Source of the DNA: Propionimicrobium sp. PCR01-08-3
Lineage (GTDB): Bacteria; Actinomycetota; Actinomycetes; Propionibacteriales; Propionibacteriaceae
Direction of reading: 5' to 3'
DNA length: 64,000 nucleotides
Assembly: GCF_030286045.1 (NCBI RefSeq)
Contig: NZ_CP127390.1
Coordinates: 1,302,001 to 1,366,000, forward strand
In this document: positions 1 to 64,000 of the stretch, in pieces
How positions within the stretch are numbered: the stretch's first letter is position 1
Layout: every line of letters begins with the position of its first letter
Translations under genes and position numbers: made by a program
The notes under the pieces: model-generated
Seen by the model: only the letters and a program-made list of their open reading frames with translations
The model's database searches: none
What the model was told of the DNA's origin: nothing

Positions 1-1
1 C

Positions 2-697
2 ACCATTCGCGCCGGTGTGGCGATGCGCTCGGACAATCTGGATGATCTGCCAGAACCGTCGATCGACTGGCTGCTGGGCGAACGGCAGGTCAGCGACATC
101 ATCGACCTGCGCACCAACAGCGAACGCGCTCACGCGCACGGCTTCCCGTTCGATGGACGCGTCCGAGTGCACGAGCTCAGCCTCTATCCCGAGGACAATC
201 CCGACGACCCGATACCGACCTGGTTCGGTGAGATGTCGGTGCTCGAAGACGGCGACCCGCCCGACACCGTGCACATCGTGGCCGGCCATTACCTCGGCTA
301 CTTCCGCACCCGCCCGGAAAACATCGTGCAGGCGGTGCGGGCCGTGGCGCAGGCCCCGGGCGCCGCGATCATCAACTGCGCCGCCGGAAAGGACCGCACC
401 GGAACCGTCAGCGCCGTGCTGCTGAGCGCCCTCGGCGTCCCCGAAGATCAGGTGCTGGCGGATTATGCGGCCAGCACCGACCGGATCGTCGCCATTCTCT
501 CGAAGCTCGGATTCGGGGCGAGCGCCGGATCGGCCGAGCACGACGCCGACGTGCAGTCCCAGTCGACCCCGCCCGAGCTGATGGAACTGGTGCTCAGCCG
601 GGTGACTCGTGACTTCGGATCGGTCTCGGACTGGCTCGAGGTCAACGGTTGGATGCCCGAAGACCAAGAGCGCCTCGAGGCGAAGCTGCTCGGCTGA
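2..697 (+). CDS. Tyrosine phosphatase family protein, 5' end outside window
   Basis: The frame is open from the first bases of the window, so the N-terminus is missing. About 231 residues are visible. The P-loop CAAGKDRT (CX5R signature; Cys codon at 377-379) marks a protein-tyrosine/serine phosphatase of the bacterial Y_phosphatase type, in which the Cys forms the phospho-intermediate and the Arg binds phosphate. The opening residues TIRAGVAMRSDNL match the conserved segment that normally follows some 25-40 residues of N-terminus in this family, so only a short piece is lost. A predicted cytoplasmic enzyme; its substrate cannot be told from sequence. Confidence 0.8.
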   Translation, partial: TIRAGVAMRSDNLDDLPEPSIDWLLGERQVSDIIDLRTNSERAHAHGFPFDGRVRVHELSLYPEDNPDDPIPTWFGEMSVLEDGDPPDTVHIVAGHYLGYFRTRPENIVQAVRAVAQAPGAAIINCAAGKDRTGTVSAVLLSALGVPEDQVLADYAASTDRIVAILSKLGFGASAGSAEHDADVQSQSTPPELMELVLSRVTRDFGSVSDWLEVNGWMPEDQERLEAKLLG

Positions 698-743
698 CAC
701 GGCGTCCTGCTGGATGTGATGGCATCTCAAGCGTCACTCCTAC

Positions 744-773
744 TTGTCGCAACTCTACCGGTATAGGTATAGT
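744..773 (+). promoter_or_regulatory. Promoter of the AbiE operon
   Basis: A -35-like TTGTCG (744-749) and a -10-like TATAGT (768-773) are separated by 18 bases. The start codon at 780 lies six bases after the -10, so the message is probably leaderless. GTATAG is tandemly repeated at 761-772 over the -10; AbiEi antitoxins are known to autorepress their own promoter, so this repeat is a possible operator. Confidence 0.5.
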
Positions 774-779
774 CGTGAC

Positions 780-1322
780 ATGGCTGCTGATGTGAAGTAT
801 CGGGATGCCGTGCGCGAGGTCGCGCGCGATCACTACGGGTATGTCACGACGAGCCAGGCAGCTGAGGCCGGAGTGCCCGCCGTCGAGCTGCCCAAGCTCA
901 CGGCACGTGGCGGTCTGGAGCACGTGGCCTACGGGCTCTACCGTGTGTCAGACATCCCACGGGCACCTTACGATCAGTTCGCTGAAGCGCTGCTACGAGC
1001 AGGCGAGGGGGCATACTTGCACGGTGAGTCGGTGCTGGCGCTATTCGGTCTTGCTGATGTGAATCCCAGACGGATCAAGGTAGCTGTTCGCCGCCGGACT
1101 CGTCCCACGTTGCCGCCTTTCATGGAGCTGACGCAGGTGAAGGGCGAGGCACACACGACGCTCTACGAGGGTCTCGCCGCGCAACCGGTCGCTGACGCCA
1201 TCCTCGAGTGCCGTGGTCGCATCGAGACCGAGCGTCTGCTGGAGGCGGCCAAGCAGGCACGCAGCGAGGGGCTGCTAACGACGTCCGAGTGGCGGCAGGT
1301 GCAAAACGGACTGCCATCATGA
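780..1322 (+). CDS. abiEi: AbiEi-family antitoxin / transcriptional regulator
   Basis: A 180-residue protein. The first ~60 residues form a winged-helix-like segment (YGYVTTSQAAEAGVP, then KLTARGGLEHVAYGLYRV), the pattern of the AbiEi_4 / type IV antitoxin N-terminal domain that binds DNA. The middle (YDQFAEALL to LHGESVLALFGLADVNPRRIKVAV) is the conserved AbiEi core. It overlaps the downstream toxin gene by four bases (ATGA), so the two are translationally coupled. Start 780 is preferred over the in-frame upstream codon at 744 because 744 lies inside the promoter. Known role of the family: counteracts the nucleotidyltransferase AbiEii and represses the operon. Confidence 0.75.
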   Translation: MAADVKYRDAVREVARDHYGYVTTSQAAEAGVPAVELPKLTARGGLEHVAYGLYRVSDIPRAPYDQFAEALLRAGEGAYLHGESVLALFGLADVNPRRIKVAVRRRTRPTLPPFMELTQVKGEAHTTLYEGLAAQPVADAILECRGRIETERLLEAAKQARSEGLLTTSEWRQVQNGLPS

Positions 1323-2149
1323 GCTACAGCAGTGCGCCGACGAGCGTGCGCTCGCTGGAACAACGCATCCGCAACGTCGAAGGCGACGAAGGCCTTGCTC
1401 TGCGTCGCCGGATCACGATGGCTCTGGTTGTGGTCGGGCAGATGCTCCCCGAGGGTGCAATCAAGGGCGGCAGCGCAATGGCGCTGCGCTACGGGCGCCG
1501 TACGCGGTTCACTCGCGACCTCGACGCCGCACGAGTCACGCCACTGCGCACATTCCGCAATGAATTCGAGGAGTCGCTGTCCGCTGGTTGGGCAGGCTTT
1601 ACCGGGAGACTGGTCGAGAAGGCCGCGCCTCGTCCGCCTGCCGTGCCAACGGCGTACGTGATGCAACCCTTCGCGGTGAAGCTCGACTACTGGGGCAGGG
1701 CATGGTGCACGGTGAGTTTCGAGCTGGGGCACAATGAGATCGGTGATGCCGACGAGCCCGAGTACCGACTTTCCACCGAACTGGTTGATCTCTTTACGGA
1801 AGTGGGACTTGAAGCGCCAAAACCCGTGCCGGTCATGCGAGTCGACCACCAGGTAGCGCAGAAACTCCATGCCGTCTCTGCGGAGGGAAGCGAACGGGCA
1901 CGCGACCTGGTGGACCTCCAACTCCTCCACGATGGTGAAGACCTTGATCTCGCGCGGGTGGCCGCGACATGCGTCCGGCTCTTTGACTACCGCCAGCAGC
2001 AGGCCTGGCCACCGGTCATCGCTGGCAGTAACAACTGGACCACGCTCTACGCCGAAGCCGCAGAAGGTCTCAATGTCATACCGGCCGTGGAGGAAGCTGT
2101 GGACTGGGTCAACGAGTTCGTGCGCCGCATCGCCGCATCAATAGGCTGA
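1319..2149 (+). CDS. abiEii: AbiEii-family nucleotidyltransferase toxin
   Basis: A 276-residue protein of the AbiEii/AbiGii (DUF1814) superfamily. Motif I is [20 protein letters not shown] (near residue 50), combining the glycine-rich start with the DxD-type metal-binding acidic residues. Later conserved parts are [10 protein letters not shown] and [11 protein letters not shown], matching the K and D motifs of the family. Relatives such as MenT transfer nucleotides onto tRNA acceptor ends and stop translation; whether this one acts on tRNA is inference. Start 1319 overlaps the antitoxin stop. With the upstream gene it forms a type IV toxin-antitoxin / phage-abortive module inside otherwise chromosomal DNA. 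Confidence 0.78.
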
Positions 2150-2348
2150 CAACCGCAGAATCAGGCCGATCAAGGCCGGGATGTCAGCGAGAAATGTTCG
2201 GCTGATCCCGAATGCTGTTGGCTGTCCATTGAGGTCTTGGTCTATCACCGAGGCAAACCGACCTTATACCTTGCTGTTTGGGAGGCGGTCACTCGTCAGG
2301 AACCGAAGTGGAATTACTTTTGCGCAGGTACAAGGTAGCGTCGGCAAG

Positions 2349-3725
2349 GTGAGTGAGGACCTTTTCGGCAACATCGACCCGGAGCCTGGGCAGACTACCG
2401 GCGGATCGCTGGCCGCCGCCGACCATCAGAATCTGCCGCTCGCGGTGCGGATGCGTCCTCGCACCATCGACGAGATCGTCGGCCAGCAGCATCTGCTGGC
2501 ACCGGGATCGCCGCTGCGCCGGCTGGCCGAGGGCAGCGGCGCCATGTCGGTCTTCTTGTGGGGGCCACCGGGAGTCGGCAAAACCACCATCGCCGCGGTG
2601 GTCTCCCATCAGACCGGCCGCAGGTTCGTCGAGATCTCCGCGGTCACCTCGGGAGTCAAAGAAGTGCGGGCCCAACTGGAGACCGCCAAGCGCGAACTTG
2701 CCCGCGGCACCTCGACCGTCCTGTTCGTGGACGAGGTGCACCGGTTCAACAAGGCCCAACAAGACGTGCTGCTGCCCGCCGTGGAGAACCGGCTGGTCAC
2801 GTTGATCGCCGCCACCACAGAGAACCCCAGCTTCAGCGTGATCTCGCCGCTGCTGTCCCGCTCGCTGGTGCTGACCCTTCGTCCGCTGACCGATGACGAT
2901 CTGAATCAGCTGATCGACCGGGCGCTGGCAGACGAGCGGGGGCTCGGCGGCCGCTACGAACTGGACGATGCCGCCCGAACAGCCATGCTGTCGATGGCCG
3001 GAGGCGATGCCCGCCGGGTGCTCACCTACCTCGAAGAGGCTGCCCGCAGTGCGGATGCCAAGCAGGCGTCCACGATCGACCTGGAAACTCTCGAACAATC
3101 AGTCGACCGGGCGGCGGTGCGCTATGACGCCAACGGTGATCAGCACTACGACGTGATCAGCGCATTCATCAAGTCGGTGCGCGGCTCCGATGTGGATGCG
3201 GCCTTGCACTGGTTGGCCCGCATGATCGAGGCAGGGGAGGATCCCCGCTTCATCGCGCGCAGGCTGGTGATCTCGGCAAGCGAAGACATCGGTATGGCGG
3301 CTCCCGGCGTGCTGCAAACCTGTGTCGCGGCGGCCCAGGCTGTGCAGTTGATCGGCATGCCCGAGGCGAGGCTCAACCTCGCACAGGCGACCATCGCCGC
3401 CGCGACCGCCCCGAAGTCGAACGCGGTGATCAAAGCGATCGATCAGGCGATAGCCGATGTCCGGTCGGGCCGGATCGGCGACGTACCGGCCCAGCTGCGC
3501 GACGCCCACTATTCGTCCGCCGGAGACTACGGGCACGGTGTGGGATACCGCTATGCGCACGACTATCCGCACGGGGTCGCGGCCCAGCAGTATCTGCCCG
3601 ACGAATTGGTGGGGAAGCGTTACTACCAGCCCACCGACCACGGCAACGAGGTTCAGATCTCCGATCGGCTGGAGATCATCCGGCAACTTCTCGAGTCCGG
3701 GGACGATCCGGACGCCGACGCCTGA
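2349..3725 (+). CDS. rarA: Replication-associated recombination protein A (RarA/MgsA)
   Basis: A 458-residue AAA+ ATPase. Walker [10 protein letters not shown] and Walker [16 protein letters not shown] are followed by sensor-1 ATTENPS and the C-terminal RarA oligomerisation domain ([19 protein letters not shown] onwards). RarA/WRNIP1 proteins unwind DNA ends at stalled forks and are loaded with SSB. The frame stays open upstream to 2181, but the extra residues are unlike the family; GTG 2349 gives the normal length and begins just before the VSEDLFGN segment usual in actinobacteria. Confidence 0.92.
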
Positions 3726-3956
3726 TCGCCGGTCCATCGCAACACGCCGGACAGCCCCGAATAGTGCGGTTCGGCGCGTCCCCTTCGGTCTCAATCCAGG
3801 GCGCATGACCGTCGGGCCCTGTCATTCCCTTCGAGGAAGGGGTGTGCGGCGGGTCCCATTCGGGGTGCTCAGGGCCCGTTGGGGGCGAGGATGGACAGCG
3901 CAGCAAGGCGGGATTGGAATGACCACAGCGGGCCAATCGCCTAGCTGCGTGATCCG

Positions 3957-4964
3957 TTAGTCCTCGGAGCGTTCACCGCGCAGCTCGTGGCCCTGGGCGG
4001 CCAGCCTGTCGTCCTTCTGCGTCTGTTTCAGAATGCCGGCGCTTTGCCTCGGCTCAAGATCAGCCTCGCGTTCGCTGGGAGCCCCCGCCAGCAACTGCTT
4101 GGTGCGCAGCACCTCCATATCGAGGTGAGCGCCCAGCACGATCGACACATTGGTCAGCCACAACAGCCACAACCCGATGATCAACCCGGCCAACGCGCCG
4201 TAGGTGGCGTCATAGCTGCTGAAATTCACCGCGTAGAAACTGAAGCCCGCCACAGCGATGATGGCGACCAAAACCGCCACAATCGAGCCGTAGCTCACCG
4301 GGCGAAACCTCGGAAGCTTCACATTCGGGCTGAAGTGGTACAGCACGGCGATCAGCATCATCACCAAGGCCAGCATGACCGGCCACTTGGCGATGCCCCA
4401 GACGACGAGCGCACCCTCGCCGAAGCCCACCAGATCGCCGAGCCAGCTGGCCACCCCGCCGCTGAGCACCAGGCCCGCGACCAGCACCGCCATGCTGACC
4501 AGCACCACGATCGTGAGGCCGAATTGCTGGACCTTGAGCGCCAGCGAATTGCGTCCTTCTTCGACCTGGTAGATGCGGTTCATGGCGCGTGATAGTGCGG
4601 CGATGTAGCCGCTGGCCGACCAAGCGGCGGTCAGTACGCCGATCGCCAGGCCCAAGCCGGCACCCGATGACGAGAAGAACCCCTCGATGATGTCCACGAT
4701 CACCCCGGCCGTCGCCTCGTCGGGAACCGCCTGGGCGATCATCTGCGTCAGCGCAGGCATCAGGGTGTCGCCCACACTGCTCAACTTCAAGATCGAGACC
4801 AGCGACAGCAGGGCGGGAAACATCGCCAAGACCGTGTAATAGGTCAAGGTCGCGGCCATGTCGGTTGCCTGGTTCGCGCTGAACCGCTGCATCGTGGACT
4901 TGAGGGTGTAACGCCAGCTGGCGGCGTCCATTCGGGGGTTCGGTGTGTCAGATCGCCGGGTCAT
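3957..4964 (-). CDS. YihY/BrkB family inner-membrane protein
   Basis: A 335-residue integral membrane protein. The N-terminal motif FSANQATDMAATLTYYTVLAMFPALLSL and the central LTAAWSASGYIAALSRAMNRIY are hallmarks of the YihY/UPF0761 (virulence factor BrkB) family. About six hydrophobic segments lie between residues 40 and 280; the last ~55 residues are charged and predicted cytoplasmic. The biochemical role of the family is not settled (the old RNase BN assignment was withdrawn). It is divergent from alaS and convergent with rarA, so it is probably transcribed alone. Confidence 0.85.
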   Translation of the reverse strand: MTRRSDTPNPRMDAASWRYTLKSTMQRFSANQATDMAATLTYYTVLAMFPALLSLVSILKLSSVGDTLMPALTQMIAQAVPDEATAGVIVDIIEGFFSSSGAGLGLAIGVLTAAWSASGYIAALSRAMNRIYQVEEGRNSLALKVQQFGLTIVVLVSMAVLVAGLVLSGGVASWLGDLVGFGEGALVVWGIAKWPVMLALVMMLIAVLYHFSPNVKLPRFRPVSYGSIVAVLVAIIAVAGFSFYAVNFSSYDATYGALAGLIIGLWLLWLTNVSIVLGAHLDMEVLRTKQLLAGAPSEREADLEPRQSAGILKQTQKDDRLAAQGHELRGERSED

Positions 4965-5057
4965 GAGTCGAATCTACGCGGAACTTGCATGCGCGGTAGT
5001 CTTAGTTGCTGGTTTGGCCGGAATCGGCCGGATGCACGAAGCGAGTGAGGATGAGGG

Positions 5058-7742
5058 ATGAAGGCAGCTGAGATCGGACGTCGTTACGTGGATTTCTTCG
5101 CCGCGCACGGCCACACCGTGGTGCCGAGTGCATCACTGCTGTACAACGATCCGACCCTGTTGTTCGTTAACGCGGGGATGGTGCCGTTCAAGCCGTACTT
5201 CATCGGCGCCGAGCCGTCCCCGTACAAGCGCGCGGTGAGCCTGCAGAAGTGCGTGCGCACCCTCGACATCGAAGACGTCGGCAAGACCACCAGACACGGC
5301 ACCTTCTTCCAGATGCTCGGTAACTTCAGCTTCGGCGACTACTTCAAGAAAGAAGCCATCGAATGGGCCTGGGAACTGGTCACCGGATCGGTGGACGACG
5401 GCGGTTTCGGCTTCGACCCGGCCAAGGTGTGGGTGACGGTGCTCGGCCCGGGCCTGCACCCTGCATATCCCGACGGTGACGTCGAGGCCATCGGCTATTG
5501 GAAGTCCGTCGGAGTGCCGGCCGAGCACATTCAGGCCCGCGGCCTCAAGGACAACTACTGGAACATGGGTATTCCGGGGCCGGGCGGACCCTGCTCCGAG
5601 ATCTACATCGACCGCGGCCCCGAGTACGGCCCCGATGGTGGCCCGAATGCGGACGAGGACCGTTACCTGGAGATCTGGAATCTGGTCTTCCAGCAGGAGG
5701 ATCTGTCGGTCGTGCGGGCGAAGGACGACTTCGACATTGCCGGGCCGTTGCCCAGCAAGAACATCGACACCGGTGCCGGCCTGGAGCGGATCGCGCTGCT
5801 GATGCAGGGCGTCGACAACATGTACGAGACCGACGAGGTCTTCCCGGTGATCGCCAAGGCCTCCGAGATGTCCGGCAAGAAGTATGGCGCCGACCACGTC
5901 AACGACGTGCGCCTGCGGGTGATCGGCGATCATGTGCGTAGCTCGCTGATGCTGATGACCGACGGTGTGGCTCCCGGAAATGAGGCGCGCGGCTACGTGC
6001 TGCGGCGTCTGCTGCGCCGCTCGATCCGTTCGATGCGGCTGCTCGGCTATGGCGGCTCATCGCTGGTGGAGTTGCTCGATGTCAGCAGGGGAGTCATGCA
6101 TGCCTCCTACCCCGACATCGATGAGCAGTGGGAGCGCATCCGCGACATCTCCGAGGCCGAGGAGCAGACCTTCACCCGTACCCTGACCTCGGGCACTGCA
6201 TTGTTCGACACGGCGGTGCGCGATGTACGCTCCGCGGGCGGCACCAAGCTGTCGGGCGACAAGGCCTTCCAGCTGCACGACACCTACGGCTTCCCGATCG
6301 ATCTCACCTTGGAGATGGCCGCCGAGCAGGGGCTGAGCGTCGATCAGGACGCCTTCCGCACCCTGATGGACGAGCAGCGCCAGCGCGCCAAGGCCGATGC
6401 CCGCGCCAAGAAGGGCGGCGTGGTCAGCACCGAGGCCTACCAGGTGCTGCGTGCCGAGGGCGAAACCCCCTTCCTCGGCTACACCGATCTTTCGGTCGAC
6501 ACCAAGGTGCGTGGCCTGATCGCCGACGGTGAGACTCTCACCCAGGCTCCGGCCGGCAGCATCGTCGAAGTCGTACTGGCCGAAACCCCGTTCTATGCCG
6601 AGTCCGGCGGTCAGGATTCCGACCGCGGCGTGCTGCGCACCCCGGCCGGCGAACTCGAGGTGCTCGACGTGCAGCGCCCGGTACCCGGGCTGATCGTGCA
6701 CAAGGTGAAGGTGCCGAACGAACTGGTCGTCGGCGACGACGTGACCGCATTGGTCGACGGATTCAATCGGCGCGGCGCCTGCCAGGCGCACTCGGCCACC
6801 CACGTGCTGCACGCCGCCTTGCGCGAACTGGTCGGATCGGGCGCCACCCAGGCGGGCTCATTCAACAAACCCGGCTACCTGCGGTTCGACTACTCGTCCA
6901 CCAAGGGGCTTTCGCCCGAGCTGCGTGCCGAGATCGAGGAGCGCTGCAATGTCGCGATCCGCGACGATCTCGCGGTCAGCGCGACCCAGATGAAGCTGGA
7001 GGACGCCAAGGCTCTCGGCGCGATGGCGATGTTCGGCGAGAAGTATCCGCCGATCGTTCGGATGGTCGAGATGGGCGGGCCTTGGAGCCGCGAGCTGTGC
7101 GGCGGCACCCACGTCGAACATTCCAGCCAGATCGGTCTGCTGTCGGTGCTCGGCGAGCAGTCGGTCGGCTCGGGTGCGCGGCGTGTCGAGGCCCTGGTGA
7201 GCACCGATGCGTTCGCGCACATGGCGGCCGAGCGGGCGCTGGTGAGCCAGCTCAGCGACACACTTCGGGTTCAGCCCGACCAGCTCGGCGACCGCGTCCA
7301 GTCGATGGTCGCCGAGCTCAAGCAGGCCCAGAAGACGATCGCGGATCTGCGGATGGGCCAGTTGCAGGCGCAGACCGCGGGCATCGTGCAGGCGGCCCAC
7401 GACATCGACGGCGTCGCCTTCGCCGCCCAGGTGCTCGCCGATGTGAACGCGGGCGACCTGCGGACGCTGGCAGCTCAGGTGCGTGACAAGTTCGGTAGCC
7501 GGGCCGCGGTGGTTGTGCTGATCTCGACCGGCGTCAAGCCGTCGGTGGTGGTGGCGGTCAACGGGCAAGCCCGCGACCTGGGCATCAAAGCCGGCGAGAT
7601 CGTCCGGCGGGCCGCCGCCGAACTCGGCGGCAAGGGCGGCGGCAAGGATGACATGGCCCAAGGTGGCGGATCGAACTCCGATACCGCTCCGCAGGCCGTC
7701 GAAGCGGCCCGCCACGAGGTGGAGACCGTTCTTGGACGCTGA
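5058..7742 (+). CDS. alaS: Alanine--tRNA ligase
   Basis: An 894-residue class II synthetase charging tRNA-Ala. In order: the catalytic core with RHGTFFQMLGNFSFGDYFKK and the GxG segment NIDTGAGLERIA, the tRNA recognition domain, the editing domain with zinc-binding HSATHVLH and CGGTHVEH (hydrolyses Ser-tRNA-Ala and Gly-tRNA-Ala), and the C-terminal DHHA1-like C-Ala domain rich in GGKGGGK and MAQGGG. Start ATG 5058 has a GAGG-containing leader. It heads an operon with ruvX and mltG; the ruvX start lies inside its 3' end, implying coupled translation. Confidence 0.97.
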   Translation: MKAAEIGRRYVDFFAAHGHTVVPSASLLYNDPTLLFVNAGMVPFKPYFIGAEPSPYKRAVSLQKCVRTLDIEDVGKTTRHGTFFQMLGNFSFGDYFKKEAIEWAWELVTGSVDDGGFGFDPAKVWVTVLGPGLHPAYPDGDVEAIGYWKSVGVPAEHIQARGLKDNYWNMGIPGPGGPCSEIYIDRGPEYGPDGGPNADEDRYLEIWNLVFQQEDLSVVRAKDDFDIAGPLPSKNIDTGAGLERIALLMQGVDNMYETDEVFPVIAKASEMSGKKYGADHVNDVRLRVIGDHVRSSLMLMTDGVAPGNEARGYVLRRLLRRSIRSMRLLGYGGSSLVELLDVSRGVMHASYPDIDEQWERIRDISEAEEQTFTRTLTSGTALFDTAVRDVRSAGGTKLSGDKAFQLHDTYGFPIDLTLEMAAEQGLSVDQDAFRTLMDEQRQRAKADARAKKGGVVSTEAYQVLRAEGETPFLGYTDLSVDTKVRGLIADGETLTQAPAGSIVEVVLAETPFYAESGGQDSDRGVLRTPAGELEVLDVQRPVPGLIVHKVKVPNELVVGDDVTALVDGFNRRGACQAHSATHVLHAALRELVGSGATQAGSFNKPGYLRFDYSSTKGLSPELRAEIEERCNVAIRDDLAVSATQMKLEDAKALGAMAMFGEKYPPIVRMVEMGGPWSRELCGGTHVEHSSQIGLLSVLGEQSVGSGARRVEALVSTDAFAHMAAERALVSQLSDTLRVQPDQLGDRVQSMVAELKQAQKTIADLRMGQLQAQTAGIVQAAHDIDGVAFAAQVLADVNAGDLRTLAAQVRDKFGSRAAVVVLISTGVKPSVVVAVNGQARDLGIKAGEIVRRAAAELGGKGGGKDDMAQGGGSNSDTAPQAVEAARHEVETVLGR

Positions 7743-8199
7743 GTTTCGGCGCGGAGCGAGATTGGCGGTCGACTGGGGCAAGGCGCGGGTCGGGATCGCG
7801 GCCTGCGACCGGGACGGGCTGCTGGCCTACCCGGTGGAGACCGTACCGACCGGCCCCGGCACCCTGAAACGGATCGCCGAGCTCTGTGCCGAATACGAGC
7901 CGATGGAGGTGCTTCTCGGCTGGCCGGTGAACCTGGCCGGTTGGGAGGGCCCGGCAGCCCAGCAGATGGCGGTGGTGGCCGATCGGCTGTCCGATCGGCT
8001 GGCGCTGCCGCTGCGTGTCGTGGACGAAAGGCTGAGCACGGCGAGCGCAGCCCGTAAGCTGGCCGCGAGCGGCAAGTCGTCACGCAACAGGCGAAGTATT
8101 ATTGATCAAGCCGCTGCCGTGGACATTCTTGAGCAGGCGCTCGAGTACGAGAAGCGTACCGGCCACCCAGCCGGTCGCCCCTGGCCCCAGGAAGGTTAG
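7732..8199 (+). CDS. ruvX: Putative pre-16S rRNA nuclease / Holliday junction resolvase-like RuvX (YqgF)
   Basis: A 155-residue RNase H-fold protein. It begins with AVDWGKARVGIA (the family DxGxxRxGxA motif with the first catalytic Asp), carries VDERLST in the middle (second acidic residue) and ends with IIDQAAAVDILEQAL (third acidic residue). YqgF proteins mature the 16S rRNA 5' end; mycobacterial members can resolve Holliday junctions. I take TTG 7732 as the start because GGAG at 7721-7724 is correctly spaced and the resulting length is normal; it overlaps alaS by 11 bases. Confidence 0.88.
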   Translation: MDAEFRRGARLAVDWGKARVGIAACDRDGLLAYPVETVPTGPGTLKRIAELCAEYEPMEVLLGWPVNLAGWEGPAAQQMAVVADRLSDRLALPLRVVDERLSTASAARKLAASGKSSRNRRSIIDQAAAVDILEQALEYEKRTGHPAGRPWPQEG

Positions 8200-8208
8200 C
8201 CCTGAACG

Positions 8209-9375
8209 ATGAGCCGATTCCTCGATGAAGACGACTACGGCGACTATGACGATGAGCAGGGCGGGTCGGATGATCTCACCCCGCCGCCGGTCAAGCGCCG
8301 TGGCTCCTGGCTGAAGAATCTGCTGGCGATCGTGGTCTCGCTCGCCGTATTGATCGGCGGCGGATACTTCGTCTACACGAAAGTCAAGCAGGGGTATCTG
8401 AATTTCACCCAGGCCGCCGACTATCCGGGCCCCGGCGAGACCGACGTGCTGGTGGAGATCCCCGACGGAGCCACCCTCACCGATATGGGCGACGTGCTGG
8501 TCGCTTCCGATGTTGTCGGCTCGACCAAGGCCTTCTTGAATGCGGCCGAGGACATCTCGGGTTCATCGGGCATCCAGCCCGGCACCTATCAGCTGAAGAC
8601 GAAGATGTCTGCTGACGGCGCGGTGCGAGCATTGATGGACCGCAGCAATATGGTCAATACGCAGGTCACGATCCCCGAAGGATTACGCAACACGATCCTG
8701 ATAAGCCAGCTGGCCGAGCAATCCGGCATCCCGGAGGACGACTTCACCGGGGTGCTGGACGCCCCGTCCGAGCTGCCGTTGCCCGACTGGGCGGGCGGCG
8801 CGACCGAAGGCATGCTCTTCCCGGACACCTATGTCTTCGACACCGAGCCGAGCGCAACCGATGTGCTGGCGGACATGGTGCAGCAGTTCGATTCGGTCGC
8901 CGAAGAACTCGACTTCGAGAACAAGGCCGAGGCCTTGGGCATCACCCCCTATGAGGCGTTGACGGTCGCGTCCATCATCGAGAAGGAGACCCGCGACCCG
9001 AAGTACGGCCCCGACATCGCGCAGGTGCTGTATAACCGGCTCGACGACGGCATGTCGCTGCAACTCGATTCGACGGTCATCTACGCGGTGAACTCGTCGG
9101 GCACGGTCACCACCTCCGATGAGGAACGTGCCGATCCCTCTCCCTACAACACCTACGTGCATGAGGGACTGCCCCCGGGCGCGATCTCGAACCCCGGAAG
9201 AAGCGCGTTGGAGGCCGCGGTTAATCCGACCCAGGGCGACTACCTCTACTTCGTGGCCGTCAACCCGGAGACCGGTGAGACGAAGTTTGCCTCGGATTCA
9301 GCCGGTCACGACGCCAATGTCGCCGAGTTCCAGGCGTGGTGTCAGGCGAACGGCGATGCCTGCACCGGAGGCTAG
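8209..9375 (+). CDS. mltG: Endolytic murein transglycosylase MltG
   Basis: A 388-residue YceG-like protein. An acidic cytoplasmic head (about 1-40, many Asp/Glu) precedes one transmembrane helix (LLAIVVSLAVLIGGGYFV), a LysM-like region and the catalytic domain. The catalytic glutamate lies in ASIIEKETRDPKYGPDIAQVLYNRL, and LQLDSTVIYA and SPYNTYVHEGLPPGAISNPG are the other family blocks. MltG cleaves nascent glycan strands in the membrane and thereby limits their length. The ruvX-mltG-aroC order is the usual actinobacterial one. Confidence 0.94.
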   Translation: MSRFLDEDDYGDYDDEQGGSDDLTPPPVKRRGSWLKNLLAIVVSLAVLIGGGYFVYTKVKQGYLNFTQAADYPGPGETDVLVEIPDGATLTDMGDVLVASDVVGSTKAFLNAAEDISGSSGIQPGTYQLKTKMSADGAVRALMDRSNMVNTQVTIPEGLRNTILISQLAEQSGIPEDDFTGVLDAPSELPLPDWAGGATEGMLFPDTYVFDTEPSATDVLADMVQQFDSVAEELDFENKAEALGITPYEALTVASIIEKETRDPKYGPDIAQVLYNRLDDGMSLQLDSTVIYAVNSSGTVTTSDEERADPSPYNTYVHEGLPPGAISNPGRSALEAAVNPTQGDYLYFVAVNPETGETKFASDSAGHDANVAEFQAWCQANGDACTGG

Positions 9376-9493
9376 GAAGCTCGGAAGAATTATCGCCGCA
9401 TCTCACGGATCTTCGGCAGGCCCCGAGCGTGGTTCACTGTTCGCTCGCTGACGATCGGACCGGTCGTCGGCGCTGATCTGGGATACTGGGATC

Positions 9494-10693
9494 ATGCTGC
9501 GATACCTGACTTCTGGTGAATCACACGGACGCGCCCTGGTGGGCACCATCGAGGGACTGCCCGCCGGCGTCGCCGTGACTTCGGACGATATCGCTCAGGC
9601 TCTGGCCAGGCGCCGGCTCGGCAGTGGCCGCGGCGCCCGAATGAAATTCGAGGCGGACGAGGTGACCCTGCTCACCGGTGTCAGGCACGGCCGAACCCTC
9701 GGCTCGCCGATCTCGATCATGGTCGGCAACACCGAGTGGCCCAAGTGGGAACAAGTCATGTCGGCCGATCCGGTGGACGGCAAGGAACTCGCCGAACTCG
9801 CCCGCAATGCTCCGCTGACCCGGCCCCGCCCGGGCCATGCCGACCTCGCCGGCATGCAGAAATACGACTTCGCCGAGTCCCGTCCGGTGCTGGAGCGGGC
9901 CAGCGCCCGCGAGACGGCGGCCCGGGTGGCGATTGGACGCCTGGCTCAGAACTTTCTCGCGCAGGCCTATGGCATCACGGTGCTGAGCCATGTCGTCGAG
10001 ATCGGCGGCATCGCCGCGCCCCGAACCGATCGTTTCCCGACGATGGCCGACCTGCCGCTGATCGACGATGACCCGGTGCGCTGCTTCAATCCGGAGGCGA
10101 GCGCCCGGATGCAAGAAGAGATCGCCGAATGCCAGAAGGCCGGAGACACCCTGGGTGGGGTGGTCGAGGTGGTGGCGTGGGGCTGCCCGCCAGGGCTGGG
10201 CAGCCATATCCAGGCAGACCGCCGGCTGGATGCCCGGCTGGCCGGGGCACTGATGGGCATTCAGGCCATCAAGGGCGTGGAGCTCGGAGACGGCTTCGAG
10301 CTGGCCCGGATCCGTGGCAGCCAGGCCCACGACGAGATCGTGCGCGGCGGCCAGGGCATTGAGCGGCTGTCGCAGCGCTCCGGCGGCACCGAGGGCGGCA
10401 TGTCCACCGGCGAGGTGCTGCGAGTGCGGGCCGCGATGAAACCGATTGCCACCGTGCCGAAGGCATTGCGCACCATCGACGTGGCCACCGGCCAGGCGGC
10501 GGTCGCGAATCATCAACGCTCCGATGTCTGCGCCGTGCCGGCCGCGGGAGTGGTCGCGGAGGCGATGGTCGCGTTGATGCTGGCCGAATGTGCCTTGGAG
10601 AAGTTCGGTGGCGACTCGCTCGGTGAGACCCGCCGCAACTATCAGGGCTATCTGCGTCAGGTGGCCGAACGGGGTCTGTCGATCCATGACTGA
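9494..10693 (+). CDS. aroC: Chorismate synthase
   Basis: A 399-residue enzyme converting 5-enolpyruvylshikimate-3-phosphate to chorismate, the last shikimate step, using reduced FMN. Conserved blocks: [19 protein letters not shown] at the N-terminus, [46 protein letters not shown], and [12 protein letters not shown] near the C-terminus. The length is typical. A -10-like GATACT (9482-9487) lies six bases before the ATG, suggesting a leaderless start. It overlaps aroK by eight bases; aroC-aroK-aroB form one transcription unit. Confidence 0.97.
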
Positions 10694-11204
10694 GCAACCG
10701 GCGATTGTGCTGGTTGGTCCTCCGGCGGTCGGCAAGTCCACGGTGGGGGCGCTGCTCGCCGCGCAACTCGGCGTCCGGTTCTGCGATGTCGACAAGGCCA
10801 TCGAGCGGGCCGAACGGCGTCCGATAACCGAGATCTTCGCCGAACGAGGTGAGGTCGGTTTCAGGCAGCTGGAATTCGATGCCACGCTGGCCGCTTTGGA
10901 GGCCGGTGGTGTTGTCGCGCTGGGCGGGGGAGCGGTCACGAATACCGGGCTGCGCACCATGCTGGCCGACTACCCGGTCGTCTGGTTGCGCGCCACCGTC
11001 AGGGAGGCGGTACGCCGGGTGGGCGCCTCGACCACTCGTCCGCTGCTGAACGGCGATGTGGCCGGCAATTGGAAGAAGCTGGTGGCCGGCCGCCGGCATT
11101 ACTACGAACAGGTCGCGACGCTGGCCGTCGACACCGCCGGACGGTCGCCCGGCCAGGTGGTCACCGACATCGTCACCGCGCTGGAACGCGCCGACAGACC
11201 ATGA
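10686..11204 (+). CDS. aroK: Shikimate kinase
   Basis: A 172-residue P-loop kinase that phosphorylates shikimate at O3 with ATP. The Walker A is GPPAVGKST (residues ~10-18), the substrate site begins with [15 protein letters not shown] supplies the conserved Arg/Glu pair, ALGGGAV is the Walker-B-like glycine triplet, and TRPLL lies in the lid region. Start ATG 10686 sits inside the 3' end of aroC. The next gene, aroB, begins 22 bases after its stop. Confidence 0.95.
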
Positions 11205-11226
11205 CATCCCACAGTCAGGAGAGACC

Positions 11227-12315
11227 ATGAGCACCGTCCGGTTCGCCACCGACCACCCCTATGACGTCGAGATCGAGGTTGGCGCCTTGCAGAAGCTGCC
11301 CGGACTGGTCACCGGCGCCACCAGGGTGGCGGTGATCTATGCCGAGCCGGTCAGCGAAGTCGCCCTCGAAGTCTCGCGGCTGGTGGGATCGGCGAGCGTG
11401 TCGGTGCTGTCGGTCGGCGTGCCGGCCGGGGAGGCCGCGAAAACGCCCCAGATTCTGGCCAGCTGCTGGAGCGCGCTGGCGAATGCCGGATTCACACGTT
11501 CGGACCTGATCATCGGAGTCGGCGGCGGAGCCACCACTGATCTCGCCGGGTTCGTCGCGGCCAGCTGGCTGCGCGGGGTGCGATACCTGAGCGTGCCCAC
11601 CACGGTGCTGGCCATGGTGGACGCGGCGGTCGGCGGTAAGACCGGCATCGACCTGCCCGAGGGCAAGAACCTGGTGGGCGCCTTCCACGAACCCGGCGGC
11701 GTGATTGCCGATCTCGATCTGTTGCGCACGCTGCCCGACCGGGAGGTCCGGTCGGGGCTGGCCGAGGTGATCAAGGCGGGCTTCGTCCGCGATGAACGGA
11801 TTCGGGAGCTGGTCGCCGTCTCACCTGCCGGAGCACTCGACGTGACCAGTGCCCGGCATGCCGAGCTGATCCGCCGGGCCGTGCAGTTCAAGGCGGACGT
11901 GGTCGCCACCGACCTGCGGGAATCGACCTCGGTGGGCAGCGCCATCGGGCGCGAACTGCTGAACTACGGCCACACCATGGGGCACGCCATCGAGGCGTGG
12001 GAAAACTATCGGTTGCGGCACGGGGAAGCGGTGGCGCTCGGCATGATCTATGCCGCCCAGCTATCGAGACGCCTGCTCGGGCTGTCGGACGAAGCCGTCT
12101 CCCATCATCGTGAGCTGATCGGCTCGCTGGGGCTGGCGACCAGCTACCGGCGTGCGCCCTTCGCCGAGCTGCGCGAACTGATGGGCCGCGACAAGAAGAC
12201 CCGCGGCGCGGCCCTACGGTTCGTCGGGTTACGCAACCTGGGTGATCCGGCGATCATCGCGGCCCCCAGCGAACGTGTCCTGGAAGAGTGCTACGCCGAG
12301 CTCGCGCACGAGTGA
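11227..12315 (+). CDS. aroB: 3-dehydroquinate synthase
   Basis: A 362-residue NAD- and metal-dependent enzyme converting DAHP to 3-dehydroquinate, step two of the shikimate pathway. Recognised by GVGGGATTDLAGFVAASWLRGV (NAD-binding), PTTVLAMVDAAVGGKTGID, LAEVIKAGF (metal-binding Glu), and the metal ligands in NYGHTMGHAIE and RHGEAVALGM. Start ATG 11227 is preceded by AGGAG. Known downstream neighbours such as aroQ are not present here; efp follows after a 154-base gap. Confidence 0.96.
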   Translation: MSTVRFATDHPYDVEIEVGALQKLPGLVTGATRVAVIYAEPVSEVALEVSRLVGSASVSVLSVGVPAGEAAKTPQILASCWSALANAGFTRSDLIIGVGGGATTDLAGFVAASWLRGVRYLSVPTTVLAMVDAAVGGKTGIDLPEGKNLVGAFHEPGGVIADLDLLRTLPDREVRSGLAEVIKAGFVRDERIRELVAVSPAGALDVTSARHAELIRRAVQFKADVVATDLRESTSVGSAIGRELLNYGHTMGHAIEAWENYRLRHGEAVALGMIYAAQLSRRLLGLSDEAVSHHRELIGSLGLATSYRRAPFAELRELMGRDKKTRGAALRFVGLRNLGDPAIIAAPSERVLEECYAELAHE

Positions 12316-12469
12316 ATCGGGCGATGAAACCACCCGTGGCATCTGATCGGCCATAATTCGGTCCGACTTGCCGATTGGCAGTACAATCGACGACTGCGGG
12401 TTCACCGCCGAAATCTTTGTGCCGGACGAATTCCGGCAACTTGACAATGTCATGATCGGAAAGGCAAGC

Positions 12470-13033
12470 GTGGCTACCACCAACGACATCAAGAACGGCA
12501 CGGTACTCGATCTGGACGGCCAGCTGTGGCAAGTCTTGTGGTTCCAGCATCACAAGCCGGGCAAGGGCAACACCGTGGTGCGCACCAAGATCAAGAACGT
12601 GCTCAACGGCAAAACCGTCGATCGCACCTTCCCGGCGGACACCAAGATCGACATGGCTCAGGTGGACCGCTCCGAGATGCAATACCTCTACGCGGACGCC
12701 ACCGGATACGTGGTGATGGATACCAACACCTACGACCAGATGACCATCCCGGCCGAAACCTTCGGCGACGCCAAGGACTACCTGCTCGAAGGCATGACCA
12801 TCACGGTCGCCACCCACGAGGGCAACCCGCTGTACATCGACCTGCCGGCCAGCGTCGAATTGGAGATCACCTACACCGAGCCGGGCCTGCAGGGCGACCG
12901 CTCCACCGGCGGCACCAAGCCCGCCACCTTGGAGACCGGCAAGCAGATTCAGGTGCCGCTGTTCATCACCACCGGTGAAAAGGTCAAGGTTTCCACCGAA
13001 TCCGGGGAATACCTCGGCCGCGTCAACGCCTGA
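12470..13033 (+). CDS. efp: Translation elongation factor P
   Basis: A 187-residue protein, exactly the family length. It relieves ribosome stalling at polyproline stretches by binding between the P and E sites. The N-terminal KOW-like domain contains the tip loop HHKPGKGN with the Lys that is modified in some bacteria. The OB domains include the signature [20 protein letters not shown] 12470 is chosen because it gives [15 protein letters not shown], the usual N-terminus, and GGAAAGG lies at a correct distance; the frame happens to be open further upstream. Confidence 0.95.
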
Positions 13034-13560
13034 TGACACATCCCGCCGACGAACATCCGCTCCCGCTGGTGGCCGGTGAACATCCGCCGGTACCCGGGGC
13101 GGTCAAGGTTTCTTCGGTCGATATGGCCGAGGCCCACCATTCGACCCGGACGAAGGCCCGCAACGCAGCTCTGGACATCTTGTTCGAGGCCGACCTGCGT
13201 GAGCTGGATCCGTTCACCGTGCTCGCCGAGCGCTTGGACAATCCGAACGTGACCGTGCGCGAGTTCACCCGCGAAATCGTCCTCGGCGTACGTGATAATC
13301 AGGCCGACATCGATCGCAGAATCAGCGGACTGACCAGCAGCCAATGGCCGATCGAGCGGATGCCGCGCATCGATCGGTGCTTGGCGCGGATGGCGATCTA
13401 CGAACTCGATTACACGCCGATCGACGCCAGGGCCGCCATCAGCGAGGCCCTGGAATTGGCCGACGAACTATCCACCGACGACTCGGTGACATTCCTGAAC
13501 GGACTGCTGGGCAGGGCCGCACAGACCCGCCCGGGGAGGAAGGCTCATGGTCAGCAGTAG
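13033..13560 (+). CDS. nusB: Transcription antitermination factor NusB
   Basis: A 175-residue protein; the NusB fold begins at [21 protein letters not shown] (about residue 36) and ends with [14 protein letters not shown]. NusB with S10 (NusE) binds boxA RNA and supports rRNA antitermination. The first ~30 residues are not part of the fold, so translation might instead begin at ATG 13123 ([10 protein letters not shown]). The annotated ATG overlaps the efp stop by one base and ends inside carA. efp-nusB-carA is a common actinobacterial order, though pyrR, pyrB and pyrC, often found between nusB and carA, are missing. Confidence 0.92.
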
Positions 13561-14682
13561 TCCAGCCATTCTGGTGCTGGAGGACGGACGCACATTTCGC
13601 GGCGAGGCCTTCGGGGCCATCGGTGAAACCTTCGGCGAGGCCGTCTTCGCCACCGGAATGTCGGGCTATCAGGAAACGCTGACCGACCCGAGCTACTACC
13701 GCCAGGTCGTCATCTCGACCGCCCCGCACATCGGCAACACCGGGTGGAACGACGAGGACGACGAATCGAGCCGCATCTGGGTGGCCGGCTATGTCGTGCG
13801 CGATCCATCGCCTAGGCCGAGCAACTGGCGCTCGGCCCGAACCCTGGAGGCCGAACTGGTCAACCAGCAGATCGTGGGCATCTCGAGCATCGACACCCGT
13901 GCCCTGACCCGGCACCTGAGAGAGCGCGGGTCGATGCGCGTCGGCATCAGTTCGCTCGGGACCGATTCGGATGCGCTGCTGGCCAAGGTGCTCGAGCAAC
14001 CCAGTATGGAAGGTGCCGACCTGGTGGCCGAGGTCAGCACCGCCGAACCCTATGTGGTGCCCGCACACGGCGAGCGGCGTTTCACCGTCGCCGCCATCGA
14101 CCTGGGCATCAAATCGAATACCCCACGCGAGCTGTCCGAGCGCGGCATCGAGGTACACGTGCTGCCCGCCTCCGCCACCTTCGACGAGGTCATCCGCGTC
14201 GCCCCCGACGGTGTCTTCTTCAGCAACGGGCCCGGCGACCCGGCCACCGCCGATCATGCCGTCGAACTGGCCAAGCAATCGCTGGGCGCGAAGCTGCCGG
14301 TGTTCGGGATCTGTTTCGGCAACCAGATTCTCGGCAGGGCCCTGGGATTCGGCACCTACAAGCTGAAATACGGTCACCGCGGAATCAACCAGCCGGTGCT
14401 CGACCGGGCGTCCAACCGGATCGACATCACCTCGCACAATCATGGTTTCGCCGTGGACGTGCCCCGCAACGAACAGGTGCCCACCGAGTTCGGCACCGTG
14501 GAGGTCAGTCATATCTGCCTGAACGACGATGTGGTCGAGGGCCTGGATCTGAGCCGGAACGGCGAATTGAAGGCCTTCTCGGTGCAGTACCACCCCGAAG
14601 CCGCAGCAGGACCGCACGATGCGGAATACCTGTTCGACCGGTTTACCGACCTGATGTCGGCCCACAAGGAGGGTTCTTTCTG

Positions 14683-14683
<1 letters not shown>
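13547..14683 (+). CDS. carA: Carbamoyl-phosphate synthase small subunit
   Basis: A 378-residue glutamine amidotransferase subunit feeding ammonia to CarB. The N-terminal domain runs from [15 protein letters not shown] through [17 protein letters not shown]. The class I GATase domain contains FFSNGPGDP, the nucleophile Cys in [10 protein letters not shown], and the His/Glu pair in [11 protein letters not shown]. It starts 14 bases inside nusB, and its stop shares a base with the ATG of carB, so the two subunits are translated together. Confidence 0.97.
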
Positions 14684-18000
<3,317 letters not shown>

Positions 18001-18050
18001 TTCTTATCCGGGCCGAGGGTAAGACCAGTATCCAGGGGAGGAAGCAGGCG

Positions 18051-19151
18051 ATGGTCACCAGCGATGAATTGGTCGTCCGATTGCTATTGACCAGTTATCG
18101 GGGTTTGGTTCGTCCGGTCCTGTTCGCGGTGGCGAACGGTGATCCCGAAGAGATCCATCAGCACATGATCACTTTGCTGAGCGAATTGCCCGACCCGGTG
18201 CTGGACCAGATTCAGAAGTACATCGGGGAGCGCCGCAACCCGGTGCAGGTCGCCGGAGTGGACTTCCCCGGACGCGTCGGAGTCGCGGCAGGTCTCGACA
18301 AGGACGGCCTGGCCGCCATGGTCTGGGGAGCGCTCGGTTTCGGCTTCGCAGAGCTCGGCACCGTGACCGCTCATGCGCAGCCGGGCAATCGCCAGCCCCG
18401 GCTCTTCCGCCTTCCGCACAGCAGGGCGGTCATCAACCGGATGGGGTTCAACAACTCGGGTGTCGAGGCGCTTGCCGCCAGGCTGAATCAGTGGAATGTG
18501 CGCCGCGGCACCAATGCCCTCGACTACCCGGTCGGGGTGTCGATCGGCAAGACCAAGGCCACCCCGCTCGAAGAGGCCGTGGACGACTACCTGCATTCGT
18601 TGCGCACCATCGCACCGTACGCCGACTATGTCGCGATCAACGTGTCGAGCCCGAACACCCCAGGATTGCGTAGCCTGCAAGACCGCGATGCGCTGACCGG
18701 GTTGACCACCGCGCTGGTGCAGACGGCTGCGGAGCTCGACCCGGACCATCCGTTGCCGATCTTCGTGAAGCTGGCGCCGGATCTTGCTCCCTACGATGTC
18801 AGCGGGCTGATCGAGGTGTGCCAAAGCTCGGGCATCTCCGGGCTCATCGCGACCAACACCACCACCGGACGCGAGTTTCTGCATCCTTCCGAGCTTCATC
18901 TGGCCAACCAGGCCGGCGGCCTCTCCGGGGCTCCGCTGACGCGTAAGGCGCTGAGAATGGTGGAGTCGATCGCGGGCCAGACCGACCTGCCGATCATGGG
19001 GGTGGGCGGCATCATGACTCCTACCGACGCCCAATCGTTCTTCGATGCAGGCGCCGCACTGGTGCAGATCTACACCGGGTTCATTTTCAACGGCCCGGCG
19101 CTGATCCGGGGCATCAACACCTTGACCGCTCCGGAAAGGACACTGCTATGA
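18051..19151 (+). CDS. pyrD: Dihydroorotate dehydrogenase (quinone), class 2
   Basis: A 366-residue FMN enzyme oxidising dihydroorotate to orotate and passing electrons to quinone at the membrane. The N-terminal extension with helices (about 1-45) marks class 2. GRVGVAAGLDKDG, INRMGFNNSGVEALAARL and the catalytic Ser in NVSSPNTPGLR are present, then NTTTGRE and MGVGGIMTPTDAQSFFDAGA for FMN phosphate. A GGGAGGAAG ribosome binding site precedes ATG 18051. The stop overlaps pyrF by four bases. Confidence 0.96.
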   Translation: MVTSDELVVRLLLTSYRGLVRPVLFAVANGDPEEIHQHMITLLSELPDPVLDQIQKYIGERRNPVQVAGVDFPGRVGVAAGLDKDGLAAMVWGALGFGFAELGTVTAHAQPGNRQPRLFRLPHSRAVINRMGFNNSGVEALAARLNQWNVRRGTNALDYPVGVSIGKTKATPLEEAVDDYLHSLRTIAPYADYVAINVSSPNTPGLRSLQDRDALTGLTTALVQTAAELDPDHPLPIFVKLAPDLAPYDVSGLIEVCQSSGISGLIATNTTTGREFLHPSELHLANQAGGLSGAPLTRKALRMVESIAGQTDLPIMGVGGIMTPTDAQSFFDAGAALVQIYTGFIFNGPALIRGINTLTAPERTLL

Positions 19152-19969
19152 GCGTTCCTTACCGCACCCGGCTGGCCGAGATCGTCGCCCGCCGCGGGAA
19201 CCTCTGCGTGGGAGTCGACCCGCACGAACCGCTGGTGGCCGCCTGGGGATACGACTATGACCTGGACGGGCTCGAGCGGGTCTCCCGCGGGTTGATCGAG
19301 GCGATCGGTGATCAGGTGGCGGTCTTCAAGCCTCAGGCGGCCTTCTTCGAATGCTTCGGAGCCCCAGGGCTCGGCGTGCTGGCGCGCGTGCTGGCCGACA
19401 TTGCCGAAGTGGGCGCCTTGTCGATTCTCGATGTGAAACGAGGCGACATCGGGTCGACGATGGGTGCGTACGCGAGGGCCTATCTGTCGGGCGACACCGA
19501 TCTGAGCGCCGATGCCATCACCGTGAGCCCGTTCTTGGGCTTCGGATCACTGACTCCGGCCATAGACCTTGCCGTGCAAACCGGACGAGGGGTCTATGTT
19601 TTGTGCCGGACCAGCAACCCGGAGGGGGAGCAGGTTCAGCAGGCCAGCACTGCCGGGCGCAGCGTGGCCCAGCAGATCGTGGATGCCGCCGAGAGCGTGA
19701 ATCAGGCGTCCGGCGACGATGCCGTTGGGCTGGTGGTGGGTGCCACGCTGGGTGAAGTTGATCTTGACCTCGATCGGTTTTCCGGATCGATCCTGGTTCC
19801 CGGTATCGGCGCTCAGGGGGGTACGATCGAATCTCTGGATTCGCTATTCGGCGTAGCCGCAGCCCATGTGCTGCCAAGTGCATCCCGGGAAGTGATGAAA
19901 GCGGGACCCGATCGTGAAGCGTTACGATCGGTGACCGAACGGCTCGGCGGGTACCCAAACTCCCGCTAA
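19148..19969 (+). CDS. pyrF: Orotidine-5'-phosphate decarboxylase, type 2
   Basis: A 273-residue decarboxylase forming UMP from OMP. Of the two bacterial types it matches the longer type 2: CVGVDPHEPLVAAWG at the start, FKPQAAFFECFG, and the catalytic DxKxGD in LDVKRGDIGSTMGAYARAYL. VVGATLGE and LVPGIGAQGG complete the barrel. Start ATG 19148 overlaps the pyrD stop. It ends the car-pyr cluster. Confidence 0.95.
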   Translation: MSVPYRTRLAEIVARRGNLCVGVDPHEPLVAAWGYDYDLDGLERVSRGLIEAIGDQVAVFKPQAAFFECFGAPGLGVLARVLADIAEVGALSILDVKRGDIGSTMGAYARAYLSGDTDLSADAITVSPFLGFGSLTPAIDLAVQTGRGVYVLCRTSNPEGEQVQQASTAGRSVAQQIVDAAESVNQASGDDAVGLVVGATLGEVDLDLDRFSGSILVPGIGAQGGTIESLDSLFGVAAAHVLPSASREVMKAGPDREALRSVTERLGGYPNSR

Positions 19970-20057
19970 ATATTCTATATTGTCCACGTGTGTCGGCAGC
20001 TTGAGTATGCCAGATGCTCGGCGTCGGCGGACAAGAGATGAAACGGAGAAATTCGAC

Positions 20058-20369
20058 GTGGCAATTCCAACACTGTCTCCCGAGCAGCTGCAGGCTGCCA
20101 GGGCCGCGGCTACCGAATCCCGCAGGGCACGCGCTGCGCTGAAGAACGCGGTGCGCGATGGTTCGAAGACCTTGGGCCAGGCCCTGGACGAGTGCGCCGG
20201 CGACGACGTGCTTGCACATATTCGGGTGGCTGACCTGCTGAAGGCCGTACCGCGAATCGGCGAGAAGCGCGCGTCCGAGATCATGGAGAAGTACGACATC
20301 GCGGCCAATCGGCGCGTCCGCGGTCTCGGACGTCACCAAGTCGCCGGTCTCAAGTCGGAGTTCAACTGA
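20058..20369 (+). CDS. mihF: Actinobacterial integration host factor (mIHF)
   Basis: A 103-residue nucleoid protein unrelated in fold to proteobacterial IHF. Signature segments are LSPEQLQAARAAATESRRARAALK, LLKAVPRIGEKRASEIMEKYDIAANRRVRGLG and the tail GRHQVAGL; the helix-two-turn-helix with PxxGxxR binds and bends DNA. GTG 20058 gives the normal length and is preceded by GGAGAAA; the frame is open upstream to the pyrF end, but that part is unlike the family. It is directly followed by gmk, the conserved actinobacterial neighbourhood. Confidence 0.93.
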   Translation: MAIPTLSPEQLQAARAAATESRRARAALKNAVRDGSKTLGQALDECAGDDVLAHIRVADLLKAVPRIGEKRASEIMEKYDIAANRRVRGLGRHQVAGLKSEFN

Positions 20370-20373
20370 CGTC

Positions 20374-20931
20374 ATGGACGATGCGGCGGGCGCGTATGTC
20401 ATCAGCGGACCCACTGCGGTGGGCAAGGGAACCGTTGTCGCGGCCCTGAAGAAGCGATATCCGCAGGTGTACGTTTCGGTCTCCGTGACCACGCGCCCGC
20501 CTCGTTCCGGCGAGATCGATGGGGTGCATTACTTCTTTGTGGACGACCCCACCTTTGACCATCTGATCGCCGCGGACGGCCTGCTCGAGTGGGCGGTCGT
20601 CCATGGCGTGCACCGTTATGGCACGCCGAGGCAGGCCGTCCAGGAAAAACTTGCTGCCGGAATCCCGACCATTTTGGAGATCGATCTTCAAGGGGCCCGG
20701 CAGGTACGCACGTCGCTGCCGGACGCCCGGCAGATCTTCATCGCCCCGCCCGATTGGGCCGAGTTGGTGCGCAGACTGCATTTCCGCGGCACCGAGACCG
20801 AGGAGGAGATGTCCCGGCGTTTGGCCACGGCGCGTCAGGAGTTGGCCGCCGAGGGCGAGTTCGATTGCATCATTGCCAACGTCACAGTGGAAAAAACCGT
20901 GGACGAGTTGGTAAAGTTCATAGGTCTGTGA
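20374..20931 (+). CDS. gmk: Guanylate kinase
   Basis: A 185-residue kinase phosphorylating GMP to GDP. The P-loop is [10 protein letters not shown], the GMP-binding part has [19 protein letters not shown] and [16 protein letters not shown], and [13 protein letters not shown] and [29 protein letters not shown] follow. It starts four bases after mihF and lies just upstream of rpoZ, the usual order. Confidence 0.95.
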
Positions 20932-20962
20932 TTTCTATCATCAGCTTTTGCGAGGACGTATC

Positions 20963-21304
20963 TTGAGCACACATATTCCCGAGGGCATCACCAATCCGCC
21001 GGTCGACGACCTGCTCGAATCGGTTGACTCGAAGTACCGGTTGGTGCTTTTCGCCGCGAAGCGGGCACGGCAGATCAACGCCTACTACGCTCAGCTCGGC
21101 GAGGGTCTGCTCGAGTCCGTCGGGCCGCTGGTCGAGACGCTTCCGCAGGAGAAGCCTTTGTCGATCGCGCTGCGCGAGGTGCAGGCCGGCCAGCTGCAGT
21201 ACACCGAGATTGATCCCGAGGCCGAGGCCGCTGCCCGCGCCGAGGCATTGAACGATCCGGACTTCTCCTTGTCCGATCCGTTCGGCGACATCGACCCGGC
21301 CTGA
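20963..21304 (+). CDS. rpoZ: RNA polymerase omega subunit
   Basis: A 113-residue omega subunit that clamps the beta-prime C-terminus. Core motif: [26 protein letters not shown], then [24 protein letters not shown] choose TTG 20963 since GAGGA (20952-20956) is six bases before it and the resulting N-terminus [18 protein letters not shown] is like other actinobacterial omegas; an earlier in-frame TTG at 20948 lies upstream of that site. metK follows after three bases, so coaBC, which usually sits between them, is absent. Confidence 0.9.
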
Positions 21305-21307
21305 TTC

Positions 21308-22501
21308 ATGGGGCGGCAGTTCACTTCCGAATCGGTCACCGAAGGGCACCCCGACAAGGTCGCCGACGCGATCTCTGATTCCGTTCTCGACGCCATGCTG
21401 GCCGACGATCCGGGCTCGCATACTGCGGTAGAGACCCTGGTCGCCAACGGCGTCGTCATCGTCACCGGTGAGGCCACGACCGAGTCATACGTCGATATTC
21501 AGAAGCTCGCCCGCGAGCGGCTGCTGGCCATCGGTTTCGACTCGGCCGAGAAGGGCATCGACGGTGGCTCCTGCGGTGTCATGGTGACGCTGAATAACCA
21601 GTCACCCGACATCGCTCAGGGCGTCACCGGCTCCTGGGAGGCGCGCCACGGCGAAGCCGTCGACGACTTCGATCTGCAAGGTGCCGGAGATCAGGGCCTG
21701 ATGTTCGGCTTCGCCTGCGACGAGACTCCCGAGTTGATGCCGCTGCCCATTCAGATGGCCCACCGGATGGCCGAGCGGCTCACCCAGGTGCGCCGCGACG
21801 AAACTCTCGGGTATCTGCGTCCCGATGGCAAGACCCAGATCACCATCGACTACGACGATGCCGGCAAACCGGTAGGCGTCGATACCGTCGTGGTCTCGGC
21901 TCAGCACCGCGCCGATATCGACGTGGCCGCCCGGCTCGACCCCGATATCCGCCGCGAGGTCATCGCTCCCGTGCTGGAGTCGTTCGGCTTCAAGACCGGC
22001 TCACCCCGCGTGTTGATCAACCCGACAGGGCGTTTCGTGATCGGCGGACCGGCGGGCGACGCCGGTCTGACCGGACGCAAGATCATCGTCGACACCTACG
22101 GCGGTATGGCCCGGCACGGCGGCGGCGCATTCAGCGGCAAGGACCCGAGCAAGGTCGATCGTTCGGCGAGCTATGCCATGCGCTGGGTCGCGAAGAACAT
22201 CGTGGCGGCCGGTCTGGCGGCGCGGTGCGAGGCTCAGGTCAGTTACGCGATCGGCACGGCCAACCCGACCAGCTTGTACATCGACACCTTCGGCACCGGC
22301 GAAGTGCCCGATCGGCAGATCGCTGCGGCGGTGCGCGAGGTCTTCGATCTGCGTCCGGCGGCCATTGTGCAGACCTTGGATCTGCGGCGTCCGATCTACA
22401 AAGAGGTTTCCTGCTACGGTCACTTCGGGCGCGAGCTGCCCGATATCACCTGGGAGCGGACCGATCGGGCCGACGAATTGGCTCGTAAGGTTCGCGGCTA
22501 G
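21308..22501 (+). CDS. metK: S-adenosylmethionine synthase
   Basis: A 397-residue enzyme making AdoMet from methionine and ATP. Family signatures are [20 protein letters not shown], the [24 protein letters not shown] hexapeptide region and [20 protein letters not shown] with the P-loop-like phosphate site. Complete and of normal length. It sits just behind rpoZ and probably shares its transcript. AdoMet made here is used by rsmB, trmI and the methyltransferase cargo in this window. Confidence 0.97.
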
Positions 22502-22659
22502 CTTGCGCGAAAACCCGCGAATTCTGGTCGGGCTCCGGTGGACCGGTGCCCGTCTGCAATCCATTGATGTTCAGCTGGTGGTCTTCGCAACGCGCGTGCG
22601 TCGACGGGCGCAGGCTCATGCTGTGTCTGGTGCTCAGCTTTCTTGGGCAGACTGACGCC

Positions 22660-23403
22660 ATGGACTGGTACACGCTGAGGGACCATCTTCTCGACCGGCT
22701 GAGCGCGTCAGTGGCCGCGCAGCCGGTGCCGACGGGTGCCTGGCTGGTCACCGCCGTGGCTGTGGCCGCGGTGATCGTGGTGGTCCCGCCCCTGTGGGTG
22801 GTGTTGCGTCCACTGGTCACGGTCGTCCACGAGTTGGGGCACGCCATCGTGGGGATCTTGTGTGGACGCCGATTCACCGGATTCGTGGTCAGCGCGGACA
22901 TGTCCGGGCACACCGTGACGTCCGGGCGCCCACGGGGGATAGGCCTGGTCCTCACCACCATCGCCGGTTATCCGATGCCCGCGCTGGTGGGAGCCGGGGT
23001 GATCGCCACCGCGATGTCCGGGCGCGGAGACGTCGTGCTGCTGGTGGCCCTGATCCTGCTGCTGATCGCACTGGTGCGCTCGCGTTCGATCTTCACCGTC
23101 GGCGTCCTGGTCGGGCTGCTGGTGGGCGTGGGCGTCCTGTGGTGGACGGGAGACGTGGCCTGGACCTCGACGGTGGTCGCGGCTGCCGGGGTCGTCCTGC
23201 TGGTCGGCTCGTGGCGCCAGTTCGCTGCGGTGCTCGGGCACGGTGACCGCTCGGACGATCCGGGGGCGCTGGCACGGATCACCCCGGTGCCGGCAGCGAT
23301 CTGGTCGTTGCTGATGGCGGCGCTCATCGCCGCACCCACTTGGTGGGCCATCCGGACACTCGTCCTGGTGGTCGGCCCTGCGCTGTCGGCGATACTGCGC
23401 TGA
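22660..23403 (+). CDS. M50-like (site-2 protease type) membrane protein
   Basis: A 247-residue polytopic membrane protein with about seven hydrophobic segments. HELGH (near residue 56) lies in VTVVHELGHAIVGILCGRRFTGF, the zinc-binding HExxH of the peptidase M50B-like family found in actinobacteria. Family members are assumed to be intramembrane metalloproteases; a second metal-binding Asp motif is not obvious, so activity is not certain. ATG 22660 is preferred over earlier in-frame codons because the residues upstream are not hydrophobic or conserved. Confidence 0.7.
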   Translation: MDWYTLRDHLLDRLSASVAAQPVPTGAWLVTAVAVAAVIVVVPPLWVVLRPLVTVVHELGHAIVGILCGRRFTGFVVSADMSGHTVTSGRPRGIGLVLTTIAGYPMPALVGAGVIATAMSGRGDVVLLVALILLLIALVRSRSIFTVGVLVGLLVGVGVLWWTGDVAWTSTVVAAAGVVLLVGSWRQFAAVLGHGDRSDDPGALARITPVPAAIWSLLMAALIAAPTWWAIRTLVLVVGPALSAILR

Positions 23404-23717
23404 GTAGGCCTCACGGCGAATCATCGTCGCGTTTGCTTTCGGGACCGGGTTCCTGGCCTTGTTCTCGTCTTCCTTCTGCCTGGCGTTCCGCCCATGACGG
23501 ACATCGGCCGCAAGGATGAGGAATCGCCACTCGATCGCGTCACGTGTGGCCGATCCCGAATGCGTCGGCGAATCGGGGCATCAGGGAATCGCAGAATTTG
23601 TCATACCCCGTGGGTAGCCTGAACAGGAATTCGGACGTGGCAGATGTCGTGGCATCAGTCATGAACGGATCGCCGAGGATAGGGGTGTGGGGCGCCAGTG
23701 CGGAAGGGAGGGGACGG
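23404..23717. other. Gene-less stretch before priA
   Basis: No convincing gene on either strand. A strong purine-rich ribosome binding site (GGGAGGGGAC) ends the stretch just before priA. I see no clear promoter pair and no terminator hairpin. Confidence 0.5.
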
Positions 23718-25694
23718 ATGATCGCCAGGGTTGCGGTGGACATTCCGCTCGCGCACCTCGACCGCCTCTTCGACTATTCGATCCCGGACGCGCTGGCCGA
23801 CGATGTGGCGCCGGGGGTGCGGGTGCGCGTCCGATTTGCCGGAAAGCTACGTGACGGATACGTGGTCGAACTCACCGAGCACAGCGAGGTGACCGGCAAG
23901 CTGGCGGCGCTGTCGAAAGTGGTGTCCGCCACGCCGGTACTGACCACCGAACAGATCACGCTGATCCGCGCGGCGGCCGATCATTACGCCGGATGCTTCG
24001 CCGATGTGGTGCGGCTGGCGGTGCCACCCAGGCACGCGGCCACCGAGAACGCCGAGCAGCGCGAATGGCCGGTGCCCAAGACGGACGAGGTTCCGGGTGC
24101 GGGAATGCTCGGCTATCCCGACGCAGAGACCTTCCTGCAGGCACTCGAGAACCGGCAGCCGGTGCGCGCTTACTGGCAGGTCGCGCCCCGCTTCGCCACG
24201 GACGCCGCCGGTCGCGACGACTGGACTCGCGGCTTCATCCAGGCCGCCGTACACACCTTGCGGGCGGGACGAGGAGTGATCATCGTGGTGCCCGATCATC
24301 GCGACCTGGTGCATGTGCGCGATGCGCTCGGTGAGGTGATCGGGTTGGGCGCGATCGCGGAATTGCACTCCGAACTCGGCACGGCTGCGCGTTACCGCAA
24401 CTACCTGGCGATATTGCGGGGCCAGGCCAAGGTTGTGGTCGGTACTCGCCCGGCCGTCTACGCGCCGGTCGCGAATCTCGGCCTGATCTGTTTGTGGGAC
24501 GACGGCGATGACCTGCATGCCGAGCCGCATGCCCCGTATCCTCACGCCCGGGATGTCGCCGCATTGCGGGCCGGCAGCGAGCAAACCGCGTTGTTGTTCG
24601 CCGGGCATGGACGCAGTGCAGAGATACAGAACTGGTGCCGGCGCGGATGGCTGCATGCCGTGGAGATGCCTGCCGGCCAGTTGCGCCGGGCCAGCGCGGC
24701 GGTACACGCCGCGGCGGACTCCGATCTTGCGGTCGAGCGCGACCCCCAGGGCTCCCGGAGCAGGCTGCCCAGGCTCGCTTTCGAGACCATTCGGCGCGGG
24801 CTGGTTACCGGGCCTGTGCTCGTCCAGGTGCCCAGGGCCGGATATCTGCCGGTGCTGGCCTGCCAGAGCTGCCGTACCCCGGTGCGTTGCCCGGCTTGCC
24901 AAGGGCCGGTTCGGCTGCGGCACAGCGCGACCGGCCGGCAGTTGGACTGCACCTGGTGCGGACGCATCATCACCGACTGGCGTTGCCCGGTCTGCGGTTC
25001 GGCGGAGTTGCGTGCCCCGGTCATCGGCTCCGGGCGAACCGCCGAGGAACTTGGGCGCGCGTTTCCCGGAGTCCTGGTGCGAGAGAGTTCCGGTGATCGG
25101 GTGATCGATGAGGTGGGGGTGCAGCCGGCGCTGGTGATCTCGACTCCCGGAGCCGAGCCTCCCGCCGAACAGGGTTACGCCGCAGCCGTGCTGCTGGATG
25201 CGACCAGATTGCTGGAGCGTCCGGATCTGCGGGCAGGCGAGGAGGCCGTCCGGCGTTGGATGAATGCCGTGGCGCTGGTGCGTCCGGCGGCCGAGGACGG
25301 CACCGTGTGCATCGTCGGGCCGTCCGGGGTGCGAGCGGTACAGGCACTGGTCAGATTGGATGCCGCCCAGCACGCCGAGATGGAGCTTGCCGACCGGGTC
25401 GAGGCCGGCTACCCGCCAGCCGTCCGCTTCATCACCGTCGAGGGCCCGGCCGCGGCGATCGACGAGTTCGTCCAGCTGCTGGGCCCCGAGCCGGCAGCGG
25501 ATCTGCTGGGCCCGGTCGAATTGGGGGGCACCCTGGCGCTGGGCCAAACCGAACCGGCCTGGAGGCTGTCGCTGCGGGTGCCGCTGCGTGAAGGAGCCGA
25601 GCTGACGGCCAAGGTGAAGGCGGCGCTGGCGGGTCGCACGGCGCGCAAGATGGCGGGAGCGCTGAGAGTGCGGGTTGATCCGGTGGAGCTATAA
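23718..25694 (+). CDS. priA: Probable primosomal protein N' (PriA, helicase-inactive type)
   Basis: A 658-residue PriA relative. The N-terminal 3' DNA-binding domain starts MIARVAVDIPLAHLDRLFDYSIP. Zinc-binding cysteines are intact (CQSCRTPVRCPACQ, then CTWCGRIITDWRCPVCG, around residues 385-435). The Walker A is missing: where GxTGSGKT is expected the protein reads APRFATDAAGRDDWTRGF, and the DEEH box is replaced by WDDGDD. This is the known actinobacterial form, which should bind forks and recruit the replisome but not hydrolyse ATP. Confidence 0.88.
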   Translation: MIARVAVDIPLAHLDRLFDYSIPDALADDVAPGVRVRVRFAGKLRDGYVVELTEHSEVTGKLAALSKVVSATPVLTTEQITLIRAAADHYAGCFADVVRLAVPPRHAATENAEQREWPVPKTDEVPGAGMLGYPDAETFLQALENRQPVRAYWQVAPRFATDAAGRDDWTRGFIQAAVHTLRAGRGVIIVVPDHRDLVHVRDALGEVIGLGAIAELHSELGTAARYRNYLAILRGQAKVVVGTRPAVYAPVANLGLICLWDDGDDLHAEPHAPYPHARDVAALRAGSEQTALLFAGHGRSAEIQNWCRRGWLHAVEMPAGQLRRASAAVHAAADSDLAVERDPQGSRSRLPRLAFETIRRGLVTGPVLVQVPRAGYLPVLACQSCRTPVRCPACQGPVRLRHSATGRQLDCTWCGRIITDWRCPVCGSAELRAPVIGSGRTAEELGRAFPGVLVRESSGDRVIDEVGVQPALVISTPGAEPPAEQGYAAAVLLDATRLLERPDLRAGEEAVRRWMNAVALVRPAAEDGTVCIVGPSGVRAVQALVRLDAAQHAEMELADRVEAGYPPAVRFITVEGPAAAIDEFVQLLGPEPAADLLGPVELGGTLALGQTEPAWRLSLRVPLREGAELTAKVKAALAGRTARKMAGALRVRVDPVEL

Positions 25695-25702
25695 GGTCCT
25701 TC

Positions 25703-25743
25703 CAGAGAATTACTGCTGCGTACCGCGACGCATTAATTCTCTG
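25703..25743. terminator. Long hairpin downstream of priA
   Basis: Outer arms CAGAGAATTA (25703-25712) and TAATTCTCTG (25734-25743) are perfectly complementary over 10 bases, with an inner stem TGCGT / ACGCA. The outer stem is AT-rich, unusual for this genome, and has no run of T after it. It lies nine bases past the priA stop, so it is most likely the end of that transcript, though an operator cannot be excluded. Confidence 0.5.
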
Positions 25744-25923
25744 TCAGTTCCTAAGCCAGCGGTCACCAGAGCATGGGGATGGCCCATGCCGCACGTTTCA
25801 ACCGCCCTGCAGTCGCGGGTCGCGTGACATCGTCCGTCGGGTGATCGCGCTATCCGATGTCTCGCCCATCGGTGGATCGAGGCGTGGCCTGGCCTGGCTC
25901 TGTCGGCGAATTGCTGTCGCGAT

Positions 25924-25950
25924 TTGACCCATCCGGTCAACCCCTAGACT
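25924..25950 (+). promoter_or_regulatory. Promoter of fmt-rsmB
   Basis: TTGACC (25924-25929) and TAGACT (25945-25950) fit the -35 and -10 with a short 15-base spacer. The GTG of fmt is seven bases after the -10, so the transcript probably has no leader. Confidence 0.5.
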
Positions 25951-25957
25951 TGGGCGG

Positions 25958-26887
25958 GTGAGAATCATCTTTGCCGGAACCCCTGACACCGCCTTGCCCA
26001 GTCTGCGCCTGCTCGCCGATCAGGGCCACGACATCGTCGCGGTGCTCACCCGCCCGGACGCGCCTGCCGGTCGCGGCAAGAAACTCACGCCATCCCCGGT
26101 GGCCGAGCTCGCCGCTGAACTGGGAATCCCGGTGCTGAAGCCCGCTAAGGCCGACGACGAGTTCATCCGGCAGATCAAGAGACTGAAGGCCGACGTGGCC
26201 GCTGTCGTGGCGTTCGGCATGCTGCTGCCCCAGGCTCTCCTGGACGCGGTGCCGGCAGGCTGGGTCAACCTGCATTTTTCGCTGCTGCCGCGCTGGCGCG
26301 GTGCTGCACCTGTGCAACGAGCGATCTGGGCCGGGGACCAAATCAGTGGCGTGACCGCATTCCGAATCGTCAAGAAGCTGGACGCCGGCCCAGTTTTCCG
26401 TCGGCTGGAGGTCCCTATCGAACCGGGTGAATCGAGCGGGGAGCTGCTCGTTAGGCTCGCCGAGGTGGGGGCGCCCATATTGGCGTCCGCGTTGAGCGAT
26501 GCGGTCTCGGGGGTGCAGCCCACCGAGCAGCCGGACGATGGCGTCACCACGGCGGCCAAGATCCGGCCCGAGGATGTACGCATCGACTGGGCCCGCCCGG
26601 CCGCCGAGATCGAGCGGCTGGTGCGCGCCGCGAATCCCACTCCCGGGGCGTGGACGATGCTGCACGGCGAACGCTTCCAGGTCTTGAAGGTGCGTCCGGT
26701 CGACCGGGGAGAGCAATCGCTATCACCCGGGCGATTGGCGGCTGACCGCAAGCATCTGTGGGCGGGTACGGCCGAAGGCGACCTGGAGTTGCTCCAGGTG
26801 AAAGCGGCCGGACGCAAACCGATGCCGGGTGCCGACTGGGCCCGAGGCCAACACGATGGCCTCGATCAGGTGCGGTTCGATGCCTGA
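25958..26887 (+). CDS. fmt: Methionyl-tRNA formyltransferase
   Basis: A 309-residue enzyme formylating Met-tRNA-fMet with 10-formyl-THF for translation initiation. N-terminal Rossmann domain IIFAGTPDTALPSLRLL, catalytic block VNLHFSLLPRWRGAAPVQRAIWAGD with the family SLLPxxRGAAP, and the C-terminal OB domain (ENP-type segment AANPTPGAWTMLHGERF). Starts with GTG directly after a promoter. It overlaps rsmB by eight bases. Confidence 0.96.
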   Translation: MRIIFAGTPDTALPSLRLLADQGHDIVAVLTRPDAPAGRGKKLTPSPVAELAAELGIPVLKPAKADDEFIRQIKRLKADVAAVVAFGMLLPQALLDAVPAGWVNLHFSLLPRWRGAAPVQRAIWAGDQISGVTAFRIVKKLDAGPVFRRLEVPIEPGESSGELLVRLAEVGAPILASALSDAVSGVQPTEQPDDGVTTAAKIRPEDVRIDWARPAAEIERLVRAANPTPGAWTMLHGERFQVLKVRPVDRGEQSLSPGRLAADRKHLWAGTAEGDLELLQVKAAGRKPMPGADWARGQHDGLDQVRFDA

Positions 26888-28235
26888 GCCAGACCAGCGG
26901 ACGGCGCAGCGTCCCAGGCGCCACATCGATCAACCCCGACTGATCGCCTTCGACGCGCTGCGGGCCATCAATTCTGGTGGGGGATACGCCAACCTGGTGA
27001 CCGCCGAGATGACTCATGGTCTGCAGCACCGTGACGCCGGTTTCGTCATCGAGCTGGTGCACGGCACCTGCCGCATGCAAGGCAGCTATGACCGCATCAT
27101 CGAACACGCCTCGGGCCGCCCGCTTTCTGATCTGCAGGCCGCGGTGCTCGAGGTTCTCAGACTCGCCTGCCACCAGCTCTTCCGAATGAGGGTTCCGACT
27201 CACGCGGCGGTCGCGTCCAGTGTCGACCTGGCCGGGGTGGCCATCTCGGAGCGGGTGACCGGGCTGGTGAACGCCATCGTCCGCAAGCTGTCGCGCAAGG
27301 ACTTCGACGAGTGGTGCGACGAGATCGGTGCCGGCTTCGGTGATCTAGCCGATATGGCTTTGCGGTTCGCGCATCCGAGATGGATCGTCGATGCGCTGGC
27401 CGACGCACTGCAAAGCGACGACGATGAGCTGGCGGCGTTGCTGGACGCCGACAATGAGCCACCGATCCCGATGCTGGTGGTTCGTCCGGGACTGGCGAGG
27501 CGTCCGGAATTGATGACCGAGGGTGCCAGACGTACGCCGTGGTCGCCGTGGGGTGTGGAGCGTCCGGGCAATCCTTCGGAGCTCCCCGCTATCCGGCAGG
27601 GCCGGGCGGGCGTGCAGGATGAGGGCAGCCAGCTGGTCGTCCAGGCCGCGACGGCGGTGACGCCGCGATTGAAGGGACCGTGGCTCGATCTGTGTGCCGG
27701 TCCGGGCGGGAAGTCGGCCCTGCTGAGGGGGTTGTGCCCTTCGGTTCTGATCGCTGCGGAGCCGCAACCGCATCGCGCCGAATTGGTGGCGCATGCCTTG
27801 CGTGCCTACCCCGGCGGCTATCAGGTGGTGGTTGCCGATGGACGCCACCCGGCCTGGGCGCCGGCGTCCATGGCGTTGACGCTGGCGGACGTGCCGTGTA
27901 CCGGGCTCGGGGCGCTGCGCAGGCGTCCGGAGTCTCGCTGGCGCCGCGACCAGTCGCAGGTGGCCGAGCTCGCCGAGTTACAACGCGAGCTGCTCGACCA
28001 GGCGATCGCATCGACCATGCCGGGCGGGCTGGTGGCCTACGTGACCTGCTCACCGCATCGGGCCGAAACCATCGACGTGGTGGCGGGCGCACAAGGGGTC
28101 GAGATACTTGATGCGCCCTCGATGATCCCCGAGGTGCCCGAAGCAGCCAGCCGGCTGGACGACCGGTTCATCCAGCTGTGGCCGCACATCCACGGCACGG
28201 ACGCCATGTTCTGCGCCCTGCTGTGCAGAACCTGA
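26880..28235 (+). CDS. rsmB: 16S rRNA (cytosine-967-C5)-methyltransferase RsmB
   Basis: A 451-residue Fmu/Sun protein. An N-terminal NusB-like RNA-binding domain (IAFDALRAINSGGGYANLV to NAIVRKLSRKDF) is joined to an AdoMet-dependent methyltransferase domain with LDLCAGPGGKSALL, the catalytic Cys in DVPCTGLGALRRRPE and the second Cys in AYVTCSPHRAE. It methylates C967 of 16S rRNA. ATG 26880 overlaps the end of fmt; the open frame further upstream is a reading through fmt. Confidence 0.93.
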   Translation: MPEPDQRTAQRPRRHIDQPRLIAFDALRAINSGGGYANLVTAEMTHGLQHRDAGFVIELVHGTCRMQGSYDRIIEHASGRPLSDLQAAVLEVLRLACHQLFRMRVPTHAAVASSVDLAGVAISERVTGLVNAIVRKLSRKDFDEWCDEIGAGFGDLADMALRFAHPRWIVDALADALQSDDDELAALLDADNEPPIPMLVVRPGLARRPELMTEGARRTPWSPWGVERPGNPSELPAIRQGRAGVQDEGSQLVVQAATAVTPRLKGPWLDLCAGPGGKSALLRGLCPSVLIAAEPQPHRAELVAHALRAYPGGYQVVVADGRHPAWAPASMALTLADVPCTGLGALRRRPESRWRRDQSQVAELAELQRELLDQAIASTMPGGLVAYVTCSPHRAETIDVVAGAQGVEILDAPSMIPEVPEAASRLDDRFIQLWPHIHGTDAMFCALLCRT

Positions 28236-28287
28236 TCTGTGGGCGATTGGATTCGGATGATCGGGTGACCGCGCAGCCACCGCTGGT

Positions 28288-30603
28288 TCACAATCGTGTC
28301 ACACGTAGCCGGGACGCGTTGGTGATGACGCTGACGCTTGACAGTGCCATGGCCAATGCGGCCAACATGGGCGAGAGCAGCAGTCCCATGACCGGGTAGA
28401 GCACGCCGGCGGCGATCGGGATGCCGATCGCATTGTAGATGAACGCGAACACCAGGTTCTGACGAATATTGCGCATCGTGGCGTGAGACAGGCGCCGCGC
28501 CCGCGCGATCCCGTTCAGGTCTCCGGACAGCAGCGTAATCCCGGCGCTTTCCATGGCCACATCGGTGCCGGTGCCCATGGCCAGGCCGACCCGTGCGGCG
28601 GCCAGAGCCGGGGCATCGTTGACGCCATCACCGGCCATTGCGACCGTCCGCCCTTGTTGTGTCAACTCCTGAACCGCGGCGCTCTTGTCCTCCGGCTGCA
28701 CTTCGGCACGTACCTCATCGATCCCCAGCTTGCCGGCGACTGCCTTGGCTGTCGTCAGATTGTCGCCGGTGAGCATGACCACCTGCAGGCCCTGCTCGTG
28801 CAGCTGTGCCAGTGCGTCAGGGGTGGTTTCCTTGATCGGGTCAGCAATGGCGAGAATGGCCTCAACTGACCCGTCCACCGAGACATAGATGGCGGTGGCT
28901 CCGTCGGCGCGGAGCGCATCGGCCCGTTCCCGGGCTTTCGCCTGGCCGGATGCCACGCCGACAAAGCCTGCATTGCCGACCCGTATCTCCCTCTGGTCCA
29001 CAATGCCGCGAACGCCGCCGCCGGCCTCGGATGCAAAATCGGAGACATCGGCGATTTTCAGCCCCGCATCATGTGCCCGGGTCACCACTGCTTGGCCCAA
29101 TGGGTGCTCGGACGAGGTCTCGACGGCGCCGGCCAGCCCCAGCACCTGCTCCTCGCTCAGGTCCCCGAGCACTTCGACGGACGTGACCGCGGGATGGCCC
29201 TCGGTCAGAGTGCCGGTCTTGTCCACCACCACCGTGTCGATCTTCTCCATGGCCTCCAGAGCCTGGGCGTCGCGGATTAGCACGCCCTCCCTGGCACCTC
29301 GCCCCACGCCGACCATGATGGACATGGGGGTGGCGAGACCGAGCGCGCAGGGGCAGGCCACGATCAGCACACTCACGGCTACGACCAGCGCGTGCGCCAG
29401 CCGCGGATCCGGCCCCACCAGCAGCCAGACGATGAAGGCGATCACGGCGATGGCGATGACGACTGGCACGAATATCGCGGATACCTTGTCCACCAGTGAT
29501 TGGATCGGAGCCCGCGAACGTTGTGCCGCGGCCACCATGTCCACAATGCGCGAAAGCATCGAATCCGCGCCCAGCTTTTCCGCGCGCACCACCAGAGATC
29601 CGGAGCTGGCTACTGTGCCGCCAACGACCTGGTCATCGACCCCTTTGCGCACGGGCAGGGATTCGCCGGTGACCATGGACTCGTCCACGGTGCAGCTGCC
29701 GTTGACCACGGTGCCGTCCACCGCCACCTTCTCGCCCGGGCGCACCCGGACCAGGTCACCGACCTGCAAGTCCTCTAGGGGGACTTCCTCCTCGTTGCCC
29801 TGGGCGTTGATGCGCCTGGCTGTGGCCGGGGCGAGGTCCATGAGTGCGCGGATGGCGCCGGACGTGGTCTCACGGGCACGTAACTCCAACACCTGCCCTA
29901 GGGCGACGAGCGCAACGATTACCGACGACGCCTCGAAGTACACTTCCACGCGCCCGTGCATGCGCATGGTGCCGGGAAAGATGCCGGGAGCCAGCAGTGC
30001 CACCACGCTGTAGAGGTAGGCCGCGCCCACGCCCATGGAGATCAAGGTGAACATGTTCAGCGAGCGGTTACGCAATGACGCCCAGCCGCGCTGGAAGAAC
30101 GGCCACGCACCCCACAACACGACCGGAGTTGCCAGCACGAATTGGATCCACTGAGAAACGCCCATCGGGACGAGGTCGTTGAGCGCAGGCACCATGGGCA
30201 CGACCATGCCAAGGATAAGAATGGGTAGAGCTAATCCGGCGGAGATCCAGAAGCGGCGCGTCATATCCGCAAGTTCAGGGTTGGGGGCGTCGGAGGTCGT
30301 GGCACGTTCTGGTTCCAGAGCCATACCGCATTTCGGGCATGAACCGGGATGATCCTGGCGCACCTCCGGGTGCATGGGACAGGTGTACATGACCGGTCCG
30401 GAATCCGCCCGGGTAACGGGAACATCATGTTCGCCGTCCGTCGGGATGTACTTCTCGGGGTCGGCGACGAACTTCGCGCGACAACCATGCGAACAGAAAT
30501 AATACGTTTGACCACCCCACTCCGCACTGGCGGCAGCATCCGCGGGGTCGATCTTCATGCCGCAGACCGGATCTGTAACGGACTGCTCAGTAGGCAGTTG
30601 CAT
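28288..30603 (-). CDS. copA: Copper(I)-translocating P-type ATPase with YHS and heavy-metal-binding head
   Basis: A 771-residue P1B-ATPase. Instead of an HMA domain, the N-terminus has a YHS domain ([10 protein letters not shown] ... [12 protein letters not shown], residues ~10-50) and a metal-binding segment ([26 protein letters not shown], ~73-98). Eight membrane helices follow, with the ion-path CPC in [15 protein letters not shown], the phosphorylated Asp in [15 protein letters not shown] and [10 protein letters not shown]. The last helices read [13 protein letters not shown] and [12 protein letters not shown], the Cu(I) signature. Exports copper across the cytoplasmic membrane. It is single-gene and carries GGAGGAAAC before its ATG. 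Confidence 0.93.
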
Positions 30604-30623
30604 GTTTCCTCCTCACTCACGAG

Positions 30624-30648
30624 GATATACCCCCATGGGGTATATACA
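30624..30648 (-). promoter_or_regulatory. CsoR-type copper operator upstream of copA
   Basis: The 10-base palindrome CCCCATGGGG (30631-30640) is flanked by TATAC on the left and TATATAC on the right, the pattern of CsoR-family operators (TATACCCC...GGGGTATA). It lies about 20 bases upstream of the copA start and would block its promoter until Cu(I) binds the repressor. No csoR gene is visible in the window. Confidence 0.65.
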
Positions 30649-30785
30649 GAAGGAATTCAGGCATCAGGCCGATGGCGACCAGACCGGCATCGCTCAGCTG
30701 GTGAATCGAGGCGTGGCGCGGCAGTACCTCCCTGACAGGTCGCGGACGCGAAAGCGCAGAAGCGGCGGATCGCAGGTGCCTTCGG

Positions 30786-30791
30786 TAAACT
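30786..30791 (+). promoter_or_regulatory. -10 element of rpe
   Basis: TAAACT is followed by seven bases and then the GTG of rpe, the leaderless layout shared with fmt, metH and der. Confidence 0.45.
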
Positions 30792-30798
30792 CACCCAG

Positions 30799-31464
30799 GT
30801 GACGATGAGAATTGCTCCGAGCATCTTGAACGCCGACCTTGCCGATATCGCCGCCGAGGTCGCCAGAGTCCCCAGTTCGGACATGATCCACTTCGACGTG
30901 ATGGACAACCATTTCGTCCCCAATCTCACTTTGGGGTTGCCGGTGGTCGAGTCCCTGCTCAGGCACACGACAACCCCGATCGATGCGCATCTGATGATCG
31001 AGGACGCCGATACCTGGGCGCCGCAGTACGCCGATCTCGGCTGCGAGTCCGTCACCTTTCATGCCGAGGCCACGAAAGCGCCGATCCGGCTGGCGCGCGA
31101 GATCCGCAAGCTCGGGTCGCGCGCGTCCCTGGCGTTGAAGCCGACCACCTCGATCGAGCCATACGCCGAAGTGATCGGTGAGTTCGACATGATCTTGCTG
31201 ATGACCGTGGAGCCGGGATTCGGTGGCCAGAGCTTCCTGGATTCGGTGCTGCCGAAGATCCGCCGCACCCGCGGACTGATCCAGGACACCGGCAAACAGA
31301 TCTGGATCCAGGTGGATGGGGGAGTCTCCGTCGACACGATCGGACGCGCGGCCGAGGCGGGCGCGGACGTCTTCGTGGCAGGCACCGCCGTCTACCGCTC
31401 GGACGATCCGGATGCCATGGTAACCAAGCTCCGGGATCTCGCGGTGTCAGCCTGTGGTCACTGA
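30799..31464 (+). CDS. rpe: Ribulose-phosphate 3-epimerase
   Basis: A 221-residue TIM barrel enzyme interconverting ribulose-5-phosphate and xylulose-5-phosphate in the pentose phosphate pathway. Motifs: [37 protein letters not shown] with metal-binding His/Asp, [28 protein letters not shown], and the phosphate site [11 protein letters not shown] then [16 protein letters not shown] 30799 or ATG 30805 could be the initiator. Confidence 0.95.
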
Positions 31465-31539
31465 TCTCGAATCTCGCTAGTTATCCACAGCAACCTATGA
31501 ATTTGAACGGTTCGGTGTCCGTTTGACGATCATTGGCCC

Positions 31540-32430
31540 GTGATTGCTGAGACTTACGCGGGTTTGTTGAGCCAGGGAAGCTCCCAAAGTGATGTGCGCC
31601 GGATGATTCGGTCCGGCGAGATTCAGGCCGTTCGCCGTGGCGGATACCTGCGCGGTGAGGAAGAGCTGGGGCTAAACGATCGGCACCGGGCCCTGATCCG
31701 GACGACGGTGCCATTGCTCGGGGCGGACACGGTATTGAGCCATGCCTCCGCCGCGGTGGTCTGGGAACTGCCTGCGCCTTCGCGATTACTCGACAAGGTG
31801 CATGTGATTCGCCCATCGGGCAACGGGCAAATCAGCTCATGGATGCACAATTACAGACTTCCTCTGGCGCCGGAGGACATCGACCACGGCCATGATGTGC
31901 CTATCACGACCCTCGCCCGAACTGTCGCCGATCTATGCAGGATATGCAGCCATCCGGAGGCCCTCGCGATCATGGATGCGGCATGGCGGCGAACCGGCGG
32001 CCTCGAGGAAGTGAGCACGCACGTTGGGCAGGCGTCGAGGAGACATGGAGTGAGCATCGCGAAATGGGCACTTGCGCATGCTGACCGACGTGCCGAGAGC
32101 CCCGGGGAGTCCATCAGCCGGTATTGGATGATCCGTTCAGGCATCCCGATGCCCGAACTACAGTTCGAGGTTCGCGACTATTCAGGTGCACTAGTCGGGC
32201 GCGCTGACTTCGGCTGGGAGCAACAGCGACTCATCGGGGAGTTTGACGGGCGCATCAAGTATGACCAACTAGTACCGGCCGGTAGAACAGCCGCCGACGT
32301 TGTGATGGCAGAGAAAGAGCGGGAGAACCGATTCCGTCGGCTGGGCTACTGGGTGCACCGCTGGGGTTGGCGCCAGCTGCGAGATGGGCAAGTTTTCATG
32401 AAGTACCTACACGAGACTATTGGCGTGTAG
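31540..32430 (+). CDS. AbiEi-like protein with C-terminal nuclease-like region
   Basis: A 296-residue protein. The first ~60 residues are a winged-helix-like segment (SQGSSQSDVRRMIRSGEIQAVRRGGYLRG) as in AbiEi antitoxins, followed by the AbiEi core (LSHASAAVVWELPAP). The C-terminal third (VGRADFGWEQQRLIGEFDGRIKY ... EKERENRFRRLGYWVHRWGW) has the D/E-containing layout of the small DUF559/Vsr-like endonuclease fold. Such single genes are frequent in actinobacteria and have no assigned function. No partner toxin gene follows, unlike the pair at 780-2149. Confidence 0.6.
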   Translation: MIAETYAGLLSQGSSQSDVRRMIRSGEIQAVRRGGYLRGEEELGLNDRHRALIRTTVPLLGADTVLSHASAAVVWELPAPSRLLDKVHVIRPSGNGQISSWMHNYRLPLAPEDIDHGHDVPITTLARTVADLCRICSHPEALAIMDAAWRRTGGLEEVSTHVGQASRRHGVSIAKWALAHADRRAESPGESISRYWMIRSGIPMPELQFEVRDYSGALVGRADFGWEQQRLIGEFDGRIKYDQLVPAGRTAADVVMAEKERENRFRRLGYWVHRWGWRQLRDGQVFMKYLHETIGV

Positions 32431-32506
32431 ACAGCAGCGACCGCCCCCGCAGCTTCCGAAGCCGACAGTTACTTGGCTCGCGTTGTGGCGTTTGCTCGTG
32501 GTGTAA

Positions 32507-32603
32507 CGCGAGCCAGGATCTATAGCGCGAGCCAGGACGCGGGCTGTGTCCATAACGCGAGCCAGGACGCGGGCTGCGTCCATAACGCGAGCTGCATCCG
32601 GGC
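32507..32603. repeat. 30-bp tandem repeat, two full and two partial copies
   Basis: Full copies are at 32526-32555 and 32556-32585 and differ at one base (GGGCTG[T/C]GTCC). A shortened copy begins at 32507 and a fourth, diverged, at 32586. The unit begins CGCGAGCCAGGACGCGGGCT. It lies in the 185-base gap between two convergent genes. The core ACGCGGGCTGCGTCC recurs at about 33262-33276 inside the neighbouring membrane-protein gene. Confidence 0.8.
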
Positions 32604-32615
32604 GGGCGCGGGACC

Positions 32616-33848
32616 TCAGCTCCGCCCGAGTCTGCCGACCAGGTCCGTCGTCCAGTGCGAGGGCAGCATGGTGAGCAGCAGCCAAACCGCGACCGGCTGC
32701 TCGAGGTAGACATTGAACGCTCCCAGGATGCCGTAGACCTGGCGTCCTAAGTAGTAGTTGGACGCATAAACCAGCCAGACGAGCACCGAGACGGCCAGTG
32801 CCAGAGCCCAGAAGCGCCAACCTTGAACGACCGGCAAGCGCTGCCCCAGATCGCCGATCTCGCGACGTCCGACTACCTGGAAGAAGACCATCCACACCAC
32901 ATAGTGCATGGTCTGCAAATAGGTGAAGACAACCAGGAACCGCACGGCCATTTCGGGGCTGGAATGCGGTTGGGCCGTGCTGGCCAGCACATATGCCGGA
33001 TCGGCGAGCCTGGTCACGAAGTCGGGGGAGACCTCGTTGATGAACCGGTCGGCGACTCCGGCAAGAATCAGCACCGGAATGCCAAGCGCCCAGATCAGGT
33101 TGACGAGGGCGAATTTCAAACCGGGGCCGAGGCTGGTTCGGGGATGAGCCTGCGCGGTATCTGCACGCAGCCTGCGAGGTGCAGACGACCGAGCGGGGAG
33201 ACAAACAAGCTTGCTTGTTCGTCCGAGGCGACTGAGGTTGTTGACGAACCAAGTGAGGAACACGCGGGCTGCGTCCCCCGCGCTGATCAGGCTGCCAGGT
33301 TGCTCTCGGCCGGCTCCACCCCACCCGTCGGCGGATCTGGGCTGAGGTTGGTTCGACTCCAGGCTCCGATCGCGGCGGCGCGCCCAATCCCACAAGAAGA
33401 TCAGCGGGACGAGGTTGTGCCCGTGGGCGAGCAGGTGCCAATACCAGGGCAGTTCGATCAGCGACAATGCTGTCGCCGCCGCCACCAACCCGACAGCGAG
33501 ATAGCGCAACCGGCCGTGCAGGCCGAGCCAGCAGGCAAAACCGATGACCGCCATGCTGCCGAGCAATTCGAGATGATGTCCAAGCCCGGCATCCAGGGTC
33601 GTGACCGCTCGCACCAGCGCCATCACCATGACAAAGATGGCCAACTGCCGGCCGAGCTGAGCGCCCGCCGCGAGGCTGACGCGTCCGGCCAGGTAGCGAA
33701 GCGCGCAGAGCACATGCGCCGCGCCGAGCACCATCACGCCGATGACATTGACGGCGAACGGCTGGGCGATGACCAGAATTGCCAGCAGCAGCGCCGGCGC
33801 CAGCAACCAGGCGGCGGGCACCGCGATCGGCCGAGTCTCTTCGTGCAC
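32616..33848 (-). CDS. Polytopic membrane protein of unknown function
   Basis: A 410-residue protein with about ten hydrophobic helices. I do not recognise a family; the pattern HGHNLVPLIFLWDW and TMHYVVWMVFF suggests histidines inside the membrane. GTG 33848 starts two bases after the stop of a 46-residue upstream gene; the longer open frame to 33998 only rereads that gene. Residues ~165-240 (encoded by about 33125-33365) are a Pro/Arg/Ser-rich stretch with no membrane character that separates two hydrophobic halves and contains inverted repeats and the ACGCGGGCTGCGTCC repeat core, so it looks like an in-frame insertion. Confidence 0.6.
   Translation of the reverse strand: MHEETRPIAVPAAWLLAPALLLAILVIAQPFAVNVIGVMVLGAAHVLCALRYLAGRVSLAAGAQLGRQLAIFVMVMALVRAVTTLDAGLGHHLELLGSMAVIGFACWLGLHGRLRYLAVGLVAAATALSLIELPWYWHLLAHGHNLVPLIFLWDWARRRDRSLESNQPQPRSADGWGGAGREQPGSLISAGDAARVFLTWFVNNLSRLGRTSKLVCLPARSSAPRRLRADTAQAHPRTSLGPGLKFALVNLIWALGIPVLILAGVADRFINEVSPDFVTRLADPAYVLASTAQPHSSPEMAVRFLVVFTYLQTMHYVVWMVFFQVVGRREIGDLGQRLPVVQGWRFWALALAVSVLVWLVYASNYYLGRQVYGILGAFNVYLEQPVAVWLLLTMLPSHWTTDLVGRLGRS
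33125..33365. repeat. Palindrome-rich segment apparently inserted within a coding region
   Basis: The near-identical 16-mers GGGCCGAGGCTGGTTC (33124-33139) and GGGCTGAGGTTGGTTC (33339-33354) bound the segment. Inside are the dyads TCTGCAC / GTGCAGA (around 33161-33187) and AACAAGC / GCTTGTT (around 33206-33222), plus the core shared with the 30-bp repeat at 32507. The reading frame of the host gene stays open through it. Confidence 0.5.
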
Positions 33849-33850
33849 AG

Positions 33851-33991
33851 TCAGCGACGCGAGCGCTTGCGGTAGTAGGCGACTAGGGCGATGACCAGCA
33901 AAACCGCGATGACCAGGGCAACTACCAAGATCAGGATCATCGAACCTTGGTCCGGGGGAGCCGGATACGGGGCAATGTCGAGAGGCAACAT
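33851..33991 (-). CDS. Small single-span membrane protein, 46 residues
   Basis: Reads MLPLDIAPYPAPPDQGSM followed by one long hydrophobic helix (ILILVVALVIAVLLVIALVAYY) and a basic tail KRSRR, so an N-out/C-in single-pass topology is expected. Its TGA is two bases from the GTG of the larger membrane protein downstream, indicating coupled translation. Too short for family assignment. The composition (an uninterrupted run of ILV codons with no stop, flanked by a positive tail) makes a chance frame unlikely. Confidence 0.6.
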   Translation of the reverse strand: MLPLDIAPYPAPPDQGSMILILVVALVIAVLLVIALVAYYRKRSRR

Positions 33992-34119
33992 GCGCCAAGC
34001 CTAGAGGCGAAGGGGCGTGCCGTCATCGGTGATGATCGTCAGGCCGGCGAGACACCTGGTCCCTTCATGCCACTGCAACCGATTCCGCCTCACCGGTGAC
34101 GACAGCATTCGGGCTTCCC

Positions 34120-34331
34120 ATTGCCGGTGCTGACAGCGCGCCTTCGATGCAGGTACTGGCTCGGCGCAAAATGTGTCCGGGCTTCTCGTCGCTGCAGGTG
34201 CTGACAGCGCGCCTTCGATTCCGATACTGGCTCGGCCCAAACGCGTTTCGGCTTCTCGTCATTGCCGGTGCTGACGGCGCGCCTTCAGTTCAAGAGCAGA
34301 AGCTCTGCGCAGGCGCGTCTGGGTTCTCGTC
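34120..34331. repeat. Three ~70-bp tandem repeats
   Basis: Units at 34120-34190, 34191-34260 and 34261-34331 share GGTGCTGAC[A/G]GCGCGCCTTC near their left end and GGCTTCTCGTC or GGGTTCTCGTC at their right end. The middle parts are similar between units 1 and 2 (GTACTGGCTCGGC / ATACTGGCTCGGC) and diverged in unit 3. The array fills the gap between two leftward genes and its last unit runs into the 3' end of the gene at 34259-34804, where it encodes the C-terminal residues. Confidence 0.85.
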
Positions 34332-34804
34332 CAGGCGCTCGCGTCATGGTCCGACAGAGCGAGCATGGTCAAGATGTCGAGACCAAGCGTGAGAAAACTG
34401 GCGTCGAGAGTGATGCCGGCTCCGGCGGCAAAGTAGTCGACGGCCACGCTGGTGGTGCTCAGGAATGCCAGGATCATGACGAGCAGCCGGGCGCCGTTGT
34501 GGCCGCGCCACATCAGCCAGATCACCAACAGAAGACCCAGCATCCACACGATCTGGGTGCCGACCCCCAGCCACATCAGCAGCCGGGCCTCCGCGTGATC
34601 GAGGTGGTACTCGGCCTCGATCGCAGGCATCTCGCGCCAGATGTCCACGACGATGAACACACCGGCCAATGCCCGGAGGGCACCAAGCACCGCGCCGCGG
34701 GTTATCGCGCCCGGACGCTCCGCCGGGCCCCGATCGTCGGTGTCGTCCGCGATGAGCGCAAGGGCCGGTTCGGTGGCGGGACGCTTCTCGAGATCGCCGG
34801 TCAT
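34259..34804 (-). CDS. Membrane protein of unknown function
   Basis: A 181-residue protein with four hydrophobic segments (AVLGALRALAGVFIVVDI, LLMWLGVGTQIVWMLGLLLVIWLMW, LLVMILAFLSTTSVAV, LTLGLDILTMLAL). The family is not recognised. Its ATG overlaps the stop of the upstream LssY_C gene by four bases (ATGA), so the two are co-translated. The last ~25 residues (rich in Arg: RTQTRLRRASALELKARRQHRQ) are encoded by a tandem repeat unit, suggesting that repeat expansion replaced the original end. Confidence 0.6.
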   Translation of the reverse strand: MTGDLEKRPATEPALALIADDTDDRGPAERPGAITRGAVLGALRALAGVFIVVDIWREMPAIEAEYHLDHAEARLLMWLGVGTQIVWMLGLLLVIWLMWRGHNGARLLVMILAFLSTTSVAVDYFAAGAGITLDASFLTLGLDILTMLALSDHDASAWTRTQTRLRRASALELKARRQHRQ

Positions 34805-35652
34805 CGGGTCACCTCGCCACGATGCTCGCCGGCAATGAGCATCCGGCGCAGATCGACCACGGGCAGGTCGCCGTCGGTTCGGATGGAGTCGCCGCCTCCG
34901 TTGCGGGAGTGATACCCGGTGGAGAAGTCGGCCAGAATATGGACGCCGGCGTCCGGATTTGCCTCCAGCACGGTGCTCACCACATGGTCTCGTTCGATGT
35001 CGGTGTCGGCATCGATCTTGTGGGTGATCTGCAAAGTGAAAAGGGAGAAACCGACCGCGCGGTCGAAGGTGCCCGCGGCCAGCCAATCGACCCGCGTGCC
35101 ACCTGGCAGCAGCCAGCCCTCCGGGGTATGCCAGAACCGGACGTGGTGCCGTTTGGCCGGATTGCCCTCGACCTCCTGCTGATAGGCGAGATCCTGCATG
35201 CGTCCGAAGAGAAGCAGTGGGCTGACCGGCGCCTGATCGTAGCTGCGGCGACTCAGCGTCGAGGTGACGATGCGCCACGATGAGCTGACGGTGATCGGGT
35301 CGGCAAGCACCCATCCGGCCTGGTGCATCGCCTGTCGTAGTTCGGTCTCGCCACCGAGAACGGCGATATTGACCGGGTCTCCGAGCAGGCCATCGCTGGT
35401 GCGGGTGCGTCCGATGAAGTAGTCGGGAACGTAGATGGCGGTGAAGATCCGGTGGAATCGGGGGAGCGCGAGATAGGCGAGCATCACCCAGAATGCGATG
35501 AAGAAGGCGATGCCGAGCCAACCCAGTTTGAACGTCTCGGTGAGCAGCAGCCAGGCCAGCCAGATGGCCGCCAGACCCGCATAAACGAAGAAGAACTGGT
35601 CGGCGATAGCCGTGATCGAGATGCGTGGTTTACGCGCGGCATCCGCTTCCAT
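34801..35652 (-). CDS. LssY C-terminal domain membrane protein
   Basis: A 283-residue protein. Two N-terminal transmembrane helices (FFFVYAGLAAIWLAWLLL and GIAFFIAFWVMLAYLAL) precede a soluble LssY_C-type domain: DPVNIAVLGGETELRQAMHQAGWVLADPIT, SPLLLFGRMQDLAYQQ, HHVRFWHTPEG and GTFDRAVGFSLFTLQITHKID. LssY is linked to the Icm/Dot locus in Legionella, but the domain's chemistry is unknown. It is followed by the 181-residue membrane protein in a two-gene unit. Confidence 0.75.
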   Translation of the reverse strand: MEADAARKPRISITAIADQFFFVYAGLAAIWLAWLLLTETFKLGWLGIAFFIAFWVMLAYLALPRFHRIFTAIYVPDYFIGRTRTSDGLLGDPVNIAVLGGETELRQAMHQAGWVLADPITVSSSWRIVTSTLSRRSYDQAPVSPLLLFGRMQDLAYQQEVEGNPAKRHHVRFWHTPEGWLLPGGTRVDWLAAGTFDRAVGFSLFTLQITHKIDADTDIERDHVVSTVLEANPDAGVHILADFSTGYHSRNGGGDSIRTDGDLPVVDLRRMLIAGEHRGEVTR

Positions 35653-35704
35653 GACATCAGGGTAGCCGGACGCCCGGCTGGTCCTCGTCGGTTACGATCA
35701 GCAG

Positions 35705-36226
35705 GTGCAGCAATGGTTCGCGGCATATCTGCTCACCTGTGCGGTCGAGATCCCGATCGTGGTGGCGATGCTGCACGGTCTCGGCTGGCGCTCACCCGGC
35801 CGGCATCCGGACGCGAAAGCAGCGCTGGTCGCTTGGCTGCTGCAATTCACCAATCCGCTGCTGTGGCTGATCGGGCCCGGCTCGTGGGCGGGCCTTCTGG
35901 CGGCCGAGGCACTGATCGTCCTGGTTGAGGGAGCAGCACTGTACTACTGGGCGCTACTGAGGGCCTGTCGAGACGAGCAACCCTCAACCCACGTGGATAA
36001 GCCTGAATCCGCCAATCTGCATATGCTGCGCGTCGTCACCCAAGAGCGGATCCGTGGTGGAGCGACGCCGCATGCGCGTCCGAGATCGAAGCCGGTACAC
36101 AGTCATGAACTGCGTCCAAACCAGGCAACTCTCGGCTGGTGTTTACTGATCGGCTTCACCGCCAACGCGGCATCGGTGCTGGCGGGCCTGCTGGTCGTGC
36201 TCGCCGTCAGTTGGTGGGGCCGCTAG
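35705..36226 (+). CDS. Membrane protein of unknown function
   Basis: A 173-residue protein with hydrophobic segments at the N-terminus (AYLLTCAVEIPIVVAML), the middle (AALVAWLLQFTNPLLWLI, LLAAEALIVLVEGAALYYWAL) and the C-terminus (ATLGWCLLIGFTANAASVLAGLLVVLAV). Between the last two is a ~55-residue hydrophilic stretch. Family not recognised. The GTG is six bases after a TACGAT that fits a -10, so it is probably leaderless. The last 20 bases overlap, head to head at the 3' ends, with the PAC2 gene. Confidence 0.55.
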   Translation: MQQWFAAYLLTCAVEIPIVVAMLHGLGWRSPGRHPDAKAALVAWLLQFTNPLLWLIGPGSWAGLLAAEALIVLVEGAALYYWALLRACRDEQPSTHVDKPESANLHMLRVVTQERIRGGATPHARPRSKPVHSHELRPNQATLGWCLLIGFTANAASVLAGLLVVLAVSWWGR

Positions 36227-37052
36227 GCCCGGCGTCGCGGCGGCGAAGATAACGCTCGAACTCGCGGGCGATCGAATCCCCGGTGGCCTGCGGGAGCCCG
36301 TTCTCGTCCTGCTGCGCCTCCAAGGTTTCGATGTAATCGCTGATCTCCGAGTCCTCGGAGGCGAGCTCGTCGACGCCACGCTGCCAGGCCTGCGCCAGTT
36401 CGGGCAGGTCGTCCAGCGGGAGCGCGACATCGAGCAGATCCTCAAGTCTGGCCAGCAGGGCCAAGGTCGCCTTCGGGTTCGGGGGAGCGGCGACATAGTG
36501 CGGCACCGACGCCCACAGCGAAACCTCCCGTAGCCCGGCGCGGTGACAGGCATCGCTCAGCACACCGGTGATACCGGTCGGCCCTTCGTAATCCGCCGGC
36601 TCCAGGCCGAGAGAATGCGCCAGCCCTACATCCGAGGTGTTGCCGGTCACCGGAAGCGGACGCGAATGCGGCGAGTCGGTCAGCATCGCTCCCAAGACGA
36701 TGATCATCTCGGGTTCGACACTGCGAAAGGCGGAGATCAGGGTGCTGCAAAAACGCTGCCAATGCAGGTTCGGCTCAGGCCCCGACACCAGGATCAGATC
36801 GCGTTCGGGCAGGTGAGATACCTGCATACTCGTCTTCGGCCAGACGATCTCGCGTCCATCCGCGCCGTCCGCGACTCGCGGGCGGACGATCTGATAGTCG
36901 TAGTAATCATCCGAATCGATGTCGAAGACTAGGTCGGTGGGAAAGGTGTCGGCGAGGTGCTCGATGACTGAGGTCGCCGCATCTGCTGCGTCGTTCCAGC
37001 CTTCGAAGGCCACCACGACCACCGGTCGGGTGTACTGTCCGCGTCCTGCCAT
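36207..37052 (-). CDS. PAC2 family protein
   Basis: A 281-residue member of the PAC2 (proteasome assembly chaperone 2-like) family widespread in actinobacteria. Motifs are VVVAFEGWNDAADAAT at the N-terminus, LVSGPEPNLHWQRFC, and TGNTSDVGLAHSLGLEPADYEGPTGITGVL. No enzymatic role is proven in bacteria. It is interesting that a proteasome-assembly-like protein lies 6 kb from prcBA, although the family also occurs without proteasomes. Divergent from metH with only 101 bases between starts. Confidence 0.85.
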   Translation of the reverse strand: MAGRGQYTRPVVVVAFEGWNDAADAATSVIEHLADTFPTDLVFDIDSDDYYDYQIVRPRVADGADGREIVWPKTSMQVSHLPERDLILVSGPEPNLHWQRFCSTLISAFRSVEPEMIIVLGAMLTDSPHSRPLPVTGNTSDVGLAHSLGLEPADYEGPTGITGVLSDACHRAGLREVSLWASVPHYVAAPPNPKATLALLARLEDLLDVALPLDDLPELAQAWQRGVDELASEDSEISDYIETLEAQQDENGLPQATGDSIAREFERYLRRRDAGPSGPTN

Positions 37053-37153
37053 GCATCCACCCTAGCGCCGCGGGTGAGACCCGCTATCAGCCCCTCGCGA
37101 AGATCGGTGGGCACGCCCCGGACGAACCGGCGCGCGTCGCTATCCTTGGCGAC

Positions 37154-40100
37154 GTGTCTGCTGCCATTCGTGATCATCTGTTCCGCCGAGTTCTCGTCGC
37201 CGACGGGGCGATGGGCACCATGCTGCAGGGATTCGATCTCGGCCTGGACGATTTCGAGGGCTATGAGGGCTGCAACGAGGTATTGAACCGCTCCCGCCCC
37301 GACGTGGTCGCCGACATTCACCGTGCCTACTTCACTGCGGGCAGCGACTGCGTGGAGACCAACACCTTCGGCGCGAACCATGCGGCTTTGTCCGAATACG
37401 GCATCGTCGACCAGATCGCGGAGCTGGCCGAGGCAGGCGCCCGGATAGCCCGGCAGGTCGCCGACGAATTCAGCACACCCGAGCGTCCCAGATTCGTGTT
37501 GGGCAGCGTCGGGCCGGGCACCAAGCTGCCCACTCTCGGACACATCGAAGCAACCACGTTGCGCGACGCCTACCAGACGCAGGTCGAGGCGATGATCCGC
37601 GGTGGCATCGACGCGATCCAGCTGGAGACCTGCCAGGACCTGCAGCAGGCCAAGGCGGCCGTGATCGGCGCGAAGCGGGCACGCACTGCGGTGGGCGCCA
37701 CCGATGTGCCGATCTTCTGCTCCATCACCGTGGAGACCACTGGTTCGATGCTGCTGGGCAGCGAGATCGGCGCGGCGCTGGCCACCCTCGCGCCGCTCGG
37801 CATCGACATGATCGGGCTCAACTGTGCGACCGGTCCCGCCGAGATGGGCGAACATCTGCGCTATCTGGCTCGCCATGCCGGTATCGGCATCTCGGCGATG
37901 CCCAATGCCGGGCTTCCCGAGCTGACCGCCGACGGGGCGCGCTACCCGCTGCAGCCCGAAGAACTGGCGAGTGCCCTGGATGGCTATATCGATGAATGCG
38001 GCCTGGCTCTGGTGGGCGGTTGTTGCGGCACCACGCCGGAGCACATTCGTCGGGTCGTCGAGACGATCGGATCTGAGCGTCCGGTCGTCAAGCGCGAACC
38101 GCAGATCGTCAACTCGATCGCTTCCTTGTACTCCGAGGTCCCACTGAAGCAGGACATCAGCTACCTGGCGATCGGCGAGCGCACCAACGCGAACGGATCC
38201 AAGGCATTCCGGGAGGCGATGCTGGCCGGCAATTGGGACGAATGCGTCCAGATCGCCCGCGACCAATCGAAGTCCGGCGCGCACGTGCTCGATCTGTGCG
38301 TCGACTACGTGGGGCGCGATGGTGCCGACGATATGGTGACTCTTGCGTCCAAGTTCGCCGGCGCGGTCACCTTGCCGCTGGTGCTCGACTCCACCGAGCC
38401 CGCCGTGATCGAAGCCGGGCTTAACCACATACCCGGCAGGGCCATCATCAACTCGGTCAATTTCGAGGACGGTGACGGCCCCACCTCCCGGTTCAACCGG
38501 GTGATGCCGCTGGTCAAGGAGCATGGCGCTGCCGTCGTGGCGCTCACCATCGACGAGGAGGGCCAGGCCCGCACCACCGAATGGAAGGTGCGCGTCGCCG
38601 AACGACTGATCAAACAACTCACGAATGATTGGGGCATGGACGAAGGCGACATCCTCGTCGACTGCCTGACCTTCCCGATCGCCACCGGCCAGGAGGAGAC
38701 CCGGCGTGACGGGCTGGCAACGATCGAAGCCATCCGGCAGCTGAAGCATGCACACCCGCGGGTACTCACCACGCTCGGCGTGTCGAATGTCAGCTTCGGT
38801 CTCAACCCGGCAGCACGGGTGGTGCTGAACAGCGTTTTCCTGGATGAGTGTGTGAAGGCCGGCCTGGATTCGGCGATCGTGTCGGTTGCGAAAATCATGC
38901 CGACCGAAAGAATCCCCGAGGAGCAGTATCAGACCGCCCTCGATCTGGTCTACGATCGACGGTCCGGCGACTACGACCCGCTGGCCAAATTCCTGGGGTT
39001 GTTCGAAGGCGTGACCGCGGCGTCCCTTCGTGAGCAGCGCGAAGCCGAGCTGACCTCGCTGCCGCTCGCCGAAAGGCTGGCCCGGCGCATCGTCGACGGC
39101 AACGACAAGGGCCTCGATCATGACCTCGACGAGGCACTCGAAGCCAAGCCGGCGCTGGAGATCATCAATGACGACCTGCTGGCCGGCATGAAAACGGTCG
39201 GAGAGCTTTTCGGGTCGGGGCAGATGCAATTGCCGTTCGTGCTGCAGAGTGCCGAAACCATGAAGAAGGCGGTTGCCTACTTGGAGCCGCACATGGACGC
39301 CTCCGAGGCGGGCGCGGGCAAGGGCACCCTGGTGCTGGCCACCGTGAAGGGCGATGTGCACGACATCGGCAAGAACCTGGTCGACATCATCGTCTCGAAC
39401 AACGGCTACACGGTGGTCAACCTCGGCATCAAGCAACCGGTCTCGGCGATCGTGGAGGCCGCCGAGCAACACCACGCCGATGTGATCGGCATGTCCGGGC
39501 TGCTGGTGAAGTCGACGCTGGTGATGAAGGACAATCTGCTCGAACTGAACGATCGAGGCATCTCGAAGCAGTTCCCGGTGATCCTCGGCGGTGCCGCGCT
39601 GACCAGGCCGTTCGTCGACCAGGATCTCGCCCAGCTCTACGACGGCACCGTCCGTTACGCGAAGGACGCCTTCGAGGGCCTCGACCTGATGAACAGGCTG
39701 ATGGCCATCAAACACGGCGATCCCGGTGCCGAACTGCCGCCGGTGCGTGAGCGGCGGGTCAAGCCACGCAAGCTCGACCTACCCGATCTGGACGACGATT
39801 CGACCCGCTCGGATGTGGCCCGGCGGATTGACGTGCCGGCCCCGCCATTTTGGGGAACCCGTGTCGTCAAGGGCATTCAGCTCGGTGACGTCACCGATTT
39901 TCTGGATGAGAAGGCGCTGTTCGTCGGACGCTGGGGACTACACGCGGTACGTGGTGGCGCGACTGTCGCGCAGCTGATCGAAGCAGAGGGGCGGCCCAGG
40001 CTGCGCGCACTGCTGGACAAGATCCAGGCCGAGGGCCTCGGCGAATTCGCCGTCAGCTACGGGTACTTCCCCTGCTACTCCCAGGGCAACGAGCTGATCG

Positions 40101-40636
40101 TGCTCGACCCGGACGACCACTCCCAGGTCAGGGAACGGTTCGTCTTCCCCCGGCAGCCCAGGGATCGCAGGCTGTGCATCGCCGACTTCTTCCGCGACCA
40201 GGACGAGGCAGCCGCGCTCGGCCCCGACACCCTGGCCCTGCAACTGGTCACCATGGGTCAGCGCATCTCCCAGAGCACCCAGCAGCTGTTCGAGAACAAC
40301 TCCTACCGCGAGTACCTCGAACTACACGGCCTGTCGGTGCAGCTCGCCGAAGCCCTGGCCGAGCTATGGCATCAGCGAGTGCGCGGCGAGCTCGGGTTCG
40401 CGTCCGAGGACGGGAAGATCGCCGACCAGATCGACGATCAGGACTACCGGGGCAGCCGTTTTAGCTTCGGCTACCCGGCCTGCCCCGATCTGGCGTTGCG
40501 TGCGCCGCTCGCCCGGCTGCTCGAACCCGACCGCATCGGTGTGGAGCTCTCGGAGGAGTACCAGCTCAACCCGGAGCAGTCCACCGACGCGATGATCGTC
40601 CATCATCCCGAAGCCAAGTACTTCGGCGTCCGGTAG
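37154..40636 (+). CDS. metH: Cobalamin-dependent methionine synthase
   Basis: A 1160-residue four-module enzyme. (1) Homocysteine-binding barrel, ~1-310, opening VLVADGAMGTMLQG, with zinc-ligand GGCCGT; (2) methyl-THF pterin barrel, ~335-610, with IGERTNANGSKAFR; (3) cobalamin cap and Rossmann domain, with DVHDIGKN whose His736 coordinates cobalt; (4) AdoMet reactivation domain, ~900-1160, with WGLHAVRGG and RFSFGYPACPDL. The -10-like TATCCT (37141-37146) is seven bases before GTG 37154, so it is probably leaderless, which also rules out a cobalamin riboswitch in the short upstream gap. Confidence 0.97.
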   Translation: MSAAIRDHLFRRVLVADGAMGTMLQGFDLGLDDFEGYEGCNEVLNRSRPDVVADIHRAYFTAGSDCVETNTFGANHAALSEYGIVDQIAELAEAGARIARQVADEFSTPERPRFVLGSVGPGTKLPTLGHIEATTLRDAYQTQVEAMIRGGIDAIQLETCQDLQQAKAAVIGAKRARTAVGATDVPIFCSITVETTGSMLLGSEIGAALATLAPLGIDMIGLNCATGPAEMGEHLRYLARHAGIGISAMPNAGLPELTADGARYPLQPEELASALDGYIDECGLALVGGCCGTTPEHIRRVVETIGSERPVVKREPQIVNSIASLYSEVPLKQDISYLAIGERTNANGSKAFREAMLAGNWDECVQIARDQSKSGAHVLDLCVDYVGRDGADDMVTLASKFAGAVTLPLVLDSTEPAVIEAGLNHIPGRAIINSVNFEDGDGPTSRFNRVMPLVKEHGAAVVALTIDEEGQARTTEWKVRVAERLIKQLTNDWGMDEGDILVDCLTFPIATGQEETRRDGLATIEAIRQLKHAHPRVLTTLGVSNVSFGLNPAARVVLNSVFLDECVKAGLDSAIVSVAKIMPTERIPEEQYQTALDLVYDRRSGDYDPLAKFLGLFEGVTAASLREQREAELTSLPLAERLARRIVDGNDKGLDHDLDEALEAKPALEIINDDLLAGMKTVGELFGSGQMQLPFVLQSAETMKKAVAYLEPHMDASEAGAGKGTLVLATVKGDVHDIGKNLVDIIVSNNGYTVVNLGIKQPVSAIVEAAEQHHADVIGMSGLLVKSTLVMKDNLLELNDRGISKQFPVILGGAALTRPFVDQDLAQLYDGTVRYAKDAFEGLDLMNRLMAIKHGDPGAELPPVRERRVKPRKLDLPDLDDDSTRSDVARRIDVPAPPFWGTRVVKGIQLGDVTDFLDEKALFVGRWGLHAVRGGATVAQLIEAEGRPRLRALLDKIQAEGLGEFAVSYGYFPCYSQGNELIVLDPDDHSQVRERFVFPRQPRDRRLCIADFFRDQDEAAALGPDTLALQLVTMGQRISQSTQQLFENNSYREYLELHGLSVQLAEALAELWHQRVRGELGFASEDGKIADQIDDQDYRGSRFSFGYPACPDLALRAPLARLLEPDRIGVELSEEYQLNPEQSTDAMIVHHPEAKYFGVR

Positions 40637-40685
40637 GAGTGTGACGCAATTGGCCCGTTTCGGTGCGGACTGCGACAATGGTGCG

Positions 40686-41390
40686 GTGCTTACCCAGAAC
40701 CGACCGGCGGCCGTGCTGTGGGATTTCGACGGAACCGTGGCGGACACCGAGCCGCTGTGGATTGCATCCCAGATCGAGGTAATGGCCTCCTACCAGGTCA
40801 GCTACAGCTATCAGCAGGCGGCCGCGCTGTGCGGGGTGTCGTCCGAGGTGTCGATTCAGTCGCTTTTCGACGCTTACGAGCAGCAGCGAGGCGAGCGGCC
40901 GCAATTCAGCGGGGACGAACTGTGGGGCCAGGTGCTCGACGGGGTCATCCGGCGGCTCAACCAGGAGCCGCTACCGTGGCGTCCGGGCGCCAAGGAACTG
41001 CTGGACGAACTCGGGCACGAAGGCGTACCGATGGCGCTTGTTTCGGCGAGCGAACGCCGGATGATCGACGCAGCACTGGCCAAGATGCCGCACGGAATCT
41101 TCGAGGTGGTGATCGCCGGCAACGAGATGCCCAAGAGCAAACCGGCACCCGACAGCTATCTGCTCGCCGCCGAACGCCTGAGCGTCCGGGCCGGCGACTG
41201 CATCGTGGTCGAGGACTCGATCTACGGCACAGAGGCCGGACGCGCGGCCGGTGCCGCCGTCATCGCGGTGCCCTGCATGCAGGAGCTCGGCAATTACCCG
41301 GGCCAGATCGTCATCCCCAGCCTCGCCGGTGTCGATCTGGGCAGGCTGCGCGAAATCTGGCATGAGACGAAAGAGGTTGTTTATGAGTGA
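40686..41390 (+). CDS. HAD family hydrolase (beta-phosphoglucomutase-like)
   Basis: A 234-residue haloacid dehalogenase-type phosphatase. The nucleophile motif is WDFDGTVADTEPLW, motif II is ALVSASERRM, Lys is in MPKSKPAPDSYL, and motif IV is VVEDSIYGTEAGRAAGA. The cap between motifs I and II puts it with subclass I phosphatases. GTG 40686 is chosen because GACAAT (40674-40679) is a suitable -10 six bases away; an in-frame GTG at 40641 would add 15 residues without similarity. The substrate is not known. It overlaps trmI by eight bases. Confidence 0.8.
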   Translation: MLTQNRPAAVLWDFDGTVADTEPLWIASQIEVMASYQVSYSYQQAAALCGVSSEVSIQSLFDAYEQQRGERPQFSGDELWGQVLDGVIRRLNQEPLPWRPGAKELLDELGHEGVPMALVSASERRMIDAALAKMPHGIFEVVIAGNEMPKSKPAPDSYLLAAERLSVRAGDCIVVEDSIYGTEAGRAAGAAVIAVPCMQELGNYPGQIVIPSLAGVDLGRLREIWHETKEVVYE

Positions 41391-42333
41391 GACCGACCCG
41401 GCCGCGTATTCCGGCATCCAGACCGGGCCATTGCGCGAAGGGGAATGGGTCTCACTGACCGACACCAAGGGGCACCGCAAATCGCTGCTGCTGGTGGCAG
41501 GCAAAACCTTCCACACCACCAAGGGCGGCCTGCCGCACGACGACATCATCGGCCGGCCCGAGGGCATCGTGGTCACCACCGTCGGCGGGCTGCAATACTT
41601 CGTCTTCCGGCCGCTGCTCAACGAATTCATGGTGACCATGCCCCGCGAGGCCGCGGTCATCTACCCGAAGGACGCCGCCCAGATTCTGATGCGCTCCGAC
41701 ATCTTTCCGGGTGCCAGGGTGCTGGAGGCGGGGGTCGGCTCGGGTGCCCTGACGCTGGCGCTGCTTCGGGCCATCGGCCCGACCGGCAGGCTGCACAGCT
41801 ATGAGCGCCGCGCCGAGTTCGCGGAGGTGGCGAAGGCAAACGTCGAACAGTTCGTCGGCGGGCCGCATCCGGCGTGGACGCTCACCCTGGGTGATCTCGC
41901 CGAGGTCATCGCGGATGAGCCGGTTGACCGGGCCGTATTGGACATGCTGGCCCCGTGGGACCAGCTGGATGCCGTGGGTGACGTCTTGCAGCCGGGCGGA
42001 ATCTTGTGCTGCTACGTGGCCACCACCACCCAGATGGGACGCATCATGGACACCATGCGCGCCCACGGTGGATTCACCGAGCCTGCCGCGTCCGAGGTGA
42101 TGGTGCGCGACTGGCACGCCGAAGGGCTGGCGATCAGGCCTGGCCACGCCACCACGGCCCACACCGGGTTCTTGGTCACCACCCGCCGGATGGCGCCCGG
42201 CGTGCTGGCCCCGCTGCGCAAACGCCGCCCGGCGCCCGGCGCCTACGGCCCCGACTATCAGGGCCCGATCCCGCGCAATGTGCGTCCCGAGCACTTGGCC
42301 GCCAACAAGGCCAGGGCCGAGGAGTTGGGTTAG
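41383..42333 (+). CDS. trmI: tRNA (adenine-58-N1)-methyltransferase
   Basis: A 316-residue class I methyltransferase of the TrmI family that methylates A58 in the T-loop. N-terminal beta domain (GEWVSLTDTKGHRKSLLLVAGKTFHTTKGGLPHDDIIG), AdoMet-binding GARVLEAGVGSGALTLALLRAIGPTG, the acidic ligand SYERRAEF, and the catalytic Asp in LDMLAPWD. In many actinobacteria this gene is adjacent to the ATPase Mpa (arc) of the proteasome; here it precedes prcBA with only a SMP-30 gene in between, and no arc is seen. Confidence 0.93.
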   Translation: MSETDPAAYSGIQTGPLREGEWVSLTDTKGHRKSLLLVAGKTFHTTKGGLPHDDIIGRPEGIVVTTVGGLQYFVFRPLLNEFMVTMPREAAVIYPKDAAQILMRSDIFPGARVLEAGVGSGALTLALLRAIGPTGRLHSYERRAEFAEVAKANVEQFVGGPHPAWTLTLGDLAEVIADEPVDRAVLDMLAPWDQLDAVGDVLQPGGILCCYVATTTQMGRIMDTMRAHGGFTEPAASEVMVRDWHAEGLAIRPGHATTAHTGFLVTTRRMAPGVLAPLRKRRPAPGAYGPDYQGPIPRNVRPEHLAANKARAEELG

Positions 42334-42386
42334 GTATACCCGGCCATCAGGTTGATGGCAGCTAGCCGCTGGCTGCGGGCCGGCGC

Positions 42387-43319
42387 TCAGCCCCTCTTGG
42401 CGCGCAACACCTGCGCCGCGTCGCGCACCTTCGTGCGGACGCGGTAAGCCTGGGTACTGCAAAGTATGAACAGGTCGGTGCCGTCCTCGCCGCCGAAGCA
42501 GAGATTGCCGACGTGCTGCTCCGCGCTCGGGATAAAGCCGATCTGTTCCCCGTCCGGGTTGTAGATATGGACGCCGCTGAACTCCGCGCTCCAGACATTG
42601 CCCAGTTCGTCCACCCTGATGCCGTCGGCGATGCCGTCGGTGATGGTGACGAAGTCGCGTCCACCCTTGCACAGCCGGCCGTCGATCACCTTGTAGACGC
42701 GGATGGCGTGGGTGCCGTCAGGGTTCGGGGTCTCGTCAGGCTGGTCGATCGAGTTGTCGGACGAATACAACAGCGACTCGTCGGGGGAGAACGCGAGCCC
42801 GTTGGGCATCTCGACATCCATGATCACCGGTTCACAGTGGCAGGTCACCGGGTCGAGCCGAAATACCCAGTGATCGCGGTATTCGAGCTCGCCGGGATGT
42901 CCCTCGCGCCCCCGGAAGATGCCGTAGGACGGATCGGAGAACCAGATCGTGCCATCGGATTTCACGATGACATCATTCGGCGAATTGAACTTGTGGCCAT
43001 GCCAATCGGTGACCAGCGGAGCGGCCTCGCCGTCGCGTTCGACCTCGACCCAACGATTGCCGTGCGAGCACTGAATGACCTCTCCATCGAGACCGGTGGT
43101 GCGTCCGTTGGTGAATTCGACCTCGTCGCGGAAGACGCTCACCAGCCCCGTGACCGAACTCCATTGCAGGATACGGTTTCCCGGAATGTCGCTGAAGCGG
43201 AGCGCCTTCTGATCGGGCAGCCATACCGGCCCCTCCGCCCACTGCGCTCGTATCGACCCATCACCGAGGAGTTCCAGCTCGTTGCCCAGCAGCAGCCCGG
43301 TGTCGTCGACGAAACTCAT
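42387..43319 (-). CDS. SMP-30/gluconolactonase family hydrolase
   Basis: A 310-residue six-bladed beta-propeller. Conserved blocks AEGPVWLPDQKALRFSDIPGNRI, NGRTTGLDGEVIQCSHGNR, FNSPNDVIVKSDGTIWFSDPSYGI, MPNGLAFSPDESLLYSSDN and GIADGIRVDELGNVWSAE supply the Glu, Asn and Asp metal ligands of lactonases such as gluconolactonase. Start ATG 43319 follows AAGGTGG by five bases; an earlier ATG at 43334 overlaps that site. Substrate unknown. Confidence 0.85.
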   Translation of the reverse strand: MSFVDDTGLLLGNELELLGDGSIRAQWAEGPVWLPDQKALRFSDIPGNRILQWSSVTGLVSVFRDEVEFTNGRTTGLDGEVIQCSHGNRWVEVERDGEAAPLVTDWHGHKFNSPNDVIVKSDGTIWFSDPSYGIFRGREGHPGELEYRDHWVFRLDPVTCHCEPVIMDVEMPNGLAFSPDESLLYSSDNSIDQPDETPNPDGTHAIRVYKVIDGRLCKGGRDFVTITDGIADGIRVDELGNVWSAEFSGVHIYNPDGEQIGFIPSAEQHVGNLCFGGEDGTDLFILCSTQAYRVRTKVRDAAQVLRAKRG

Positions 43320-43490
43320 GAGTTCCACCTTCATTCACTTGCGCACTTTCGTTGTGCATCTCTTGCGGATCCGTCGGCGCCGATGTCGGCAGCGGCGCAT
43401 CGCGATGAATTCGTCTGTTGACCCGCATCCTATATCCGGGATCGGCGCTGACGCAGCGAGACCGGTCGGGCGGGGTAGGCTTTGTCAATC

Positions 43491-44255
43491 ATGGAGACGG
43501 GGACCAACGAGCTGGCCAGTTCATTCGCGCATTATGCGGCGCGAGTCGCTCCGGAATCATTGCCTGTGAGCGGTGCTTATCCGGGCGAGCTGGCGCCACA
43601 CGGCACGACGATTGTCGCTGCCACCTTCGATGCAGGTGTGGTGATGGCCGGCGATAGGCGTGCCACGATGGGCAACCTGATCGCGCAACGCGACATCGAG
43701 AAGGTCTTCGGGGCCGACGAATTCAGCATCATCGGCATCGCCGGTGTCGCCGGGCTGGCGATCGAGTTGGTTCGCCTGTTCCAGGTCGAGTTGCAGCACT
43801 ACGAGAAGGTCGAAGGAATCCCGCTGAGTCTGGACGGCAAGGCCAACAGGCTCGGTGCGCTGGTGCGCGGCAACCTTCAACAGGCCATGAACGGCCTGGC
43901 CGTGATCCCGATGCTGGCCGGCTGGGATATCGAGCGAGCCCAGGGCCGCATCTTCAGCTATGACGCGACCGGCGGCAGGTATGAGGAGACCGGCTTCCAT
44001 GCGATCGGCTCCGGCGCGGCGTTCGCGCGCGGCTCTCTGAAGAAGACCCATCGTCCGGATCTGGACGAGGACGCCGCAATCGCTGCCGCCATCCGCTCCT
44101 TGTACGACGCCGCGGACGACGACTCGGCCACCGGAGGACCCGACCTGGCGCGCAATATCTTTCCGGTGGTGATGAGCGCAACCGCCACCGGCGTTCGCCA
44201 ACTCAGCACGGACGACGTTTCGGAAATCACCACGAGAGTTCTGGAGATGCTGTGA
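43491..44255 (+). CDS. prcB: Proteasome beta subunit
   Basis: A 254-residue precursor. The 38-residue propeptide ends PGELAPHG and is removed to expose Thr39 (TTIVAATF), the nucleophile. The conserved [20 protein letters not shown] and Lys/Asp positions are present. Fourteen copies with fourteen PrcA subunits form the 20S core that degrades Pup-tagged proteins. A TAGGCT -10-like hexamer is at 43476-43481. Stop and PrcA start overlap (GTGA). Unlike in most actinobacteria, pup and dop do not precede it: the upstream gene is a divergent SMP-30 hydrolase. Confidence 0.93.
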
Positions 44256-44923
44256 GCATGCCGTTCTATGTTGCTCCCGAGCAGCAGATGAAAGATCGTG
44301 CAGAATTCGCCCGCAAGGGGATCGCCCGCGGACGCTCCGTGGTGGTCTTGCAGTATCGCGACGGCATCGCCTTCGTCGCCGAGAACCCCAGCCGCACCCT
44401 GCACAAAGTGTCCGAGATCTATGACCGCATCGGCTTCGCCGCCGTTGGCAGATATAACGAATTCGAGAATCTGCGCATCGCCGGTATCCAATATGCCGAC
44501 CTGCGCGGTTACTCCTATGACCGGCGCGACGTCACGGGACGCGGCCTCGCCAACCAATACGCCCAGCAACTCGGCACCACCTTCAGCTCCGGTGTCGATA
44601 AACCCTTCGAGGTCGAACTGATCGTCGCCGAACTCGGCTACCAGGCGAGCGGCGACCAAATATTCAGGATCGGATTCGACGGCACCATCAGTGACGAACC
44701 CGGATACACGGTGATCGGCGGAGCAGCGGAGACCTTGCGCACCGCCCTCGCACGCAACTTCGTGGCCGATGCAGAACTCGCCGATGCCGTTGAGATCGCA
44801 TCGGCGGGCTTCTCGGACGGCACCGGCCTCGAGGTGGCGGTGCTCGACCGCACCCGGACGCGGCCGCGCACGTTCCGCAGGCTCGGCAATGCCGAGCTCG
44901 ACCGGCTCAAAGGCCGGGGCTGA
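44252..44923 (+). CDS. prcA: Proteasome alpha subunit
   Basis: A 223-residue alpha-type subunit. It starts with [32 protein letters not shown], the N-terminal helix that gates the pore, and contains [44 protein letters not shown]. No catalytic Thr is expected or found. GTG 44252 overlaps the prcB stop by four bases. The C-terminal tail is short. tyrA follows after one base, so prcB-prcA-tyrA may be one transcript, an unusual arrangement; pafA is absent. Confidence 0.92.
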
Positions 44924-44924
44924 G

Positions 44925-45992
44925 ATGGGCATCGAGCAGATATCACCGACACTGGTCATCGGGGCGGGGCTCGTCGGAGCCTCGATCGGCTGTGCGCTGA
45001 CCGAAGCCGGTGTGGTCGTCCACCTCAAGGACCGTGAGCGTTCGCACACGATTGTCGCGGCCGGACGAGGAGCCGGGCGCCTGGAGGAGCCCGATCGGGC
45101 CGATGTCAAGCTGGTCATCGTGGCAACCCCGCCTGCCGTGATCGCCGAGGTGATCACCGCGAGCTTGGAGCAGTACCCGAATGCGGCCATCACCGACGTG
45201 GGCTCGGTGAAGGCTCGCATCGCCGATGACCTGGCAGCGCGCCGCATCAACTTCGCCCGCTATGTCGGCGGACATCCGATGGCGGGCTCGCACCAGTCGG
45301 GACCGCTGACGGCCGCACCCGAACTGTTCGTCGATCGCACCTGGGTGATCACGCCCAGGCCCGAGAACCCCGAATGGGTGGTGGAGCGGGTGCGTACCCT
45401 GGCCACCACCTGCGGCGCCCGAATCCGCGAATTGGACGCAGCGGAACACGACCGTGCCGTCGCCGAGGTCAGTCATTTTCCTCAGCTGGTCAGCAGCCTG
45501 ACCGCGGCCAGGCTCGCCCAGGTGCCCCAAGACGACCTTCGGCTGGCCGGGCAGGGCCTGCGCGACGTGACCCGGATCGCCGCGTCCGATGTGAAGATGT
45601 GGCGGCAGATCGTCGCCGCGAACACTCCGCTGATCCGCGAGCAGCTGGTGGCGATGCGCGCCGACCTCGACCGGCTGATCTCGTCGTTGGACGATCCGCG
45701 AACAGTGGTCGATCTGCTGCGCCGCGGCAACGACGGGGTGCGCGCGCTGCCGAGCAAACGCGGCAAGCTGCGCAATGAGAACGTCTCAGTAGTGGTGGAG
45801 ATCCCGGACGCGCCCGGTGCGCTGGCACAGCTTTTCGCGAGCATGACCGACAACGGCGTGAACATCGAAGACCTGTCCATCGAGCACGACCCGGAGCGTT
45901 CGGCCGGCTATCTGTCGATCGACGTCGCACCCGAGCGTGCCGATGCGTTGCGGCAACTCATCCGCGACCATGGTTGGGGCCTGCGGTCATAG
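44925..45992 (+). CDS. tyrA: Prephenate dehydrogenase with ACT domain
   Basis: A 355-residue protein. The NAD-binding domain begins LVIGAGLVGASIGCALTEAG; catalytic motifs are ITDVGSVKARI, GGHPMAGSHQSG (with the key His) and VSHFPQLVSSLTAARL. The C-terminal ACT domain (about 282-355: NVSVVVEIPDAPGALAQLFASMTDNGVNIEDLSI) senses amino acids, most likely tyrosine. It makes 4-hydroxyphenylpyruvate from prephenate. It lies immediately downstream of prcA. Confidence 0.94.
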   Translation: MGIEQISPTLVIGAGLVGASIGCALTEAGVVVHLKDRERSHTIVAAGRGAGRLEEPDRADVKLVIVATPPAVIAEVITASLEQYPNAAITDVGSVKARIADDLAARRINFARYVGGHPMAGSHQSGPLTAAPELFVDRTWVITPRPENPEWVVERVRTLATTCGARIRELDAAEHDRAVAEVSHFPQLVSSLTAARLAQVPQDDLRLAGQGLRDVTRIAASDVKMWRQIVAANTPLIREQLVAMRADLDRLISSLDDPRTVVDLLRRGNDGVRALPSKRGKLRNENVSVVVEIPDAPGALAQLFASMTDNGVNIEDLSIEHDPERSAGYLSIDVAPERADALRQLIRDHGWGLRS

Positions 45993-46312
45993 GGAATTCT
46001 CGGCGGCCCCAGACCGTGATGTGAATATGGCAGACCCACGTGCGGGCAGCTCACCAAGGGAGCCCGACGTCCTCAGGAGCGCGCTGGGTCTGGCACGAAT
46101 GATTCGCGAGAATCCCATTTGCCGGTACAGCAATGTCGCGCAGCAGCATTGTTGGCCTCGAAAATGGCAGCAAGCCTCCTTCTTGGCTCACCCTTCTCGT
46201 TGTCAGGATGCAGCGGTCTGGCAATCGTCGAATGATGGCTTCGACGTGATGCAGATCGACCGTTCTCGCTAAGATCATTTTCTGGCAAATTCAGCTTGGG
46301 AAGATGGGGACT
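45993..46312. other. Gene-less stretch between tyrA and cmk
   Basis: No gene supported. scpA, scpB and rluB, which often precede cmk in actinobacteria, are not here. No terminator-like stem is apparent after tyrA. A GGGGA ribosome binding site lies at the right end for cmk. Confidence 0.5.
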
Positions 46313-47008
46313 ATGGTGAGCACGGCACGAGAACCGAAGCTGGTCATTGCGATCGACGGCCCGAGTGGTGCCGGCAAATCGTCCACTTCGCATCTGGTCG
46401 CCGAGCGGCTCGGATGCGCCTATCTCGACACCGGCTCGATGTACCGGGCGCTAGCGGTGTGGTGCTCCGATCGGGGCATCGACGCGGCGGATGCGCAAGC
46501 GGTCATCGACGCTGCCCGTGATCTGCCGATGACGGTCTCGCCGTCATCCACGGATTTTGCCATTGCGCTGGACGGTGCGGACGTGACCGCGCGTCTGCAT
46601 CTTCCCGAAGTTTCCGGGATGGTCTCCGGCTATGCCGGTATTCGCGACGCGCGCAACGCCCTGAACGAGAAGATGCGCGAGATCATCGCCCAGGCCGGGC
46701 GCATCGTCGCCGAGGGGCGCGATATCACCACTGTCGTCGCCCCGGACGCCGATCTGCGGATTTTGCTACAGGCCGACGCCGCCCGGCGTATCGCGCGCCG
46801 CGAGGCCGAGTTGAATGGCGCTGCCGACACCACGACCGTCACCGAGCAGGTGGTCGGGCGAGACGCCAAAGACGCCGCGTCCAGCCAATTCGAGACACCC
46901 GCGCCGGGTGTGGTGTTGATCGATTCGACCGAGCTGACCCTCGAGGAGGTCGTTGAGAAGGTCATCGACCTGGTTCCCGAGCAACTGCGCTGGCCCGAGG
47001 AGCACTGA
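46313..47008 (+). CDS. cmk: Cytidylate kinase
   Basis: A 231-residue P-loop kinase phosphorylating CMP/dCMP. The nucleotide-binding motif is AIDGPSGAGKSSTSHLVAERLG, the CMP site has YLDTGSMYRALAVWC, and later AEGRDITTVVAPDADLRILLQADAARRIARREAEL carries the lid Arg residues. ATG 46313 is preferred because the GGGGA site precedes it correctly; an in-frame ATG at 46304 sits inside that site. Confidence 0.94.
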   Translation: MVSTAREPKLVIAIDGPSGAGKSSTSHLVAERLGCAYLDTGSMYRALAVWCSDRGIDAADAQAVIDAARDLPMTVSPSSTDFAIALDGADVTARLHLPEVSGMVSGYAGIRDARNALNEKMREIIAQAGRIVAEGRDITTVVAPDADLRILLQADAARRIARREAELNGAADTTTVTEQVVGRDAKDAASSQFETPAPGVVLIDSTELTLEEVVEKVIDLVPEQLRWPEEH

Positions 47009-47024
47009 TTCCAAGGGTCAAGGC

Positions 47025-47046
47025 ACCTGCTCGCGACGAAGCAGGT
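47025..47046 (+). terminator. Hairpin after cmk
   Basis: ACCTGCT (47025-47031) and AGCAGGT (47040-47046) form a perfect 7-bp stem with an 8-base loop, 17 bases past the cmk stop. No T run follows, so a terminator role is only suggested. Confidence 0.35.
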
Positions 47047-47244
47047 CAGATGAAGGGGCGCCTGCTCTCGAAGCCGGGCAAGCTCTCGACGATCGGTAGC
47101 CAGCAAGCCGCCGGTCACCGCAGAACCGGTCACCGTGAGGTTATAAGGCGGTACCGGCAGCTATGAGAAGACCACGCACGCCCACGACATCGTCGGCACG
47201 ATGAGACGACGATGCAAGACAGATTCGTACTTCCGGTAGTCGGG

Positions 47245-47250
47245 TAGCGT
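47245..47250 (+). promoter_or_regulatory. -10 element of der
   Basis: TAGCGT is separated from the GTG of der by seven bases (TGGGCGG), the same linker as in front of fmt (TAGACT then TGGGCGG). Suggests leaderless translation. Confidence 0.45.
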
Positions 47251-47257
47251 TGGGCGG

Positions 47258-48607
47258 GTGAGTGAACCCGCAGTGAGTGAAGAATCAGCCGAGCGTCCCG
47301 TAGTCGCGGTCGTCGGTCGTCCGAATGTGGGGAAATCCACTCTCGTCAATCGCATCCTGGGCAGGCGCGAGGCAGTCGTCCAGGACACGCCAGGAGTCAC
47401 CCGCGACCGGGTCAGCTACGACGCCGAATGGGCGGGCCGCGAATTCGTCCTCGTCGACACGGGAGGCTGGGCGTCCGATGCCACCGGCATGGCCGGGCAG
47501 ATCGCCGAGCAGGCCGAGATCGCCATCCAACTCGCCGATGCCGTGATCTTCGTGGTCGACTCGACGGTCGGTACCACCGATGAGGACGAGGCCGTCGTCC
47601 AGGTGCTACGGCGCAGCCGCAAACCCGTCGTGCTGGCGGCCAACAAGGTGGACGATCAGCGCGGCGAAGCCGATGCGGCAAGCATGTGGAATTTGGGGCT
47701 GGGGGAGCCGTGGCCGATTTCGGCCCTGCACGGACGCGGCTCCGGCGACATGCTGGACGCCCTGCTGGCGGTGTTGCCCAGCAGCGACGCGTTGCATCCG
47801 GTCGAAGTCGGCGGACCGCGCCGGGTTGCCATCGTCGGTAAACCGAATGTCGGTAAGTCGTCGCTGCTGAACAAGGTGGCCGGAGCCAACCGGTCGGTCG
47901 TCTCCGATGTGTCGGGCACCACCGTCGACCCGGTCGACGAGCTGGTCACCATTGCCGGCATCGACTACCGGTTGATCGACACCGCAGGCATCCGAAAGCG
48001 GGTCAAGGAGGCGAGCGGCTCCGAATATTATGCGTGGCTGCGCACTCAGGCTGCGATCGAACGGGCCGAATGCTGTGTCGTGGTGCTGGACGCCTTTGAG
48101 CCCGTCTCCGATCAAGATTTGAAGATCTTGTCGCAGGTCGAGCAGGCCGGCAAATCGATGGTGATCGCCTATAACAAGTGGGATCTCACCGACGAGGAGC
48201 GCCGACGCTACCTGAAGCGCGAGATCGAACGCGATCTGCATGCCTGGGCCTGGGCGCCGTCAGTGAATATTTCGGCACTCACCGGCCGCAATGTCGACAA
48301 GCTGTCCAAGGCGGTCGAGTTGGCGCTGGCAGGTTGGGAGACTCGCGTCACCACCGGTCAGCTCAACTCGTTCCTCGGACGAGTGGTCGCGGCCCACCCG
48401 CACCCGGTGCGCGGCGGAAAACAGCCCCGAATTCTGTTCGGGACGCAGGCACGCACCGCACCGCCGACCTTCGCGCTGTTCACCTCCGGCCAGATGGACG
48501 CCCAATATGTGCGGTTCATCGAACGGCGGTTGCGTGAGGATTTCGGCTTCGAGGGCAGCCCGGTGAATATCGAGATCCGTGCCAGGGCCAAGCGCAAGGA
48601 TCGCTGA
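47258..48607 (+). CDS. der: Ribosome assembly GTPase Der (EngA)
   Basis: A 449-residue protein with two tandem GTPase domains needed for 50S subunit assembly. G1 motifs are GRPNVGKST (~21) and GKPNVGKSS (~196); the matching G3 motifs are DTGGW and DTAGI, and the G4 motifs are NKVD and NKWD. The C-terminal KH-like domain contains [28 protein letters not shown]. cmk-der is the standard actinobacterial order, though here separated by a 249-base gap with its own promoter. Confidence 0.97.
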
Positions 48608-48745
48608 TCTCTCACTCGGATGGCGCGATGCAGAACTGATTGCCCTACGGATCTTCGAGGGTGTACCAGGAGAAGCCCTGCTCAGATCGACGTCCGACTG
48701 ACAGGTTCATGCACCAACGTTAACCGAGATTCTCATCGCCACATT

Positions 48746-48772
48746 TGTTCCTTGTATTTCCAGGTTATAGCA
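48746..48772 (+). promoter_or_regulatory. Promoter of helR
   Basis: TTGTTC (48746-48751) and TTATAG/TATAGC (48766-48772) resemble -35 and -10 elements with a short spacer. The rifamycin-associated-element-like palindrome begins right after the -10, where transcription would start. Confidence 0.4.
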
Positions 48773-48777
48773 GAGCG

Positions 48778-48800
48778 GGGGCCTTGCCGCAAGGCCCCCA
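48778..48800. promoter_or_regulatory. Rifamycin-associated element (RAE)-like inverted repeat
   Basis: A perfect dyad with arms GGGGGCCTTGC and GCAAGGCCCCC about one central base. On the lower strand it contains CTTGCGGCAAGGCCC, agreeing with the published RAE found before rifamycin-resistance genes in actinobacteria. It lies 61 bases upstream of a HelR gene, the known RAE-controlled gene class. It could also form an RNA hairpin in the leader, but no T run follows. Confidence 0.8.
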
Positions 48801-48861
48801 CTAGGGCAGATAATGGCTCTTCGCCCTTCTGGGCGCCATCACGAATCAGTGGAAGTGAGCC

Positions 48862-51108
48862 ATGAACCCGGACACGACTGACATCTTCAATCTCTCGAAC
48901 CCCGCCAAGACCGACCCTCGGCTGATCGGACCCGACCGCGATCATTTCCTCGCCACCCAGGCCTGCCTCGAGCGGCGCATCGCGAATCTGAAATCCCAGC
49001 TCGACGAGCTCCGCAGGCTTCCCGGCGGCAAAGGCCGCGAGGCTACCGAGCGCGACTCGCAGATCCGTCATGCCACGACCCAACTGCGCGTCCTCGAACG
49101 ATTCGGCCTCGACATCTGTTTGGGACGCATGATTTTCGCCGATGATCCCGCGCATCCGGTCTTTATCGGACGCATCGGGCTCACCGACGACGATGATGAT
49201 CAGCTGCTCATCGATTGGCGGACGCCCGCCGCCGAACCATTCTTCGCCGCCACCGGTGCCGAACCGATGGGGCTGGCGTCCCGCCGCAGATACCGGTGGC
49301 AAGACGGACGAATCCGCGACTACTGGGACGAAGTCTTCACCCCGGAAGGACTCGAAGACAACGCCGCCCTGGACGATCAGTCCGCCTTCATCGCAAGCCT
49401 GGGCGCAGCCCGCTCACCGAGAATGCGCGACGTGTTGAGCACCATCCAGTCCGACCAAGACGCCATCATCCGTGCGAGCTCCAAAGGCCCGCTGGTCGTC
49501 GAAGGCGGTCCGGGAACCGGCAAGACCATCGTCGCGCTGCACCGGGCGGCCTATCTGCTCTATTCCGATCCCCGGCTCGACGGACGCCAGGGCCAGGTGC
49601 TGGTCGTCGGACCCCACCGGCCTTATCTGAATTACATCGCCGACGCGCTGCCGAGCCTGGGAGAAGACGGTGTGGCGACCTGCACGCTCCGCGACTTCGT
49701 CCCCGAAGGCGCATCTGCAACCAAGGAACCCGACCCAAAGATCGCCCGGCTCAAATCGTCCCAACGAGTAGCCGAGATGGTGGAGCACGCCGTGGCCTTC
49801 TACGAGGAGGTTCCCACGAAAGCGTTCACGGTGGAGACGCAGTGGAATGAGCTCGAAGTGGACGCCTCCGATTGGCAGGAGGCGTTCGATGCCCGAGACC
49901 CGGCGCTGCCGCACAATGAGGCGCGCGACGACATCTGGTTCGCGCTGCTCGACATCATGATGGACAAGAACGAGGACGATATCCCCACCGATCTGCTGTA
50001 CCAATCGTTGATCACCAACGACGATCTGAGGCGCGAATTCGGGCGGGCCTGGCCGATCCTTGAGCCCGGCGATCTGGTGGGTGATCTGTGGAGCGTGCCG
50101 GCCTTCCTACACCACTGCGCACCCTGGCTTGGTCGGGACGAGATCGCGCGGTTGCAGCGGGCAGATGCACACGCCTGGACGATCGCCGATCTGCCGCTGC
50201 TGGACGCGGCACGGCGGCTGCTCGGCGATCCTCTCGCATCCCGGCAGGCGGAAGAGCGCCGCCGCACGCTTGCCGAGCAGCGGGCCTATATGGATGAGGT
50301 GGTCGACTACATTCTCGACACCGACGACAATCCCGACAGCACCTTGCAGATGCTGCGTGGCGACGACCTGCGCACCAGTCTGCTCGACGAGGGCGCGGTA
50401 TCAATGCGCGGGCGAGACGCGCTCGAGGGACCGTTCGCACACATCATCGTGGACGAGGCCCAAGACCTCACCGACGCCGAGTGGCAGATGCTGCTGGCGC
50501 GGTGTCCCTCGCGTAGCTTCACCATCGTCGGCGACCGGGCACAATCTCGTGCCGGCTTCGGTGAAAGCTGGGAGGACAGGCTGAATGCGCTGGGCATGCA
50601 TGACGTGCGAACAGCGAAACTGACCGTCAACTACCGGACGCCGATCGAGATCATGGACGAGGCCGAAGCGCTGATCCGCACGGTGCTCCCGGATGCCGAT
50701 GTGCCGACCTCGGTACGCAGCAGCGGCATCCCGGTGCACCACGGCAACGACAGCGAGCTGGACGCGATCCTCGAACGCTGGCTGACGAGTCACCCGGAGG
50801 GGACGGCCTGCGTCATCGACATGGCTGACCAGGCTGATACGACGAGTTTGGCCACTGACCTCCATGAAACGGAGCGTGAGAGCCAACTGAACTCGACGGA
50901 ATCGATATATCGGCAGAACGGACGCGTCCAATGGCTGACCGCGGACACAGCGAAAGGGCTCGAGTTCGATCTCGTCGTCCTCGTCGAGCCAGATGAACTC
51001 GTCGACACAAGGGAGTTTGCCACCGACATCGCGCACGTTGTGGACCGCTACGTGGCGATGACCCGAGCCACTCAGAAACTGGTGGTTCTCTCGGAGGCCG
51101 GCAGCTGA
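48862..51108 (+). CDS. helR: HelR-type RNA polymerase recycling ATPase (rifamycin protection)
   Basis: A 748-residue superfamily 1 helicase-like protein. The N-terminal coiled-coil arm (~25-80: [20 protein letters not shown]) would enter the secondary channel of RNA polymerase. Walker A is [23 protein letters not shown] and Walker B with [15 protein letters not shown]; motif III is [10 protein letters not shown] and motif [15 protein letters not shown]. An acidic stretch (DTDDNPDS) lies in the part that in HelD/HelR reaches the active site. HelR dissociates rifamycin-stalled polymerase. GGAAGTGAG precedes ATG 48862. Confidence 0.9.
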
Positions 51109-51143
51109 GCAACTGACTGCACCCCTTGTGCTTGAATCACGCC

Positions 51144-51746
51144 ATGAGCCAGTTCGCCTATCGTCCACCTCAGCAGCCGAATTCTCCGCAACCGAGCGAA
51201 CCTGCAAGCGTCTGGCTGACCGTTCTCATGTGCGTTCAGATCCCGATGCTGGCGCTGCCGATACTGACTCCTGCCGTGCATTGGATGCAGGACAAGGGCG
51301 GCTGGCTCACCACCATTTACCTGTTCTCTGTCACGCCGATCTCGTTTCTCGTGCAGTGCGTGATTCTGGTTCTGACGGTGATCAGAGTTGGCCGGGTGCA
51401 CCGTTTTCAGCTCGGACGACGCACCGGTTGGCCACTGCTCGGGTATCTGGCGTCAATGGTCGTGGTTGCGCTGTCGGTCTCGGACGTGGGTGACAGTTCT
51501 GACAGCGAAAGCCCATCGATCCTGGAACAACTGGGAGTGAATGCCGATCTGTCTGGCGGAATTGCGCTGGTCGCTTTCGTGCTGGCCGTGGGTACGGCCA
51601 TTTGGTGGCTGACCATGGCGATCGCCGACCTGAACGAAGCCTCGGGAAGGGGGCCGGGATCGGCCTTTAAATTCGGTCCCCCGACCCAGACATTCCGAGG
51701 GCCTGAGCCTCGTCAGTTTCGGGGCCCTGAGTCGTGGGGCAAATAG
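51144..51746 (+). CDS. Membrane protein of unknown function
   Basis: A 200-residue protein. A proline/glutamine-rich head (SQFAYRPPQQPNSPQPSEP) precedes four hydrophobic segments (VLMCVQIPMLALPIL, IYLFSVTPISFLVQCVILVLTVI, WPLLGYLASMVVVALSV, GIALVAFVLAVGTAIWWLTMAI) and a Gly/Pro/Arg-rich tail with repeated FRGPE. The layout is like several short actinobacterial membrane proteins of unnamed families. ATG 51144 is chosen over the in-frame TTG at 51126. Confidence 0.55.
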   Translation: MSQFAYRPPQQPNSPQPSEPASVWLTVLMCVQIPMLALPILTPAVHWMQDKGGWLTTIYLFSVTPISFLVQCVILVLTVIRVGRVHRFQLGRRTGWPLLGYLASMVVVALSVSDVGDSSDSESPSILEQLGVNADLSGGIALVAFVLAVGTAIWWLTMAIADLNEASGRGPGSAFKFGPPTQTFRGPEPRQFRGPESWGK

Positions 51747-51887
51747 ACCACGACCTGCTCGGGCCGTTTAAGAGGATCTCGACTGGCTGCGACAACCGAA
51801 TCTATCGGTGCAACCTCGAAGCCTCACGAAGACAGCCGCGCCGCAGTAGGTTGGTGGGGACGGACTCTCCAACGAAAGGAGCAGAAT

Positions 51888-52313
51888 ATGCCGAATCCAT
51901 CAACCAGCTCTGCGAAGACCCATTGGGAAGGCAATCTCTTCCAGGGCAAGGGGCAGACCAGCCTCGCAACCTCCGGCGTGGCAACCTTTGATGTCAACTG
52001 GGGCAAGCGCGAAGCGGCCGGTCAGGGCACCACGAATCCCGAGGAATTGCTCGCCGCGTCCCTGGCCACTTGTTACTCGATGGCGTTGAGCAATGAGCTC
52101 GCGGGGGAGGGTCACGATCCCTCCAGCATCGATACCCAGGTGGATGTGACGTTCGTCGCCGGTCAGGGCGTGACAGGCATCAAGATCACCGTCTCCGGCG
52201 ACGTACCCGGATTGGACGCCGAGGGCTTCAAGGCAAAGGCCGAGTGGGCGAAGGACAACTGCCCGATCTCCCAGGCGCTCAAGGCAGTTCCGAAGGAGCT
52301 CGAAGTCCACTGA
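51888..52313 (+). CDS. OsmC family peroxiredoxin
   Basis: A 141-residue OsmC-type thiol peroxidase. The peroxidatic Cys is in LLAASLATCYSMALSNELA (residue ~61) and the resolving Cys in KDNCPISQALKAV. The N-terminal strand region SAKTHWEGNLFQGKGQTSL and the GTTNPEELLAASLA turn are typical of the OsmC subgroup that reduces organic hydroperoxides, dimerising to form shared active sites. Start ATG 51888 has GAAAGGAG a few bases upstream. Confidence 0.88.
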   Translation: MPNPSTSSAKTHWEGNLFQGKGQTSLATSGVATFDVNWGKREAAGQGTTNPEELLAASLATCYSMALSNELAGEGHDPSSIDTQVDVTFVAGQGVTGIKITVSGDVPGLDAEGFKAKAEWAKDNCPISQALKAVPKELEVH

Positions 52314-52763
52314 CGGCGTTCAGCGCCTTCGCCAGGACGCGGGCGATGGTCTGGCGCTGCGAAGCGACAGTTTTCCGAAGCGTCAAAAGAAGTTGCATGA
52401 ATAGGCCCGGCCTGTTACGAGGCCGGGCCTATCTGCGTCGAGTCCGTTGAACTCTTCCAACTTCCATGAAATGGGTCTGCCATTTCAAGCTGGGGGCTCA
52501 TAACCTACCTAAGCAGGGCGGGTTTTCGCTCTCAAATGAGGAGCAGAATCGTGACGACCGTTTCGACTCGGGCATTACGACATCCGGTGATCTCAAACAG
52601 TCCGGCAGGCCCATCGTCACAACCATGGCCGACCCTGATTCCTCGAAACTGATTACTCGGAGCTCTCTGGCCGACTGGCAAGCCGAGACACTCTGCGAGC
52701 GCGTTCGCCGATAGCGGAGGCAACTTCATCGGACCGTAATCCCCACGTGGCAGTCTGGAACTC
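52314..52763. other. Gene-poor stretch after osmC
   Basis: Contains the strong terminator at 52401-52432 and the -10-like CAGTCT (52751-52756) of the Nudix gene. A frame at 52551-52652 begins GTG after AGGAG and would give a 33-residue peptide, and a second overlapping frame at 52466-52714 would give 82 residues; neither has a recognisable feature, so I do not call them genes. The 14-mer GCCAGGACGCGGGC (near 52331) also occurs in the tandem repeat at 32526. Confidence 0.5.
52401..52432 (+). terminator. Terminator after osmC
   Basis: Perfect 12-bp stem (ATAGGCCCGGCC with GGCCGGGCCTAT) and an 8-base loop, 88 bases past the osmC stop. No T tract follows, which is common for actinobacterial terminators. 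Confidence 0.7.
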
Positions 52764-53720
52764 GTGACCACAGCACTTTCCAACGCCAAACAAGCGCCGC
52801 AGCCGACCCATCCGCGAGATCCCGGCGATGCCTGGGTAGAGACGCCGACAGGAGAGCGCTATTGGGGACGATTCGGTGCCGCGGGATTGCTGGCTTTTGA
52901 CCCGGAGGGACGTGTGCTTCTGCAGCATCGCGCCGAGTGGAGCCATCACGGTGGCACCTGGGGATTGCCTGGCGGAGCGCGGCATGAGGGCGAATCGGCC
53001 ATTGATGGCGCGCTGCGCGAGTCCAATGAGGAGGCAGGTGTGCCTCGCGAGGCCCTCACGATCCGTGCAACCAACGTGCTTGATCGCAAGGTGTGGAGCT
53101 ACACCACGGTCGTCGCCGACGTGACCACCCCGTTCGAACCCGTGATTTCGGACGCCGAAAGCGCCGGCCTTGCGTGGGTACCGGTCGAGGATGTCACGAC
53201 CTACCCGCTACACCCCGGATTCGCCGCGTCTTGGAGCACTTTGAAGGCGGTCCTGGATACCCAGCCGGTCGTCGTCGTCGATGCGGCGAACGTCGTCGGT
53301 TCGACTCCGAACGGCTGGTGGCATGACCGTGCCGGTGCCGCGGCGCAGCTGATCAGCAAGATCGCTGCGCTTGCCGAGACCGGAGTTGCTGCGCAATCGC
53401 TTGATCTGCCGCTTGATCACTGGTTCCCGGAATTTGTTGTGGTACTCGAAGGGGACGCCCGGGCGGCGTTGGGGTCTCGAGGCGCTGCCGGTTTGAGTCG
53501 CGCCGTCGAGGAAGCACGGACGCCCTACCTGCGCGTGGTCTCGGCGTCCGGCTTGGGAGATGATGCGATCGTGGCAGAGGCATCGCGGCTTGCCAAGCTG
53601 AGCAAGACAGTGACGGTGGCCTCGAGTGATCGCGAATTGACCTCGCGAGTCCAAGAGGCCGGGTCGGGCTCTCGCCGGGTGAGCTGGCTTCTCGACTTGT
53701 TGAGCCAGGCACGAAGCTGA
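52764..53720 (+). CDS. Nudix hydrolase with C-terminal NYN/PIN-like domain
   Basis: A 318-residue protein. The Nudix box GARHEGESAIDGALRESNEE (Gx5Ex7REUxEExGU, residues ~71-93) follows AGLLAFDPEGRVLLQHRAEWSHHGGTWGLPGG. After ~160 residues a second domain starts VVVVDAANVVGSTPNGWW and includes FVVVLEGDARAAL, DDAIVAEASRLA and VASSDRELTSRVQ; the aspartate spacing resembles NYN/PIN-type nuclease folds found in similar actinobacterial proteins. A sanitiser of damaged nucleotides joined to an RNase-like domain is plausible. GTG 52764 lies seven bases after a -10-like CAGTCT. Confidence 0.7.
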   Translation: MTTALSNAKQAPQPTHPRDPGDAWVETPTGERYWGRFGAAGLLAFDPEGRVLLQHRAEWSHHGGTWGLPGGARHEGESAIDGALRESNEEAGVPREALTIRATNVLDRKVWSYTTVVADVTTPFEPVISDAESAGLAWVPVEDVTTYPLHPGFAASWSTLKAVLDTQPVVVVDAANVVGSTPNGWWHDRAGAAAQLISKIAALAETGVAAQSLDLPLDHWFPEFVVVLEGDARAALGSRGAAGLSRAVEEARTPYLRVVSASGLGDDAIVAEASRLAKLSKTVTVASSDRELTSRVQEAGSGSRRVSWLLDLLSQARS

Positions 53721-53874
53721 GGACCCGTCGCTGCCCAGGTGGCAAGGTAATAGACGAGCTACCGATGAAGAGGTGCTTGGCTAAGCGGACAACGTTCGGG
53801 GGCGATCCTTTGCAGGCACCCAAATCAGTCCTGTCGCGTTTGCATGTGTGACGTCAAGATTGATCTCGCACGGC

Positions 53875-54696
53875 TCATGGAGTCGGTACGCCTGTGGATT
53901 GACTGTGTTTCAGTGCGATGCGCACCGGCCAATAGCTGAGGAGGAATTCGAGTGGCAGCGACGTCAACGTGGTTACCACCACGATCGACTGGCGGCCGGG
54001 GCGAATCGCCGATTGCAGGCTGGCACCGGTAGCGACCAAAGCCAACGATGCCGCGACCGACGGCAGAGTGAGGCGCCGATTCGGTGGCGTACCGGGATCG
54101 GTGGAGGCTGCCAGCAACGCGGCACTGATCAGGGGCAGCAGTGCTGCTGCTATCAGATTGCCGGTCTGTGATTTGCCGGTGATCTTCTTTGCTGCCGAGC
54201 GGTGGCGGAAAAACGCCCCTGCCGCAACCCCTGATGCGGCGATGGCGGCTATCGTCGTGATCTGCGCCGGCGTCAGTCGTTCGGCCGCATCGGCGAGGAT
54301 CTCGTCGTCGACGTCATCCGCATTGAGCAGCCCCAGGCGCACGGCGACAGCGCCCATGTTGATGGTCCAGCCAAGGCCGAAGACTCGCGGAATGATGAGA
54401 CGTTCGTCCGACGGGTCAAAGGTGCCCGCGATGCGATCCCCGATACCGCGGGTGAACGAGTTCGGCATGCCAAAAATAGTGCGCGGCTGCTCCTGATTTG
54501 AATCCGCGAACTGCTCATTGAGGGCGGACGCATAGTCCTGCGGGTCGCCGGTCAGCGCGATCGCCTCGTCAATCGCTTCGGCTGCCTCACTCAGGGCGTC
54601 CCGTAGGTCATCGAGCGCCTGTTGGCGGGCGCGGCTGCGCAGTATCAAGTGGCGGTCGACTTGTGCAATGTAGTCTCCCATCGGCGAGTCGTTCAT
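53875..54696 (-). CDS. HAAS-domain membrane protein
   Basis: A 273-residue protein. The N-terminal ~65 residues (YIAQVDRHLILRSRARQQALDDLRDALSEAAEA ... GDPQDYASALNEQF) are a HAAS-type signalling helix bundle that is nearly always encoded next to a PadR regulator. A linker with two hydrophobic helices (TINMGAVAVRLG and ITTIAAIAASGVAAGAFF) and a C-terminal hydrophobic pair follow. The gene overlaps the upstream padR by four bases, so the two form one unit. Confidence 0.7.
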   Translation of the reverse strand: MNDSPMGDYIAQVDRHLILRSRARQQALDDLRDALSEAAEAIDEAIALTGDPQDYASALNEQFADSNQEQPRTIFGMPNSFTRGIGDRIAGTFDPSDERLIIPRVFGLGWTINMGAVAVRLGLLNADDVDDEILADAAERLTPAQITTIAAIAASGVAAGAFFRHRSAAKKITGKSQTGNLIAAALLPLISAALLAASTDPGTPPNRRLTLPSVAASLALVATGASLQSAIRPGRQSIVVVTTLTSLPLEFLLSYWPVRIALKHSQSTGVPTP

Positions 54697-55025
54697 GACT
54701 GAACCTCCTTGAGCAGCGTGATGAGTGAAGTGGACAGTTGCAGCCAGGCGTCTCGTTGCGCATCAAAGCGGCGGACGCCGGCACGGCTCAACGTGTAGTA
54801 CTTGCGTGGCGGGCCGGCGGGCGACTCTTGCCAGGTAGTGTCGACAAGTCCGGAGCTTTTCAGCCTAGTCAGCAGGGGATAGATGGTTCCGCTGGTGGCC
54901 TCCAACCCGCGCCGCTGGCCGAGTTCTTCAACAATCTCAACGCCGTAGCGGGCATGCTGCGCGAGCAAGGCGAGGACAGCCAATTCCAACGCCCCCTTAC
55001 GTAGCTGCGTCGGCACATCTGTCAT
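54693..55025 (-). CDS. PadR family transcriptional regulator
   Basis: A 110-residue winged-helix repressor. LRKGALELAVLALLAQHARYGVEIVEELGQ is helix one to three; EATSGTIYPLLTRLKSSGLVDTTW is the recognition helix; PPRKYYTLSRAGVRRFDAQRDAW is the wing and dimer helix. ATG 55025 is selected since the frame upstream reads through the operator. It probably autoregulates through the palindrome at 55040-55053. Confidence 0.88.
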   Translation of the reverse strand: MTDVPTQLRKGALELAVLALLAQHARYGVEIVEELGQRRGLEATSGTIYPLLTRLKSSGLVDTTWQESPAGPPRKYYTLSRAGVRRFDAQRDAWLQLSTSLITLLKEVQS

Positions 55026-55039
55026 GGTTAGATGATAAT

Positions 55040-55053
55040 GCCAGCTAGCTGGC
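55040..55053 (-). promoter_or_regulatory. PadR operator candidate
   Basis: GCCAGCTAGCTGGC is a perfect 14-base palindrome about 14 bases upstream of the padR start. A -10-like TATCAT follows on the lower strand, so repressor binding would block the promoter. Confidence 0.55.
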
Positions 55054-55182
55054 GATACAAGATAGAAGCGTTTGCTGACCACGCTCGGTCACGACCGGGC
55101 AGAGACGCAGTTCGCACTTCCAACGGAGTTCGGGTATGGTTTCTTGGCGGGTCAAGCGAAGGAGAACTTCGCAAGGATCCGG

Positions 55183-55256
<74 letters not shown>

Positions 55257-55260
55257 CGAA

Positions 55261-55293
55261 TGCCCTAGTGAGAACTACTTTCTCGCTAGGGCA
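55261..55293 (+). terminator. Terminator after tRNA-Pro
   Basis: TGCCCTAG (55261-55268) and CTAGGGCA (55286-55293) with inner GAGAA / TTCTC form a long stem, followed by TCGTTGTTTC. It probably terminates the tRNA transcript. Confidence 0.7.
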
Positions 55294-56114
55294 TCGTTGT
55301 TTCTGAGGTCAATGTGACCGCTAAAGTGACCGCTAGAGTTGAACTTTCCCGCGCCAACACCCGTGGCCAGCCTCGTGGTGGGCCGTCCTCTTCCGGGAAG
55401 ACCCGCCTTCACCGGCAAATCCCGTAGGACGTGTGGGTGCGCAGCGACGCAACCTGGCGGCAGCCCCGGCGACCACCAGGTGGGAATGCCCCTTCCAGGA
55501 GAACCCCTCCACACAAGGAGAGAGCCGTGGGCGGGTGAAGTGGGTGCAAGCCATCTGGAGCTGGACTGGTAGCCCGAGGCTGCCTGGCTCGCTGCTGGTC
55601 CGGCGGCCGACAACCCCTCCAGGAGGACCCCTCCGCGCAGGGAGGTGCCATAGGGCGGGTGGGATGGATGCGAGCCATCTGCAGCTGATCAGGCAGCCAC
55701 GGGCCGCCTGGTCCCGCAGCATCCGGATACTGCAATATGCCTCTGACCAGGGGTTGTGCAGTTGTGCAGTCAGGTACCCCTATGTCCTCGCGCCCGCGCG
55801 TAGGAAAAATAGGGTGGCAAACTGCACAAACTGCACCGGCGCCACCGGTGGCACCACTCAGGAGCAGGTCTCAGGCACCACGGCAACCACCCCGGCACCC
55901 TTGTCCATCACCCGCTCAACCCGCCCGCCGTCCTTTGTCTGAGCGAGCGGATGCCTACCTGCGTGGTGGGTGTCTGCTGGCGCGGGCTCCTCGCTTCTGC
56001 GCGGGGCCTCCACTGCCTTCAGCGACGCTCAGGTGACCAAGGATTGTCGGTGATGCCGGATAGCATGAACAAGTGGTCAGATCGACCACGACTTCGAGCA
56101 GATCGGAGGCCACC
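55294..56114. other. Non-coding, repeat-rich segment of the element
   Basis: No gene is supported on either strand. It contains two imperfect direct repeats of about 75 bases (near 55492-55567 and 55616-55688, sharing CCCCTCC, GGGCGGGTG and GAGCCATCTG-like blocks), an inverted pair built on GTGCAG (55756-55769 and 55822-55836), the palindrome GCCACCGGTGGC (55841-55852), and the dyad GTGGTC-AGATC-GACCAC (56073-56089) just before the TIR gene. It may hold an origin, recombination site or promoter region. Confidence 0.5.
55490..55690. repeat. Two ~75-base imperfect direct repeats
   Basis: Copy 1 starts CTTCCAGGAGAACCCCTCC near 55493 and copy 2 CCTCCAGGAGGACCCCTCC near 55616. Each continues through GGGCGGGTGAAGTGGGTGCAAGC or its variant and ends CCATCTGGAGCTGG / CCATCTGCAGCTGA. 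The period is about 123 bases. Confidence 0.7.
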
Positions 56115-56486
56115 ATGGCCGACAAGAAGACCGTCTTCATCGCCTTCGCGATCGAGGACGAGCGCCAGCGCGACTTCCTCAAGGGGCAGTCCCTCAGCGC
56201 CCGCGCGCCCTACGAGTTCATCGACATGTCGGTGAAGACCCCCTACGACTCCGAGTGGAAGGACCGCGTCCGCACGCGAATCCGCCGCTCGCACGGGGTC
56301 ATCGTCCTCGTCAGCAAGAACTCCCTCAACTCCTCGGGGCAGAAGTGGGAGATCCAGTGCGCGCAGGAGGAGGGCAAGCCGATCCTCGGCATCTGGGCCT
56401 ACCGCGACGACCGCACCACCCTCACGGGCGTGCGCACCGTCGCCTGGACCGACGCGAACATCGCCGGATTCATCGACTCCCTGTGA
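56115..56486 (+). CDS. TIR-domain protein (ThsB-like, DUF1863)
   Basis: A 123-residue stand-alone TIR-fold protein. It begins [22 protein letters not shown] (box 1 strand), then [55 protein letters not shown]78-E79 is at the position of the conserved TIR tryptophan/glutamate motif, so NAD+ cleavage is plausible. Such proteins act as the sensor/enzyme in Thoeris, making a cyclic ADP-ribose signal on infection. GGAGG (56105-56109) precedes ATG 56115. The caspase-like gene starts eight bases after its stop, implying one transcript and joint function. Confidence 0.82.
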
Positions 56487-56494
56487 GGTCCGGC

Positions 56495-57475
56495 ATGCAC
56501 AAGGCGCTGATCGTCGGGATCGACTACTACGAGCGGATCGGCGGGCTGCACGGTGCGGTCAACGACGCCTACAGCGTCAAGGCCGTCCTGGAGCGCCACT
56601 CCGACGGGACGCTCAACTTCTCCCAGCCCAAGCTGCTTGCCGGGACCGGACCGGACTCCGCAGTGACGCGCAGCCAGCTGCGCGAGGCCGTCGAAGAGCT
56701 GTTCCGCGACGACTCCGACGTCGCGCTGCTCTACTTCGCCGGCCACGGCTACGTGGATAGCACCGGCGGGTTCCTCTGCGCCAGCGACTGCGCGGAGGGA
56801 CACGACGGCCTGGCCCTCAGCGACGTCATGACCTTCGCCAACGCATCCCCGGCCAAGAACAAGGTCATCATCCTCGACAGCTGCCATAGCGGCATCGCTG
56901 GAGCCAGCGCCCACATCAGGCCGATCGCCGAGATCAAGGAGGGTGTCACGATCCTCACCGCGTCGACGGCCGAGCAGTACTCGATGGAGAACGACGGCTC
57001 GGGGGTGTTCACCACCCTCCTCGTCGACGCGCTCAACGGTGCCGCGGCCAACCTCGTCGGTCAGATCACCCCGGGCAGCGTCTACGCCCACATCGACCAG
57101 TCACTCGGCCCCTGGGCGCAGCGGCCGGTGTTCAAGACCAACGTGAAGACCTTCGTCTCGCTGAGGACTGCGGACGCATCCGTGGAGCTCACGGACCTCA
57201 AGCGGATCACGGAGCTGTTCTCCCACCCGGCCACGGAGCTCGCGCTCGACCCCTCCTACGAGCCCGAGCGCGCCGGGAACGAGGACGACTCCGTCCCGCC
57301 ACCGGACCCGGCCAGGAACGCCGACTTCGCCGTCCTGCAGAAGCTCGCCAGGGTGAACCTCGTGCGCCCCGTCGGGGCGGAGCACATGTGGCACGCAGCC
57401 ATGGGGTCGAAGGCGTGCGAGCTGACGGTGCTCGGCCAGCACTACTGGCGGCTCGTGGACGAGGAGCTGATCTGA
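56495..57475 (+). CDS. Caspase-like (peptidase C14) protease
   Basis: A 326-residue protein. The N-terminal caspase p20-like fold starts [29 protein letters not shown]. The catalytic dyad is His84 in [10 protein letters not shown] and Cys130 in [10 protein letters not shown], both intact. The ~100 residues after 225 ([16 protein letters not shown] to [13 protein letters not shown]) are not caspase and probably hold a sensor. In caspase-type Thoeris the TIR product activates such a protease, which then degrades cellular proteins. Its stop overlaps the next gene by one base. Confidence 0.85.
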
Positions 57476-57777
57476 TGCCGAACGCAGAACGCGCCCGCGA
57501 GGCGCTGGAGAGCCCCGAGGTGCTGGACCGCCTCGCCACGGTCGAGCACGAGCGATGGGCGCACTGGCAGCGCTACCTCCACGACCAGTGCGAGCAGCGC
57601 GACGACGGCTCCCTCGTGATCCCGGCGGACCTCGTGCGCCACTGGGAGGAGCAGATCGACACCCCCTACGCGGATCTGTCCGCCGAGGAGCAGCGCAGCG
57701 ATCAGGAACAGGTCATGAAGTACCTGCCCGTGGTGATCGAAGCGATCGGAGGCACCAGAGACACCCAGACCGCCTGA
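57475..57777 (+). CDS. RyR-like domain small protein
   Basis: A 100-residue protein. VEHERWAHWQRYLHDQCEQ and the later PYADLSAEEQRSDQEQVMKYLPVV fit the two conserved parts of the RyR (ryanodine-receptor repeat) domain: an HExW-type start and an xYxxLxExExxxDxxxV end. In bacterial conflict systems RyR domains are predicted to bind nucleotide-derived ligands. The overlapping start with the caspase gene strongly suggests it belongs to the same operon, perhaps as an added sensor or regulator. The family assignment is by pattern only. Confidence 0.6.
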   Translation: MPNAERAREALESPEVLDRLATVEHERWAHWQRYLHDQCEQRDDGSLVIPADLVRHWEEQIDTPYADLSAEEQRSDQEQVMKYLPVVIEAIGGTRDTQTA

Positions 57778-57812
57778 GGCGGCTCTGTGCCCTCCAGTGT
57801 CGGACCCCTCGG

Positions 57813-57818
57813 TAGAAT
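57813..57818 (+). promoter_or_regulatory. -10 element of the methyltransferase gene
   Basis: TAGAAT lies 31 bases upstream of the GTG at 57849, with GAGGG before the start. The -35 is not convincing. It suggests the methyltransferase can be transcribed separately from the upstream TIR-caspase operon. Confidence 0.4.
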
Positions 57819-57848
57819 CGTCGGGAAGACGAACAGAAGAGGGCGGCA

Positions 57849-59045
57849 GTGGCGAACAAGAATCTGAACTCGGCCAAGGCGGCGAAGTTCGATGAGTACT
57901 ACACCGTCTGGGCCGATATTGAGCGCGAGATCAACGCCTATTTGGAGTTCGATCCTGACGTTTTCCGGGGAAAGACGGTTCTGCTGCCCTGCGACGATCC
58001 CGAGTGGAGCAACTTCACCAAGTTCTTCGCCCTGCACTTCGCGGACTTCGGGCTGAAAAAGCTCATATCCACGAGCTTCGCTCCCAACAGCAACGCGGGG
58101 GCGGCCTTCTACACCCCTACGCTCTTCGAGACCGAGGGCCCCGGTTATGACCCTGACAAGTCGCTTGAGCGTGGCCGGGTCTTTACCCTCACCGGTGCCG
58201 ACGTCTCCGGCGACGGCCGGGTCAACATCGACGACCTGCACTGGGAATACCTCGACGGCGACGGGGACTTCCGCAGCGCGGAGGTGACCGCGCTGCGCGA
58301 CGAGGCCGACTTCGTCATCACCAACCCTCCGTTCAGCCTTTTCCGGATGTTCGTCGGATGGCTCATGGAGGGTGATGTCAGGTTCTCCGTCGTCGGCAAC
58401 AGCAACGCAACGACCTACGTCGAGATCTTTCCCCTCATCCGCGAGAACAAGGTCTGGAAGGGTGCGACGGCCAATGCGACTGACATGGTGTTCGCCGTCC
58501 CCAAGGGAACGCCGCTCAAGGAGGCCGATCGTCTCAAGGCCCAACGCCTGGGTTACCCCTCAACCGACGAGCACGACTTCACCCGGCTGGGGAACTCCTG
58601 CTGGTTCACCAACATCGAGCATGGCCGACGTCACGAGCCGCTGACGATGCTCTCGATGGCCGACAACATCAAGTTCTCCAAGCACAGGGAGATCAAGGGC
58701 GTCGGCTACGAGAGGTACTACAACTTTCAGGAGGCGATCGAAGTGCCCTTCGTCGATGCCATCCCGTCCGACCACGAGGGAGTCATGGGAGTTCCCATCA
58801 CCTTCTTGGACAAGTACAACCCGGATCAGTTTGAGATCCTCGCCCACGGTGACGACATGGAGGCGCTGCGTCTGCTGGGCGTCGACACCCTAGGTCAGGA
58901 GTTCGTCAACACCTACTACGCGCAAGGCGGAACCGGCGGGAACAGCCCGGGGCACCGGCGGCTCGGACTCACCAAGCCGACGTACCACACGGCCTACAAG
59001 CGCATCCTCATCCGCCACCGCAACCCCGAGCCGAAGAAGGGCTGA
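57849..59045 (+). CDS. EcoRI-family adenine-specific DNA methyltransferase
   Basis: A 398-residue N6-adenine methyltransferase matching the EcoRI methylase family. It opens LNSAKAAKFDEYYTVWADIEREINAYLEFDPDVFRGKTVLLPCDDPEWSNFTKFF, the family-defining N-terminal part, and motif IV is NPPF (159-162) in FVITNPPFSLFRMFVGWL. VFAVPKGTPL and NSCWFTNIEHGRRHEPL are also typical. Substrate site unknown; related enzymes methylate GAATTC. No EcoRI-type endonuclease accompanies it; instead a DUF262-HNH gene follows after three bases. Confidence 0.9.
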   Translation: MANKNLNSAKAAKFDEYYTVWADIEREINAYLEFDPDVFRGKTVLLPCDDPEWSNFTKFFALHFADFGLKKLISTSFAPNSNAGAAFYTPTLFETEGPGYDPDKSLERGRVFTLTGADVSGDGRVNIDDLHWEYLDGDGDFRSAEVTALRDEADFVITNPPFSLFRMFVGWLMEGDVRFSVVGNSNATTYVEIFPLIRENKVWKGATANATDMVFAVPKGTPLKEADRLKAQRLGYPSTDEHDFTRLGNSCWFTNIEHGRRHEPLTMLSMADNIKFSKHREIKGVGYERYYNFQEAIEVPFVDAIPSDHEGVMGVPITFLDKYNPDQFEILAHGDDMEALRLLGVDTLGQEFVNTYYAQGGTGGNSPGHRRLGLTKPTYHTAYKRILIRHRNPEPKKG

Positions 59046-59048
59046 CCC

Positions 59049-60227
59049 ATGGAGACCAACCTCAAGCAGTACACGGTCGCCGAGGTCGTCAAGGGCTTCG
59101 TCTACAACGAGCTCGAAGGCAAGGGCCTGTTCGGCCTTGATGGCGACCTGGTCATCCAGCCGGAGTTCCAGCGGCACTACATCTACGGCGACGGCAAGCG
59201 CGACGTGGCGGTCATCGACTCCCTGCTGAAGGGCTACCCGCTGGGCCTGATCTACTTCGTCGACACCGGCGCGCCGTCGGGCCCGCACCTGGAGGTCCTC
59301 GACGGCCAGCAGCGCATCACGAGCGTGGGCCGCTTCGTGACCGGCAAGTTCGCCATCATCGACCCTAGCGGCTCCGAGCAGACCTTCAGCTCGCTCGACC
59401 CCGACCTGCAGGACCGGATCACCGAGGCGACCCTCCTGGTCTACGAGTGCAGCGGCACCGAGTCCGAGATCAAGGAGTGGTTCCAGACCATCAACATCGC
59501 AGGCGTCCCGCTGAACAAGCAGGAGCTGCGCAACGCGATCTACTCCGGCCCCTTCGTGACCGCAGCCAAGCAGATCTTCTCCAACAGCCAGGACGCCCGC
59601 CAGCAGAAGTGGTCGCACTTCGTCAAGGGCGACCCCAAGCGCCAGGAGGTCCTCGAAGTCGCGCTCGACTGGGTCTCGGAGCCCCAGGGCAAGAGCATCG
59701 ACGGCTACATGGCCGCGCACCGCACGGACGCCAGCGCCGCCGAGCTGGAGACCTACTTCAACACCGTCATCGACTGGATCGACGCCACCTTCACCACCGT
59801 CCACCCGTCCATGCGCGGGCTGGAGTGGGGCGACCTCTACGAGCGGTTCCACGCCACGAGCTACAAGATCGACGAGCTGAACGCCGAGCTGGCCGACCTG
59901 CTCGACGACCCGGCCGTCCACGACTCCAAGGGCGTCTACGAGTACCTGCTGGGCGGCAAGGCGGACACCCGCCTGCTCAACGTGCGCCTGTTCGACGCGC
60001 CGGTCAAGAAGGCCGCCTACAAGCGCCAGACCGACGCCGCCAAGGCCGCCGGGGTCTCGAACTGCCCGCTGTGCGCCCACGGCTCGAACGCCAACAAGAC
60101 CAAGATCTACACGCTCAAGGAGATGGAGGCCGACCACGTCGCCGCCTGGTCCAAGGGCGGGGAGTCGACGCTGGAGAACTGCGAGATGCTCTGCGTGACT
60201 CACAACCGCTCGAAGGGCAACCGCTGA
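59049..60227 (+). CDS. DUF262 domain protein with C-terminal HNH nuclease
   Basis: A 392-residue GmrSD-like protein. The DUF262 ParB-like domain has QPEFQR (37-42) and VLDGQQRIT (84-91), which bind nucleotide and drive activity. The C-terminal ~55 residues are an HNH nuclease: CPLC (339-342), ADH (361-363) and [17 protein letters not shown] with the final zinc Cys/His. It is cotranscribed with the adenine methyltransferase. A likely role is restriction of unmodified DNA, in place of a conventional endonuclease; modified-base cutting is also known in relatives. Confidence 0.82.
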
Positions 60228-60240
60228 GCGGGCCCGACAC

Positions 60241-60278
60241 CGAAGAACCCCGTGGTCCTGCGACCACGGGGTTCTTCG
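60241..60278 (+). terminator. Terminator after the DUF262-HNH gene
   Basis: Perfect 16-bp stem (CGAAGAACCCCGTGGT with ACCACGGGGTTCTTCG), loop CCTGCG, then TCTTAGG. It starts 14 bases past the stop and closes the defence operon. Confidence 0.85.
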
Positions 60279-60330
60279 TCTTAGGATGACACTCACGGCG
60301 TCAGGGAAGGACCCCAATCACCGTCAGCGG

Positions 60331-60357
60331 CTCCTCGGTAGTTCGGATACCGAGGAG
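60331..60357 (-). terminator. Terminator of the DUF2188 gene
   Basis: CTCCTCGGTA and TACCGAGGAG form a perfect 10-bp stem with loop GTTCGGA, six bases beyond the stop of the leftward DUF2188 gene. Confidence 0.6.
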
Positions 60358-60362
60358 CTGAC

Positions 60363-60590
60363 TCATCCCTTGGGCGGATACGGGTCGTTCCCGTAGGAGT
60401 TCGAGCCACCGATCTCACCACCCTTGTTGTGGATGATGTGCTCGGTGCCGCGACGCATCGCGGTCTCGCGCCCAGCCGCCTGGGCCTCCGCCTTGGTGTC
60501 GAACACCTTCGGCACGCGCGAGGCGCCCTCGGACTTGTTGCCCCAGCCGCCACCAGGCATCGGGACGGTGTGCACACGCTTACCTGCCAT
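60363..60590 (-). CDS. DUF2188-like small protein
   Basis: A 75-residue protein. The pattern VHTVPMPGGGWGNKSEGASRVPKVFDTKAEAQAAGRETAMRRGTEHIIHNKGGEIGGSNSYGNDP is that of the DUF2188 family (a short beta-rich protein with W near the N-terminus and a helix carrying the A-rich run). The family's function is unknown and it often occurs on mobile elements. AGGAGGTG lies six bases before ATG 60590; an in-frame ATG at 60599 sits within that signal. Confidence 0.8.
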   Translation of the reverse strand: MAGKRVHTVPMPGGGWGNKSEGASRVPKVFDTKAEAQAAGRETAMRRGTEHIIHNKGGEIGGSNSYGNDPYPPKG

Positions 60591-60734
60591 GGATTTCACC
60601 TCCTCTCGGTTCGTCTGACCGGCGTGGAATGGCCACTCTCCGGCGCCCCGATTCTATCGAACAGACATTCGATCACTGTGGTCCCGTGACCGTTGAGCCC
60701 GACGTGTCGCAGAGCACCGCTGGCGCGGTGCCGG

Positions 60735-60774
60735 GAGCCCTCCTGACAGATCACTGCACCCGTCAGGAGGGCTC
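60735..60774 (+). promoter_or_regulatory. Hairpin that would cover the next gene's ribosome binding site
   Basis: GAGCCCTCCTGAC (60735-60747) and GTCAGGAGGGCTC (60762-60774) pair over 13 bases with a 14-base loop, extended by GGGA/TCCC outside. AGGAGG (60765-60770), the ribosome binding site of the gene at 60779, is inside the right arm. A translational switch is possible; a terminator is the alternative, with no T run. Confidence 0.55.
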
Positions 60775-60778
60775 TCCC

Positions 60779-61105
60779 ATGTCAACGACCACCTACCCGT
60801 CTGTCCGGCTGCGCCGGGCCGACGTCGAACTCACCGGCACGCTCACCTACGACCACCGCGCCCAGCGCCTGCAGATCGCCTACCCCGACGGCGAGACCGA
60901 GGTCCTGAGCACCGACCTCATGGTCTACGGCTACCTCCCGTGGCCCGGCGAAGCCTTCATCAAGGACTGGTCAGAGCACTTCGGGCTCACCGACGCCCTG
61001 GTGACCGCCGGGATCGTGGTCCCCGTCGAGCACGTCGAGGTCGGCCCCTTCCGGTCTCGTGCCTACCGCGTGCGAGTCCTGGAACCGGTCGGAGCCGTCC
61101 GATGA
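60779..61105 (+). CDS. Small protein of unknown function upstream of ardA
   Basis: A 108-residue protein, mostly beta-strand-like (VRLRRADVELTGTLTYDHRAQRLQIAYPDGETEVLSTDL) with a C-terminal WSEHFGLTDALVTAGIVVPVEHVEVGPFRSRAYRVRVLE. I do not recognise the family. Its start overlaps the hairpin above and its stop overlaps ardA by four bases, so the two are translated together; it may be an accessory to anti-restriction. Confidence 0.65.
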   Translation: MSTTTYPSVRLRRADVELTGTLTYDHRAQRLQIAYPDGETEVLSTDLMVYGYLPWPGEAFIKDWSEHFGLTDALVTAGIVVPVEHVEVGPFRSRAYRVRVLEPVGAVR

Positions 61106-61659
61106 GCGCCGTGGCGACCGACTGCACCCCGAGGGTCTGGGTGGGCTGCCTGCACTGCTACAACAGCGGCCGCCTGGTGGGCGAGTGGTTCGACGCCGCC
61201 GGGGCCGGAGACGTCGACCTCGCGGCCGTCCACGAGGGCTCTGGGAGCCTCTCAGCGGCCTGTGAGGAGCTCTGGTGCCTCGACCACGAGAACATCCCCC
61301 AGAGCGGCGAGATGGGCCTCCTGGAGGCCGCTGAGTGGGACCGGGTCCACGAGGAGGTCGGCCCCGACCAGTGGCCGGCGCTGTGCGCCTGGGTCTCCAG
61401 CGGCATGCACGTCGTCGAGGGGACAGGCGACATCCCGTCGGTCTCCGACTTCGAGGAGAGGTTCGCCGGGCACTGGGACAGCTTCCGCGAGTACGCCGAG
61501 GACCTCGCCGAGTCCACCGGCCTGCAGCAGGGCTGGCCCGAGGAGGCGGTCCGTTACTTCAACTGGGACTCGTGGACGTCAGACCTGGCCTACGACTACA
61601 CCGTGGTGGACGCACCGGCCGACCAGGGCTATGGCGTCTTCATCTTCCGAAACCTCTGA
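61102..61659 (+). CDS. ardA: Antirestriction protein ArdA
   Basis: A 185-residue acidic DNA mimic. RVWVGCLHCYNSGRLVGEWFDAA at the N-terminus, WCLDHENIP, SVSDFEERFAGHWDSFREYAEDLAE and YFNWDSWTSDLAYDYTVVDA are the conserved ArdA blocks; the net charge is strongly negative. ArdA inhibits type I restriction enzymes, protecting the element when it enters a new host. It is encoded downstream of a restriction-like cassette in the same element. Confidence 0.9.
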   Translation: MSAVATDCTPRVWVGCLHCYNSGRLVGEWFDAAGAGDVDLAAVHEGSGSLSAACEELWCLDHENIPQSGEMGLLEAAEWDRVHEEVGPDQWPALCAWVSSGMHVVEGTGDIPSVSDFEERFAGHWDSFREYAEDLAESTGLQQGWPEEAVRYFNWDSWTSDLAYDYTVVDAPADQGYGVFIFRNL

Positions 61660-61666
61660 CGCGATG

Positions 61667-61695
61667 ACCCCGCTGCCCGATCAGGGTGGCGGGGT
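61667..61695. terminator. Terminator between ardA and the relaxase gene
   Basis: ACCCCGC and GCGGGGT form the outer stem, with inner paired TGCCC / GGGTG around GATCA, followed by CTTCCCTTTC on the upper strand. It lies between convergent genes, eight bases past the ardA stop, and can serve both. Confidence 0.6.
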
Positions 61696-61703
61696 CTTCC
61701 CTT

Positions 61704-63320
61704 TCAGTCGCCGTACTGCCGCTCCCCACCGGGCTGCACCACAGGCTCCTCGTCCTCGCGCTCGACAACGTAGAACCGACCCTCGGCCATCGCCGTGCGC
61801 AACGCCTTCACCCTGGCGAGGTTCCCCTCCTCGTAGGCGCGGCTGGCGGCCGCCTTCATCGTCTCGCGGGCCTCCAGCGTCTCCACCGTGGCAGCGTGCA
61901 TCACAGCGCGGAACGAGCTGATGTCACGCCGCCCGACGTTCTTCAGCACCGCGGCGTCGATCAGCTTCCGGGCCTCCGTGCGCTCCACCACGTGCTCGTC
62001 CACAGCAGCAATCCTGTCGAGGTAGGCCTGGTCCCGGTCACGCTTGGGCTGCTGGTCACGGATGGGGGAGCGGTACCGCTCGTTCGTCGCGGGCGTGAGC
62101 GGAGCGAGTGCCCCGACGTGCCCGGCACGAGCGGTAGCGAGCGCTGGGGTCTCGGTCTCCTCCACCGCCTCGTCCGTCGGCGGGAGCGGAGCGACTGCCG
62201 CCGGGTCCGCCGGGAGCGGAGCGAGCGGCTCGACCTCAGCCTCGACGGCGTCGTCCTGCGGCTCGCCCTGTTCCTCCGCTGGCGAGAGCGGAGCGAGCGG
62301 CCCGGTGTCGGCCTCCACCTCGTCATCACGGGTCCGCTTCAGGAACTCGGCGCGGAGCTCCTCACGCGACCTGGGCGGCGCTGCCGCCGTCGCAGCCACC
62401 CGCTGCTGGCGCTGCACCTCGGCAGCCTGCCGCTGGGCCTCGGCCGCACGGCGCTGGCGCTCAGCCTCGACGGCCTGCTGGAGACCCGCATCGGTGAACT
62501 CCGAGCTCAGCTTCGAGGCCGCCTTGCGACGACGACGAGGCCTCTTCCCAGGGGTCACCTCGTCACGTGCCACGTACGTGATCCCAACCTCGACGTCGCC
62601 CTTCCGGCGACCCTCGCGGGCATCGGTATCCACGACGTGCTCGGTGCGGACCACGTCCACACCACGGGTCTTGCACTCGGCCTCGAAGACCTCGTTGAAC
62701 GCAGCGAGATCACCCTTGAGAGCGACCTCCTTCGCCTCGGCCACCCGGTCACCGATCGACTGCTCGAAGGCCTGGAGATCGGCACGCCGGTCGGTCCACT
62801 TCTCGCGCGCGGCGACGTACTGATCGTCGACGACGCGCATACCTTCCTCGCGCATGAGCGTGTCGTTGAGCCGCTTGATCGCAGCGTGCGTCCTGTTCTT
62901 CTTCGGCGCGAGGCCCGAGACCAGGTCATGGTTCAAAATGACCACATGGGCGTGGACGTGACCACCATCGGCGTCGTCGTGTACCACGACCATCGTCGGT
63001 GAGTTCGGGAACGCCCGCCGGGCCAGTTCCAGGGCCAGGTCACCACCTCGCTGGAGGTCGTCGGGGTTGCGCACATCCAACTCGTCGGGGTGGAAGTTGA
63101 CCAACATCCCGTGGGCCTTGACCCGGCGCTTGTGGCCTGCCGCGAGCCGGTTGCCCAGCTCGATGAACTCGTCGATGGAACCGGCGTCACAGTGGAACCC
63201 CGGGGCGATGCGATTCGTGCCCGCCTTCGCATGATCCCTCTTCTTGGCACCGACCCCCATTTCGAGGTAGTCGGCCCGCGTCCCGAGGTCGTAGACCGGC
63301 GCGATGTGGGTGGTGCTCAC
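61704..63320 (-). CDS. Relaxase / mobilization nuclease (MOBP-like)
   Basis: A 538-residue relaxase. The N-terminal domain has YLEMG near residue 18 as the probable catalytic Tyr region, and the metal-binding three-His motif HVHAHVVILNHD (121-132) that nicks oriT and stays bound to DNA. A charged coiled-coil part (Gln/Arg/Ala, ~270-340) is followed by a low-complexity region with repeated (P/A)LAPL, encoded by copies of GAGCGGAGCGAG, then a helical tail. GTG 63320 overlaps the MobC stop by four bases. Confidence 0.85.
   Translation of the reverse strand: MSTTHIAPVYDLGTRADYLEMGVGAKKRDHAKAGTNRIAPGFHCDAGSIDEFIELGNRLAAGHKRRVKAHGMLVNFHPDELDVRNPDDLQRGGDLALELARRAFPNSPTMVVVHDDADGGHVHAHVVILNHDLVSGLAPKKNRTHAAIKRLNDTLMREEGMRVVDDQYVAAREKWTDRRADLQAFEQSIGDRVAEAKEVALKGDLAAFNEVFEAECKTRGVDVVRTEHVVDTDAREGRRKGDVEVGITYVARDEVTPGKRPRRRRKAASKLSSEFTDAGLQQAVEAERQRRAAEAQRQAAEVQRQQRVAATAAAPPRSREELRAEFLKRTRDDEVEADTGPLAPLSPAEEQGEPQDDAVEAEVEPLAPLPADPAAVAPLPPTDEAVEETETPALATARAGHVGALAPLTPATNERYRSPIRDQQPKRDRDQAYLDRIAAVDEHVVERTEARKLIDAAVLKNVGRRDISSFRAVMHAATVETLEARETMKAAASRAYEEGNLARVKALRTAMAEGRFYVVEREDEEPVVQPGGERQYGD
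62097..62297. repeat. GAGCGGAGCGAG repeats inside the relaxase gene
   Basis: Copies at 62097-62108, 62214-62225 and 62286-62297, with near copies at 62129-62141 and 62184-62195. On the coding strand each translates to the Leu-Ala-Pro-Leu motif. An inverted copy lies at 63829-63840 near the oriT candidate. Confidence 0.8.
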
Positions 63321-63727
63321 GGGCTACCCGACCCACCCAGCAGCGTGACCGCCTCAGCCAACTGCGAGCGCAGCTCCTCGATCACCGGGGCCAACTCCTC
63401 CAGGTCGATCTCGCCCCGGTTGGCGAGCCGCGTCAGCTGGTTCAGGTTGGTGCCGATCCGACCCAGCGCGACGCGGTCCTCGTGCCGCAGCGCGGCACTC
63501 GACGTCGAGGACGACGCCGCCGCAGACGGCACCGTCACCGAGTCCTCGACGGGGTGGCCCTCCGCAGCATGAACCGCCGCCATCGCCGCTGCGCGGACGA
63601 ATGTCGACGGCGCGATGCCGCGCCACTTCGCCACCTTCCGGATACGACGCACTTCCTCTTCGAGGAACCGCGTGTCGATCCGGTGGCGAAGCGGGCGCGG
63701 TGCCTGCTGCCGGGCCGTATCACGCAT
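63317..63727 (-). CDS. mobC: Mobilization accessory protein MobC
   Basis: A 136-residue protein. RIDTRFLEEEVRRIRKVAKWRGIAPSTFVRAAAMAAVHA is a ribbon-helix-helix-like DNA-binding part, and LRHEDRVALGRIGTNLNQLTRLANRGEIDLEELAPVIEELRSQL is the MobC helix with the NLNQLTRLAN signature. It helps the relaxase bind oriT. ATG 63727 is chosen over ATG 63742 because GGGAG is correctly spaced. Confidence 0.85.
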   Translation of the reverse strand: MRDTARQQAPRPLRHRIDTRFLEEEVRRIRKVAKWRGIAPSTFVRAAAMAAVHAAEGHPVEDSVTVPSAAASSSTSSAALRHEDRVALGRIGTNLNQLTRLANRGEIDLEELAPVIEELRSQLAEAVTLLGGSGSP

Positions 63728-63861
63728 GGACGGGGCTCCCATCTCGTCGGGGTGGAACTGTGACCAGTCTACCCCTCCGGAGACCCGTCCATACGTGCGC
63801 GGCAAGCAGGCACGCTGTCGGACAACACTCGCTCCGCTCCTGGTCCTCCGCGTGCTGCTCG

Positions 63862-63892
63862 CCAGGGGGTGGGGCTGCGCCCCTCCCCCTGG
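63862..63892. other. Candidate oriT palindrome
   Basis: Arms CCAGGGGGTGGGGC (63862-63875) and GCCCCTCCCCCTGG (63879-63892) match except one base and flank TGC. It lies ~135 bases upstream of mobC, the usual oriT place, and next to the inverted GAGCGGAGCGAG copy. No nick site could be identified from sequence alone. Confidence 0.4.
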
Positions 63893-63919
63893 ACCCCCAA
63901 CCCCGCTGGGGCACGGCAA

Positions 63920-63947
63920 AGGGTCCGGCGCATCCGCGCCGGACCCT
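63920..63947. terminator. Strong hairpin left of the window edge
   Basis: AGGGTCCGGCGC and GCGCCGGACCCT form a perfect 12-bp stem with loop ATCC. Probably the terminator of a gene entering from the right, which is cut off at 64000. Confidence 0.65.
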
Positions 63948-64000
63948 CCGTCCCTGTGCCAGAATCGGCCGCCTACTGGCCGTAGCCGATCCCCGCCGAC

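Follow-up and report, generated by a model that had tools for sequence, protein, structure and literature searches.

TIR-caspase operons protect bacteria from viruses through self-destruction. Type IV Thoeris, which is of this kind, is reportedly the subject of a 2025 paper in Science by Rousset et al. According to the available part of one account (PMC12847820), the system consists of one TIR gene and one effector gene; the TIR protein makes N7-cADPR, the signal activates a caspase-like protease, and cell proteins are degraded. On the side of the attacker, RyR-domain proteins of phages break down 2' and 3' cADPR or sequester them; one of these proteins, RyDEP, is an anti-Thoeris glycosidase or sponge (PMC13232231, accessible part). 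Thus, TIR products are known ligands of the RyR fold. The same part of the preprint reports that mutation of RyDEP H75, W78 or D117 abolishes degradation, states that no mechanism to degrade 2' and 3' cADPR was known before, and mentions caspase solely in a reference title (PMC13232231). In our literature search, 'ryanodine receptor' and 'Thoeris' occurred together only in the RyDEP preprint and one review. We found no published account of a RyR-type gene in TIR-caspase operons, and an earlier mention in Rousset 2025 or Chen 2026 is possible.

Here we describe such an operon in Propionimicrobium sp. PCR01-08-3, within a 64,000-nucleotide stretch of contig NZ_CP127390.1 (the window; Table 1). 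A TIR gene is followed after eight bases by a gene for a caspase-like protease, which overlaps a third, small gene by one base (TGATG). These distances agree with the original prediction and suggest that the three genes probably form one transcript. Third-position G+C was 0.98 for the TIR gene, 0.94 for the caspase gene and 0.91 for the small gene, which is coding-like. A chance arrangement of the trio was ruled out because the same arrangement recurs in other loci.

Table 1. Features of the operon and its surroundings (positions numbered from the first base of the window)
Feature	Position	Strand	Remarks
tRNA-Pro	55183..55257	+	last 37 bases (55221-55257) repeated 12.9 kb downstream
TIR protein gene	56115..56486	+	ThsB-like, 123 aa; presumed signal maker; ATG 56115, TGA 56484-56486, GGAGG upstream
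TIR Glu79	56349-56351	+	catalytic-type residue
TIR-to-caspase gap	56487-56494		8 bases
Caspase-like protease gene	56495..57475	+	326 aa; Peptidase_C14; ATG 56495, TGA 57473-57475
Caspase His84	56744-56746	+	catalytic residue
Caspase Cys130	56882-56884	+	catalytic residue
RyR-like small protein gene	57475..57777	+	100 aa; ATG 57475, TGA 57775-57777
Small protein His25	57547-57549	+	predicted pocket residue
Small protein Trp28	57556-57558	+	predicted pocket residue
Small protein Asp76	57700-57702	+	predicted pocket residue
EcoRI-type adenine methylase	57849-59045		PF13651, 351.6 bits
GmrSD_N/HNH protein	59049-60227		PADLOC type II restriction enzyme, 304 bits
427-residue gene	66698-67981		beside right end of element; weak match to tyrosine recombinase model
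Repeat of tRNA-Pro 3' end	68118-68154		37 bases, no mismatch (L109); outside window

The operon is carried by an element of ~12.9 kb in the tRNA-Pro gene, whose ends are the direct repeats. The element also holds an ArdA-like protein and MobA-like and MobC-like genes. Because the operon lies between the repeats together with the MobA/MobC-like genes, the defence genes are cargo of a mobilisable element. The EcoRI-type methylase beside the GmrSD_N/HNH protein is an unusual restriction pairing.

The first two proteins resemble those of type IV Thoeris. The TIR protein matched ThsB_TIR in Pfam (41.3 bits, over the cut-off) and ThsB in PADLOC (E 4.4e-10), and its Glu79, which we take to be at the position of the catalytic glutamate, was conserved in 39/39 TIRs from caspase operons. 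The caspase matched Peptidase_C14 (64.3 bits, over the cut-off), and its residues 1-321 matched the phage/prophage family phrog_18397 over the full length (E 8.9e-79). Its His84 and Cys130, predicted from the start to be intact, are confirmed in position and were invariant in 18/18 aligned caspases. The C-terminal ~50 residues were conserved as well. By sequence, the sole PDB relative of the caspase was a metacaspase, and against the NCBIfam EACC1-associated caspase model it scored 100 bits, below the cut-off of 140; NCBIfam gave no name for the TIR or the small protein. Together, protein families and catalytic residues suggest that this is indeed a TIR-caspase pair of the type IV Thoeris kind. 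In five loci (L014, L015, L021, L022 and L044), the caspase stands with a TIR from another subgroup.

The third protein is more divergent. Alone, it scored 13.7 bits (E 0.077) against the Pfam RyR model PF02026, whose curated cut-off is 27.4 bits; it is thus RyR-like rather than a Pfam RyR member. As a single query it matched no PDB chain, and PADLOC and PHROGs contained no model for it. With a profile of 26 relatives, ryanodine receptor domains were the best PDB matches (6uhi, E 1.1e-9; 4ert, 4.9e-5; 6uag, a B. thetaiotaomicron-type domain, 9.6e-5; 3nrt, 2.3e-4), and a profile of 24 relatives with more phage members gave E 2.1e-10 for 6uhi and 5.3e-5 for 3nrt. Two short colinear blocks carry these matches, namely HxxW and YxxLxxxExxxD; taken singly, the stretches give weak E-values (best block, 0.007 to 0.3), and the 6uhi score is helped by two repeats. 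PF02026 was matched by 20 of 24 family members at E <= 0.1, the lowest value being 2.1e-6; every other Pfam family was matched by at most three of the 24. One member matched the Pfam anti-Thoeris family Tad6 (E 0.079), on which our literature search found no paper. The PF02026 model matched nothing in the window's genome, and control genomes gave no match either, which leaves this negative without weight. The predicted structure of the small protein (mean pLDDT 93.1) shows four helices and a hairpin; a fold comparison, in a second look at 81 chains, listed no RyR chain, an absence that does not count against the fold. We rejected the idea that the RyR likeness is a reading error, because the profile evidence holds though the single-sequence evidence is weak. 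The claim of a RyR-like third protein is therefore borne out by the profile search, though not by the single sequence.

The trio recurs well beyond the window. Among plasmids, the small protein was matched in 21 records at E 1e-5, and all 21 also had the caspase or a remnant of it (regions were viewed for 12 records and judged from match coordinates for 9). The caspase gene was directly upstream of the small gene in 18 of the 21 and directly downstream in one (L038). In L037, caspase and small gene share a strand and are separated by about 3 kb that includes an S8 peptidase and a TIR; this Sphingomonas parapaucimobilis plasmid has a one-strand run of caspase, S8 peptidase, an unknown gene, TIR and RyR-like gene. 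In L039, the remnant is a 60-residue caspase C-terminus that adjoins a transposase. As the gene order varies in this way, the link goes beyond a single frozen operon. Hosts include actinobacteria, Nodularia and plasmids of Rhizobium, Sphingomonas, Pseudomonas and Citrobacter. The one-base overlap is common to the window, L002, L008, L026, L028 and L047; other gaps range from -4 to +39 bases. It had been asked whether the same three-gene order occurs elsewhere and whether the small protein is absent from all homologous TIR-caspase loci; the order recurs and the protein is present in many, which supports a variant system.

The small gene does not accompany every caspase. By profile search it was found in 21/50 caspase loci, a share that is overstated because 11 plasmid regions entered via the small gene (all 11 were also caspase matches). 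The 50 loci leave out a cut caspase (L025), the same operon as L027 (L031), remnants (L003, L039), repeats (L049, L050) and split genes (L055, L056). Less biased shares came from the reverse direction. Among caspase plasmids, 20/52 carried the small gene and 32/52 had no RyR match (18 of the latter were counted from the scan alone). The caspase scan of genome contigs found a RyR-like gene in 7/19 loci, three of the seven (L008, L009 and L017) being copies or near copies and L007 being cut after 32 residues. Across 396 actinobacterial genomes, the small-protein profile gave four matches: the trio in two genomes, a small gene next to a remnant of the caspase in a third (L003) and one with no caspase within 1.5 kb in the fourth (L004). 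Seven of these genomes bear the caspase; a RyR-like gene occurs in 2 of the 7, a SLOG-like gene in three and neither in one, and the seventh, which has a split caspase, was left out of the neighbour census. Two further matches with E near 1e-3 (L005 and L006) were spurious by eye, as they lie in frames antisense to other genes.

Some of these loci have other features. Tetrasphaera australiensis Ben110 has two whole-operon copies in one assembly (L009 and L017), whose proteins show the same identities to those of the window. The RyR-bearing caspase loci L032, L038 and L045 have a metallophosphoesterase gene downstream, identified by Pfam Metallophos for L038 only, by annotation for L045 and by eye for L032. 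On a Rhizobium sophoriradicis plasmid (L030), the operon stands beside genes annotated as Mov34/MPN/PAD-1 and E2 ligase fold, a neighbourhood that resembles a defence operon of the ubiquitin-like kind.

In type I Thoeris, SLOG serves as the sensor of cADPR. A gene that we call SLOG-like (GITGHQ...GGTxDxV) stands in for the RyR-like gene next to the caspase in 8/50 caspase loci by profile search (L018, L052, L053, L054, L095, L097, L099 and L100), and both genes together were found in 0/50. This exclusion has a hypergeometric probability of 0.008 (0.011 with copies collapsed), a value that ignores kinship and sampling bias. The name SLOG is weakly founded: L099 scored 18.4 bits against PF06908, whose cut-off is 27.7, and is named DUF1273 in RefSeq; L018, L097 and L100 had no match among the Pfam SLOG models, and the SLOG-like proteins matched nothing in the PDB. 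Without recourse to Pfam, five of the eight were identified by their mutual similarity of 33-46%. If the assignment is right, the same caspase has one or the other of two unrelated nucleotide-binding folds beside it, and this would point to the ADP-ribose signal as what they have in common.

This alternation is also what might be expected of a second receptor or co-activator, which would bind the signal and help to switch the caspase on or deliver the signal to it. The tight translational coupling to the caspase in the six operons with a one-base overlap points the same way, as does L015, where the RyR-like gene is retained despite the swapped TIR. However, the 32 caspase plasmids without a RyR match indicate that the caspase can work without this protein and that the RyR-like gene is dispensable to the core system, and type IV Thoeris, in the part of the account available, has one effector gene beside the TIR gene (PMC12847820). 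We consider a receptor role unlikely.

Relatives of the small protein also occur in phages. In viral contig loci, 31/32 relatives had no caspase within the fetched flanks, and the same was true of 9/10 relatives in phage records; three of the phage loci scanned have terminase or Gam genes nearby. These relatives (L033-L036, L048 and L061-L089) belong to a phage protein family that is widespread, mostly lacks a name and shows the motifs HxxWxxW, RW and YxxLxxxExxSD. It is possible that they are anti-Thoeris proteins.

Mapped onto a tree of 48 caspases, the RyR label requires 7 changes, of which well supported branches force at least 5; shuffled labels needed 15.2 changes on average, and 0/500 shuffles were as low as 7. 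(This tree carries the label 'none' for L097 and L100 and 'TIR' for L095, though a SLOG-like gene was found there later; the RyR label is unaffected.) The RyR gene is thus clustered on the caspase tree, yet has been repeatedly gained or lost. On a tree of 42 small proteins, the distinction between operon and phage needs 4 changes, at least 3 of them forced, and a single clade of all operon copies was rejected (p-AU 0.022). The Nodularia RyR copy clusters with phage proteins (99/97). Inside the main operon clade (96/91) lie three copies from phages (L033, L035 and L036). Branches are long in this tree, that of L015 among them, and single placements are unsure. The pattern implies exchange of the small gene between phages and defence operons.

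One might take the small gene for a captured phage inhibitor, that is, an anti-Thoeris RyR gene that came from a phage or a rival element, was inserted behind the caspase and silences the system for the benefit of the element. Its close relatives in phages without a caspase, the phage genes beside some of them, the Nodularia grouping and the rejection of one operon clade are all consistent with capture. However, long retention with caspases in actinobacteria, proteobacteria and a cyanobacterium, together with conserved coupling, suggests a benefit to the system, and the placement of the long L015 branch is unsure; we regard capture of this kind as quite unlikely. The occurrence of the same family in phages would also be expected of a decoy or guard that mimics a phage target, senses sponges or other products of phages and then releases the system. 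This idea was part of the original prediction; it requires an additional sensing step, and we find it the least probable of the roles considered.

The conservation of single residues bears on what the small protein may bind. In Pfam profile coordinates, residues 15-87 of the window protein correspond to 19-82 and RyDEP residues 72-117 to 26-71. From these coordinates and by eye, His25, Trp28 and Asp76 are the likely equivalents of RyDEP H75, W78 and D117. Among 42 relatives, His25 and Trp28 were conserved in 42/42 and Asp76 in 41/42. At the equivalent of RyDEP His100, which contacts phosphate, His was found in 0/42 and Arg or Lys in 33/42. Direct sequence similarity between the small protein and RyDEP was not significant (2342 of 4344 scored shuffles scored as high). 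The three pocket residues are kept in phage and operon copies alike, which points to ligand binding and argues against another role, in which the protein is a partner or substrate of the caspase (a chaperone, or an inhibitor cleaved on activation) and the RyR fold is just a scaffold. A small helical protein, confidently modelled, whose gene overlaps that of the caspase by one base could suit such a partner, but the protein also occurs in phages without any caspase. We think this role very unlikely.

Based on these results, we propose a model in which the operon is type IV Thoeris in a three-gene variant: the third protein binds the TIR signal, perhaps cleaves it, and so sets a threshold or acts as an off-switch. 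We hold this reading tentatively, as one that is plausible and yet slightly more apt to be wrong than right. By analogy with published type IV Thoeris, infection would trigger the TIR protein, which would make a cyclic ADP-ribose signal from NAD+; activated by this signal, the caspase would destroy cell proteins and stop the phage. The third protein, a divergent RyR domain, may bind and perhaps hydrolyse the signal in its His25/Trp28/Asp76 pocket. By lowering or ending the signal, it would keep the cell alive in the face of stray TIR activity. What the sequences show is the trio itself, its recurrence, the RyR relatedness by profile and the kept pocket residues, whereas signal binding, damping and defence are our deductions. 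Among the functions considered, a signal sink or off-switch, which the original prediction did not list, fits best. Counted in favour of damping are the co-occurrence in 21/21 plasmid records, the clustering on the caspase tree, the RyR profile, the conserved pocket and the SLOG-like alternation. Against it count the weak single-sequence RyR match, the insignificant similarity to RyDEP, the missing His100, the 32/52 caspase plasmids with no RyR match, and the difference between the RyDEP substrates, 2' and 3' cADPR, and the N7-cADPR of type IV Thoeris.

A broader proposal is that host TIR-caspase immunity owns a RyR-family cADPR sink or hydrolase, drawn from the anti-Thoeris gene pool of phages and swapped between attacker and defender, for which a SLOG-like protein substitutes elsewhere. 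We consider this possible but rather doubtful. What is at stake is how hosts end TIR-made signals: the small protein, which phages have too and which is coupled here to a lethal caspase, is a candidate built-in brake. If so, a widespread unannotated phage protein family would gain a function.

In comparison with known proteins and systems, the small protein shares the HxxW and YxxLxxxExxxD blocks, by profile, with the bacterial RyR domains 3nrt and 6uag ('putative ryanodine receptor'), but its family has its own segment between the blocks, with Trp57 and Gln60. By profile it belongs to the same superfamily as RyDEP and keeps the pocket His, Trp and Asp. It differs in that RyDEP is encoded by the attacker whereas the small protein sits inside a defence operon, in the absence of His100 from its family, and in the insignificant direct similarity; moreover, RyDEP acts on 2' and 3' cADPR, whereas the signal of this operon is probably N7-cADPR. 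As in type IV Thoeris, in the available parts of both accounts (PMC12847820, PMC13373217), TIR and caspase-like protease genes form one operon, and the catalytic residues of both are intact in the window. The operon differs by its RyR-like third gene, and the likeness was drawn from protein families and catalytic residues. Last, the third protein may play the part that ring nucleases have in type III CRISPR. The likeness, to the extent that the accessible part of one source describes them (PMC13148439), lies in a standing enzyme or sink, proposed here, that ends a nucleotide immune signal, and in the fact that viruses and hosts both carry such proteins, as with the RyR-like family. Ring nucleases act on another signal with another fold, and the role of the RyR-like protein is our proposal. 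If it is true, Thoeris would be joined to the ring-nuclease logic of CRISPR, and the tolerance of a lethal protease would be explained.
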